Shown in pieces: positions 1 to 64,000 of a DNA stretch of 64,000 bases. Every line of letters starts with the position of its first letter. Position 1 is the stretch's first letter. The position numbers and the translations under genes are program-made. This DNA is from Neckera pumila (Eukaryota; Streptophyta; Bryopsida; Hypnales; Neckeraceae), in the NCBI GenBank assembly GCA_963969595.1, contig OZ018408.1, positions 45,881,022-45,945,021 on the forward strand. The letters are read 5' to 3'. Below the pieces are notes generated by a model that saw only the letters and a list, made by a program, of their open reading frames with translations, was not told the origin of the DNA and did no database searches.

Positions 1-752
1 AGAATCTTCTTGAAAAAATAACTTGTAGGATTCATTTTTGAATGCAGTTTTTAGAATTTTTCAAAAAAATTGTTAGACAAGGTTAGATTTGCTTGCTAGA
101 ACAATCTCACTGTTGGGATTATTGTGATTCAATTCCATCTAAAAGATATTAACAATTTTGTTTTTTCTTCCATCTTAAAACCACCTCTACTTAACAATTT
201 TTTAATGAATGAAAATTAAGTGTTTTTTTTCCTAAATTTTTTTTTTAGATTCTCAACTCAACTACTTAACATAAATAAGTAGAAAATCAAAATCATTAGT
301 GTAAAAAATTTGAACTAAAAAGATTCAAAGCCAAAAAATCTAGTCAAGCAAGGTGCCAAAAAACTTGTTTTCTTCACTTTAAATGCATATATCTTACAAT
401 CTACATGGTCAAAGTTTCTAAAATTTCTTCCACATATTCATATACTAGTTAAGTATAAGATCTTGCGGTTGGATATACAAAAAATAATAACTTTGATGGT
501 TCTTTACTCTTTGCAATAGAGATGACAGTTTTGAGTGTTTTTTTATAGGAAAATCACCTTGGTCCTTTAGGGGTTAAAATCCACAATGTGGAAGTCTTTG
601 AAACTTCTACCACAAATTTTTCTATCTAATGCAAGATCCTATGGTTAGATATGCAAAAAAAAATAAAGTTTTAAGAATTTTGCAATAGAAATGGCAGTTT
701 TGAGTGATATTTGATAGGAAAATGGCCTTGGTCCTTTAGGGGGTAAGAATTG
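1..752 (+). mobile_element. TTAA-target MITE family, right-hand part, cut by the window edge
   Basis: This is the right portion of a non-autonomous element family found repeatedly in the window (near 6796, 13597, 23397, 28961 and 33979). The right terminus reads GGTCCTTTAGGGG followed by TTAA at 574-577. After it, about 175 bp (roughly 576-743) repeats the last part of the element and ends again in GGTCCTTTAGGGG, so the terminus is duplicated. No coding potential is visible. The family is recognised by comparison of copies within the window only. Confidence 0.7.
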
Positions 753-1631
753 AATTGTATTTTGCACAAACAATTTATATAAATCACATTTGAGTCATTG
801 TGTTGGTCATGCTTATTGTTTCAAAGTTTTATATTTTTTATCCTTTGATTTATTCTCATTAGGGTGTTGAAGTGTCACCTACATTTTTTTCATGGTCTTT
901 TAAAAATGGAAAAATAATAACCGGAAAGAAAAAAATTTGAATCGACATATCAAATATGAGACATAACAAATATGAGACATATCAAATATGGAATTTTCAA
1001 ATAAGTAGCCATCTAAGCGTTTGGCCCAAAACCAAAAATAATCACTGCGCCGGCTTGCTCCGTCGACCCTTTGGACACGTACAGGAATGGATCTAGTCAG
1101 CCCGTGAACTCAGGGCAGGCCTCGTGCACCAGTTGACTTGACAAAATCCCCTTGCCTCCTCCGCTCCTCGTACGAAGTCTAGTTCACTTCCTTCCTGCTA
1201 CGCTAAGCTTACTGCGCAATCTCAGCGACCTCTCGTCCTCCTAGTACTTTCCTTTCTTCCGCTACATGGCATTTTTTACCAGCGAGGCAAGGGTCCCTTT
1301 CACAAAGGGACCTCTGCAGTGAACAAAATTATCTTATACACTGTAGCTCCTCAGCCAACCCCAATGCTAGAATCGACTGATATGAGTCCCTCCTAAGTAT
1401 CTAGCAAAGCATATTACCGTTGCAGCATGGGGAGGATCATCGCCTGATTACACAATGTTGTGTACTTCTGATCACTGGGTGGGATGGGATGGTAGAATCA
1501 ATTCTGCTTCAGGGAATCACCAGCTTAGCAATTCGGGGTTCAAGGGACGGAGGACTTGCTAACTCCGCCAAGTCAGTGCATGAGTGCGTGAGTGACTGAG
1601 TATCCTCTTGCAGATCCCGTATTGTGTCTCG
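753..1631. other. Intergenic, upstream of the pfkB gene
   Basis: The stretch is AT-rich up to about 1020. It then shifts to clearly higher GC, which is the pattern expected of a promoter and 5' leader for the kinase gene that starts at 1632. It contains short repeats of the form ACATATCAAATATG near 945-990. I see no ORF that resembles a protein and no defined promoter element that I would defend. Confidence 0.5.
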
Positions 1632-4600
1632 ATGGCCATGGCGATGGCGAAGAATGCTCACATCAATGGCCATGACGTTTCTGCAGCAGCACCGACACCC
1701 ACAGTCGCCCCTGCCCTGGAGATGGTCACATTCTCCGCTATCATGGACGACATTATCTTCCCCGATGGCCGCGCTTCCAGGACCTGCCTTGGGGGAGGAG
1801 GTGACCACCCCTACCCCTAGGATAGAGAGCTCCAGAACTCTAGTCTTTCCATTAATTTTGGAGTGTTGAATCCCCTCGTGGGGTCCTGTGTGTTTGCGAG
1901 TGAGATTTGTGGTTCGAATGAATTTGCGTGTTTGTGTGTTGGGGAAATGTTCAATCCCACTTCAAGGCTCCAAGGGCAGTACAGGGGGGGTTGTCCAGTG
2001 TTGGATCTGTGGGGGGATCTTAATTTTATGTGCGTGCAAGTGTTGATCGGTTTGGGAGCGATTGACGTGGTCTCTGGTGGATTATAATTTCAACGAGCAA
2101 GATGTATAATGGATCAATTAATTTTGATTGCAGGACCTCAAACTGCTTTTGGAGCTCTTCTTTGGTGCCGGAATGGCGAGAGGTCAGTTCTTTTTTCAAC
2201 ATTGTCAGATATACTGGAGCGTCTTGGAAGTGGAGATTTTGTGAAATTTGTGATTCTTCTGTGCAGAGTGGGGCTAGCCAGTGGTGTCGGTGCAGACTTC
2301 CCAGATTTGTGGAAAACGTGGCTAAAAAATGGGGGCATTGACATCGGCGGCCTTGTGCTATGGGCATGCTCGACTCCGAGAGTGTGGCACTTGAGGTGCT
2401 TTCATTAATCCCACTTTTTGTTTGTTTGTTTTCCTCAACAAGCTTGATCTGTTTGCATGAGGTATGTACACATAAAAGATTGCCCACAAGATTGCACTCA
2501 TAAACACATTAGAGCATGTCTGTTTTAGACAGAGGATGAATACTCTAACAACTTCATTTGAGGTGCTAGACTCTCATATTCAGTTTGTCTACATTTTAGG
2601 CAAGAATCTACAGAGGTTGCTTGGGGCTAAGGGTTGCAATTAGGTGTAGTTACTTTGCTCTCAATGGAAGTTTCCTTGTGTAATATGTACGCTCCTCTAT
2701 TTGCTTAGCAGAATGCAAATGAACCTTGGCAGTGAACCTTTGGATGGATCTATTCCGACTTCGGAGGACGATCACATACAAGCAGAGGTATAGAATGCAT
2801 GGCAAAGACCTTAACGCAAATTGAGATTATGGGTCAATTCAGTAATTGTTTTGATGCAAATCCTTTTTACTTGTCGGCAAAGCCTCTTTGAACAGCGGTC
2901 TTTTATCTTAAAGGAGACGGTATTTACTGCTTCATGTGGCAGATCCAGAGACTGTCTGGAGATGATTCACCGTGGGAAATGCTGCTGCCTGAGCTGAATC
3001 TGCTCCCTCCGCTCTACCAGTAAATTAACACCTGAAAGCAGTCCACATGTAGATCTTGACTAATCTAATATGGTGCCATGACTTCTTATCCCTGTGTTCC
3101 TGGAATTAGTATCGTCTCTTTTGAATTTTACTCTGTCATGATGAGGAGGTATTGGTTAGCAAAACTTTGTAGCTTTACAATGGGTAGGGTTTATGTTAGA
3201 ACTGGCATGACAATTGGCAGGGTTTTACATGGCTAGATTTTCTAAATCACCTTTGGGTTTGTTTTTTTCTCCTAGTGAGCCTAACTGGATATTTTGTTCC
3301 TCTTCTGTCTGTCGTGAAATCTAGGAAAGCAAAGACGTATCATGCTGCAGTGCCTCCCAGTGGGCTTGCTATTGACTTTCTTCGGACTTTGCGGTCGGGT
3401 GCAGCAATTCTGAGCGTTGAAGTCTTCGGTCTTGCTGAAAATGTGGTTCCACATTCTGAGCTTCAGTATGCGATCCTTGACCCATCATCAGCCTATTTTC
3501 AATAGAAATATAGATTCCCGACAAATGTCGCCTCTATCTGGTGCTTTTCCAAGGGACTCATTTGCCAGAGTATCAAATTATGTCATTAGAAGAAAACCCA
3601 CCCCAGGCTAGACGTTTTCTAGATAACCTAGCTGCATTACGGTTGACAGGGTATGCGTTACAAACTGTCTTAAATGGAATTGCAATTGATAGGGTTTAGC
3701 ATGGCTAGGTTGTTCTAAACAATCTCACTTGCGGATGTCTACTAGTGTCTATGCACGCACACTCAGTCAGGAGTTACTCCCTTGTATTGTCATAGTATTG
3801 CTTTACAGACATCTACAGAGATATTGATTGCAGAACAACTCACTGATTCGTAAATTAGGTTAGCTTACCTTAATCTTGCCTTGGTCTTTCCTGGAGCGAT
3901 TTGCCACGAGTCTGTTTACCCTTCCCCCAATCTCTAGAATTATCGCTAGACTCTGCACAGGAGCTGTCAACTGTAAAGAAAAAAGATGTTGAGTAGGAGA
4001 AAAACATTAGTAACATGCTATTACCACAGGGCCTTGGTTTCCGTGGGTCACATTTTCTCTCCTAACGAGAGAGAGGCTGCCTCTCTGGTTGGAGCCGGCC
4101 ACCTCTGGAGCTGATTGAGCGGCTATCAAAACTGGGTGCTGAGGTGCACTTCTCTGCAATCCCTGCCACTTTGGCTCTCACTCATGTGTATGGATTTGCT
4201 TAAGTTGGACATTGAGCTTAGTAGACGATGTCTGAGGACTGGTTTCATGGAAGCGAGTGTATATTCCAGTTTAGTCCCGTTCTGCAGTTTAATTCTTCCA
4301 TTTAAGTCCGGCCATACTTCCCAGCAATTGAATTACTTGATTGCATACACTTGAGCATAGTTATCCTATTGAAGAGGACCTTTGAGTCAGTCCATAATTA
4401 ATACTTTTGCAGATTGTTGTGTTACGACGAGGACATCTGGGCAGTATTGTGCACCGGTAAGAGCACGCATGTGCTACTAGTTTGGAAACAAATTTACATT
4501 TGCGTTAGTCCTTCTCCTCTCTCTTTCTCTTAATATCTGATGACTTGAATTGGTCTCTTTTGGTTACCTGAGAAATGAAACGTGCTCCAGCCTAGCCCCA

Positions 4601-5749
4601 ATATCCTGAAAATATTGAGCTGATGAGATTGGCGGGTGGTCCTGTGGGGTGTCAGATCGGATACTAAAGAGACTTGGGATGTTCCGGCATTTCATACAAT
4701 CTTCACTGACACGAGGGAAGAGAAGGGTGACCTGCACATGACAAGATTGGAAAAGGTCAGTCTGGAGGGAATGGAAGTGAAGGCCCTTGTCGATCCGACG
4801 GGATGTGGCAACTCCTTCTGTGGAGGCTTTCTTGTCGGATGGTACAAGACCCGGAACTTGTTAACCGCAGGCCTCTGGGGAAGTGTTTCCGCCAGCTTCA
4901 GTAAGTCGTTCTTTTCTACTTCTCTCCATCTGCCACTCGTGCAAATCCCTGTTGAAACAGCCTGTTGAGATAAGAACTAACAGCATCTAAAAATAGAGAG
5001 TTTGCACTAAGCTGGATTTCTAGTACTAGTGTAAATAAATTGTTTCCAGAACTATTGATTTCATTATAGAAAGAATCCTCGTTATGATTCACTTGATCAC
5101 TCTACTGAGGCGAAGACGTACGCATGAATCATGGGGAAACATAGCTTCCCTTCCACTTTTTGGAAACAGTGCATCTTCAATGAAGACTGAAAAATCATGT
5201 TCCTAGTAAACCCTCTGATCAATGAAAGAGCTCTTAAAATCACGATACTGGGAGATTGTTTCAACGAAATGGGAAACAACCTTCCTATGTTGTTGTTTGA
5301 TGGTGTTTTTTTCAAGCATGTTTAGGACTTTAGGCAGGGGGATTGTCATCTTAGTTATACCTTGTGCATGTTATAATTTCTTGTCAACCAGTTCGTCTAG
5401 AATTTTCACGTATCGTTGGTGTCAAGTGTCCTTTGAACCTTCTTCAAGATACTCAAAATGCGAGTTCTTTGTTTAAGGAGGCGGTCTATGTGTCGAAATC
5501 TGAGTTTCCCAATGTGAGTCCAGAGTTGGAACTTATTCGACATCTACTTGCAGCATGTTTTTAACTTTGAACTAGTCCTGGAGCGTAAGTGATCTATTAA
5601 ATTGCCGTTTATACTCTGAGCTCCTGAACCTGATCGCAGTGTTGGAGTACGAAGGCCTCCCTCCACCTTTGGTTTCTCAATGGAGGACCGTAGCCCAACG
5701 GCGTCTTGGTCTTCTGCAGACACATGTGAAACGAATTTCTTTTCATTAG
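1632..5749 (+). CDS. pfkB-family carbohydrate kinase, ten exons, one frameshift
   Basis: This is a predicted ATP-dependent sugar kinase of the ribokinase/pfkB family, in a plant subgroup whose substrate I cannot name. Exons: 1632-1800, 2134-2182, 2267-2395, 2712-2787, 2943-3019, 3325-3465, 4030-4143, 4413-4456, 4656-4900 and 5640-5749. All introns are GT-AG and the phases join without conflict. Exon 1 holds DDIIFPDGR and the GGGG turn; exon 3 holds VGLASGVGADFPD. Exon 6 carries PPSGLAIDFL and exon 7 carries FSPNEREAASLVG. Exon 9 has the family signature DPTGCGNSFCGGF, whose usual catalytic Asp position (GAGD in most members) is Asn here, as in GCGN relatives. The only defect is one missing base near 4099-4101 (GGCCACC), which brings an early stop in exon 7. 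Adding one base makes the exon sum 1155 nt, or 384 residues. It is either a very young pseudogene or an assembly indel. The family call is firm. Confidence 0.88.
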
Positions 5750-6550
5750 GATCATTACTAGACGGGTCAATTGTTGTATGTTATTTTTGTTAACAAATGA
5801 AGGAGGATTCTTCTCACTCAAAGAATGCATTATTTGAATTCCGTATGTTAAAATTATGAGGATTTTGAATGTTTTAACTTAAAGATCACCTAATACTGAC
5901 AGATGTTTAGGTGGGGTAAATCCACTCTAGAATTTGTCACTATTGTCTAAGATTTTAGGATAGCATTATTAAGCAAGCCAAAAGGTTTATTAGAGTAAAA
6001 GGCTAGAGATAGAATATTTTAAAAATTGTTGTAAGACTTTTAATTTTGACTCCTAAAGTTCTTTGTCTTCTTAAGGCCAAGAACTATTCCAAATTACTTT
6101 GTCCTAAAACAATGCTAAATTCTTTACCTTTATTGCTTGTTTGATGATTCAATTCTAGGATGTTGAAGTATATATTGATAAGACAAAAATTGATAAAATT
6201 ACTAATAATTCCAAAAAATGATTGAAAATATCAATCCCAATGGTCAGCAATCTAACGTAGCTTTTTTCTTAAGAATGTTCAAAATTAGGTCAACCATCAT
6301 TTTTTGAATGTTGAGCTTTAGCTTCTCTTATACATGACATTTTTGTTGGAAATATATGCTTGATTTATGGTAATATATTATTTCTAGTGTTCTTCACTTC
6401 TTTGGCCATTAAAGTAGAGCTTGAAAAGCTACAAGATCCTCTTCCTTTTGTATTTAGAGGTTCAATCTTAGATTTAAAGTGAATGATGAGAACCAATGTA
6501 TTCCACTTGATTGGAATTGATACGCAAGAAGAAGAGGTAGTGAAGTTTTT
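5750..6550. other. Intergenic, AT-rich
   Basis: This is the 3' flank of the kinase gene followed by AT-rich DNA. I see no coding signal, no RNA gene and no copy of the repeat families found elsewhere in the window. Confidence 0.5.
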
Positions 6551-6699
6551 TGGGAAGGTATTAGGGCCAAGCCGGTGAGGTCCAGCTAGAGATTCTCCTA
6601 CTTATTAATTTGGAAGTGCAAGGAAGGGGTGCACTTCTAAATTGATAAGTAGGAGAATCTCTAGCTGGACCTCACCAGCTCGGCCCCAATATCTTCCCA
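6551..6699. repeat. Near-perfect hairpin, 70-bp arms with a 9-nt loop
   Basis: The arms 6551-6620 and 6630-6699 are inverted copies with about six differences in 70 bp, all transitions. The core includes GGTCCAGCTAGAGATTCTCC on the left arm and its complement on the right. The spacer is only AGGAAGGGG. A transcript would fold into a long, nearly unbroken stem. It may be a foldback MITE or a young inverted-duplication small-RNA locus; the sequence alone cannot separate these. Confidence 0.85.
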
Positions 6700-6795
6700 A
6701 CCATAAATCAAAACATATTTCTCTCAAGTATGAGATTAAGTGAAGGAAAATTCAAGAAATTAGACACTTTGATCATTGTATATTTTTATTTTTAT

Positions 6796-7690
6796 TCCTA
6801 AAGGACCATTGTCCCCTTGGGGGACAAAATGGATTTTGGGCAGTTTCCTATGACTTCAATTTTTAATGAAATCTTTTGAAACTTTTTCATAAGATAGAAA
6901 AAATGATTATCTTGGTGGAAATATATCTTTTATTTCAATTGGTGCTTGGGAGCAAAAGTTATGCCACCTTAAATGTAATTTTTATGTCACTTTGTAAAAA
7001 AATAAATCCACAAAAACTTAAATTTAAAATTTAAAAAAATTGTTTCTTATAGATCATATTTTTGTCTATTTGTGAAGCTTTGATTCATTCCATTTGGATT
7101 AATGATGTGAAAGTTATGAAGAATCTTCTTTTGGGGGCAATCTAAGCATCTTCTTGAAAAAATAACTTATAGGATACATTTCTGAATGCAAGTTTATAAT
7201 TTTTCAAAAAAAATTGTTGGACAAGGTAAAATTTGATTGCTAGAACAATTTCACCATTGGGATTATTGTATTTTGATTCCATTTTAGAGCTATTGACAAT
7301 TTGTGTTTTTTTTCAATCTTGGACTTACTGCTATTTAATAATTTTCTTAAGAATGAAAATCAAATGTGTTTATTTAAATTTTTTTCAAAGACTTTCAAAT
7401 TGATTCTTCAACATAAAAAATTTAAATTCAACATGTGTAGTGCAAAAAGTTTCCACAAATGGTGGTTAAAGTCAGCTGAAGTTGTAAAAACAATGTTAAA
7501 AAAAACTATTTTTTGAACTTTGAATGCTAATATCTTCTAATCTATACAATCAAACTTCATGAAATTTTTACCACATGATTTTAGACAAGTAAAGTACAAG
7601 ATCCTATAGTTAGATACTTAAAAAAATATATTTTTTTGTTTTATTGAATAAATGCAATAAAAATGGGAGTAAAACAAAATTTACATGCTG
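6796..7690 (+). mobile_element. TTAA-target MITE family copy, plus orientation
   Basis: The left terminus is TTCCTAAAGGACCATTGTCC, followed by a short palindrome (CCCCTTGGGGG). The interior shares long blocks with the element at 1-752, including TTGATTCATTCCATTTGG, a segment about a 'cttcttgaaaaaataactt' motif, and a CACCATTGGGATTA block. The right terminus has decayed and the boundary near 7690 is approximate. No ORF of note lies inside it. Confidence 0.65.
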
Positions 7691-8892
7691 TTAAAATCAA
7701 AAGGATTTTGTTCAACCAAATACACCTCAAGAAAATAATTTTTGATCTTGGCTAGTGCTTATACAAGAGAAATGTATTTTGAACCCATGTGCAAGAGAAA
7801 GATAGAACTTGGAAAAAAAATTAAATTAGAAATTCATTTAAAAAATTTATAAAATAGAATTTGAAAGAATGTAAATTGATTATGGCTATACATCTTTTGT
7901 CCTTTAACCTTGTGTCTTTTTTATGACCAATATTTTATATTTAGCAAGATCAAATAGTATAATCATTCAACCTATGTATAATATTCTTATATATTCTAAG
8001 TGATCTACAACTTATCTGCTTTAAAATTGTAGATAGTCAATATATTTATCAAAACTTTTCTTTCATCCATCAAGAAAGAGAGGCCTATATCATCAAATAT
8101 ATCCTTGAAAAATTTTGGATCAATTTTAAAGAAAAATTTAAGAATGCTATTAAAAAAAAAATATGAAATACTTTGCAAAGTATTTCTATTCTTGAATGGA
8201 TGGCATATGGATGGCATGTTAAAAATGTTGAAAGATGGTAGGCATGTGGATGAATGTATATGCATAAAATCTTAGATGAATAAATGATATTTCATTCATA
8301 GTGTACATCCACAATTGCAACAAACCAAATGTAATAAATCCTACATTAGTTGTTTAATTTATTTTCTATTTTTTGTCTTATAGTATCCTATATACTTGTC
8401 AACCAATTCACACCCGAACGTACTACTATACTAGTGATTAAGGTTGGCATTTCTTGCCAAATAATTGTACAAAGCTAACAAATGTAGTTTGACATAAAAA
8501 GATTTGTTGGATGTCTTTTGGACAAAGACTATGCAACTTTGGCATTGTCTGTGGTTTCTAAATCCTCTCTACAACCGCATTCACATTACAATAGATATTA
8601 TATACATCCTAATATAACGATAATACCAATACATCAAACGTATACGTGTACGTAATGTATATACTGATATGTACGGTAGTAATATAGACATATGTATGTA
8701 CTAGTATAGTATGGTGTAAGGGAGCGTAGTGTAGTGTTTGGATAACGATCATGAATCATGTTTGTTGATTTGTACGAAGCACATCTTAAATGTCAAAAAA
8801 GAGGTTTTTGTCTATTTTTCAACAATGTGACTAGAGTGGTCTAACACTATAATCAACAATATAACTTCATGATTTTTCATGATGGCTCTTAA
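7691..8892. other. Intergenic, AT-rich
   Basis: I see no coding signal. A short ATACGT-type stretch (about 8635-8700) resembles the larger tract at 14.6-15.3 kb. The open frame on the minus strand at 8005-8265 has a simple, AT-driven composition and matches no family that I recognise. Confidence 0.4.
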
Positions 8893-9988
8893 TACTAGAA
8901 GAAAAACGTGTCCGCTGCAACCACCTCACACAACTAGTGTCCTACACAACTATCTTGCAACTAAAATCTTCTCTATTTGTACCATATCTTACTTCATTGT
9001 TTTGCGGCATTGTTTTACATCATCTGCACATTATTTTAGTCGCAAAGTAGTTGTAGAATGAAATATGATGTATTGTTTTAGTTGCGATAGTCGCAAAGCA
9101 GTTGTAGAATAAACTGTAGGATTACGAGAATTATACTTGAGTTCAAATTTAGAATGAATGTGACCTATTTTCCATCCAATATTCATCACAGTTGTCAATG
9201 TCAAGAACTCTATATTTTGTAGAATCCACCTTGTTAATTTGCAGTCGCAAAACACAACTGCTTTGCAACTAAAAAACGACTAGGAAACGACTGCAACTGT
9301 AAAATGATAATAGTTGTTTCTTAGTTGTTTTGTAGTTGTTTTGAAGTTATTTCTTGATTGTCTTATATCATTTGTTCCATATCAATTGTCAAAAGTACTA
9401 CTAGGTTAGACTTATAAGACTTGTAAGTTGTTGTATTCTTATGTAATGAATTCTATTGATAGAGTTCTAAAAATTTGACCAACTGTAGATTTCTACATTT
9501 TGTAGATTTTGACAATATGTAGATTTTTACATTTTGTAGACTTCTACAATTTTTGAATACCAATATTTCAATTTCAATAAATCTAAAAAAAAGCAAGATT
9601 TGAAATCTTGAAATCTAAAAAGAGCTAGATTTGAAAACTTGAAATCTAAAAAAAGTTAGATTTGGAATTATAAAATAAATAAAAAATTAGTTCTAAAATC
9701 TTGAAATCTAAAATATAATTGGATTTGAAATTATAAAATCTACAAAAAAAACTAGATCAGCAACCATCAGTTGCACATTAGTCACACATCAACAACCATT
9801 TCAGAAAAGTTCATCGATGAAGTTCCACGTAGGCTGCTGGATTTTCAAGTTTTTGCGACTCTAATTTTCCTTGCGACTTGTCCAGTACAACTAAAGCCCT
9901 CCAGATTATCACCAGTCGCAAAGTAGTCACACAACTCAAAAAAAAAAGCTGCTATTTGTAATTGCAGAACTCTTTGTTTTCTTCTAGT
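8893..9988. mobile_element. CACTA-like non-autonomous element with subterminal repeats
   Basis: The left end reads ACTAGAAGAAAAAC (from 8894) and the right end GTTTTCTTCTAGTG (to 9988), which are inverted. Many subterminal motifs of the type AGTCGCAAAGTAGTTG and GCAACTAAAA occur in both orientations near 9040-9110, 9240-9300 and 9830-9930. Such clustered subterminal repeats are known in CACTA (En/Spm) elements. An internal part (about 9470-9760) is a degenerate array of AAATCTAAAAAAAG-type units of about 40 bp. No transposase ORF is visible, and no clear 3-bp target duplication can be seen. Confidence 0.55.
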
Positions 9989-10670
9989 GTTTTAGGGGAT
10001 AGAAAAAAACAAAAAAACAAAAATGAAGATTTTATAATCACAATCTTTTCAAATCAAAATTTATCTTGCTTGAAAACCTTCAAGTCTACATTCTTCAAGC
10101 CATAAAGAACAAATCTAAAACAAATTTGCATTCAAAGTGGCTCAAAAAAACTTTTGAGTCCCTTTGTACAAGAATTGGAACTAAAACCTCAATTTTGGAA
10201 GAAGACAACTCAATGTAATTAAATTGCATGCAGTCATGCCTTGTTGCCATTCCAAAAAAGAAATTGAATAAAACTCCAATGCAATCTAGGGAACCATGGA
10301 CAAATGAAATGCCTTGTTGCATTCCATGACTTTTAGAATATCTCTATTTTGTTCACGATGTGAATTTTCCTCAATTTTTCTTCAGAAATATATCGTCATG
10401 ATAAATCTTCATAGAAAAATCCAGAAATCAATTCACAAATAGGAGACGTGTGAAATCATTTGTGAAAAACAAAAGAAAATATTTCCAATTAGTTATATGG
10501 CCAAATGGGGCTCACATCTTGGTTACAAGACGTCTTCTCAGGTTTGAATACCTTGCAATCAGCAAAGAAAATCCTTCGTTTTGACCTTTGTCTTTCCAAT
10601 TTCCTGCTTAAAAACTACAAGCAAACTGCCGTACTGACCACAAAAAGAATACAGAATTATCTTCAAAGTA
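9989..10670. other. Intergenic, no recognised content
   Basis: AT-rich DNA lies between the CACTA-like element and the ProRS pseudogene. The minus-strand open frame at 10095-10322 has no recognisable family and I do not call it. Confidence 0.4.
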
Positions 10671-12420
<1,750 letters not shown>

Positions 12421-12469
12421 TTTTTCCTCCACTAGACCAAATGGTTATTTTTTGTAACGGCTTTGTTTG

Positions 12470-12800
12470 TATAATTTTGGTTTATTCGAATTCATGTCCA
12501 AGCGGGAATTTTGTGGAGATTTGTAGTTGTAATTTTTTCTTTTTTTTAATTTCAAGGTACAAGTTCTATTTTCTTGAATTCATATCCAAGAATTTTTTTT
12601 GGGGGGGGAGGGGGGATTATAGTTTCAAGGGATTCCTTTTCTTTTTATTCCAAGTTACAAGTTCTACTTCTTGACATTCATGTCCAAGAGAAAATTAGAA
12701 ATTTGGTGGAAATAGAAGCCTCAGGTTATTTTTTTTATTTCAAGTTATGAGTTCCATTTTTTAATTCAAGTTACGAGTTCATTTTTTTGATAAGGTTTGT
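12470..12800. repeat. Degenerate tandem repeat, about 110-120 bp units
   Basis: The motif ATTTCAAGTTACAAGTTCTA, followed by a TTCATGTCCAAGAG-type segment, recurs roughly four times with variable homopolymers, including a run of eight Gs near 12600. No gene is involved. Confidence 0.55.
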
Positions 12801-13596
12801 GGATGAATTTGGCAAAGATCAATTTAATTTTGAATTCAATTCACATTAAATTGGAACCCAAGGTGAAGGCCAGTCATCTGCATATTTGAACATTTTGACA
12901 TTGAGAGTTGATTAAAGTTCCAAAAAAGTTCCAATTCAATTCAAACTTTATGCATCCAACACCTTAATGTAGAATCGCTAAATGCGGCAATTCTATTATT
13001 TTCCATAGGAAGGGGGAGAGGAGGGGACAAATTGCATGAAATGAGGTCTTTGCCTTTGTTCGTTACATTTTCCAAAAATATAAGATGGAATAAAAACTCC
13101 AAAGGGTGAGATTGTTCTTGCAAACGAACTTAATCCTATTGATTTTTTAGAAGAATTGGAAAAAATGCGTTTTGAAATGAATTCTTTGAATTGTATTTTG
13201 AATAAGATGCTTAGATAGCCAGAAGAACAAAATTATCCATCTCTTTTTCATTATTAGTTGAAATAGAATAAATCAAGGATTTAATGTAGATAAAAGCAGA
13301 ACCATGTAATCAAAACGAAATTACATAATAAAAATTCAACTTCCTCTATTTTTGATTAATTTGCTCTTTAAATTTAATTAAAATGAAAAAAGGCATTGTT
13401 AGCATATGAGTTTATTGCAATACTAAAGAATGTACATGAGTTGATTTGTTTGATATATCTATTGTTGTTAAAATGATGAATTACGGAACTTCTTTTCTTT
13501 AAAAATTACATATAATACTTGGGAATTTATTAGTTTGTGTTTTTTTCTAAAATTGAACATTACTTCTAGAAGAAGTAGGAACAAACGGAAACAATG
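12801..13596. other. Intergenic, AT-rich
   Basis: I find no coding signal or recognisable repeat in this stretch. Confidence 0.4.
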
Positions 13597-14290
13597 AACC
13601 TCTAAAGATCCATTGTCACTTTAGGGGCTAAAGGAGATTTTTAGGCAAGTAACTAAGGGCTGAATATTTGTTCTAATTCTTTAGAACTTTTTTGGAAGAT
13701 AGAAAACTTAATAAGCTTTGTGGGAATTTAGTTGTTTTTTCAATCGGGGCCGAAGAACCAAAGATATGTCCAAAAAAGCTCAAGAGAAGGGGGGGGGGGG
13801 GATCAAGAAACTTTTTGCAGAATTTCTAATTCATTATTTTATATTTTTCTTTCATAGATTGATTTATTGGCTCTTTGCAAAGCTTTGATTCATTCCATTT
13901 GGATTTTCTTGAAAAGGTCATGGACAATCTTGTTTTGTTGCACTTTCAGCAAAAATGAATATTTTTTGCTCTAGCCCCTTTTTAAAAAAAATTAAAGAAA
14001 TGAAGAAGTTCCATGTGGTTAAATTTTTTTTTCCAAAACAATATCATTATTTGGATTAGTACATTTTTATTTCATATAAAAGATATTCATATTTTAGATT
14101 CCCCTTCTATATTGTATCTACTGTTATAGTTGTACACTTATACTTTATTATTTTTTTAATAATGAAAATTTAAATTTATGTTTGGTTAGACTCTAAACTC
14201 AATTGTCTATTCTAAAGATTAGGAGCTAAGAACTTTATGGTGGGGGAATATATTCATATATTCATAGAATTAGATGAATGAATTATAGAA
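13597..14290 (+). mobile_element. TTAA-target MITE family copy, right end lost
   Basis: The left terminus is diverged (CCTCTAAAGATCCATTGTC). It is followed by family blocks such as TTGATTCATTCCATTTGG (about 13888) and the 'ttcatataaaagatattca' region. A G-homopolymer occurs at about 13789-13801. The right end is not present, and the sequence passes into the 14.37 kb tandem repeat. Confidence 0.5.
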
Positions 14291-14367
14291 TTTTTTGTGA
14301 TCACCACTCCCGATTCCCGTTTTGAAAAAAGAACCAGCACTCCCGGATTAATGAATGAATGATAGAA

Positions 14368-14575
14368 AAAAGTTGGGAACACTCCCTCTCTTTCTCCCTC
14401 CAATTTTTGTTAACACTGGGAGTCTTACCACTCCCACTCCCAATGGAACTCCCAATGATAAAAAAAAATTGGAAACACTCCCTCTCCCTTTCCCTCCAAT
14501 TTATTTTATCATTGGGAGTCTTACCACTCCCACTCCCAATGGGACTGCCAATGGTTAAAAAAAATTGGGAACACT
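14368..14575. repeat. Tandem repeat, about 98-bp unit, two copies
   Basis: Two adjacent copies each contain AACACTCCCTCTC, then TGGGAGTCTTACCACTCCCA and CTCCCAATGG. The second copy runs into a third partial start near 14555. The short open frames in this stretch follow from the repeat composition and are not genes. Confidence 0.75.
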
Positions 14576-14634
14576 CACATCCAACATCTACTTTTTAATC
14601 CTTACACCCGTTTTTATATCAAAATGTTTAACGA

Positions 14635-15275
14635 TTACATATCACACAAAATATACAGTTACGACTACGTATATATACATCATTATCATTATGCACGATA
14701 TATATTAAACTCCCCGTATAATATATACCGTATACGGGTATCGTCACGTACGGTATAATAACGTATAACATATATACATATCCGTATACTATAATCGTAA
14801 CTAGATACGTATATATAACAAATATACGTATCCCATATACGTTACGTATATATATACCATACGTATATATATACATATATACATATATACGTTAGTAACG
14901 TATATACGTATATACAATATGATATATGTATATAGGTATATCATATACGTGTATGTATACACGTATATCATATACGTGTATGTATATATAGTGTATATAT
15001 TACGTATATACACATACACGTATACTATACATATACATATACGTTATCTATGGGTTAATATACGTGTATACGTATAACGTATAGAATATATGTTACGATA
15101 CGGTAGTTAATATATACGTATGTTAACGTATATATATGTTAACGTACGTATATACGGTCACGTACGGGTTCGTATACGGATGGTATGTTACAATACGTTA
15201 TAATTATCGTCAATACGGTAATATATTATCCCGTTTATGATACGTATCCGTTATCTATATACGGATTGTATATGT
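14635..15275. repeat. ATACGTATA-rich low-complexity tract
   Basis: About 640 bp consist almost entirely of permutations of ATACGTATAT and TACGTA with many short palindromes. The Tyr/Ile/Val-rich open frames here (for example 14801-15019 on the minus strand) come from the composition and are not genes. Such DNA readily forms cruciforms and is prone to slippage. Confidence 0.85.
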
Positions 15276-15282
15276 GTACATT

Positions 15283-15370
15283 AAGGTTGTCCCCTCGGGG
15301 GACAAAATGGGTCCGGGCAGGTACCTACGGTCTCAATATGAGGTTAGATTTTTTGGGATTTTTGAATGAA
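15283..15370 (+). mobile_element. Left-end fragment of the TTAA-target MITE family
   Basis: The segment contains TTGTCCCCTCGGGGGACAAA and the following GGGCAGGTACCTACGG block. This matches the left subterminal part of the family, whose inverted counterpart lies near 29835 and 34870. Only this end remains beside the ATACGT tract. Confidence 0.6.
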
Positions 15371-15483
15371 AACACTGGATTGGATCCCTTCTTACAAACT
15401 GGTTATGATAAGTTGGTTACTTATTGGAGTTGCTCATATTCAGATGTGGGAGGGCAAGTACTTCAACTTGTATATTAGAAGAA

Positions 15484-17460
15484 TCTAAAAGTGATAATGT
15501 AATTGCTGTGCCAATTTCAAGTGCGCTGGTAGGTGGATAGGATGTAACAATGTGTTACCAGTTGAAACATGAAAATGTTCCTTGATTCTAGTGAGCTATA
15601 AATTTCAGAGTTCCAAAAAGGATGCATCTCCGTGTGGTAATGGGGCTTGATTTCATCATTTTATGTTATTTTGGAAGTGTCCCAAGTGGATGTTGGTACA
15701 TGATTTCCATGAATACGGTGTCTTCGAGTGTTGCTTTGTTTTTCATAGTCTACAGTAATATACTCTGTAGAATTTATTGAATTTTGAACTCCATTTTCAT
15801 TGAACAAGAACTTTACTCAAATTAGGTGTGATTATTTCAAGTTTAAATATTCACTCCAAAAGACCAAAAAGACCAATCATTTGAAAATAGACACCCCTTC
15901 AAAATAAGTCTTGAAAGAAATATAATTATTTAGATCCCCATCAGTTTTATGGATATGGATATGGTAGATAGGGATATGGATACATATTGCATATCCCATG
16001 TCCTCCATTTTGGAGGGTTGAGATATGAAAAATTTAAGAAGATTTGAAAGAAGAAAAAATTGGGGGGTTTTAGGGTTTTAGGATTTTGCCTCTTAAGCGA
16101 GGGAATGTCATTAAACCTTGGTGCTACAAAGTGGTGCTTGATTGACAAAGATCACCCAAATTCAATGTGGATGTTTGTCATCTAGATTTTTGTTTCCAAA
16201 TTTTTGGAGTAGTCTTGCTATCATTTCAAATTCATTTAGGGTCATTTGGGTTACTTTTTAAATTTTATAGAATGCCTTTGATGCCAAGGATGTAGAGAAT
16301 ATAGATCTTTGTGTATTTTGATTTTTTTTGGTTTCTTTGCCAATATTAATGTTAGGCTAATAGAACAATCTTTTTTGGATTTCACTCCAACTAATAAAAT
16401 GTAGCTTTCAAATTCTATTTTTCTATCCCTTTTGAATTTCCAATTTTTTTTAAGAAATTGAGTACTTTCTTGTACGTAGAAGTTCAATACCTATTACCAT
16501 AGAGTAGTGATATGTAATTTCTTTAGTGGCATGGATGATTTTCATACACAATGATGTTCTTTATCATGAAATATGCATTTGTGAAAAAATGCATATTTGT
16601 TTTTTTAACCACATTTTGTAATTGAAATGAATTTTATTTAGAATCTCTTCAAAAAACTATAGGAAAATCAAATTTTTACCAAAAGTTATGAAAAAATTAG
16701 GATTTGTCTAGTGACGAACAAAATTGAGTATGGATTTGAAACTTCTTCATTAAAAAAACCCTACTAGAAGCATCAATGGCAAAGTCCAAAAGTAGATGTA
16801 CAAAAGCTGTATTATACAATATACAACACATTACTATGAAAATCTAACAAAAAAGTAGTTGTGATTAGAAAAATAAATAAATTCAAAGTTAGCCATGTCT
16901 AAAATACAATTTTATGCAACATAATTTGGAACTCTTTATATTTTGTTAATTTTTCTTAGAACTCTAAAAAAACATTTTGTACCTCAAAGAGTTGGTATAA
17001 ATCATCTCAAATTGTTGTAGACAAAAATTGAAGGAAGTTGACATTTATAGAATTTAAAATATTCACAATTTGACAATACATACAAATGATGATGGTTCTT
17101 ATGATATTTGACTATATTTTTTGGAATTGACGCATGGAATTGCATTAGCCATTATACGTCAAGTTGCAATATGAATCATTGTTAAATAATGCCTTTGCAT
17201 TTGAAATTGAATGTATTGAATAGGACAGTCTATATCCTTTAAAGATAATGAGTGCAAATTTTGGAGCAATAAATGAACAGAAACACATCCCAAACTCATC
17301 GAAACGCGATTTCTCATCCATCAATTTTGTTTGAAGATTCTTCTGCTAGTTCTTAAACATTTGTACAATATGGATTATGAAGATTTTACTTTGCAAATAT
17401 TCGATAATTTAAGAGGTATGAGGGGGTCTGGCCTCAAAAAATAACTTTTCTAGTGCAAAA
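15484..17460 (+). repeat. Dispersed repeat R1, copy 1 (uninterrupted)
   Basis: Over about 1.5 kb it aligns with 30565-35815. Shared blocks include GTGCCAATTTCAAGTGCGCT, GATGCATCTCCGTGTGGTAA, a GGATATGGATATGG stretch, TGTTTGTCATCTAGATTTTT and AAGTTAGCCATGTCTAAAAT. This copy lacks the insertions seen in copy 2, so it provides their empty sites. I find no ORF and cannot classify the element. The right boundary is approximate, where TNL-derived sequence begins. Confidence 0.7.
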
Positions 17461-17464
17461 AACG

Positions 17465-20400
17465 ACCCCACATGTCCAAGCAAATCCAATATTTACAAGG
17501 TAATGTCTATAGTTATTTCTAATTCTATTTCACTTCTACTTTTTTTGGTTATTTCTTTGCAGCTTAGATGGAAAGCATAGATTTCCTTGAAGGATGATTG
17601 CACAAAACACTTGTACTATTTGTTGCATTTTGCAATTGTACTCATGATTTTTTTTGGAGTACTTTAAAATTAGGAAAACAAATTTCAAAAAAACTAAAAG
17701 AATGGCCAGTGTATGCACCTTTAAGATGAAGGTAACCACCAAAGGAAAGTCATTAAAAAACTCTCAAAGTAGGAGAACTAGAAAAGTGCCAAATCTCAAG
17801 AAAATAGATACTTCATTGTTTTAATTAATAAAAATAGGAAAAATCATAAATTAAAAAAATAAAAACTGGCCACTTGTAACAAGTTATGGAGATGGTCATT
17901 CACCCCCCCAAAAAAACACACTTATAAACATGTTTTGAAATGCAAGTAGAAAGAGGTGCACTTTGTGGACTTCTACATGATATATATTCATGGTTTTAAT
18001 AGAATAATTGATTGAAAAACATTGCCCTTAAATTTGTTAAAATTTGATTATACATATATGTTGTAGAAAATTAATATGATTGACTCTAAGCTTAATTTTT
18101 CTAGAAATCCTTTGAGGAATAGCTAAAAGTATACTACAAGACAATTTACTCTAAATTTCAATTCCAGATTTGTTTTTTTGGATACTACTTTGTTAAAAAA
18201 GAATTGGACAAGTGTCATATAAAATTGGAGGCTATTAGTAAACAGTAAAACATTTTTAAAAAAATCCAAAAAACTAGCAAAGGTGTATAATGGTCATATA
18301 TACCTTGTCTATGATTTTGAACCATTTTCTAGCATTAGAATTTGAACCTTTTCTAGCATGTTGCATTGGTGGTATCTATAGGCAATTGGTGCAAAGATTG
18401 GAAGCATCAAAGTCTCAAAGAACTACTACACCAAAGTGGTTGGTGTTTATGGAGGTGGGCGGTATTGGCAAGACTACAATTTGCAAGTCATTGTCAAAAT
18501 GAATTGTTGAGGAAATATAAAGGGCGTGTGTGCCATCTTGAAGTCCAAAGTAATCCTTCAAAAGACTCCACTATGTTACTTCAAAAAGCATTGGTAGATT
18601 TGATAAGAAGAAGCAAGGAAGGGATTCAAAACTTGAATGAAGGAGTGGTGAGATTGTTCATCTTTATTTTGATGGCATCCCCTAATGGATTTGGATTATA
18701 CTAGAAAATTTAATGAATTAAGTTTGGATTTGATGACTATTTTAAATAGTTGAATATATTTGTTTTCTTTGATGTCTCTCATTTCCTATTTGAAAAGTTT
18801 TAAAGCAAGATTTTGCATAATTGAGGGTGATTTCTTATGCAATGATATATTTGAAATTGTGTGTTAGAATATGGCATGCTTGTTGAACATTTAGCTAATG
18901 GTATTGATATTGAAGTCATTGTGAATTCAATTTAAATGGCTTACATTTTGTTTTCTTAAATGTGAGTAGTGCAAACAAGCTTTACGTACGAATCTTTTCA
19001 AGCAAAAAGTCTTTTTGGCTATTGACAATGTCTCGGATGACTACAAATCATTGGAGCTTGCAAAGATGTTTTTGAAAGCTCCTTATCATAAGGAGAGTTT
19101 GGTGATTGTGATTGCTCGTTCTAAAAGTATTCTTGAGTGCTTGGGGATAGATGAAGATGCATGTGTTGAGATGCCAGAGCTTGAAGAGGTGGATGCAATG
19201 AAATTGTTCTTATACCATGCTACACGGGGGAAGGAATTTCTTGAAGATAAAGATAAGGGTCATATATTGAAGTGCATCCAAAGGTGTTATTTTTCCAAGG
19301 GAGATGGAGTCGGTTATCATGACCATCCTTTGGCTTCAAAAGCTTTGGGTTTGCAATTAGATTACCATGGAGAAAATCCTTTGGAATGGGTGAAGAATAT
19401 GCCAAAGGTTAGAACTTTTTGTTCTTTGTCATGGACAAATCTAGTCTTTGAGATTTTGAGGAGCAATTTTGACTTACTACCATCAAGTGAAAAAAATTTG
19501 TTTATGGATGTGGAACTATTTGAGCATGTTGGTTGTAAGAGCTTTTTTGGCCAAATTAGTATTGAGTTTCTTGAAAATTCAAGAATAGAGTGGTTGTGTA
19601 ATATGAACAATGAAGACAAAGATGAAATTTGGCATTGGGTACATTTTTTGCATTTATCTTTTTCAAGTTTTATGTACTATGCTTTCCATTTGTTATTTCA
19701 ATTTTCTTTTATTATTTCACGTCTTATTTGTAGTCATTATTGGTAATGATTGATGTCCAACTTTGTTATTCTTGACTAAACAAATCCTCTTGGAATCAAT
19801 TTGCACTCAAGTTAAACATTTGAGATATTGAATAAGTGATATAGGGGTTGAAAGTTTATAACAAGTTTTCCAACTTCGAAAGTTGCTTTATGAGTCAAAA
19901 TGAGTTGCACTAGTAGCAACATTATAAAGTCAAATGTACATTTAGATTGGAAGTCCTTTAAAGTTATGAAATTCTTTTTCTAATACATTGTCTATCAAAG
20001 AAGGTAAATTGAATGGAATAGAATGTGAAAACTATTAAAGGATCAATTAATTAGTGTTTGATTTCAATTTTTTGTGATGGATTTAAAGGTTGTCTTAGTC
20101 ATGTAAGCCAAATATTTCTTAATACATTGAACATATTAAAATGCACCTAGTTTTTTTATACAATGTTTGGTGAATAGTATGTCTTATGGATTTATTTGTA
20201 TTGGTATTGGAATGGCAATTGGAGAATTTGAAACAAAAAAGCTTGCTACAGGATGCGGATTTGACAACCGGAGAGATAACCATGCACAATTTGTGTTTTG
20301 AATTTGTTGAATTGGAAGCAAAAGGATCTTTCAACTAGTCAAGAGGCTTAAGAGAGCGGAAGTGGGTGTTTGTGGACAATGGCAATCTCACAGAGCTTGA

Positions 20401-21790
20401 AAGGACACCAAAGGGTAGATGTTGGCTGCAATTGATTTGCCTTGCTAGTGCACAATGCTCTACATCCGTAGAGAATCAAAGTCAAATTGTTGGTGGAACT
20501 GCAATATTGGAGGGAATCCAATGGGATCATTTTTCCAAAGTTGAGGTCTTGCATTTGGAAGGGTTTCATTGGAGACAGGGAAATTTTCAACTTAGAGGGG
20601 TTGATGAGCTTAAGGTTTTTGTGTTTGTTTGATATTGAAAAACTCGATGGCCTTAAGGGTTTGGAAAAACTGAAGAACTTCACCCACTTTGCATGGATAT
20701 CTAGTATAGATGATGTGGGTACTCATTTTGTGGGACAACTTCCTTAGTTGCTCAAAATATTGATCATATGGGGTGGGAATGTGGTATTACCTTCGAATGT
20801 CCTTGTTCAATGTAAGAATTTATTAGTACTAGAGCTCGATGGGGATGAAGCAAGTACTTTGGATTTGAACAATTGTAGGTCCTTAGAAAGTGTGTTTCTT
20901 GTGGACATTTTGAAGTTGCAAACCTTGTTGGGCCTCTCTACTTGTCGGCCATGCAACCTACAATATCTTCTCGTTTCCAAGTGCTGGGATTTGGTTGATA
21001 TCCCAGGGATGGATCACCTTGTCGGCTTGAAGTGATTGAGTGTTGCAAATTGTCCGAAGTTAGAGGTGCCTAGTCTCTCTGAATTGCCTGATTTGAAATT
21101 AAGATTAGGAAGAGGAGGGGTTCAGAGTCTGGTGGTGGGTGCACCGGCTTCCATTCCACGCCAACTTCAAGAGCTTTCTTATTCATTTAGCCAATCCATG
21201 GCGGGTTTGAATCTCGATGGATTCAACCAACTGGAAGTTTTGGACTTGACTGATAGCCTTGGATTCACATCCTTGGAAGGAGTGAGGGACTTGCCTGCAT
21301 TGCGACGCCTCGAGCTTACGAGATGCGATAATCTGTTGCAATTGCGGTTGCCCGATTTGAGTAAGTCGACGGAACCTCGAAGACCTCAACCTTGCCGGAT
21401 GTTATGCGCTCGAGCTTCATGAGGAAGATATTCAAATGCTTGCGGAGTTGCCTTTTGTTGCAGCCGGTGCTCGTTTCAGGACATGAGCTACAGCAGTTCA
21501 GGGTGGACTTTGTTCGACGGAAGGCACTAGTTCATTCATGCAAAGAGAGGCACTGGATTCCACGATTTGGATTGCATTGGAAGGAGCATGAATGGAAGGA
21601 GAGGGATCTGGAAGCACCTGCACTTCAAATTGCAAAGCTTGGCCCTGTATGACGAGCAGCAGGTCACATGCGCACAAATTGAAAGCATGCTGGCTCACTC
21701 TGGAGTATATTTTATGCAAATTAAATGGTCAAGATCTGGCAATCCCAACGGGTTTAGCGCTCCAGCTGAATAGTAGGTTGGTGCTCATTG
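17465..21790 (+). pseudogene. TIR-NBS-LRR immune receptor pseudogene (TNL unit 1)
   Basis: This is a remnant of an intracellular TIR-NB-ARC-LRR receptor, paralogous to the gene at 42.3-47.2 kb. Only the last bases of the TIR exon and the following intron remain (17465-17595), because repeat R1 abuts them. The P-loop exon (about 18388-18647, EVGGIGKTT) has an extra A near 18500. The second NB exon is 18970-19638 (VFLAIDNVSDD, VIARSK, HPLASKALGL). The ARC2/LRR part (about 20164-21790) has lost its AG acceptor. It has stops at 20336-20338, 20745-20747 and 21033-21035, and frameshifts near 20590 and 21600. The MHD motif reads MHN. LRR blocks such as LDGFNQLEVLDL remain. R2 copy A sits in the intron. 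It cannot encode a full receptor. Confidence 0.88.
17596..18340 (+). mobile_element. Repeat R2, copy A (short form) in a TNL intron
   Basis: Comparison with the paralogous intron at 43.8-43.95 kb shows extra DNA from about GATTGCACAAAACACTTG to CTAGCATT. The same element occurs at 23321-24956, with matching start (CACAAAACAC), matching GAGTACTTTAA site and matching end (AGGTGTATAATGG-type). This copy lacks the TTAA element nested in copy B and preserves its empty site, near 17665 (TACTTTAAAATTAGG). Confidence 0.7.
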
Positions 21791-22574
21791 GCCTCTTCTT
21801 TGAGTTCTTCTTACATGGAGTTAACGACATCACCAAGCTTGTGACTTGTTTCGGAAAAAGAAGATTGTATCTTTTGACCCAGCTGCTGGAGAGGTGGCGA
21901 CGCTTCTAGCAGTCTATTTCTGCGGCAATCGAATTAGGCGAACTCCTTGGTTTGTTTTAGCAGGTGGAATTTGACATCGTGAATGGGTAGAGGATGCACG
22001 TGGAGCTTGAGCTTGTTTTTTCAAATTTCCTGACCTCTCTTATTAGGGTATCAATACTCGGGGTTGGTTGGTTTGAGAAATCCTTGCTAACGATAAGTGT
22101 CCTGACCTCACTCACGATGGCAATCGAAATGTTCAGTTCCGCAAGAGGATACCTTCAGTTCGATATTTTTCTTGGCATAATGCATGTGTTGACTGATATT
22201 GCAAACATTTGCGACTCTCCAATTGTCTAAGCTTCAAAATTCTGCAGGAACCTCCATTGTAAGGCCTATGGTTTTTGCAAGTTCTATTGTTTGGATCGTG
22301 TTTGTCACTGAGACATCTCCATGCAATTTCTGACCTTCACATCCACAGCACAGATTGGTGGAGTCAGATTGCCATTCAAGAAGGTGTTCATAGTACAAGA
22401 AAAACTGAAGTATGAATGCTTTTGTAGCCTTGAGAAACAAAACAATGGATCATTTGTGGTAAGCAATGGGCACTTTATGGAGTTTTGGAGTCCCCAACAG
22501 TGATCTATTTGCGGTCGTTGATTTGCATGACTTTGCACTCTATTTGTGAGCACCCCTTTTGGCACTCATGGAAT
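21791..22574 (+). other. 3' flank of the TNL pseudogene
   Basis: The first part (to about 22010) aligns with 47290-47560 behind TNL unit 2, including TTTGACATCGTGAATGGG and GATGCACGTGGAG. The rest has no partner in the window. No gene can be supported. Confidence 0.45.
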
Positions 22575-23320
22575 TCGACTCAACACTGATATACCTGAAG
22601 AGCGAGGGCTCAAAATTGTGGACATTAGTACAATATATCCACATTCCAACCTATACTAATGAAAAATAGTATGAATTTTGTATATTATTGCATACATTCA
22701 AAGAGGATTAATAAGTGTAGTGATGCAAGAGCTGTGACATATTCATCGTTGATAGGTGAAAACGTCGTTGCGATGGAAGGAGGTCGTGTAGGTGTATGAA
22801 GAAGTTGCAATAGCAGGTGTACTGATTGACAAAAAAGAAAAGATGTGCTGACATTCCATAACCAAATTACTTTGTTTCATGGTTTCACCACAATCTGTCT
22901 ATAAATTATATGATTGCGAAATCTCAATTAGTCTGCAGGAGGAGTTGTTGATCATCTCATTAAAATGGAGAATATTTGTACGATGGTGTGTGGTATATAT
23001 GCCTCTACTGTAGAGGTGTTGCAAAAGTCATGCTATTTATTTTAAACTCAATTTTTGGAAGCCAACACTAGATGGTACTGAAGTCATTGTCCATGTGTAT
23101 GACAAACAATAAGAATCCAATGCCAAAAACTAAGTATCGAAAGCAGTTTTGCCACCATTGAGGTGCAAAGTCCTTTCATGCCTTGTCTGGGTTGGAAGGT
23201 GCAAGCCAATGGGACCAATATTCCAAATTCAAGACGGAGTCAACTAAAATGTATGCGACTATGGGTTTTTGACTGCAGTCTCCTCAACAACAAGGTAGAT
23301 CGTGTGGCACTAGGTATAGG
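22575..23320 (+). other. Segment duplicated from the TNL unit 2 downstream region
   Basis: Bases 22600-22870 align with 51925-52190 (GTGGACATTAGTACAATATA and AGAGGATTAATAAG blocks). Bases 23150-23320 align with 52313-52470, including ATTGAGGTGCAAAG and the exon start after GACTGCAG that reads NNKVDRVALG. This places both loci in one ancestral duplication. Confidence 0.65.
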
Positions 23321-24956
23321 TGATCAATGCACAAAACACCTGTCGATTTTGTTGCGTTTTGCAAGAGTACTTATGATTTTTTCTAGAGTACTTTAACCCC
23401 TAAAGGACCAAACTGCATTATTTGGCAACATAGCAATTTTGGGCACCTCACTACAAATGGAGTTTTTATTTATTTTCCTTGAAAATTTAACACAACATTT
23501 TTCTAAAGAGTATCTTTAAGGTCCAACAATTTTCATAACTTTTGACTATATTGTTGAAAACTTATTGCATAATATGTGATTTTCAACATTCGGTGAGCAT
23601 CTTGGCAGCCCAAAAAACTTCTCTAAAAGTCACTTTTCAAAAAAATTAAAATTTGAAATTGGTTCTTTAGATTTATATATATGCGGGAAGCTTTGAATCA
23701 TTCCATTTGGATTAATGAGTCAAAACTTATGAGGATTCTTAATTTATGGTAGTTTATGGGTAGTTATGAAATCTTTACTCTAAAATAAACTTTGAAGTCA
23801 ATTTTCAGTATTTTTGGAAAAAAATTAAGCCATTAGGTATATATTGTTTATTGAAACATTACAACCATTGGGATTGGCATTTTTTAATTCCTCAAACAAA
23901 TGGTAAATAATTTAGTATTTTGAATAATTCTCTATTTCTTTCTACTTACCATTTTTTTCCTATATGTTTTACAACTCCAAATTTTTCAAGTTTGTAGTCA
24001 ACTTGTCTAGAAAAATGAATCCAAAGAGTAACCATGATTTTAGACATTTTTTCATACAAATGTGACCTTATGAAGTGCAGTTGCCCGGATTTTTGCAGAG
24101 ACAAAAAAAAGATCTTTGTCAATTCAAACGCTATTATCTTGCAATCTACAAGGTGGAAATGTCTGAAATTATTTTCACAACATCTTGAACTAGTGTACTA
24201 TAAGATCCTATGGTTACATGTGTTCAAAAATGTTTCTTTTCTAAGATTTGGTACTTGTATTAGAAATGGCAGTTTTGGAGCATTCTTGGTGAAAATATAG
24301 TCAAAAACCTTTAGGGATTAAAATTAGAAAAATAATTTTTAAATTTTTAATTAAAAATATGGCTAATGTTTACACCTTTAAGATGAAGGTAAACAAAGGA
24401 CAAGCTTAGGAAAATTCTCTGAGTAGGAGAACTAGAAAAGTGCCAAAACTTATGAAAAGAGATATTTTGATGTTTAAATTAGTTAAAAATAGGAAAACAA
24501 ATTTATTAAATAAAATAGAAATTGGCCATTTCTTCAAATTCTATGGAGATGGTCATTCACCAAAGAAACCACCAAAAAGATGATTTATGTATTTTAAAAT
24601 GCAAACTAAATGAAGCTCATTTTGTAGACTTCTACACCAGATAAATTTAAGAATTTTTAGAATCAATTTGGACAATAGCTATAAGTTTACTAAAAGACCA
24701 TCTCCACCAAATTTCAACTCCAAATTTGTTTATTTGGGTACTAAATAGTACTAAAACCCCCCAAATTGACAAGTGTGATATAATATTGGGGGCTATTATT
24801 AAATAGTAAAACATTTTTTAAAATTTCCAAAAAAATAGAGAAGGTGTATAATAGCCATAAGTACCTTGCCTATGAATTTTGACTCATTTGAAGTCTAAAG
24901 GCAAAAGTTATTGCCAAAAAACTAATCAGCACGCACAGTGTGACGGAAAATAGTGC
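23321..24956 (+). mobile_element. Repeat R2, copy B, inserted into a duplicated exon
   Basis: The exon reads up to GTGGCACTAGGTATAG at 23320 and resumes with ATGCAATCCACGGTAGAGG at 24957. The paralogue at 51395-51420 is continuous (GGCACTGGGTATGCAATCC), so the intervening DNA is an insertion. Its ends resemble R2 copy A. It carries a nested TTAA-target element (23397-24317). No transposase is visible and the terminal structure is unclear. Confidence 0.75.
23397..24317 (+). mobile_element. TTAA-target MITE, complete, nested in R2 copy B
   Basis: The left end is CCCCTAAAGGACCAA after TTAA (23393-23396). The right end is CCTTTAGGGA before TTAA (24318-24321). Length is 921 bp. R2 copy A shows the unoccupied site TACTTTAAAATTAG, where a single TTAA stands for both flanking copies. 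A TTAA target duplication with TCCC/CCCC termini recalls piggyBac-type insertion, but no transposase supports the class. Confidence 0.8.
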
Positions 24957-25340
24957 AACTGTTTCATGCAATCCACGGTAGAGGAATCCGCTCTAGGTGA
25001 GAGCAAGTGCACTGTTTTGGGAGCCTAGCTTGTCAAAGTGTGCCGCATGCTAACAACCTCCAACTCAAGCAACAAGCATCAACACTCTATCAACAACACC
25101 TCCCTCTCTAGCACACAAAATCTCAACTCTGAGCCTGATGATAGCTGCAGCCAGCCGATCCCCTCGGAACCAGTTCGCCAGAGGTAGCAACACCCGAGCC
25201 CTCTTTTCACCCAAAAGGTGGTCTTGGATTTGCATCTCAGCCCGGCCGAGGTCAACAGCATCTTGGACCAAGAGTCATGGGGGCCTTCACAAAATGACTC
25301 GAAATGGAGAAGCCGACTGTATGAAAACCAACTGATTTTC
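24957..25340 (+). pseudogene. Remnant exons shared with the 51.4 and 52.5 kb copies
   Basis: The sequence continues the exon that was split by R2 (AESKCxxLG-type reading) but carries substitutions and stops. Around 25218-25340 it has an open segment, VVLDLHLSPAEVNSILDQES and onward, ending YENQ. That segment aligns with 52970-53095 in TNL unit 2 (DLHLIPAEVN, DQESWG, YENQ). Conservation of the peptide in two diverged copies suggests it was once coding. I do not recognise the family. Confidence 0.5.
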
Positions 25341-26116
25341 TTATTGGTGGGGAAAAATATTCTGAGTGTGAGTATATATATGGTCAAAAGTAAGAACACA
25401 ACACGAGAGCATGCAAAATAGATAGTGACTAAATTACGACTACAGCTGCTTTCGACGAGGTTCATTGCATTCAATACCTGAACTAGTGGTGATTTCACTA
25501 CCACTGATACCGGTCATGGAATGGTATCCGTTGCAGGCTCTGCAAATTGACTGCAAGAGACCAAGGCGAAGCTGAGAGCACGCACTCCGGGGCCTCGGAA
25601 GACGGCAGCATTCCCAACAAGCCGAGTTGCTACTATTCAAGGACCGATTCTGTCTGTAAGTTGCATACGCCAGGGGCTTAGTAAGCTATTGCGCATGACA
25701 GTCCTCAACAAGCAGGCGAAGCTAAGCATCCTCGAGCAAAAATATGGGAAATTTCGTTTAAATTGGCGGTATTCCGAGTGCCATTTTGATCATCTAGGAC
25801 AGGTATGGATTTCAGAACAACCGTTCTGAACCATCTAAGATAGGTATAGATTTCAGAACGGTTGTTTTGAAGTGCCACAGTTCTGGAATGGCACCATTTT
25901 AATGAAATTTGCCATAAGCCATTTGGCTAGAAAGACATAATGCAAGTCACATAAACTCTGCAATTCGATTTGAGGCAGGTCGACTTTATGTGAACTATGT
26001 GAGTCCTTGATCAAAGAAGCAAGAGACCATGATTGCTGTCCAATCGTAGCACTACGCCACCAACACTTACTGCAGCATCATCGATAGTGGCATTCTTATT
26101 GTTTCATCAGTCGATT
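25341..26116 (+). other. Duplicated 3' region, with a MITE inserted
   Basis: Bases 25625-25735 and 25925-26110 align with 51562-51850: AAGCCGAGTTGCTACTATTC, then GAGGCAGGTCGACTT and CATGATTGCTGTCCA. The two blocks are separated in this copy by a 170-bp MITE (25745-25914) that the other copy lacks. Confidence 0.6.
25745..25914. mobile_element. 170-bp MITE with TA flanks
   Basis: The ends are TGGGAAATTTCGTTTAAA and, inverted, TGGCAAATTTCATTAAAA, and each flank is TA. The interior holds two facing copies of an AGGTAT(G/A)GATTTCAGAAC motif. A related copy lies at 54807-54951. Its absence from the paralogous site near 51680 supports insertion. TA duplication fits Tc1/mariner (Stowaway-like) MITEs. 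Confidence 0.75.
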
Positions 26117-27190
26117 CCGGGTTTATCAAGGGATGTACTGCGTACCCAAATATTTTGTCCTTACAAATGTTTTGACATGTTTCCTAATACTTCAATTCCG
26201 TTAGTTCTTATCCTTCTGAAAGGCAATTTTTTCCAGGGCATCTGAGCATTTATTTTTTGGACATATTATGAATCAATTTCTGAATTTGAAACGGCTTGAT
26301 TATAAATGTACCCAAAATCTGCCCTAATCTCTCATGTTGAGACAATGTACATTATTGACAAGAATCTAGGTGTAGGAAGGTAGGTTGCTTTTAGGTAACA
26401 TAGGTAGCAAATAAAGGTCGTTCCGTTAAGTAAACATTTGAAATCCCCAATTTTGTTGATGATTTATTCTGCTTCACATTCCACTTCCCCTCTTATATTA
26501 AAGACTAAGTTTTTGCATCTGTGACCAATCTACGTAGTTCCTTGAAACTAATTTGAGAGAAAGCATTGTGCAGTTAGTCAAAAAAGAAAATATTAACAGG
26601 GTTTTCAATGTAATTAAGTGGTTTCAAGATTTTTTGGACAGCATCATTAGGAGAATTTTCTTCAGATTTCATGAAGAGATCTCCTTATAGTTTTGGTGTT
26701 CATTTGGAGGTCTCTCTATGTGTCTTGAGGAGGCTTTTGCTTTGTCATTCGGAGAGCTCCCTAAGAATCATGGCAAAGACATTAGAAGCATTTTGGGGCC
26801 TTTGGAGGGCTACACCAGAGTGACCATTTAGTTTATAAAAATGCAGATAGGTCCCCTATGAAAATTGTCAGAAGTACATAGTCAGATGATGTGAATTTCG
26901 AAAAACTAGTTAGTAAGAGCAAGCCTTTCACCAACTTCCATAATAAGAAAGACCAATACAGGCTAACCTTTGTTTGTTCTTGGTTCACTATTGGAATAAA
27001 TTCCAGATTTTTAAAAAAAAATGGCCAATATTAAACATGGTTTTTAATTGAAAATTAAAAATTAATTTATCCAATCCAATCAATTATCTTGTCCAATTCA
27101 CTTAAATCAATTTAAGTGACTTTTGAATTTGTGTGTTTAAAGATGAAAATAGGAACCTCTTTATACAATTGAGGTTGTAGTAGGGCAAGC
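26117..27190. other. Intergenic, no recognised content
   Basis: AT-rich sequence without a supportable ORF, RNA gene or repeat of the families noted here. Confidence 0.4.
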
Positions 27191-27710
27191 AATGCATGTG
27201 GGATATGTAAATTGGATTGAGTAGGAGCTCCACCTCTCAAAGTTAAGTGAAAAAAAACTTGTATTAAAAGCAGAATTTTGGGCTTCATTTAGGCATAGTA
27301 AAACACCTTTTTTGAAAAAACTTTGGATTAATAAAAGCTGAATAAACAAGCTAAGTTTCATAAAGCAAAATACTTTTGTGATTTCAAGTCTCCAAGCAAA
27401 AGTTATGGACAAAATTCAGACCAGATGTTTGAAAGAACATTTTTTTGACATTTTCTTTGACATTTTCAAACATCCGGTCTAAATTTTGTCCATAACTTTT
27501 GATTGAAGACTTGAATTCACAAAAGGATTTTTGATTATGAAACTTAGCTTGTTTATCCAGCTTTTATTAATCCAAAGTTTTTTCAAAAAAGGTGTTTTAC
27601 TATGCCTAAATGAAGCCCAAAATTATGCTTTTAATACAATTTTTTTTTTTCACTTAACTTTGAGAGGTGGAGCTCCTACTCAATCCGATTTATATATCCC
27701 ATATGCATTG
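27191..27710. repeat. Large foldback, arms about 240 bp with a 30-bp spacer
   Basis: The left arm (27191-27435) and right arm (27464-27710) are inverted copies, for example GAGTAGGAGCTCCACCTCTC against GAGAGGTGGAGCTCCTACTC. The matched frames on the two strands therefore encode nearly the same peptide (KLSLFIQLLLIQSFFKKG). That is a consequence of the inversion and does not show that a gene is present. There is no TIR motif of a known class and no clear target duplication. Candidates are a foldback transposon or a source of hairpin siRNA. Confidence 0.88.
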
Positions 27711-28960
27711 TTCTATCTATCACTATTCCACTTCTATAAAGATCTTCTCCTCTCATCTTCAAACACTTCAATTGTCCACAAAATAACTCTTTCATATTGG
27801 CATAAAAAAAATTCTTGATGGTAAGCCACTCGACTATTTTTGGACATTTGCATTCTTTTCTACAATTTGGATTGGGAGAAAGATGCGTCTAAGTAGAAAG
27901 TCTTTCACAATCAAGGCTATGATGCTTTAATACATCTTAACCTTGATATTAAACACTTTTGACTTAGATTTTCAGCCATTGATGAGCATTTGACATCAAG
28001 ATTGAAGGTGAACAGGAATAGCGGAAAAAAAATAGTTAAGCAAGAAAAACACTGTCTACTGGGTCCTCGAAGGGCTATGGAGCGGCCATTACAAAAAATT
28101 GGGACCCTCAAATGGGTTGCTTCCCTTTGAGAGTTCCCCTTAGGCAGGTGGCACCCCTTTGAGGGGAACACCCTTATTAATGAACAGGGGTCCCCCTTTA
28201 AAAAAATTTAAATTTACAAAAAATAAATATAATATTAATATAATAATATTATTATAGTAAAATTAATAAAAAGTACTAAAGTCAATATTAAAATAATATT
28301 AAAATAATAATATAATAATAAAAAATAAAAAATCTCAAATTAGCAAGCTGATGTGGTAGCCATGGTGCCACATCAAATTGTAAAATTTTGTAATTTTGAT
28401 TTACTTTTAAAATTAATTATTTTATGTTTTTTAGGTATTTAAAAAATTAAAAAAACGAACTGTACAACGTTGTCCAGGCCCTCCGATTTGCTGGCGGGCA
28501 AAATAAAATAAAATTTTAAAATTAGAGAAAAATAAAATTAAAAAGAAAAGAAGCCGGCCCTTGTTTCCTTATTCCCCTCATTCACAGCCCCTTTGAGGGC
28601 TGCAATTCTTTCTTATGCCTCCAGAGGCCTCAGATTTTCTCTAATGATCCTTTTATGATGTTTTATAAACTTTCTGAAACCAACAACTTATGCCAAGGAA
28701 ATTGTTGTTCTAGCTGCTACCCTTATATATGATTGACCTGCTCATTAGGTGTGGTCATTTCTTCACTTGAAATGAGTGTAAGTGGGGCTCAAATTTCAGT
28801 GCTCTGAAACAAAAATAACATTGATACATCAATTTTGGTGTATTTGCCAAAATTCACGAATGGGCTTGTTTCCGGGAGCTCTTTAAGACTAGCTTCGCTT
28901 TGCACATCACAAGTAGCTTTTAATTTCTTCATTATAAATTAAGATTTGAATTGAACTTAA
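27711..28960. other. Intergenic, AT-rich with a GC-skewed patch
   Basis: The stretch 28060-28180 is rich in CCCTTTGAGGG-like short palindromes. A stretch of A/T-only DNA follows (28200-28340), and a similar CCCCTTTGAGGGCTGC patch lies near 28588. It may be an element bounded by these patches, but I could not establish inverted ends. No gene is seen. Confidence 0.3.
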
Positions 28961-29889
28961 TCCCTAAAGGACCAAGGTCATTTTTCTGCCAAAAAACACT
29001 CAAAACTACCATTTCTATAGCAAAGAGTAAAAAAATTAAAAATTGTTTTTTAAACATCTAACCATAGGATCTTATACCTATCTAGTATGACAATGTGTGG
29101 AAAAAATTTCAGAATTTTTGACCGCACAAATTGCAAGATATCTACGGTTCAATTAAAAAAAAATAAGTTTTTTAGTACATTGTCGGACTAGATTTTTTGA
29201 CTTTGAACATTTTTAACATTAAATTTTTGCACTATAGAATTTTGAGCATTAAAATCTTACTAGTGGAGAATTGAGTTGAGAGTCTAGCAAAAGAAAATCA
29301 AATGAAAAAAACTTAAATTTCATTATTAAAAAAACTGTTAAGTAGAAGTAGGTACAAGATAGAAGGAAAATCTAAAATCTAAATATCTTTTATATAGAAT
29401 TAAAATGCACTAATTCCAATGGTGAGACTGTTCTAGCAAAAAAACTAAACCATATGGAACTTTGTTTTTTTGAAAAATAGTAAAAATTGCATTCAAAAAT
29501 GAATCTTACAAGTGTTTTTTTTCAAAAAGATGCTCTAAGTGTCCGAAGAATTAGATTGTCCATAATTTTCTCTTAACAAATCCAAATGGAATGAATCAAA
29601 GCTTTTCAAATAGTCAAAAATATAATCTATAGGAAAAAAAATTCAAAAGAGTTAATTTAATTTTTGCAATGTTTTTTTGCTGCCCTCTCTGACTCTCTCC
29701 CCTGTTTTGAGCTTATTTGGGCATAACTTTTGTTCCTAGGCAACAAATGAAAAAAAATTATATTCCCATGAAGCTTTTCAGTTTTTGTAACTTCAAAAAA
29801 AATTTCAAAAAATCAAGACAAAAATTCAGCCCGTAGGTACCTGCTCAAAATCCCAAATGCTCGCTAAACCGACAATGGTCCTTTAGGGA
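28961..29889 (-). mobile_element. TTAA-target MITE, complete, minus orientation
   Basis: This is the clearest copy of the family. TTAA (28957-28960) is followed by TCCCTAAAGGACCAAGGTC, and the right end ACAATGGTCCTTTAGGGA is followed by TTAA (29890-29893). Length is 929 bp. Interior blocks match the copies at 1, 6.8, 23.4 and 34 kb. No ORF suggests a transposase. Confidence 0.85.
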
Positions 29890-30503
29890 TTAAAACACAA
29901 AAAAACTAAAATAGCAAATATAATAAATTTACACATTTTTGTTTTTTATTTTTTCTTGATCCGTTTGTGATATTCATTAGGGTCGGTGTTCCTTTGTCCA
30001 CGTAAAACATGGATTTTCAGTTCTGTAAGACAATGTCCCAGAGGTGGAGGCTGAAGGATGTTGCACACTTGCACAGAGATGCCACCTTTCCCTGATTTAT
30101 TTTGATTAGCAATTATTTTATGTGAACAAAGTACAGGCCATAACTAATGTTTTCATTAATTGAGTTTATTTTAATCTGATTATATAAGTATAAATTAAAC
30201 TTAGTAGATAAAAACATACCACGTAAGATCTAAAGCCATATAAAACACGATAGAAAGTGATGATCCTAAAGGATCAAATACATTTACCTCATCATCCTTG
30301 AAACAAACATCTAAATTATACTATTTGTAGTTTTACGTCTTTTTACACTTGATGATGCCACTGTTATGGATCTCTGAATGACGCTTCTATGATGAAACCC
30401 ACATTTTAAGGCTTGAATTTTGAACTTTTTGTGGATAGTCTCAATTCAATGGTCCCTGCGTTGATTTGCACGGAGATTGCTCACAAGTTCAGAAACAGGT
30501 CAG
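29890..30503. other. Intergenic
   Basis: I see no coding signal. It is AT-rich with a few mixed-composition stretches and no family resemblance to the rest of the window. Confidence 0.4.
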
Positions 30504-30566
30504 AGAACCTAAAAGTAAGTTAGGAGAACCTAAAAGTAAGGTAGGAGAACCTAAAAGTAAGTTATA
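30504..30566. repeat. Three tandem copies of a 21-bp unit
   Basis: The unit GAGAACCTAAAAGTAAGTTAG is repeated three times, with one G/T difference in the middle copy. It directly abuts the left end of R1 copy 2. The corresponding place in R1 copy 1 (15480) has only one loosely similar unit. Confidence 0.85.
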
Positions 30567-31871
30567 ATGTAGTTGTTGTGCCAATTTCAAGTGCGCTGTT
30601 AGGTGGATATGATGTAACCATGTGTTACCAGCTGAAACATGAAAATATTCCATGATTTTTTGTGAGCTATAAATTTCAAAGTTCCAAAAAGATGCATCTC
30701 CGTGTGGTAATGGGGTTTGATTTCATCATTCCATTTTTTTTGAAGTGTCACAAGCAACGTAGTTTTTTAGGCGATAAAAAGACTAAAAGCACCAAAAAAT
30801 TATCTCCTGCACCAAGCCTTTGGAAAAATGTAGAGATAAAAAAGTTTAAAAAGCCCGATCCGGATTTTTGATGACACCTTTGCCTCCACAATGACTCTTG
30901 GAGTATGTCGCCACCTCTAGAATGGCCAATTCAACAACTTTTCATTTGGCGTAGCCTAAATTAAACCAAAGTTGGTAAATTTAGTAGAAATTATAGCTGC
31001 ATGCACACCGATGCCTGTGTCATATTGCCAAATTTTCTTGTCTGCTAGTAAGAAAGTAGAAATGGTCTCCAGAGGAAGTTCGTAGTGCCTATACTTCATG
31101 TAGCCATGTATTGCTGGTGCTCAGAATCTCACACACAATATCAAAGATAGTCAAAAAATTTCATGCAAAAACTCAGTCGCATTTATGTAGCCACTTTCGC
31201 CTCATCAGTCATGACCCCATGTAACTTAATAGATGAACAGATGGGCAAGGGTATGACTAGCAATGTTTTTTTAGGTGACAAAAAGACTAAAGCACCAAAA
31301 AATTGTCTAGTTTTCTTGTTGTGGATTTTGCTTGGCTTTTCCTAGCAGTTGCAATCTTTGAGGTTGCGTTTTTGCAGTTGACAACATTTCAAACTTTAGG
31401 ATTGTGGCAATTTCATTTTAATGTTGCCATGTAATAAAAAAATGGGATTTTTCTACTTATGAGTTACAGTCTTCCTAATTCATTTTGCACCACTCTTAAA
31501 GTTTATTGCCCTATGTTGCACCTGTACAAGAGCCAAAATTGCTAGAGATATTTTCTTAGGTTTCGTTTTGGTGCCATATCACTTACACTGATTCTTAACT
31601 TGGAGCCAAATTTTGCACCCAAAAAAATTCTAGGGCGCCTAACCTCAGCCACTTACTTTTCATTTGGAGTCCAAATCCAGATTTCCTTAAATTAAAAAAA
31701 ATCCATGGTCAGTGTCTTCAAATCTTGCTTTCATTTTCATAGTCTATAATTCAATAAAATCAATTATAGAATTTAGGACTCCATTTTCATTGAATGAGAA
31801 TTGTATCCAAGTTAGGTGTACTTTTTCCAAGTATTCACTCGAAAGTACCAATCCTTGGAAAACATTAGATA

Positions 31872-32108
31872 CACTACAAGAACCTTGTGTTTTGGGGATG
31901 TTTTCACAATTTTTTGGAATGCATTTTTGTGAACATTAAATAAAACAACCCATGTTTTTATGTCAACAATGATGTTCAAAAAACATCTTGATGTTTAATT
32001 GAATGTCATTATTGACATAAAAAACATGGATTGTTTTATTTAATGTCCACAAAAATGCATTCCAAAAAATAGTGAAAGCATCTTAAAAATCTTGGGTTTC
32101 TTATAGTG
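31872..32108. mobile_element. CACTA-type foldback mini-element with an ATA target duplication
   Basis: The left end is CACTACAAGAACC and the right end TTTCTTATAGTG, flanked on each side by ATA (31869-31871 and 32109-32111). The interior is nearly a perfect inverted repeat around about 31985, with AATGCATTTTTGTG facing CACAAAAATGCATT. R1 copy 1 near 15890 (TAGACACCCCTTC) shows the uninterrupted site. CACTA ends and a 3-bp duplication are hallmarks of the En/Spm superfamily. Confidence 0.88.
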
Positions 32109-33091
32109 ATACCCCCTCAAGTAAGTCTTGACAGAAAAATAAATATTTGGGTTCCCATTTGATTACAAATATGGATATGGAATATGGTGGATAGGAATAT
32201 TTGTATACCCATATCTGTTATTTGGGAGGGTCAAAATATGAAAAACATAAGAGGATTTAACCCCTAAATATCCAACCAACTATATATAGTTGCTGTAAAA
32301 TTTCAGGCTTGTTCTAGTGTGGGTTATTAAATTCTTTTGATTGTTTAAAAAAATTTACGGGCAGTTTTGAAGGTTAACTATTGAAAACTTTTATATTTCA
32401 TTGAAAAACTTAAGGTAAGTATTTGATTTTTAAGAGGTCTTCAAAGGCATACATGTATCATTGTAGAAGAGCAAAGTTTACAAACTTCACTTGATTTCCT
32501 AGATTTAAGCAAAGCTTGCTCATTTCACTTGAATTGAAATCTTAAAAAGTGTATTCATTCATTTCTTTTGAAAATGGTCCCTATGGAAAGAGTAAAGTGT
32601 TTTCATGATTTTCACCGTTGAAAATTTGAACATTCAATTGTTGATTTGGAATTATTTGCAATTTCTTTTTATAAAAGAAATAAATTCCAATTCAACAATT
32701 GCAAGGTGGATTGCATAATGAGTTTGATAGCTCTTCATTTGAACTTAAGGTTTTTGGAAGTGGATTTTTAGAGTGCTAACACAATTTCTAGTTGTTTCAT
32801 GTCACTTCCAATCCCAGAAAACTCGTACATATGCAAATATCCCAAACATTGTACAAAGTAGCCGGCAGCATACTAAAAATAAAATATGCACATTTCTCTT
32901 GTTATAATCTCGCAAGCCCTATGCAGTTTTGCATTCAAAATTGGTATACATACTAGTAAGTAAGCTCTATAAATATCTATAGCGTTAGATTTTGAAAAAA
33001 AATAAAATTGATTCATTGGAGATAAGTCCATACTATAAATCCATGCTCTTTTTTCATAGGAAAAACACACTTAGAAAGGCTTAGGCACTTA

Positions 33092-33238
33092 CACTACTAG
33101 AAAATTCAATTTTTATATTGTTTTGGTCGCATTGATCCGGTCAATTTTTGACAGAAATCTGTTGAGATTAACAGATTTCTATCAAAAATTGACCAGATCA
33201 ACGAGACCTAAACAATAGAAAAACTGAATTAGGAATTA
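33092..33238. mobile_element. Hairpin element with a CACTACTAGAAAA left end
   Basis: The sequence CACTACTAGAAAA begins an inverted repeat with arms of about 65 bp, centred near 33164 (GACAGAAATCTGTT against AACAGATTTCTATC). The right arm lacks the expected TTTTCTAGTAGTG, so the element is decayed or truncated. CACTACTAGAAAA is a common CACTA-type terminus in plants. Confidence 0.6.
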
Positions 33239-33771
33239 AAATAATAAAAATTTGGGGATTTAGGATTTTAAAGTTGCCTTCTAGGCAAGGAAATGTTGTT
33301 TAATCCTAGAATGCCACTGGTGCTACAAAATGGCACTCAAATGCCAAAAACAACTCACCAAAATCCAAATTGAATGTTTGTCATCTAGATTTTTGTTGCC
33401 AAGTTTTTTGGGTGGTCTTGCTACTATTTTAAGTTCATTTCTAGTCATTGGGTTATTTTATTATTTTATATAAGGTCTTTGATGCGAAAGATGCATGTAG
33501 AAAACATAAATAATTGTGTGGGAAATTTTGAATTTTTTGAATTTTTTTGCCTATATAAGTTAGACTAATAGAACAATCTTTGTATTTGACTCCAACTAAC
33601 AAAACATAACTTTTGTATTGTACTTTTCTATCCCTTTTGAGTGCTCCAAAGTTCCTTAAAACTAAGTGCTTTAAATAATGTAATTAGAACTCAATATCTA
33701 TTACTATGGAATAGTGATATTTATTATTTTTAGTAGTATGGATGATTTCTTATACAATGAGGTTCTTTATT

Positions 33772-35451
33772 GGGTCGTTGCAAGAAAGAGTGTTCATTTT
33801 TGTTCCACTTTGGCTAATTTTGGCTAATATTCCAGTATTCATGAGCTTTGGTATATAAATTTAAAGAAAAAAATGAGGACAATTTGTACAATATTGAAAA
33901 TAGCACATCACCAAAACTTTAGATCTAAGAAAATCTAGGTCAAAGTTATTCACTAAAGGAGTGAGCTGAAATTTTTAACCCCTAAAATATTGAGGCCCTT
34001 TTTTTGCCAAAAAACACTCAAAATTGCCATTTTTAGAGCAAAAAGTAAAAAAAATTTTGAAATGTTTTTTTTTCACATCTAACCCTAGGATCTTACACCT
34101 AACTAGTTTGAGAGTGTGTAGAAAATATTTCAAAAATTTTGACCACACAAATTGCAAGATATCTGTGTTTAAAGTGAAAAAGACAAATTTTTTGCGAGAC
34201 ATTGCGGGATTTTTTGCGGAAGAGCACATTGCGGGACTAAATTTTTTAATTTTGAACATTTTTAACTTAAAATTTTGCACTACGAAGTTTTGAGCTTTAA
34301 ATCTTTGTAGTGAAGAATTGACTTGAGAGTCTAGGAAAAAAAATAAAAATAAAAAAAACTTAATTATCATTCTTTAAAAAATTGTTAAGTAGAAGAAGTT
34401 ACAAGATAGAAGGAAAAACTAAAATATTCATATATTTTAGATGGAATTAAAATTCACTAATCCCAATAGTGAGATTTTTCTATCAAGTAAATATAAACCA
34501 TGCAAAAAGAAAACTGAAAAAATTTAAAAATTGCATTCAGAAATGCATCTTGGAAGTATTTTTTTCAAAAAGATGCTCTAACTGCCCAAAAAATAAGAAT
34601 GTCCATAACTTTCTTATAACAAATCCAAATGAAATGAATAAAAGCTTTCCAAATAGACAAAAATATAATCTATGAAAAAAAATATTAAAAAAAAAATTCT
34701 AATTTTTGACCTTTTTTTTTTGTTGCCCGCCGTCCCCTGTTTTGAGCTTATTTGGTCATAACTTTTTTTTCTGGGCACCGATTGTGAAAATAGTTATATT
34801 ATCACAAAGCTTATCACTTTTTCTATGTTCAAAAAAAGTTTCAAAAAATCACAACAAAATTTCAGCCTATAGGTACCTGCCCAAAATTCCAAATGTTCGC
34901 CAAACCGACACGGTCATTTAGAGATTAAGAAAATACATACTTTGATGTTATAATGTATAAAAAATAGAAAAAGAAAATTTCAAAGAAATTAAAAATAGAC
35001 CACTTGGGAAGATTTCATAGTGAAGAGATTTGACCAAAAAATTGATTTGGAAACCATCTTAAATGTTCAGAAATGTGCGCACAATAGAGACCTCTTTGCA
35101 TGGACGTAGACAATACAAAATAAATATTTTAAAATTTCCCGTAGTAGAAACATGAGTTCCTATTATGCAAATAGACCATAGAAATTTTAGCCCTAAATCA
35201 AAAAAATTTGAGACTCCATAATACTCAAAACCCATAAACTTCAAAATGTGACATATTAATTTAATTGTTTTTTAAGTATAATATGATTTTTAAATTTTTT
35301 TGGAAAATATGAGATATGATATACTCAAGATAGACATCTCCAATAAGCATTTCAACTTCATGCAAGTTATGCTTCAAAAGTTATTACAAAAGGAAGCTTC
35401 CATACACCCTTTGTAACAATGTTCCAGTACCACTCTTTCTTGCAATGACCC
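33772..35451. mobile_element. 1.68 kb element with 21-bp terminal inverted repeats
   Basis: The left end is GGGTCGTTGCAAGAAAGAGT and the right end is its inverse, ACTCTTTCTTGCAATGACCC, with one mismatch. The flanks share TATT, which may be part of the target duplication. R1 copy 1 near 16560 (GTTCTTTATCATG) is uninterrupted. A TTAA-target MITE is nested inside. No transposase ORF is present and the superfamily is undetermined. Confidence 0.8.
33979..34924 (-). mobile_element. TTAA-target MITE, nested in the 1.68 kb TIR element
   Basis: TTAA (33975-33978) is followed by CCCCTAAAATATTGAGG, and the right end CGGTCATTTAGAGA by TTAA (34925-34928). Length is 946 bp. The interior aligns with 28961-29889 in the same orientation. 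The termini are more diverged, so this is an older copy. Confidence 0.75.
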
Positions 35452-35589
35452 TATTATAAAATCTATAAATGTAAAAGAATGAAATATTTAATCAAAATTA
35501 TTAATTAAAATGAAATTTCTTTAGAATCTCTTTAGAAATTATAGAAAATTCAAATTTACATCAAAATTTAGGATTTACATAGTAACAAA

Positions 35590-36255
35590 TAAAATTGAGT
35601 ACGGATTTCATTGGAATTTTTTCATTCAAACAACCGTACTAGACGCATCCACAATAGGCAAAGTCCAAAAGTAGATATACTAAAATTATGGTTAGCAATA
35701 TATAACACATTCTCATGGGAGTTTGACAAAAAAAAATTAGTTGTGATTTGGAAGAAAATTAATTTCAAAGTTAGCCATGTCTAAAATACAATTTTATGTA
35801 TCATAATTTGGAATCGTGATGTTAGTTTACTTGATATTTGCATAAAAAAGAATCATTTGCATGTACCATCAAATTGTAAATATTTGAAATTCTATAAATA
35901 TCAACTTCCTTCAATTGTTTTGTACAACAATCTGAATTGATGTATACTAAGATGCCAAAGTACAAAAAAGGTTTTTTGGAATTCTCAGAAAAAATTGACA
36001 ATATATAAAATAATTCCAAATTATGGAGCACAAAATCTAGTTTTAGAATGACTAACTTTCAAATTAGTTTTCTTTTGAATCACAACTAATTTTATTTTGT
36101 CAAACTTCTGTAAATATTCATTATATGTTGCATACTACAACTTTGGTATATTTACTTTTGAACTTTGTCCATTGATGCTTATAATATGGTTGTTTGAATG
36201 AAGAAGTTCCAAATGCATAGTACTCAGTTTTATTTATCATTGCAGTTCATACATG
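35590..36255. repeat. Inverted duplication of the R1 tail
   Basis: The left arm 35590-35815 reads in the R1 orientation. Bases 35830-36250 read as the reverse complement of R1 16735-17090, including the ATTTATAGAATTT block and GAAGAAGTTCC. The arms can pair over about 220 bp with moderate identity. The likely origin is two R1 copies meeting tail to tail, or a foldback event. Confidence 0.7.
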
Positions 36256-39200
36256 TATCCGCATCCATCTACCCAAAATATGATTTTAGAAATTTAAGTA
36301 AATTTCGTGAAAATTGAGTGTGAATGAAAAGGTCGGTTCCATGGTAATAGGTCCAGCATGTTGGGGTTAAAGGTCACCCGTCTACCGTCTGACCTCCGTC
36401 GTCTGTCTGCAATGCCCCTATATCCGTGCCTTCTTCTGCAAAGAAAGCTTCGCTATGCGTGGGGCAGTGAGCTAACGTAGCGATTCTCCATTTCCGTTGG
36501 CTGGTGATGTAGAAGCGCATTTCATGGTTGTTTGCGCATGAACGTTCTTCTCTTCGGCCCAGTTGCGCCGTTTCTTGTGAATCTTAAACTTGGTCTTTAG
36601 TCGAGATACCAACTCGCAGTCGCCGGAGCGGAAATCTCCTTCACGACAGAGGGGGCGGGCAAAGTGGAGCAAGGCGAAGAATGAGCTTTTCTCCTGATCA
36701 AGGGGAGTGAGAGACTCTTACACCGTAGCACAGCCTTTGCAGTTGTACATGGAGACAAGGAGACTGCTACAGATAGGTGATGGTGGAGCCGTTTTCACCA
36801 TTCGCCTCGAAACCCTCGACGGAGTCTTACCATTCCAAACCGCGAGGGCGTCCCGTCTGGCGCTGACGACGCACGAGGTGTGGCTGCTCAGAGTTATCGC
36901 AACAGCGCTTGGGGAGTGAATTGGTGCGACGGGTGTGGGTAGCTCCCACGGAGCCGCTGGAACAGGGTGAGACTGGTGTTCTTCGTGTGCGTGCCGTTTT
37001 TTTGAGTCTGTTTCCAAACTTGAGAGCGTATGCTGTGTATTGTTTGCAGATTTACTCTTGAAGATTCCGTTTTGGTTCTGTTTTTGTTTGTTTTCGTGTA
37101 CTTTTTGTTCTACCGACAATCACGGTGTTCAATCTGAACTGATGACCTATTATGCAAAGGAAAGTGCGAGATAGTGGTGGATCAGATCGAGTCGATGAAG
37201 CCTGTCAGTCGCTGTTTGTGGAAGTTGATGATTTATCTGGAGGGTCTTCGGCTGTGAACTAGGTTAGTCTCGATGCAAGGTGGAGCTAGCGTGCCGTGGC
37301 TATTTCACGGCCACGATGACCCTCGCTTTGAAAGCAATAACCAGAGATCGCTAGATTTCGGCTAGCTTTCGGTGAGATCGAGCCTTTCACTTTGTCGCAA
37401 CTCTCTGGTTATTCTAGTCGGGAGGTTTGTGCCGGCCTGTTTTTCCCTACCGCTCGTCGTCTTCGTTTGGCCCTTTAAATTGCTTTGGACGTCGGTGCTG
37501 GAGGATATTTTGTGAGGCATTTCAGCAAGTCTTGCTCTCTCAAGGTTTATTTGGGTATTGTTTCTGCAGTCTTGAGGTTTCTGTCGTTAAAGTGGTTATG
37601 GAACTATCCCAATAGGTCCCACCGTATGGCGGTAATGTAACGCATTATACTAGTTACGACGATATGTTTCAAGGGGTTGAGACTTGGAATCGGTGTTTTG
37701 CTGAGTTCCCCATGTAGGACAGAATGGATTGCAAACTGCCACGGAGGATCGAAATGGTGAGCACAAGTCGGCTGCAACGATCCATTTTGACTTGAGATCT
37801 GATGAAGTCATGGATCAATTTGGAGTGCTTTCTTCTCTGACAGATGCCAGGGTGTCGCTCTTGCAAATTTGAGAATCTAAGTCGAACTCCCAGCATTTTT
37901 TGTCTGACGAAGAAGGCCCTCTTGTGAAAATTACGTTGGTGCACAGCTGTCTTTAGCCGCCACGCAGCCGCTGGGACAGATTGAGCCTGCTTTCCTTCCT
38001 TTTTGTGCGTAGGTCTTGGTTTCTCTTCAAGGCTGAGGGATCCAATCTTGAGAGCAGAACGCTGTGTTTTGTTAGCGTACTTAGTCCGCGACGGTGCTCG
38101 CTATGGTCGGTCATTAGTTGGTTCTATTGGTTGTGTTTAGTTCTACCGACAACGGTAGTCTGCTGGAGACTTTGCTTCTTAGCTGGTGGACTACTCGAGC
38201 AAGCAAAAGTGAGATAGAGGTGGATCAGATGACTGGCTGAAGCTTTGGAGCTCGCAGTTGTGGGATCCGTGATGCTCGTGCCAGCCATCCCAAAGGCAGA
38301 GGGTGAGAAGCTCCGTATGCTCAGTGCACAACGTGAATCCTGCAATCGAACTCTATAGTTTACCGGACAGCGCACTAGGCGTCTGCAATGCTCACTTAGG
38401 GTTGAGATTTGACGAAGTCATAGTGTAGCGATTTCTTTTTTGGCAGTGATGCAAGTGTGTCGCCGTGTTGCACTTGAACTCCTTGACCAGAATGTTTGGC
38501 TTGTTGTTTTTATTAGTTATGGGTTTGGGTGTTACTGTATGTATTTTGTGTGTGAAGTCAGAAATGAGCTAAAGAATGGCTTAGATACGCGCTCATTAGG
38601 GCCTTTCGTTAATCTCAGGTCTTTCTTGGTGCAGTTTACTCAGAGTCCGTTTTGCCGTTGCAAAATGTGGTGGTAGTAAATTTGCCAAACAAGGGGAGAC
38701 TTGCGTTGCTCTTTGGTGAGAATCTGGTTTTGCGTGAACAATTATCGAGAAACTCGCGAGTAGATTTGAATACTATGAGTCTGTAGCTTCATAGAGGACT
38801 CTACCTTTTCTACGTGTTCAGGCTACAGTTTCATTTCCGAATCCAGTGTATCCGTTTTCTCAGAATGATATTCTGCCTTTTAGAGGTCGAATTTGACTAG
38901 CAAATGTCGCCGAGGAAGTTTGAATCACCAAATTGATGTATTCATGTTCTTCTTTCTTGAGGTTTGGTTATCTGACTCGCAGAATTCCAATACAGTTTAA
39001 GAATCTGCCAGCCTGGATTTCAGCTCAAGTTCGGACTCGTGCATGTGTTCCGAATACAACGTTCGTTCAAATTCCGCAAGCTGGAGAACTCTGACTCTTG
39101 TTCTAATCAAACGAGTCCAATAATTGCACTTCACCCAGTCCTGACAAAATTGGATTTTATGAAGTTTTGAAATCCTGTTCGGCTGGGTTCCATAATCGTT

Positions 39201-42200
39201 CCTTCCGGTCAGGTTACCAGTGTGAAGGCTCCCTCTCCGAGCCACCCAGCAAGATTTCACTGTAGAGTGAACTTGCCAATCACCGCAGAGACAAAGTTCA
39301 AATCCTTGTCCACAATAAAATAGAGACTTGCACGCTCTGAAATTTGGTGTGATTATCAGATGTCATGTTAAGATTCTCCTTCAAGCAACAGAATGCAAAA
39401 TGGTTTCTTCCTACTAATTTTATTGCAATTTAAAGGCAATGAGGCTGGAATTTAGTTATCAATTCCTTCCAGCCCTTTACTGCACAGTGTGCGGTCAATG
39501 TGTGATGCCCCGAAATCTGATCCCATCGCGTTCTATTTCTTTCTCAATAATGTCTGGATGAACTTTCCGTTGCTGGAGGATATTTCAGGTAAGGACGGAC
39601 GACTAGATGATTAGGGTTTTTAAGGTGGCGGCTTTGCATGTGAGGTTTCGCTGTATGTTCTTTCAAGCTCACCGGCCTCGTTGTAAGCTCTTCCGCTGCT
39701 GATCATGGTGAGTTTCCGTTTCCGTTTCGTAGAAGCTCCTGCTCTTTCACTTCTTCTTTCTCTGGCGTTTTTTGGAGAGTTTTTGGTGTGATTTAGTGAT
39801 TCAGGTTTTTGGATTCCAGTGTGAAGAAGAAAGAGCCTTGTGATTTGGAAGTATCTCTATATTGTCGTGTGTTCTAGTTGTGATTAGTTGAAGAGTGAGC
39901 TGCTGTCGTTTGCAATGTTCGAGCACTGACTATTGGTACTGAGCATTGACCTTTTATAATTCTCTCTCAGGCTCAGGGATTGAAGAAGCTGATTTGAAGA
40001 GGCTCAGTGCCCCCAGGTATTGGATGCTTGACAAGTTGGGCGGTGCCTTTGTCTGTTCAATCTTTGACCTAATTTTTGTGCAATTTTTGTGCTGTCCATT
40101 GTTCAATCGAATAACAACCGCAGAAGGGTATTCTACATCGAGTGTAGTTTTTTGTTTTTTTTCCCATACGGCACAAAATGGTATAACATTTCCTTCTAGA
40201 TGCTGTGAAGTGACTTTGCATTTCCTTTTTGTCAGCCATAAGTCTGCGTTTGTATTTCTGCGATTGGTTTAAGACAAGAATATTCTACACTGCCGTACTT
40301 TAGCGTTTATATATTCTCCTAAGCATTGGACGTTCCAATGGTGCACACTATCCAATAGATCTTGTAAGTGTAGAACAAATCTAGGGTTGAGTTATGAGTT
40401 TTCTTTGAATCAAAAAACCTTGCTATCATAGTGGGTATGGTTTGTCTATGTTCACAGTTGTGTTATGATTATTGTGGTATATTTTGGTTAGTTGAGCTAT
40501 AGTTGACCTTGTCGTGTAGGATAGGGTTATAGATGCTAGTATGGACAATTGGTCTTGTTTGAATTTTGTTTTGGGTTGTTTTGTAAATTGATTTGGTGCA
40601 TGATTCGGGGTTTGAAGAATGGTTTGGGATTTTAAATGGAAGTGGACTATTGGATATGTAAGGACCCATTGAAAGAGAGTGGTGTTTGACGTGTTGTTTG
40701 AATTCTATTGAGAGTATGCCAAACTTTCCTTGCTTGTATTGAAGGTTTTGAGCATGTAAGTGAGGTGATGATTTGAATGGCTCTCTTGCTTTAATATAGT
40801 TTCCAAGTCCAAAAGTTTTGTTCATTTGGTGTCCAACATGCAATAATGCATTGGACCCCTTCTCTTATTTCCTAAGATCTAAGGTTGAAATAAAGATCAT
40901 TTAGTAATGGGAACCATGTCCTATGATTTTTTGATTGCACTTAGGATAAATTTCATTGTTCATAATATGCACATTTTTTTTTATGTTTATATTGGTTTCA
41001 ATTTAGGTACAGTTTTATACAGTTGTACTCACATTTGTGTTCTCTCTTTGTTATCAGGACCTTCATTGCTACCAATCGCAACTTGGTGAAAGCAATAGCT
41101 GTGAGTATGCTTTGAGCAATCATTTCTAGATGTGGATGGTGCAATTTCTTTTAACCTAGTTTGCATATGAGATTGTGGAAACCACTATCGTAGAAGAATT
41201 TCATAATGACTTACTGCTCGTATTTTGTGAATCTTTTATATCTTGATTGGACAATATTAGAGTAATGAGTAAGCAATGTCTTTGCTCTTGTGGACTAAAG
41301 GACTTCTAAGAGGAAATGGCTTGTTTTGAGACCATTGAACCAAAAGTATTGTCTTGTTGCTTTGGGGGGATCACTTAAATGTTTTACCAAACGTGCGGCA
41401 TAATATAGGGAGGCATTAATTCATAGTGGTAAAAATTTGAAAAAAAGTTTTGAGGTAATATAGAGAATAGAATTAAGGTATACTCAATTATAAGTAAGAT
41501 AGACGTATAATAGTACTTCATATTTGTAAGTTTTTTTTTGAAGATAACCTCAAAGATATGTACCCTATGAATTTATTGTAGGTAGGATCAATTTGTAGGA
41601 TTGTTGACCTATTGGGTTGGATGAAAAAGTGTGTAATGATGCAATGAAATGGATTTTCTCAGTCCTTGTGTAGCTTTATAAATTGGTCTTCTGCTCTGCA
41701 CCGATACATACACTTCGGATGCTTGGAATGTTGTTTTTTGTTTCAGTTTGGGCGTTGTGCTTGCATGCTTTGAATCTTGTTTCTTATTGTGTCACTGACT
41801 TAACTTCTCACTTCTTGAAAAATGGTCTAAATGTGGTGTCTGTGCATGCCCTCATTAGAAAAATTTTTTTTTTAATGAGTTTCTCTTATTGAATTTGCAT
41901 GTTCCGGCTTAGGATTTACTGCTTCTATTTATGGTTAGTGTCTAGTACCTAGGATATGTGGTTTACTATCATGTGTGAGTTGCGTGGCGAGGAAATCATT
42001 TTGTAGAGATTTGTAGAAACTTCAAGGTGTATGGGGTGTTATTTGCCTTAGGGTGAAGGTTTAGGGTTTGAGTTCTGGATTAAGCTTCTAGTGTGTGGGT
42101 TTATAGTAAGGGTTTATTCTTTGGAGTTTCAAACTCAGTTTTGGATATGTTGGTTTAGTGTTTGTTTCATAGTGAAGGTTCGATCTTTAGGCTCTAGGAT

Positions 42201-42274
42201 GAGACTCAAACCTTTAGCTTTAAAGCAAGTTCATAATTGGGTGTTTTTGTAGTTGGGATTTAGGGTTAAGCTTC
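36256..42274 (+). other. Higher-GC region with internal duplications, possible leader of TNL unit 2
   Basis: From about 36350 to 40300 the composition is more balanced than elsewhere, but no ORF carries a recognisable family. Two blocks are duplicated: about 36950-37210 with 37965-38235 (GTTCTACCGACAA and AGTGAGATAGAGGTGGATCAGA-type motifs), and about 37785-37870 with 38400-38475 (GATGAAGTCAT and GTGTCGC). A donor-like ATGGTGAGTTTCC occurs near 39705. Bases 40300-42270 are AT-rich. This could be 5' UTR exons and introns of the downstream receptor, but without transcripts that remains a guess. Confidence 0.35.
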
Positions 42275-45200
42275 ATGGCATCATTGAGGGAGAGACACAT
42301 CAAACTGTGGATCCTAGAGAACGAGGAGGTTGATCCAAAATTGTTTGGGAAGCTAAAAGTTGGTGATGGCAAATCCTACGCGTCCTTGAGGGAGCGGTTG
42401 GAGGCTTACAATGTGTTGGATTGGCGTTTGATTTTTGGGATGTTGAAGATCGTTGTCGAATACAAAAGAAGCTTGAATCCCTCAACGATATTTTTGAAGA
42501 TGTGCATGTAATATCCTCGGGTTGCTTCAACCCTGAACCAACAAAGCGTCAAAGAGTGGAGCCTAAAACACTTGCTAATCTGGGTCTTGTGGTGGAGTTG
42601 GAAGTAGCAATGGAGATTTCTACCGTGCCCTTAGGCTCTTTCAAGATTAGTGGCAACGGTGATAGCAATGAAGATTGTGAGGTATGTTGGAAATTGACTT
42701 TCATTCGTAAAGATGTCATGGACCAATACTAAAACCAAGCTTCTATATGAGATGTGTGGGGGTATTAGTTTGACAAGTATTTGTGGGACTTTGGACTATT
42801 TTATCTTCATTTTTGGCCGGGGATATGATGAACAATGTGCTTGCAGGAATGCAACCAAGGTGGTGATAATCCAATAGCAAATTATTTAGAAGGTGATGCA
42901 ATGCCTAGGTGATGTCCCAAACCTCTTGAAATTTGTCTTTTGAAAGTAATGTTGGGGACGATGGCACATTTGGACCTTCATACATGCAAGCACTACTGAC
43001 CATTTTTCTTATTGTAGGTCTGATCATTTGTTTTACTTTTGAATAGTGGAGTTGTATTTTTCTATCTACATTTGTTGCTTCATATTTTTGAAAGATCTTA
43101 TGATGACATAGGTTTTCCAATGAAAGCTTGAGCAATGAAGCTACTTTGGACCCCAAACACAAGATCTTTTTAAGCCACAATGGAGCTCAAAAGGAGTTTG
43201 TGGAACACCTTTACAAGGCCTTGGAAGAACGGTGGTACCTTCCTTTTTTTGATCGCTGCCCTGAAAGCTTACCAATGGGTGAAAGATTTCTAGAGTTGAT
43301 CATTCAAGCTGCAGAGCGATGTGAAATGTTGATTGTGGTGGTCTCAAATGAGTATTTTATGTCGAAATGGCCCATGATCGAATTGAATGCTTTTGTAAAA
43401 GCTCATCAATTGAACCGCAAGGCAAAAGGTCCAAAGAATGGACCCAAGATTTTGCCTCTCTTTTATGGGCTTTCCGTGAAGGACTTGGAGAACAAGGCTA
43501 TGCAAAAGAAATGGTTTGAGAGTTGGGAGAAGTTGGCTGAGGATGATCCCAAGAAGCGAATTGTCGTGAGTGATTGGGAGCATGCCTTAGATGTTTTGAG
43601 GTCCTTCAATGGGTTGGAGTACGATAAGCAAAGGAAGGAGATTGTGGCTTACATAGATAAGATTGTGACCCATGTTTCCAAGTCCATTGATCCCAATATA
43701 AGGTGGCATGATTCACATGTCCAAGGCAAATCAAGTATTTGTAAGGTAACATCCACAAGCATCTCTAATTCTACTTCCCTTTTGATTTTTCTTCTTGTTG
43801 CTTTTGTAGTTTAGATCATGGGAGCCATGAACTTCCTTGAAATCTCATTGCTTTTATGAAAAGATTATAGTTTTATCCATTGAGTGAATTTGATCCAGTA
43901 GATGGATTTCTCTATTTTGTTGTGTTAGAGGTATTGGAATTTGAACCTTTTCTAGCATGTTGCACTGGTGGTATCTGTAGGCGATCCGTGTGAAGATTGG
44001 AAGCACTAGTGTTTCAAAGAAATGGAACATCAAAGTGGTTGGTATCCACGGAGTGGGTGGTATTGGCAAGACTACTACTTGCAAGACATTGTCAAATGAG
44101 TTGTTGAGGGAATATGAAGGTCGTGTGTGCTATGTTGAATTCCCAACTGTTCCTTCAAAAGACTCCGTTGAACTTCTTCGAAAAGTATTGGTAGATTTGA
44201 CAAGGAAAAGCAAGGAAGTGTTTCAAAATTGGGATGAAGGCAAGGTGAGATTGTTGATCTTGGTTTTGATGGCATTTACCAATTGAATTCAAATTATAGT
44301 AGAAAGTTTAATACATGGAGTCTAGTTTTGCTAGTTCCATGACTTTTATAAATAGTAGTTGGAGACTTTTGTTTCCTTTGATGTCTCTGCCTATGTGATA
44401 AGTTTTATATCAAGGTTTTGCACCATTGAAGGTTATCTCTTATGCTATGATATGTTTGAAATTGTGTATCAGATATGATGTGCTTATTGAACCTTTAGCT
44501 AATGTTCTGGATATTGAAGTTATTGTGAGTTCAATTGAGAGGGCTTACATTTTGATCTTTTAAATGTGAGCAGTGCAAAAGTGCTTTGTATATGAATCTT
44601 TCCAAGCAAAAAGTCTTTTTGGCAATCGACAATGTCTCTGATGACGATGAGTCAAAGAAGTATGTGAAGATGTTCTTGGGAGCTCCTTATCATAAAGAGA
44701 GTTTGGTGATTGTGACTGCTCGTTCAAAGATTATTCTTGAGCGCTTGGGGATAGATGAAGATGCATGTGTTGAGATGCCAGAGCTTGAAGAGGTGGACGC
44801 AATGAACTTGTTCTTGCACCATGCCACAGGTGGAAAGAAAATTGTTGAAGATGAAGATAAGGGTCACATATTGAAATGCATCCAAAGGTGTTATTTTTCC
44901 AAAGGAGTTGGACTTGGTTCCCATTACCATCCTTTGGCTTTGGAAGCTTTGGGTTTGCAATTGCATGACCATGGAGGGAACCCTTTGGAATGGGTTAAAA
45001 AATTGCCAAGGGTTCGAGCTTTTAGTTCTTTGTCAAGGACCAATCCAGTCGTTGACATTTTGAGGAGCAATTTCGACTTGCTAGAACCAAGTCAACAAAG
45101 CTTGTTTATAGATGTGGGGCTCTACGGCAAACTTTCTAAAGAGTATTTGGAAGTAGAAGGTTTGAAGTGGTTGTGTAACGTGCACAAGGAAGACAAGGAT

Positions 45201-47242
45201 GGAATTAGCTGTTTGGTATATCATTTGCATTTATCTTTTCCAAGTTTTGTGTACTATGATTTCCATTTCTAGTTTGAAGGCACTTTTGTTGTTCCACCTC
45301 TTAGTTGTAGTTGTCTTTGGTAATGATTGATATCCATACTTGTTGATTTTGCCTAAACTAATCCCCTTGGAATCATTTTGTCTTTGAGTTAAACATTTGA
45401 GATATTGAATAAGAGACGTAGGAGTTGGAAGTTCATAATGAGGCGTTTAACTTTAAAAGTAGCTTGAGTCCAAACAAATTGCACTATTAGCAGCACTATA
45501 ATTTCAAATGTACATTTAGATTGGGAATCCTTTGAAGTTATGGAACTCTTATGTAGGACATCTTTTGTCAAAGAAGGTAAATTGACTGAAATGGAGTTTG
45601 AAAACTAGAAGTTGATTCATTTGATTGGATTTTTGCTTTCCATCTTTTGTGATGGATTTAGAGGATGTTTTAGTCATGTAAGCCAAGTGTTTCCTAGTTT
45701 ATTGAACATATCAAAATGCACCTAATTTTCTTATGCAGTGTTGGGAGAATAGTATGTCTTACGGAGTTATTCATATTGGTGTTGGAATGGCAGTTGGAGA
45801 TTTTGAAACGCAAAGGCTTGGTGCAAGATGTGGATTTGAGAGGTTGCAAAATTAGAATGCACGATTTGTATTTGGAGTTTGCTAAATTGGAAGCAAAAGG
45901 ATCTTTCAACAAGTCAAGAAACTTAAGAATGCGGAAGTGGGTGTATGTGGACAATGGTGATCTCTCAGAGCTTGAAAGGACACCAGAGGGTAGCTGTTGG
46001 CCAGACTTGGTATGCGTTGTTATTGAACAACCCAATTTAGTTGCAGAGAACCGGTACCAATTGATGATCAAATTGCAAGATTGAAGGGAATCCAGTGGGA
46101 ACGTTTTTGCCATGTTGAGTTACTTTATTTGAGTGGGTGTCATTGGGGACATGGAACTTTCAATTTAGAGTGCTTGACGGGCTTAAGGGTTTTGTGTTTG
46201 CTTGACAATGTAGAGCTTGGTAGCCTTGAGGGCTTGGGAAAACTGACAAACCTCACCCAATTTGTTTTGAGGTCCTGTGAAGCGCGTCTGCATATTGTGG
46301 GGTGCCTTCCATTGTCGCTCAAGGTATTGAGCATAAGGGGGGATGTCATGTTCAAGTCGGACCTCCTTGCCCGATGCCACTTTTTGTTGGAACTAGAACT
46401 TAGGTGTGGAGAAGCGAGTTCTTTGTTGGATTTGAGCAATTGTGAGTCCCTAGAAAGTGTACATCTTGCTGAAATTTCAAATCTGCAACATTTGTCATTC
46501 CTCTCACCCTATCGGCCATCCAGACTACAATCTCTTGACATTGATGAGTGTGAGGATTTGGTTAGTATTCCGGGGCTTGATCACCTTATTAGCCTGAAGC
46601 GTTTATCGATTACGTATTGTTGGAAGTTGGAGGTGCCTGGTCTGCTTGCTCTTACCGACTTGCCTGATTTGGAATCAAGATTAGGAAGAAGAGAGAGTGA
46701 GAGGCTAGTTATGGGTGCACAGGATTCCATGCCACGCCAGCTTCAAGAGCTTCATTTGCATCAAGACATGGTGGGATTGAATCTCGATGGATTCAATCAA
46801 TTGGAAGTTTTGAACTTGAGTTTTAATGAGGAATTGATGTCCTTAGAAGGAGTGGGGGATTTGCCTGCATTGCGATGCCTTGACCTTTCACGACTGCTAC
46901 TGTCTCTTGCGGTTGCCCGACTTGAGTACTTCAACGAAGCTCGAAGACCTTGACCTTATCAGATGTCATGCACTTGAGCTTCATGAAGAAGATATTCAAA
47001 TGCTTTCAAAGTTGACTTTGTTGCAACCAGTGTGCCTTGCTGAGCATGACGGTTTTTGGTTGGACTTTCATCAACGGAAGGCTCTAATGCATTCATGCAA
47101 AGACCAGCATTGGGTTTTACAAAACGGGCTGCATTGGAAGAAGGAGCACGAATGGAAAGAGAGAGATCTGAACACACCTCCAATTACATTGAAAAGTGTG
47201 GCCCTATATGACAAGCAGCAATTCACAAGCGCACAAATTTAA
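42275..47242 (+). CDS. TIR-NBS-LRR receptor with an unrecognised N-terminal domain (TNL unit 2), frameshifted
   Basis: This is a predicted intracellular immune receptor. Exon 1 (42275-42681) encodes an unfamiliar domain (SLRERLEAYNVLDW, then FDFWDVEDRCRIQKKLESLN). Exon 2 is about 42848-42911 and exon 3 (43111-43746) is the TIR: IFLSHNGAQKEF, BB-loop PESLPMGER, and WPMIEL with the expected catalytic Glu. These three exons join in phase. Exon 4 (43981-44244) has the P-loop GVGGIGKTTT. Exon 5 (44574-45215) has kinase-2 FLAIDNV (Asn where Asp is usual), VTARSK and HPLALEALGL. The last exon (about 45739-47242) has RMHDLYLEF and about nine LRRs. Defects: frame breaks near 42425, 46050 and 46896, and an unsettled phase at the last splice junction. 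It is either a young pseudogene or has assembly indels. Confidence 0.85.
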
Positions 47243-47608
47243 AGCCTGTTAGCACACTTTGGAGCATTCTGTACAAATTGAATGGTCAAGATTTGGCAAT
47301 CACAAAGGGTTGAGCCAGTTGAAACGTAGGTTGGTGCTCATTGGCCTCTTACACGGAGTTACTGGCATCACCAACATCACGAGCTTTTGACTTAATTCAA
47401 GAAGAGTAGATGGTATGTTTTGACCAAACTTGGTTCTGGAGAGGTGGTGACACTTTTAGCAATCTACTTGCCCAGCAATCGAATTAGGTGAATTCCTTGT
47501 TTGTTTAGCAGGTGAAATTTGACAACATGATGCACGTGGAGGTTGAGGTTGTGGTATTTAGGTCGAATGTGGGTAATGATTTGTAACATTTTGGCTTCCA
47601 TATGAGCA
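47243..47608 (+). other. 3' flank of TNL unit 2
   Basis: To about 47560 it aligns with 21740-22010 behind unit 1. A splice-acceptor-like TTTAGCAG precedes GTGAAATTTGACAACATG, so it may contain a further exon, but no peptide family is recognisable. Confidence 0.4.
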
Positions 47609-50600
47609 GGAAGGAGCCGAGCATTTATTACAATCAGATTACTTCAGCAGCCAAGATTCAGAGAGATGTGGCCGCTGCTGCTGATGCTCCATGTCTGCAA
47701 CTAATGAGTAGAGGAAATTTTGATTGCTGAAAAGGACAGTGTGGCCACGGCAATGTACAAGGCTTGGAAGATGAGCCAGGAATTACAGAGAAGAAGAAGC
47801 CACTTTTGTGATTGTTTAAGAAGCATGACAAAAGCACAAGGAATTGCAGGACTTCTTGGAAAGAGAAAGCTCTTGATTGTCAACTGCCTTGATGATAGTT
47901 CAAAATGAGTGTGATGCATCATTGCAAGCTGCTTCAGAGGCACCCTCCTATGCAGTGAAGGCAAGAGAGGTTTTGTCTGAGATACTTCGTACTTACGATT
48001 CGGAGATGGCCAAGGTCCACCATTTGAGTCTGCAACTACAGGTACAACAAATCTTTTATATATAAGAATGAATTGTAAAGTCCCACCCCTACTTTAGCCT
48101 CTTGTGAACTAGTGTAATTGATCATTCAATGGAGTGTGCCCAACCTCACTAGACTAACTAGCACTCTTGCAAATTCAAATTCTCAAGGTTTGGAAGTGCA
48201 CACAAGAGCTATGTAGGGTGGAAGATGAAAATGAGTTGATTTCCAATTTTGTTTTGCATTTCCTCTTGTATCTCTTGACAATGAGTGTCTGATAGTTCAA
48301 TAGGGTATTTTATAGCGTAATAAATGAATTGCAACTCTACAAACTCAAATCTTTAATTTATTGATGAGTTGGAGTTTCACAAGACAAACTTAGTATAAGG
48401 TAGATGCAAAACCAGTTGTGGCAACACACTCCACCATTTGATCGAGCCCCATTCAAACCTCCAGATGGTGTCCATGGATGCGCTTTGCAGACCAGCCTGA
48501 TTTGAAGAACTACATTTTGAAGGTTTGTTGTTTGTCCACGGCCCAGTTGGTATTCAGTTCCTCAACATTGCATTTGAGTTGCAGCCAATCTGTCGAAAGA
48601 ATAGGTCTATGATCTCGGTGTTATTTGTTTTTTTCCTCAGTGTGTATCGATATAGCTCTTCAGCATCACAATCGTATAGTTCACCGCAGACTTTCCTTGC
48701 ATACTTCATTCACTAAAGATTCACTTCAGCATTAAGGATATATCATTTTCTTGCTGGTTTTATTTTCCTCGCAGTCGCATTGCGTAGGGACCTCCCTTAG
48801 GCCCAAAGTAGCACCAACTAGATACCTGGTCCATTAGCTAGTTCACAAACTAGCTACCTGGTCCATTAGAGTTCACAGGCTTCAGAGTTCACAAATGTAT
48901 CGTGGTTGCACTTGCAAGGCAACCAATGGGATGAAGACTTTTGGTTGTGTAGCCGATTGCTGCTACTTGGTTGTTGCGGGCAGATTTGTTACTTCAAACC
49001 ATTGGTGTTGGCACAATTGGATTCTTTGCCCAAAATTAGGTAGTTGGCAAAAATGAATGGAATTTCATTGCGAGTTCGTTAGCAAGAGTTAACGCCAATT
49101 TGCTAACCGACACAACATGGGCAGTGCAGGAACTTAGAAACTAATGCCAGTTAGCAACCTGATGTTATTTGGTTGGTTATGTTGTGCAGTTCAGTTTTCT
49201 TGGTATATGCTTTGACATCTAAACAAACAAATGTTCAAATTGTTGCAGACAGAGGAGTCCATCAGCGGCCTTGTTGCAATGGTAAAGGAGCTCCAACAGT
49301 ATTTTACTGAGGACAAGAAAAGGGGCTTAAGCCTTACACAACAAGACAATCAACGGAAGGAGCAACACTGGAATGGCGAGATAAGCCAAATCAATTAGGT
49401 GACCACTTCTTCATGGAGAGACGACTTGAGTTCTCCGGATAAACAACGGAAACAATAGTTATGTGACTATTTGACTATTTGACAATACTCCAATTTGCAG
49501 TAGAGCATGGAATGGTAAGAACGGCATTTCATTGAAAGTAAGTTTGCGTGGTTGCAGGTTGTACGAGTTGCGGAGAAGAGAGTGCTGGACGTGTGTGGGG
49601 ATTATACCGAAGTGAGGAAAAGGCTGAAGAAGTGTGAAGGAGCCCAAATGGACCTGGTGCACACCGTGGAAGAAGTGAGTACCAACACAAACGAGCTTGC
49701 CCAAACTGTCAGCAGTTGGCTTCCACGCTACGAAGCAGCTGCCCGCGTTGTCAACGACCTCTCCTGCAAAGTGAAGCGTGTGGAGGAGAAGGTGGAAGGC
49801 TTTAGTTGTGATGAGGGACTTGTCCAGCGCATCTCTTGTGTTGCCGAGACCATAGTGGAAGGCTTGAAGGAGCTCGTCTCATCCAGTGCCGCTATGGAGG
49901 ACATTGGCCAAGTGCTCCGAGACCTTCATGAGCATGTTGAGAGCAGTGACTGCGTCCACTGCCAGGTAAGTTATAAAAACCCAAAGCATAATGGTCATGC
50001 TCTGAGAAGAAACCAGTTAAGGTTGAGGATACTATTTGGGAGCATTTAACCAATATGTGTGAGTGTATTTTCACTCCATAGAGATCACTGGAAAGATCTT
50101 TTTGGGTACAAGAAACAAGTTCTCTTTGACATCAAATTTTATATCACTCAGTGTACAACTATACTTATGCAATCGTTCGAACTGGGAGATTGAAACGACA
50201 GTAGGTAACGTCCTTTCCATTCACTGGTCAGTGGCATGGACAATATTAGCCAAGCCATATTGAAGTAGCTTGCTAACTGGAGGCCTATTTAGTGTATTCG
50301 AAGAGATGAATTGCTGGTTGTAATAGGGATGAGGTCAAGTTTAATATCCCAGTGCAATGGCGTGCATTGTCCAGGCGGTTGGAGAGGTTGCAAGCCGTGT
50401 GGCACAGCTTGAATGTACCGTAGCTTGTGGATCTGGGCAGCCATTCCCTGGATTGTCTTTGAAGGTGGAGTATACGACAGTGCCGATTCCCGGAAGCAAG
50501 GAAAGGGGTCGCTCAGCCAAAGCGTGGAGGCACTGGAGAGGTATGTTTTGCCACATATTCGATAATCTCTTTCAAAGCTTTATTATTTTCAATTTTTCAC

Positions 50601-50808
50601 TTGAAACTTTCTATGACTTCGAGTCACCAGCACTATGAACGCATACCGTTCGAGAGAAGATCATGTCGAGAGTCTTCAAGTGGATGTTCTCACAAAGCGG
50701 CAGTTGATACAGGAAAATGGAGTAAATGACGGAGCACACGGGTGCTTTGGTTGGAGACCAGGAGTCAGTCAACAATTCACGCCTGCTTGGAGTGGAGAGA
50801 CGCTTTGA
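47609..50808 (+). CDS. Coiled-coil protein of unknown function, multi-exon, partly broken
   Basis: Several exon-like segments lie in series: about 47609-47700 (NQITSAAKIQRDVAAAADAP), 47704-47908 (EKDSVATAMYKAWKMSQEL), about 47888-48041 (ASEAPSYAVKAREVLSEIL), 49249-49398 (ESISGLVAMVKELQQYF), 49558-49965 (VAEKRVLDVCGDYTEVRKRL and onward), 50375-50540 (AVGEVASRVAQLEC) and about 50636-50808 (REDHVESLQVDVLTKRQLIQ). Several have GT-AG borders, and 49249, 49558 and 50375 join in phase 0. The peptides are helical with heptad-like spacing. A TAG ends the 49249 exon just before its donor, and reading frames shift within 47870-47900 and 50375-50540. I do not recognise the family. It is probably a gene adjacent to the receptor rather than its C terminus. 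Gene limits are uncertain. Confidence 0.5.
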
Positions 50809-51360
50809 GCATGTAGCATCAGCCACGTTCACCAATCTACGGTGGGTTCTTTTGTCCCTGTCCATCAACATTTCCATCCGTTTCATTCACTTGCATTAAA
50901 CCCATCCCGGAGGTATCTTACACAATCTACCTACATTGCAATTTCCAGATTTAACGTCTTTCTAAATGGTGTTAATATTGTAAGAGCTTATCATGGCTAG
51001 ATTTCTTAGAATACCTTCGGGATAACAATCTATACTATACCTAGCGACCTTCCTCCCTTTGCCTCTCAGAAATATCAAGACTTTGTCAAATAAGAACCTC
51101 TGTTGGGAACTGGACCAGGACACGAAGTGAGACCATACTATTAAGGGATCATTAAGACTCATGTCTTAAATCATATTTCTCGAAGTTGGAATCCTGGAGA
51201 CGGGTATTTCATGGTGACCCTGTCGTGGCGGGGTTTTCCGAATATAGGGAGAACGGTTTGGTATTATAGATTATGGGGGGTTGTGTTGCTGATATCGTTG
51301 GAAAGGGTTCATCTTTGACAACAATCTAATCCATTGGTTACCTTGGTTGAACTGGTTGTG
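50809..51360. other. Intergenic or intronic, no recognised content
   Basis: No protein family or repeat is visible. The sequence lies between the coiled-coil exons and the first duplicated 'KVDRVALG' exon, and may be intron. Confidence 0.35.
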
Positions 51361-51603
51361 TGCAGTCTCATGGATAGCAAGGTAGATCGTGTGGCACTGG
51401 GTATGCAATCCGCGGTAGAGGGAGCCGCCCTAGCTGAGAGTAAGTGCGGTGCTCTGGGAGCCGAGTTTGTCAAAGTGTTCCGCATGCTAATCGCCTCCAA
51501 CTCAAGCAACAGGCATCAACAGTCTATCAACAACAACTCCCTCCCTAGCACACAAAACCATCAAGCCGAGTTGCTACTATTCATGGATCGATTCTGTCTG
51601 TAA
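51361..51603 (+). CDS. Exon of unknown protein, 'KVDRVALG' copy a
   Basis: After a GTGTGCAG acceptor an open frame reads SLMDSKVDRVALGMQSAV, then AESKCGALGAEFVKVFRM, and ends MDRFCL with TAA at 51600. It has two diverged relatives in this window, at 52446 and at 23280/24957. The shared frame supports past or present coding. It may be the last exon of the coiled-coil gene. The product is unrecognised. Confidence 0.5.
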   Translation, partial: CSLMDSKVDRVALGMQSAVEGAALAESKCGALGAEFVKVFRMLIASNSSNRHQQSINNNSLPSTQNHQAELLLFMDRFCL

Positions 51604-52445
51604 GTTGCATACTCCAGAGGCTCAGCAAGCTGTTGTGCACGACCGGCCCCAACAAGCAGGTGAATCTGAGCATAAAACATTCGATCAGAAAGACGTAATG
51701 GCCGCCCAAACTCTGCAATTCGGCTTGAGGCAGGTCGACTTCATGTGAATGTGAGTCATCGATCTGAGAAGCGAGAGAACATGATTGCTGTCCAGTCGTA
51801 GCACGACGCCACCAGCGCTCACTGCAGCATCATTGATTGGCATTTTATGATGTCCAATACGACACTGCTACGTTATCCTAAGAGTGAGGGCTCAGAATCA
51901 GTCACCTGCAATATCAGAGTCTCTACAAATTGTACATTTTGTGGACATTAGTACAATATATCGACATTCCAACTCTGCAATAGTGATAAATAGTGTAAAT
52001 TTTGTACATTTCTGCACACGCATGAAGAGGATTAATAAGGGTAGTGATGCAAGAGTTGTGATGGAAATTCTTCATTGTCAGGTCAAAAAGCCATTGTGAT
52101 GGAAGGATTTCATTTAGAAGTCGCAATAGCAGTTGTACTGATTGACAGAAAAGAATCTATGTGCTCGCATTCCATAACCAGATAGAATTTGCTCTGTTTC
52201 ACCACAATGTGCTCCCCAATTTGTATACTGGGACTAGAGTCATTGTCCAAGTGCATGACTGCGAACAATAAGAATTCAATGGCAAAAAAATAAGTATCAG
52301 AAGCAGTTTTGCAACCATTGAGGTGCAAAGCCCTTTGCCTTGTTTGGGTTGGGAGTTGCAAGCCGATGAGACCAATATTCCAATTTGACAAGAGAGCCAA
52401 CTAGATTGTATGCAATAAGAGATTTTTGACTGCATTTTCCTCAAC
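51604..52445 (+). other. Duplicated non-coding segment, pair of 22.6-23.3 and 25.6-26.1 kb
   Basis: Bases 51604-51860 match the 3' region at 25.65-26.1 kb, and 51925-52190 and 52313-52440 match 22.6-22.87 and 23.15-23.27 kb. The order differs between the two loci, which suggests a local tandem duplication in unit 2 and loss in unit 1. Confidence 0.55.
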
Positions 52446-53110
52446 AGCAAGGTAGATCGTGAGGCATTGGATATGCAATGCCGCCTTAGCTGAGAGCAAG
52501 TGCGGTGGTCTGGAAGCCGAGCTTGTCAAAGTGTTCCGCATCCAAACAGACTCCAAACTCAAGCAACAGGCATCAACAACAATTTCCTCCCCAGCACACG
52601 AAACCTCACCCCTGAGCCTGATGACAGCTGCAACCAATCCCCTGGGAACCAGTGATCCCGAAACTAGTTTATGGAATTTAGTGCAGTATGCTATCTTCAG
52701 ACAGAAAGACATCAACTTTGGCTACCTTGAGAGTGAGTAGGATCAAAGGAAAAAATAGGAAAAAAAAGATTTTGCAAGTTGTGAAGGATTATTGGGAGTA
52801 CCTTGATCTAGCAGTCCCTAAATTGGCTAAAATTAGCTGAGTTCCTCAATCTACTAATACATTGTAAAAAAGGACCTTTGATAGGGTTATTTTAGATAAA
52901 ATTGCAATAAACAATAGGATTTGATAGCAATTTAGGGATTAGCTGAGTACCCGAACCTTCTTTTCATCCAAAAGGTTGTCTCAGATTTACATCTCATCCC
53001 AGCCGAGGTCAACAAGATCTGGGACCAAGAGTCATGGGGGCATTCACAATATTTCTCAAAATGGAGAAGCCAATTGTATGAAAACCAACAGCACCACTGA
53101 TTCAGGTATT
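52446..53110 (+). pseudogene. 'KVDRVALG' exon copy b plus 'PAEVN' segment
   Basis: Bases 52446-52640 align with copy a but carry a deletion that changes frame (AESKCGGLEAELVKVFR is open in another frame). Near 52970-53095 the segment DLHLIPAEVN, DQESWG, YENQ follows, as at 25.22-25.34 kb. Between them is an insertion absent from unit 1 (about 52665-52945). It includes CCCTAAATTGG facing CCAATTTAGGG-like ends and a direct repeat TTAGCTGAGT. Confidence 0.45.
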
Positions 53111-55555
53111 GAAAGCGATGCACTATGAACTATAATGTTGATATTTATCTTAATTAAAAGGGAATCTCATAATGGTTTCACCATTCTTAACGTATATATT
53201 GATGATAACTTCTGAGAAGATGCAGGTTCTTAGAGGAGAACCGAGGTGCAGTAGCACCAAGGGGTTCTACCAAGAACTTACCTCCTCAAGGAGGTTATAG
53301 GACATAACTAGTAGCTATGCAAATCGCAGTGTGACACGTGAGTTCTGAAGAATTCGATTCTTGCCAACATGGCATTTCTTTGTTAACAGAAACTTGCAAT
53401 ATTTCTCTTCATGGACAAAATATGGATTCTAATCTTCTTGCTAAAGAAGATATTCACCGCTCACTAATCTTGTTGCGGCTCCGACAGAGGGTTGCTATTA
53501 TGTGAGCATAGGAGTGTAAGCCCATGAAGAGAAATATTAGACTATATGGTTTAGAATGTAGAAAGCCAATGCTAGTGTGAGTTTAGTAATGCACAAGCTG
53601 TGACATATTTGTCATTGGCAAGAATTTCAAGTGTTGCTATGAATTATGTATGTAAGCCTCCATGTAACCCCTAAAGGCCTTTTTGAAATTCTTAGAGTTT
53701 GCTTCTACACTAAAAAAAAACCCAAAGTTGATTGATAATGTTATCAATTTTTTAAGATTTGTAACTATGTAATGTATCACATAGGAATTTTTTTATAAAT
53801 ATCATATATGGATCCAAAGATTATAATGCTTAATTCTAAAGGGGATAAAAAAAATATAGTGATTTGAAGTCATTCAATCCTCATTCTATATGTCAAATCT
53901 TGACTGTAGAATTGATATTAGACAATGTGCTTGTGAAGTTGGTCTTTTATGGGATTATAGAATAAATGATTTATTACAACCATGTCAATACTTCAAACTC
54001 TCAAGAGGTAAATAGTTGGAAGATTTCAAAGAAAATGAGGGTAAAGTATAGCTCATTTGCAATCAAAGTTAAACTATATGGTGTTTGAAAAAGAAATTAT
54101 TGAAGTCCATAGTATAGAAATGTTAGGAAAATAATACAAGAATCTTCAAAAAAATTGGATGAATGAAATATAATTTGGATGGGAATTTGTAGATATGAGA
54201 CATTCCAAAATAGATCACTCATACTACCACATTTAGAATTACTATGCATAAAAATCCCTTGTTATGATTCATTTTTAGTTCCTACATGGCATCCTCTTTC
54301 TTGGTCATTTGATTCTATAAACATCATGTTAACTATTCTCTTTATTATACTAAAAGGAATAAAAGCTCTATATGAGTTTATATAAGATTTCTTTTAAAGG
54401 ATTGCAATCTTCCAATTGATTCAAGAATATTATAAATATGCACATGTAGTCAACAAAAATGATGAATATTGACAAGAGGCCCTTGTGAGTGCTTTATTTT
54501 TCTAATTCTCCAAAGCCAAGTAAATTTTGACCTCTATTAGATATTGCATCCAAAATATGTAGATTATGAAATAAACTTCAATTATTCATTTAAACTTTTA
54601 GGGTCGTCATATATTGAAGTTTTATTATTCATTTTATGCAATCTTATTCTTGCCTAATAGCATATTTGAACTTTAATTAAATATTAGGCACTTGAGTACC
54701 TAAGTTGCTAGTAAGGTACAATAGTTGCAAATTAATAGAGACTTTGGTAAACGGTTTCCAATATTTTTGAAGACAAGGGACAAATCCTTAAGGACTAAGG
54801 ATAGTATGCAAATTTCATTAAAATGGCACCCGGAACTTTGGCACTTTTATAGTTCAGAGTGGTTGTTCTGAAATCTATACTTGTCTTAGATGGTCAAAAT
54901 GGCACATCGTCAAATGGCACGCAAAATACCACCATTTTAACAAATTTTCCATTAGTCTAAATTTCAAAATTGTAAAAATACATTATAAAATGGAATTCAG
55001 AGTATTAATTTAATAATGAATTTTTAACAAAAGTTGTAAAGTATGATTCATAGATCACATCTATACAATTGAAACTAAGATTAAATTAAGTACTATACTA
55101 ACCAGTATTTAATTTCCAATAAAAGTTTCAACCACAATTTGAAAGATTGTCTATGAAATTGATTTTAGATTGAACATTGGTGATTTTCAAGATTTCTTTC
55201 AAGAATTTTTAATCTATAAATTATAGTTTTCATTTTTAAAATTTTTTAGATTTTTCAATTTACTTATTTTCCAAATTATTTTGAAGAGACATTTTATGAA
55301 CTAGAACAACTTCTTTGGAGGTCAACTATATTTGTGTCCTTTAATTATAGAATAGTTGCAAAACAAGGTCTAAAAAATCTATATCATATAAATGTAAGAG
55401 GACTAACACAAAAACTTGGAAACACTCTTAAATGGATGAAAAAAACAAAAATTTTGTTTTTTTAGAAAATATTTGTATTTATACCTTATTCAAAATTTGA
55501 ATGTTTGGTCCTTTGGTCCCATAGATTTTAAAGATGCTACTACATGTTTGAACCT
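53111..55555. other. Intergenic, AT-rich
   Basis: No coding signal is seen. A solo element terminus, TAACCCCTAAAGGCC, lies near 53670 and resembles the TTAA family end without a partner. A 145-bp MITE is listed separately at 54807. Confidence 0.4.
54807..54951. mobile_element. 145-bp MITE, relative of the copy at 25745
   Basis: The left end is TGCAAATTTCATTAAAATGG and the right end is CCATTTTAACAAATTTTCCA, inverted. The interior shares TGTTCTGAAATCTATACTTG with the other copy. It is flanked by TA on the left, while the right flank has drifted to TT. Confidence 0.7.
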
Positions 55556-55559
55556 TTAA

Positions 55560-56160
55560 CCTCTAAAGCCCCAAGAGTCCCTTCAAAGAACTTTTGAAGT
55601 TTGAGGGAGTACGTATTATTTCAAGTTTTTTCAGGACTTTTTATGCTAAAATAGAAAATCTAATTACCTTTTTTGAAATATATTTTTTATTTCAATTAGT
55701 ACTTCAGAGCAAAATTTATGCCATATTAAGCCCACAATAGGCAAGAATAAACAACAACAAAATCTTTAAATGTTTACTTTAATTTATTTTTTATAGATTA
55801 AATTTTATCTATACAAAGAGATTTAATTCATCTATTTGGATAAGTAATGTGAAAGTTATCAAGTTTAAGTTCTTGTTTTGAGGGCAATTTTTGTACATTC
55901 TTGAGATTATTAATAATACTCTGGTCTTTAGATTCAATTTTTTATTCAATTTTAAAAATTGAAAAAGCAAAAAAAATGCACATGATTTAAATAGCTTTTT
56001 AAAAAAATCTCATTGTCAAAATTAATGTGTTTTAATTCTATTATAGAGCCATCAACAACTTCTTTTTTCCTTCTATCTTGGAGCTATTGTAACTTAACAA
56101 TTTTCCAAATAATGAAAATTACAATTTTTTTTTAATTTCAAATTTTGGCAGAAATTTTAA
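55560..56160 (+). mobile_element. TTAA-target MITE family copy, right end lost
   Basis: TTAA (55556-55559) is followed by CCTCTAAAGCCCCAAGAG, a diverged left terminus. Interior blocks match the family: TTTTATTTCAATTAGTACTT, TAATTCATCTATTTGGA and AATTCTATTATAGAGCCAT. The right part is replaced after about 56160. Confidence 0.5.
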
Positions 56161-56572
56161 ACAAATTTGATGCGCTGACCAGCGCACCGAGAGCTTGCAA
56201 CCTCCAACATTAGGAGTCTTTTATTACTCCCACAACCTTTCCTAACACTCCGAACAAGTCAAATTATTTGGATAGTGCCAATTCTATCATCTTAGATTTT
56301 TACATTTCTTTATATTGACTATTCAATGGCTTTGATGAGCCCAAATGACTTGGGAATAAAAACTACTCTTTTGATCTAATCTTGCCCTTTTCAAGGCAAT
56401 GGCACAAATCATTTATCACTTGGAATTTTTCTCCAAAAGTTAGGTAGGATCCAACAATAGATTTGACCTTTTTTTTTAGTAATTAGTAGTAGTTTGCAAT
56501 TAATTCACTACAATTGTTTCACACTACAATCTGGATTTACACCAACAAAAGATGCAAAAGAGCAAGCAACCA
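56161..56572. other. Intergenic
   Basis: No recognised content is seen in this short stretch between two elements. Confidence 0.4.
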
Positions 56573-56825
56573 CTACACAAAATAGTGAAATTAAGTTGCC
56601 TCAACAACTAGATTGTCTTATCCCAAGAAAGTTACTTTACAAGCCATCAAAGTCAACAAATACTTCTACAAATATTTCCATTTGTACACATGGAAGTTCA
56701 TGAGTTCCAATTACAATAATACCTAATCCAAAAGTACTACATTCTTGTATAGCAATAGTACATATTTACATAATATCAAATGTTGAGAAATTAGTGGGGC
56801 AGCTTAATTCTGTATCTAAAGAAAT
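56573..56825 (+). mobile_element. About 250-bp MITE, copy left of the amidase
   Basis: The left end is CTACACAAAATAGTGAAATT, then AAGTTGCCTCAACAA. The interior (CATTCTTGTAT, TACATATTTA, GAAATTAGT) aligns with the inverse of 61187-61442. The right end is diverged. It lies about 650 bp from the 3' end of the amidase. Confidence 0.65.
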
Positions 56826-57481
56826 TGCAACATTCACCAATCACCATTGCAATCAATCCTTCCGGATTAGGGCCTCCTTACATGTATCAGTAGGTGGATG
56901 CGGTCAACAATGCCGGAATATAGAAGGCACTTTTATGTTCCTTCTACAATGTGAGATGTAGAAATCGGTAGAACTCTCTTTCTTCCTTCCATGCTTACCA
57001 AGCATCAGTGGTACTAGGGATAGTCACACCTTCTCGCTCCCATGAAGGTTGAGAAGATGTGGAGAGGAAAGTGGAATCAATGAGAGCCCATTCTCCATGA
57101 AGAAGGTGTGACATCCCTTCTTCAAGCCTAAGGAGAACGAGATTGGAGAGATATAGAAATCCAGCTAAACCCAACTAAGTTTAGCTTTGAGGTCCCCAAG
57201 AAGCTTGTCTTGAAGCAGCAAGAGATCAAGTTGTCGGACCTCAGCTTAAAAAAGCCATCATACAAACTTCTTCATACTCATTCTTGTCTTGCAGAGGAGA
57301 AGGTTGAGCAATCTCAACCTTCATAGAGTGGGCACCGGTGAGACCACAGAGAGCCAATGCAAAAACGCTACATCTGGATTCCGTGAAGGTTGAGACTCCG
57401 GTGTAGAACCTGTGACTACCCCTACTGTGTTTGTCTTCTAGTTGCTTTTTCTACCCACCGGGCTCACATGTAAGCTGGCCC
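56826..57481. other. Flank between the MITE and the amidase
   Basis: Composition is mixed and I find no recognisable ORF. Short self-similar motifs (GAAGGTTGAGA and CACACCTTCT) recur near 57030-57110 and 57300-57390. The shift to high GC occurs near 57475-57490, at the amidase stop codon. Confidence 0.4.
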
Positions 57482-58884
57482 TTAGATGTCCGGGTGAAGG
57501 TCGCGAACAGGGCTTGCCGTTTCCAGAAGCGCAGCGAGATGCAGAATCGTCGACTCCGCCAACCAGCTAGATACCAACTGCACCCCGATCGGCAATCCGT
57601 CCCGACTCGTGCCGAACCTGATCGACAACCCCGGAAGCCCTGTCACGTTGAGCGGAACGGTCGCGCCTTGTATCTGCACGGCGGGCACCGACTGGCCATT
57701 GATGACGATTTCCGACAACCCATGTGCGTGTGCGGGAATAGGCAGCACGGGGCAAAGCAGCGCGTCGTAGTGCTGGAAATACTCGACGAAGCCGTCCTTG
57801 AGGCGCTCCGCCGCCTGCTCCGCGAGAATGAAGTCGCCCATAGGCGTGTCGGGCGTCGCAAGCATACCCTTGGCAATCTTGAACATCTCGTTTTCGTGGC
57901 CGGTCGTCGCCTCCACGAAAGCGAGCTTCATTTCCATCACGTGCAGGCGATTGAATACATCGAGGGCATTATCCCGCTCGAGCGCCGGAATGCGCACGGG
58001 CTCCACGAGGCAGCCGGCACTATGAAGCGCCTCGGCCGCCGCCTGCACTGTCGCCGCAACCTCGGCGTCGATCGGGCCTAAGCCGGGCTCAACCAACCAA
58101 CCCACCCGAAGCGGTCGATCCGGCGAGGCTCCCACCCCTGCGTCGAACCCGAGGGGGGTCGTGGAAAAGCCATCGGCACCGTCCGGCCCGGCAAGAATCG
58201 AATAGGTCAACGCGATGTCGCGAACGCTGCGCGCCATTAGGCCGACGTGCCAGAAGCGACTTGGCACCCGCGGCCAGAGTCCCGTCATTGGGAGTTGCCC
58301 ATGCGTGGCCTTGAAGCCAATGATGCCGGTATGCGCCGCCGGGCCGCGTATGGAGATGGCGAGGTCGCTGCCGAGGCCGAGCGGCGACATGCCCGCTGCG
58401 CCGCCGACTCTCCGCCGCTTGAACCGCCTGGCGTGCGCTCGAGATTCCAGGGGTTGTTCGCCCTTCCAGTGAGCAGGTTGTCGGTTTCAGTCGAGTAGGA
58501 AAATTCCGGAAGGTTCGTCTTCGCAATCAGGATTGCACCGGCGCTCTTGAGGCGCGCAACGCTGGTGGCATCCGTCTCGGGCATGCGGCCCTTAAAGATC
58601 GGCGAGCCGCGTTGGGTCAACACCCCTGCGGTGTCGATCGAATCCTTCGCCGTGAAGGGCACCCCATGCAGAGGGCCGAGTGCATCCCCGGCCAGAACCG
58701 CTGCCTCCGCCGCCCTCGCGTCTTGGAGCGCGCTGTCCACAACGGTGACGATGGCGTTGAGCTTAGGATTGACGGCTGCGATGCGATCAAGGTGCGCCTG
58801 CACGACCTCGACCGGAGACACCTCGCGAGTGCGAATCAGTTCAGCCAGCTTTGTTGCGTCGGAATAAATGATCTTTGACGTCAT
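57482..58884 (-). CDS. Bacterial-type amidase (amidase signature family), one frameshift
   Basis: This is a predicted amide hydrolase of the amidase signature family (Ser-cisSer-Lys triad). The start is ATG at 58884 (MTSKIIYSDATKLAELI); the frame stays open upstream, but bacterial similarity fades there. Motifs: GPLHGVPFTAKDS with the catalytic Lys at about residue 80; the Gly/Ser-rich TPGGSSGGES at about 151-160 with the cis-Ser; SDLAISIRGPA with the nucleophilic Ser near 178; and a C-terminal half with NVTGLPGLSI and GLPIGVQLV. One base is missing near 58391-58396, after the cis-Ser motif. With one base added the ORF is 1404 nt, or 467 residues, the usual family length. GC content is far above the flanks, and there is no intron. 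The substrate is unknown; indoleacetamide hydrolases belong to this family but I cannot assign that. The frameshift may be real or an assembly error. Confidence 0.92.
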
Positions 58885-60990
58885 GTTGCACCTAATCTCT
58901 ACCTGCCACTTGGTAGACAGCACATAGATGTTCAAATTTGCCCATCTGTTCAAACATCATAGCTCGATTCTCGTGTCCAACGTTAACTCCTCGAAGACGG
59001 GAGTTTGGAAGTAGGCGAACCCGCAGGCACTTAAAATTTACCAAGATAAAGGATCCTTCTCCCGTACAGTACTCGACAGAGGTGCGCAAAGCCGCAAACT
59101 CATCAACGTCATTGGCTTCAAAGAAGAACTACTCTTAAACGATCACAAATTCGGTGCATGCTAGTTACTCTCACAAATTGAATTGCAAGCTCAAGGAATT
59201 CAGGTTAACCATCCAATACAGACAGTTCGAAATTGCAACCGATTCAAAACCAAGCCAAACAACGGCAATGTCTTTAAGGGTAAAACTGCAAACACAGAAT
59301 CTCACTTTCACGGAATTCGGAATTCGGAATGGTGCAAGGATTCGGAATTCGAAATTTACCAGCAGCAGTCAAATAAGAGTGAGCCCATATAATACAACCA
59401 TTTAGGACATTGTGTTAAACTTGCCACTCAATCAACGATTCTATAAGAAGCATGGAAAGTGAACAAGTCGATGTAAACTGGGCTTCTACTCTTTCAACAC
59501 CAGTTACGCGGATTTTGTGGATCGCACTTCGCTTGAGCTGTTTTGTACGAAAACGAACAGGTGAGCAGAGCGGGTAGAATCAGTAGTAAAGGTCACTCAG
59601 AATCTCACAATTTCTCACATGGAATATAATTTCACAAGGATACAGGCAAAAGGATCGCGGTTTCGCCTACTTCCATCATTCTTACAGAAAACTGGTGCGA
59701 GTGAGCAACTGAGCATAACAGTTTCTGAATTAAAATAATCAATAGTAGGGCACTTTGTAACCAATTAGGGCACCACGTGACTCACTCACTAATGCCATTC
59801 AATCATTCAAAAATGAAGCCTACAAGATAGTACTTCTTTCTGAATTGTCCGATCTTCAACCTGAATGACGTCCTTAACAAATGCTTTCAACCCACACTAT
59901 CATCTGTTAAGGACTTTATTCAGGTTGCAAACAGGAAAATTCTGAAAAGGACCCCTATCTCCTAGCCTTCATTCTCCAAGGGACGTCTTCCTAACGAGGT
60001 CCTGAACCTGAATTTGCTGGGGTAAGTACGACGGTTAGTGTAAATAACCTTCAGCGGTAACAGAGTCTCACCGACAGTAAACATAGCGGCCATTTCCACA
60101 AACTAGGTCTGGTGACAAAGATTAAAAGTCATAGCCACTCCTCGCAAACGAACAGTCACTTAAGAACGCTAATATCCACCGCAAATGGGAATCTTACAGA
60201 CAAAAGTTCTCGACAGAAACAATCGCTTGCTTCTTCAAGAACGTGCTACACACTTCTCGGCAGGCTTCTCGGCAGGCTTCGACCTCTAACCCCGTTCGCA
60301 ATGTAACGTCCTAATTTTCATTCGAGAGCAACGATTGAATCATCATCGCAAAACGCATTTCAATAGTACGACGTTCGAAGAATCTCAAAAGAGTATCTAG
60401 TTGGAGATTCCATAGCCACACCCATATTTGAAACCAAGAGTAAGAGGACATGGCTATAGTGGCCATGGTGGCCAAGGTGACAACAGGAAGTAAGGTTGGG
60501 GAGGCTTACCAGAATTGAGTAAACCCAGGCGGATCACAAACGCGGACAACGCGCATCGGCAGCCCCGAAATCGACCACTGCAAATTCGGACGTGATTCGT
60601 CGTGATCGCACCAGCTGCTCGTAACCCTGCTCCAAATATCCGGCCAAATTCGTCCGCGTCCACGATCCAACAAGACGCAATACCAGAAATAGGACACTGA
60701 CGAGACACGACGAGATTCAATAAAGCTTAGGATCTACTAGAGGACCCCAAAAAGTTCTCGTACGTGTTGATCTCATCGACCTTTGGTTTTTATAAAATTC
60801 ACTAGGTTCCTGTATCCTTTGGATAGGACTTTATCAGCTTCAGTGCCCAACAGAAATGGTGTTCTTCTTGAGTAAATGCATCACATCCTTCGATTCAATC
60901 GTTAGTTTAAATTTGCGTCTTTAGTAGCTCAGATTGCAAAATTTCTTTCGATGACCTGCAGGGAGTGATCATGATACATGGCTAGAAAAT
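58885..60990. other. Flank of the amidase, no recognised gene
   Basis: Composition falls from the high GC of the amidase to intermediate values, with no protein family in any frame. The sequence is non-repetitive within the window. The minus-strand open frame at 60454-60720 has coding-like composition, but I cannot place it in a family. Confidence 0.4.
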
Positions 60991-61092
60991 CCTGCGTTGC
61001 CACAAGGCACACTGCAAGAGGCAGTCCGCATGCAAGAGGTCGTGCGTTGCCACAAAGGCATACTGCAAGAAGCACGTCCCCATACAAGAGGC
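60991..61092. repeat. Two tandem copies of a 50-bp unit
   Basis: Each copy starts TGCGTTGCCACAA and contains ACTGCAAGA and a second (A/G)CAAGAGG motif. The copies differ at several positions. Confidence 0.75.
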
Positions 61093-61186
61093 CCTGAGAA
61101 AATATGAAGATTCGACCAGTCGAAGAATAGTAAATTAGGCACAGTAGCAAAAAGTGGCGGGTTGGGGGTCCCCACCTTTCTTAAAC

Positions 61187-61442
61187 TTACACAAAAATAG
61201 TGAAATTAGGTTGTCCTATACTAATTTCTTGACTTTGAACACTATATAAATATGTATAGTCAGTACAAAAGAATGCAGTAATGAAGGAACTATATGTATT
61301 GTATGGGTTGGTACACTATTCATGGCTCGGATTTAGAGAATTACATGCGCCTCCATGTGGACAAGCAATGGCTCATGAGCTAAATTCTGTCAGTGAAGGC
61401 AACCTAATTGTTGAGGCAACCCAATTTCACTATTTTGTGTAG
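61187..61442 (-). mobile_element. About 250-bp MITE, copy right of the amidase, inverted
   Basis: The left end TTACACAAAAATAGTGAAAT faces the right end ATTTCACTATTTTGTGTAG as a terminal inverted repeat. The interior aligns with the inverse of 56573-56825. I see no clear target duplication. Confidence 0.75.
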
Positions 61443-62275
61443 AAGAAATAGTCCTATAGGAATACTTGGAACTTGTAGCTACACTGCTTACGGTGCTAAA
61501 TTACTCTAACAAAATGAAAGTCTTGGTAGAAGGGCACGCAATTGGACATTAGCACTCACGTCTTTGCATGAGCTGGTATGTTTACAAGGCAACTGCATCA
61601 ATACAATAGTGTGGACAATGTTATTGGGCCGGGGTGAACTGACTCCCTCGCTTGATCATCAGGGAAAACCTTGAAATTTTTTATTTGCCACACATGATAA
61701 AATTTGCAAATCTGAATTCATATTTGCAATCAAAGGCTCCAAATTTGTTAGGAGAGGTGAAGAACATTGATTTATCATAGCACAAAATAGGGGGCTTTTT
61801 TTACATGCACCCATGAAATGGCTTGGGCGGGCTGAGCGAGGGATCAATTCACCCCGGTTGATTATTGGAGGTAATTTACACTATTAGTGTGGCCCACTTT
61901 AATTGAGAAATAGAGATAAATGAAGGTAAACTATAGCTCATTTGAATTCAAAGTGAAATTGGAAGAGATTGTCAATCCATCTAATAAGAGAGGTACAAAT
62001 TTTATAACTTAGTACTACTCTTGCTTTGTATAAGCTCCCCATGGCCACCACAACAAATAGGGATGCCAAGTGGGGGCTTGGTTGTATGCTTGTCAAATTT
62101 GGCCGTGACCAACCACTTTTTTCTCTTCCCCATGCACCACTTTTTTCTCTTCCCCATGCCTGCCATGGGGAGCTTCACCTACCTAGGCTTGACAGCTCAT
62201 CAAGTCTACGCACTTCTTGAGTTGCAATGTGGATGCTCTAAATAATGCATGTTTGCAAAAGAACTTAAATAAGGT
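61443..62275. other. Intergenic
   Basis: I see no supportable gene. A direct repeat (CACTTTTTTCTCTTCCCCATG, twice) lies near 62110-62160. Confidence 0.4.
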
Positions 62276-62277
62276 TA

Positions 62278-62361
62278 TGCTTCCTCTGTCTCAAAATAAG
62301 ACCAATGTTTCCTTTGTATTTTTACAAAAGAAACACCAGTCTTATTTTGAGACAGAGGGAG
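62278..62361. mobile_element. Stowaway-like MITE, about 85 bp
   Basis: The terminal inverted repeats are CTTCCTCTGTCTCAAAATAA and its inverse TTATTTTGAGACAGAGGGAG, flanked by TA on both sides. This terminus is typical of Stowaway (Tc1/mariner) MITEs in plants. The interior is a short hairpin loop. Confidence 0.8.
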
Positions 62362-62363
62362 TA

Positions 62364-63203
62364 ACTTTTAGTAAGGGAGGAATAATTTTTACCAATGATA
62401 TTTGCAAAGAGTCTTCAACGTGAATAGCATAAGTTTTCAAACAATGGATAATAGATTTCCTCTATAGCAAAAACAATTATAACCATAGGTAAGTTCATTC
62501 TGTAACACATACAAATAGGACAAATTAAAGGCCTATAAATGAAAGTCATCAGTCATCTTAGCATTAGGGGGACTCGGAGTCACGGTAGCCTGACGAACCT
62601 TCAACGAGTTCAGCGACGGGATACTCATCCCAAAGGCCAAGTCACGAAAGTGCAGCCAGTTTGTGGAACTTGGCAACTGAACGTGCTTGTCTGAGCGGTG
62701 ACCATGACGCAATTGTCAGCGAGTTTGAGGAGAGGAGTTGGGGGAGGGAGCTCCACCGTGACTCCCCCTTCCGTCGAAGTTTGATTTGACACCGAATCAA
62801 AACTCAAACATGGAGTTCAAGTGTCAATTCCTCAGTGTGGTTTAGGTTTTATGGTTTTATTTGCGCACAGAACATTCTAGAGCAGAGTTGACGATTCGTG
62901 TAAATTTTCATTGTAGCTTCAATGTGGTGGACAAAACTGCACTTGCCTAGAATTGCTGGCAGAACTCGAACGCTTTCATTCCTGAACTCACGATGCGAGA
63001 CCATTTGTGGCAAAGAAAGAAGATTGGAGAATCTTGGATACCCTGCTTCGTACTTCAATTAGAAGTTGGCCCCCTGCTGATCGCAGACCCTTTCAAGAAT
63101 ATGATGCACACGGATTCGGCAATGTCTGCAATTTCCATGCCTCCCAACTCCGGGAGCAGAAACGATACCGTGCTAGGGGTGGAAAGTACAGTTTGGGCAT
63201 GAC
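62364..63203. other. Downstream flank of the MSS51-like gene
   Basis: The sequence is of intermediate GC and includes the likely 3' UTR of the minus-strand gene at 63204. No independent gene is visible. Confidence 0.4.
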
Positions 63204-64000
63204 TCATGCAGCATTTGCAGGGCCGGTCATTCTGAAAATGAAGCCGTTGGAAAATGTCGGGAGGTCCAAATCTTTGTGACTGGGACTCAAAGGCTGCCGA
63301 AACGGATTCACTTGCACTGGAATCGCAAAACCAGGGGGACTTCCCAGCGATAAATATTGAATCGTCTGCACAGCCATGACCGCGGCCTCCTCGCAGTAGT
63401 CGGTGAAAACGGCGGGCACATTCAGCGACTCGATCAGTCGCAGAGTGGGGTGCCAGCTCGAGAAAGCAGCAAGACCTGCATTGGCTGCAAAGATCAGATC
63501 AGGAGGGCATCCCAGCTCTGCGTGTCGATCATGATAGAGCCCCCTCCACAGCCTCATCGTTAAGCCACCCTTGGACAGAACCGAATCCCTGTTCTTGCAT
63601 GCACAGTCGACATCAGAGCAACGACAGAAAGTGGAGAATTCAAGGCTCTCCCCATCCCGGAACACTGGCACTGCAGGCCCAACGAAGTCGATGTGGAATG
63701 GTGTTCCGGGAAAGAGCGCTATCAGCTCGGCAAAAGCGGGCAGCTGGGCCAACTCTCGCTCGGGACCCAAATAGTGCACACGCAAGGACTTAGGGTTTCG
63801 GATTGGCGACTGAGATATGCACATGGCGTGGTACAGAGACAGCGGCCAATGCAAGATTAGGGCAACGGGTGAGTCGAACGGAAGGCCTCGCCAATTGTAA
63901 AACTCCTCCCAGCTCTGCAGCTCACTTGGTGGTGAATTCTCCGGAGGTCTGCACGGGCAGGAACTGGCCGGAAGATTCCAATCCCCATTCACCTGGCGCG
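63204..64000 (-). CDS. MSS51 C-terminal-domain protein (zinc-finger MYND-like relatives), 5' end outside the window
   Basis: The frame is open from the window edge to TGA at 63204-63206. The sequence fits the 'mitochondrial splicing suppressor 51-like, C-terminal' domain found in plant and animal MYND-zinc-finger relatives. It has WEEFYNWRGLPFDSPVALIL, the LPLSLYHAM-like stretch, VHYLGPERELAQLP, ELIALFPGTPFHIDFVGPAV, then FAANAGLAAFSSWHPTLRLI, VFTDYCEEAA, and a C-terminal NPFRQPL and SNGFIFRM. The first visible bases (GCCAGGTGAATGG) could be an exon start, since an AG precedes GTGAATGG, so the first visible codon need not be the initiator. Function in plants is not established. No frame break lies in the visible part. 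Confidence 0.82.
   Translation of the reverse strand, partial: RQVNGDWNLPASSCPCRPPENSPPSELQSWEEFYNWRGLPFDSPVALILHWPLSLYHAMCISQSPIRNPKSLRVHYLGPERELAQLPAFAELIALFPGTPFHIDFVGPAVPVFRDGESLEFSTFCRCSDVDCACKNRDSVLSKGGLTMRLWRGLYHDRHAELGCPPDLIFAANAGLAAFSSWHPTLRLIESLNVPAVFTDYCEEAAVMAVQTIQYLSLGSPPGFAIPVQVNPFRQPLSPSHKDLDLPTFSNGFIFRMTGPANAA

What the first reader, a model, noticed from the sequence alone, without database searches (positions are those of the whole stretch)
57482..58884. Bacterial-type amidase embedded in plant DNA: likely horizontal transfer
Seen: a GC-rich, intronless frame with all three amidase-signature catalytic motifs lies in AT-rich DNA whose flanks carry plant repeats (MITEs on both sides, a Stowaway 3.4 kb away). 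Known: genes of this kind without introns are typical of Proteobacteria. Inference: a recent transfer into the nuclear genome, with one later frameshift. A contaminant contig would have bacterial flanks, which it does not.
Basis: partly seen in the sequence, partly recalled or inferred. Interest (0 to 1): 0.85.

Follow-up and report, generated by a model that had tools for sequence, protein, structure and literature searches.

The report
Broken bacterial amidase in moss chromosome
A probable moss chromosome carries one bacterial enzyme gene, now broken, sitting just behind a copy of the control region of a moss kinase gene and with a moss jumping element in its stop codon, which argues for a real gene transfer rather than contamination.

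Summary
On the minus strand, ATG 58884 to stop 57482, lies a 62.9% GC amidase-signature gene split by a net 4-base loss; its C-terminal piece is 92% identical to the nearest protein found (source unnamed), and named relatives are bacterial. The host, most likely a moss, holds it once in 339.5 Mb. Both junctions look native. Left: a Tourist-like MITE with other copies in the genome ends beside the amidase stop codon, with TTA on both sides, the right TTA being that stop codon; so it jumped into, or to the border of, bacterial DNA already there. Right: from 58944 to 60689 the DNA is a copy (90.8% at aligned columns) of the stretch lying 166 bases upstream of a calcium-dependent kinase gene on another contig, in the same transcription direction as the amidase and 59 bases before its ATG. 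Between lies a TetR-type operator kept from bacteria. Ser179 is out of frame with Lys80 and cis-Ser, so no active enzyme is expected. Best reading: a fairly young bacterium-to-moss transfer joined to a duplicated moss gene front, then lost. Transfers into mosses are known. Open: donor, age, expression, read support, and whether two unnamed proteins are moss orthologues.

The parts
57482..58884 (-). bacterial-type amidase-signature gene, broken by a net 4-base loss (ATG at 58884, TAA at 57484-57482)
   Evidence: Pfam PF01425 on both pieces; 84% DNA identity to L001
58285..58884 (-). N-terminal reading frame: about 160 amidase residues, then a frameshifted tail, stop TGA starting at 58287; holds Lys80 and the GGSSGG serines
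57482..58390 (-). C-terminal reading frame (302 aa) with Ser179; 92% identical to P0001
58391..58410 (-). zone of the frameshift, between the GGSSGG motif and the C-piece methionine (net 4 bases fewer than L001)
   Evidence: alignment; positions
58899..58916 (-). TetR-type operator CTACCAAGTGGCAGGTAG, ending 14 bases before the ATG
   Evidence: 0 expected in 100 shuffles of the window; looser form of it upstream of the amidase in L008, L009, L011, L017, L018, L083
58944..60719 (-). copy of the region upstream of a calcium-dependent protein kinase gene on contig C8, in the same transcription direction as the amidase; its end at 58944 marks the right junction, 59 bases before the amidase ATG (58944-60689 aligned; 60691-60719 a further 29-base match)
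   Evidence: kinase gene
56870..57481 (.). outer Tourist/PIF-Harbinger-like MITE with a nested insert; TIRs GGGCCTCCTTACATGT / ACATGTAAGCTGGCCC
   Evidence: inverted repeat I4; four other copies without the insert
57015..57424 (.). inner MITE-like repeat nested in the outer MITE; termini about TAGGGRTAGTCACA / TGTGACTACCCCTA
   Evidence: 32 other places of 345 bases or more listed; 40 of 713 candidates scored; ends
56867..56869 (+). left copy of the TTA target-site duplication
57482..57484 (+). right copy of the TTA target-site duplication = amidase stop codon (TAA on the minus strand)
63204..63998 (-). host gene exon on the right, MSS51 C-terminal domain (PF20179)
   Evidence: E 1.5e-40
43107..46953 (+). 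host TIR and LRR exons of a TNL-type receptor gene, nearest to moss (Ceratodon purpureus) proteins

Best explanation
A bacterial DNA fragment (right end at 58943, give or take a few bases; left end hidden behind a MITE at 57482; about 1.46 kb: operator, start region and whole coding sequence of a TetR-regulated amidase-signature hydrolase) was joined into the nuclear genome of a moss lineage. On its upstream side it abuts a roughly 1.75 kb copy of the region upstream of a host calcium-dependent kinase gene, in the right direction to drive the amidase; either both pieces were joined in one break-repair event, or the bacterial piece landed at the edge of an existing copy (mechanism inferred). 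The gene may therefore have been transcribed from a moss promoter for a time (inferred; upstream ATGs would hamper translation). Later a Tourist-like MITE moved into the TTA of the amidase stop codon, a second MITE-like repeat landed inside it, and a net 4-base loss between the cis-Ser motif and the nucleophile Ser destroyed the enzyme; the order of frameshift and MITE is unknown. In bacterial ancestors the enzyme would hydrolyse an amide (substrate unknown) under a divergent TetR repressor (inferred from gene order and operator). Shown: gene identity, break, single copy, MITE with target duplication, operator, paralogous host segment. Inferred: direction of transfer, mechanism, expression, recency, loss of activity.
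For: Pfam and homologues. In a tree of 112 rows (C piece and 111 proteins; those with a source name are bacterial, most have none) the C piece is sister to P0001+P0061 at 100/97. One copy in the 339.5 Mb genome; the other matches to P0001 there are two stretches on C10 (34%, 46%) whose best NCBIfam model is gatA. The outer MITE ends at 57481 with TTA on both sides; by reading, three of the four other outer copies have matching 3-base TWA borders and one TAA/TAC. The right flank has a single paralogue (2 of 2 candidates scored: itself and C8): 86.5% with gaps over 1751 positions, 1516 of 1669 aligned bases identical, beginning at 58944 and ending 166 bases before the kinase ATG. Operator; divergent TetR gene 62-70% identical to that of L083 or L084 in seven genome loci, annotated as TetR/AcrR in plasmid loci L083 and L084. 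GC3 75.1% and pairwise dN/dS 0.17 to L001. 6 of 8 window departures at near-invariant protein sites fit C>T/G>A, against 93 of 286 in relatives (Fisher p 0.019).
Against: No reads across either junction could be seen. 8 departures at near-invariant sites is not extreme: 3 of 111 relatives have as many or more. DNA-level tests are not significant: GC>AT to AT>GC 46:4 in the window lineage against 23:6 in L001 (p 0.16), CpG transitions 15 of 64 against 5 of 43 (p 0.14), codon positions 1+2 27 of 64 against 18 of 43 (p 1.0). The N-piece tree is unresolved. Bacterial sequence beyond the MITE is only hinted (a few bases shared with L001). That the kinase upstream copy is a working promoter is untested; four upstream ATGs (58960, 58957, 58945, 58925) open short frames that stop before the amidase ATG. 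No kinase coding remnant was found in the window or about 10 kb to its right, so the copy may be a passive scrap.
Confidence: 0.86

Rival explanations
1. Older transfer: a moss ancestor acquired the amidase, other mosses keep it intact (perhaps P0001 and P0061), and this species has lost it recently.
For: The two proteins closest in the tree come only from the source 'lgn', on short contigs (up to 2.5 kb), with no name, so a plant origin is not excluded. P0061 has the most departures at near-invariant sites of all rows, 11. Pairwise dN/dS looks like that of a working gene. The gene stands behind a host gene's upstream region, as a domesticated gene would.
Against: Departures of P0061 and P0001 do not lean to C>T/G>A (1 of 8 and 2 of 5, against 5 of 7 in the window). 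GC3 remains 75%.
Confidence: 0.13
2. Assembly chimera or bacterial contaminant joined to moss DNA.
For: Contamination is a real problem in moss assemblies (PMC11228847, passages and section 33). No reads were available.
Against: A mis-join would have to fall exactly at a MITE end and create a TTA pair with the stop codon, and also occur at the edge of a host paralogue, both around a 1.46 kb piece; no N in the window; the gene is broken.
Confidence: 0.03
3. Natural Agrobacterium T-DNA (cT-DNA) insertion.
For: Agrobacterium plasmids carry a relative of this amidase at 68-69% DNA identity.
Against: No T-DNA border-like sequence in the window at up to 3 mismatches (consensus recalled); the Agrobacterium copies are much less similar than L001.
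Confidence: 0.02

Closest known systems
Bacterial amidase-signature hydrolases (PF01425; best NCBIfam models PRK06169 for the C piece, PRK07487 for the N piece) next to a TetR gene
   Same: Sequence, length, catalytic motifs, operator before the gene
   Different: Frame broken, no TetR gene, in a probable moss chromosome; none of the NCBIfam models shown reaches its cut-off with either piece
Microbe-to-moss transfers (NAS genes, PMC12454661; Physcomitrium and Physcomitrellopsis candidates, PMC11228847)
   Same: Microbial gene flanked by moss genes
   Different: The NAS genes are inherited across moss lineages and linked to a metallophore found in moss samples; this one is single, broken, keeps a bacterial operator and abuts a copied host upstream region
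Promoter capture after organelle-to-nucleus gene transfer (recalled, not looked up)
   Same: Foreign coding sequence placed behind a nuclear gene's upstream region
   Different: Donor is a bacterium, and the upstream region is a transposed copy; expression untested
Tourist / PIF-Harbinger MITEs
   Same: Short, GGGCC-type TIRs, 3-base TWA target duplication, dispersed copies
   Different: This copy lies in the stop codon of a foreign gene and carries a nested MITE-like repeat
cT-DNA of naturally transgenic plants (recalled)
   Same: Bacterial DNA in plant nuclear genomes
   Different: No border sequence found, different gene

Membership tests
Amidase signature family (PF01425) | Pfam profile match above the gathering score | tested here: met
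   148.7 and 159.4 bits against 27
Amidase signature family (PF01425) | Lys / cis-Ser / Ser in one polypeptide | tested here: not met
   Residues present, but Ser179 lies in another frame than Lys80 and cis-Ser: a derelict gene of the family, not a working member
Bacterium-to-plant transfer | Gene nested among bacterial sequences | tested here: met
   Tree of 112 rows; sources of the two closest rows, P0001 and P0061, unknown
Bacterium-to-plant transfer | Host DNA on both sides on the same contig | tested here: met
   MITEs left; paralogue of a host gene's upstream region right; MSS51_C and TNL exons further out; no N
Bacterium-to-plant transfer | Reads spanning both junctions | not testable with these tools
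   no reads held
Bacterium-to-plant transfer | Inherited: present in other individuals or species | not testable with these tools
   no relatives of this genome held
Promoter capture by a foreign gene | Upstream region of a host gene directly before the foreign gene, same direction | tested here: met
   58944-60689 copies the stretch 166 bases before a kinase ATG on C8
Promoter capture by a foreign gene | Transcription of the foreign gene from that region | not testable with these tools
   no RNA data held
Tourist / PIF-Harbinger-like MITE | Terminal inverted repeats and 3-base TWA target duplication | tested here: met
   TTA/TTA here; family rule recalled
Tourist / PIF-Harbinger-like MITE | Dispersed copies in the genome | tested here: met
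   four other copies without the inner insert
Tourist / PIF-Harbinger-like MITE | Related autonomous transposase | not tested
   not searched
TetR-regulated amidase unit | Operator upstream of the gene | tested here: met
   binding not tested
TetR-regulated amidase unit | Divergent TetR gene | tested here: not met
   no significant TetR match in 58885-60884 (best E 0.18)
cT-DNA | T-DNA border repeats | tested here: not met
   0 matches at up to 3 mismatches

The most novel reading that the evidence does not exclude
Natural promoter capture: the bacterial coding sequence, with its own operator still attached, was fused behind a duplicated upstream region of a moss calcium-dependent kinase gene, worked as a moss gene for some time (and may still be intact in other mosses, as P0001 or P0061), and was then broken; the locus preserves the whole life cycle of a transferred gene.
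Probability: 0.3. Interest if true: 0.75.

Novelty: new member of a known kind. Interest (0 to 1): 0.6.

Why it matters
Reported microbe-to-plant transfers are, to my knowledge (recalled), mostly genes that survived selection. A single, already broken insertion with both junctions readable, a bacterial control site, a copied host gene front and a transposon-stamped stop codon is a fossil of a failed or abandoned transfer. Counting such fossils would give the raw rate at which bacterial DNA enters plant germ lines, and the copied gene front shows one way a bacterial gene could be switched on at once in a plant.

Tried and rejected
cT-DNA: rejected. Transduplication inside the MITE: the gene lies outside its ends and occurs once. 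Second operator at the 54-base spacing seen in L008, L009 and L011: absent in the window by reading; the host copy begins there. Large segmental duplication between C1 and C8: a 22.9 kb stretch of C8 against the window plus 9.9 kb shows only the 1.75 kb upstream copy as a strong match; 21 other matches (69-84%) are scattered, not collinear, and look like dispersed repeats; no kinase coding match in C1 there, and no kinase match near 45.9 Mb of C1 among 70 scored of 492 candidates. Long neutral decay: DNA tests not significant. tRNA and Rfam scans of the window: nothing. Papers: one search listed 20 of 60, 9 of 10, 3 of 3, 15 of 17, 10 of 19, 12 of 26, 0; none of the titles and abstract starts listed describes this amidase in a moss or a bacterial gene behind a copied plant gene front. 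Passages read in PMC12454661 and PMC11228847 plus section 33 of the latter; 'amidase' does not occur in either main text.

Also mended: operator 14 (not 15) bases before the ATG; one operator locus is a Verrucomicrobiota MAG.

Full report
What is there. On the minus strand, from ATG 58884 to TAA 57484-57482, lies a GC-rich (62.9% over 57482-58916) amidase-signature gene in a 37.7% GC window. Two reading frames each match PF01425 far above the cut-off. Against the bacterial contig L001 the DNA aligns over 1442 positions at 84%, from 32 bases before the ATG to the stop codon, with a 4-base gap between the GGSSGG motif and the following methionine. A 4-base, non-homopolymer loss is not a usual sequencing error (inference). 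Lys80 and the cis-Ser motif lie in the first frame, Ser179 in the second, so neither product holds the catalytic triad (triad recalled).

Host. The window is G000:C1:45881022-45945021, in an assembly of 339.5 Mb and 18 contigs; C1 is 52.8 Mb. A joined query of three exons of a TIR-type receptor gene hit 66 proteins (7997 candidates scored), 63 of them Ceratodon purpureus, at 29-51% identity over all 66. So the host is most likely a moss other than Ceratodon; the species is unknown. To the right lies an MSS51_C exon at 63204-63998. Other matches to P0001 in this genome are two stretches on C10 (34% and 46%; 13 of 13 candidates scored) whose best NCBIfam model is gatA, separated by a 39% GC stretch that reads as an intron.

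Origin. The protein search gave 3968 matches among 7998 scored candidates; 120 were listed. The best is P0001 (92%, source 'lgn', no name), then many at 86-88% from metagenomes; named ones include Pseudomonas, Paenibacillus sabinae, Duganella aceris and a Mycobacterium MAG. In a maximum-likelihood tree of 112 rows (C piece plus the 111 of 120 listed proteins with at least 440 residues) it is sister to P0001+P0061 at 100/97. The N piece is unresolved (quick tree, 61 rows). GC at third codon positions is 75.1%, inside the range of the 23 bacterial loci compared (63-95%); pairwise dN/dS to L001 is 0.17.

Bacterial control site. Fourteen bases before the ATG ends CTACCAAGTGGCAGGTAG (58899-58916); shuffles gave 0 matches. 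A looser form lies upstream of the amidase in L008, L009, L011, L017, L018 and L083 (five proteobacterial loci and a Verrucomicrobiota MAG); of the 108 loci held then, 8 matched, the other two being the window's own DNA. In L007, L008, L009, L011, L017, L018 and L021 a gene 62-70% identical to the TetR protein of L083 or L084 lies divergently just upstream; it is annotated TetR/AcrR in L083 and L084. The actinobacterial upstream regions that I read look different. In the window no TetR gene is found in 58885-60884.

Left junction. The left flank holds an outer MITE (56870-57481) with 16-base TIRs and a nested repeat (57015-57424). Four places hold the outer element without the nested one (86-89% over 205-210 bases), and 32 other listed places hold 345 bases or more of the nested one (40 of 713 candidates scored, so lower bounds). 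By reading, three of the four outer copies have matching 3-base borders (TAA; TTA, after one changed terminal base; TTA) and one TAA/TAC. In the window TTA stands at 56867-56869 and 57482-57484; the right one is the amidase stop codon, aligned to the stop codons of L001 and of the Phyllobacterium partial copy L082. The simplest reading is that the MITE moved into the stop codon of bacterial DNA already in the chromosome. Beyond the MITE the first bases in coding sense (TCCGGAAGG) resemble L001 (CCGGGAAGG), too short to be proof; further left the DNA is 32% GC.

Right junction. The genome search of 58885-60400 found one other place, on C8 (2 of 2 candidates scored). The match runs from window 58944 to 60689 (86.5% with gaps over 1751 positions; 1516 of 1669 aligned bases identical, 90.8%), with 29 more bases at 60691-60719. 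On C8 it ends 166 bases before the ATG of an intronless 628-residue frame with a protein kinase domain and EF hands, that is, a calcium-dependent protein kinase. So the right flank of the amidase is a copy of this gene's upstream region, pointing the same way as the amidase, and 59 bases separate it from the amidase ATG. No kinase coding sequence is found in the window or 9.9 kb to its right. The divergence of 0.098 (JC) would correspond to about 5-10 million years at 5e-9 to 1e-8 per site and year (rates recalled); this dates the copy, and the fusion only if both happened at once. Four upstream ATGs open frames that stop before the amidase ATG.

Age of decay. At 261 near-invariant protein sites (163 in C, 98 in N) the window departs 8 times; the 111 relatives depart 2.6 times on average and 3 of 111 at least 8 times. 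Six of the eight fit C>T or G>A, against 93 of 286 in relatives (p 0.019). With a stricter cut the window has 5 of 7. The excess of about 5 over roughly 590 non-synonymous positions (my estimate) is near 1%, or one to two million years at the same recalled rates; a rough guide, since part of the branch is bacterial. DNA-level tests on substitution type and codon position are not significant.

Verdict. A true and fairly young bacterium-to-moss transfer that has died, joined on its upstream side to a copy of a moss kinase gene's front. Transfers into mosses are documented (PMC12454661, passages; PMC11228847, passages and section 33, which reports that about 91 of 273 candidates of Physcomitrium patens were not found in two related species). 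What this case adds is readable anatomy: operator kept, regulator missing, host upstream region copied in front, frame broken, stop codon stamped by a MITE. Open: donor, expression, read support, and whether P0001 and P0061 are bacterial or moss.

Noticed in passing
window 57015-57424 within 56870-57481: Nested repeats: a roughly 410-base MITE-like family inside a roughly 205-base Tourist-like element; both dispersed over the genome.
   Followed up: partly
window 58937-58946: The bases at the right junction in coding sense, ATGGGCAA, equal the first eight of the kinase start (ATGGGCAAC) 166 bases further on C8; it may be chance or mark a deletion within the copied gene front. Seen after the fact.
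   Followed up: no
window 62280-62361: Palindromic Stowaway-like element, read by eye.
   Followed up: no
window 56573-56619 and 61396-61442: 47-base inverted repeat pair at 89% identity on either side of the amidase.
   Followed up: no
L008, L009, L011, about 25-90 bases before the amidase: Two TetR-type operators exactly 54 bases apart between the divergent TetR gene and the amidase, in two Bradyrhizobium loci and a Verrucomicrobiota MAG.
   Followed up: partly
L082 2001-2565: A Phyllobacterium plasmid holds only part of the amidase gene (query 946-1523) at 83% identity to the window: it seems to decay in bacteria too.
   Followed up: partly
L001 2116-3522: A Mycobacterium MAG contig carries the named relative closest in DNA among the loci fetched, with no TetR match and no match to the operator pattern: this amidase moves between bacterial phyla.
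   Followed up: partly
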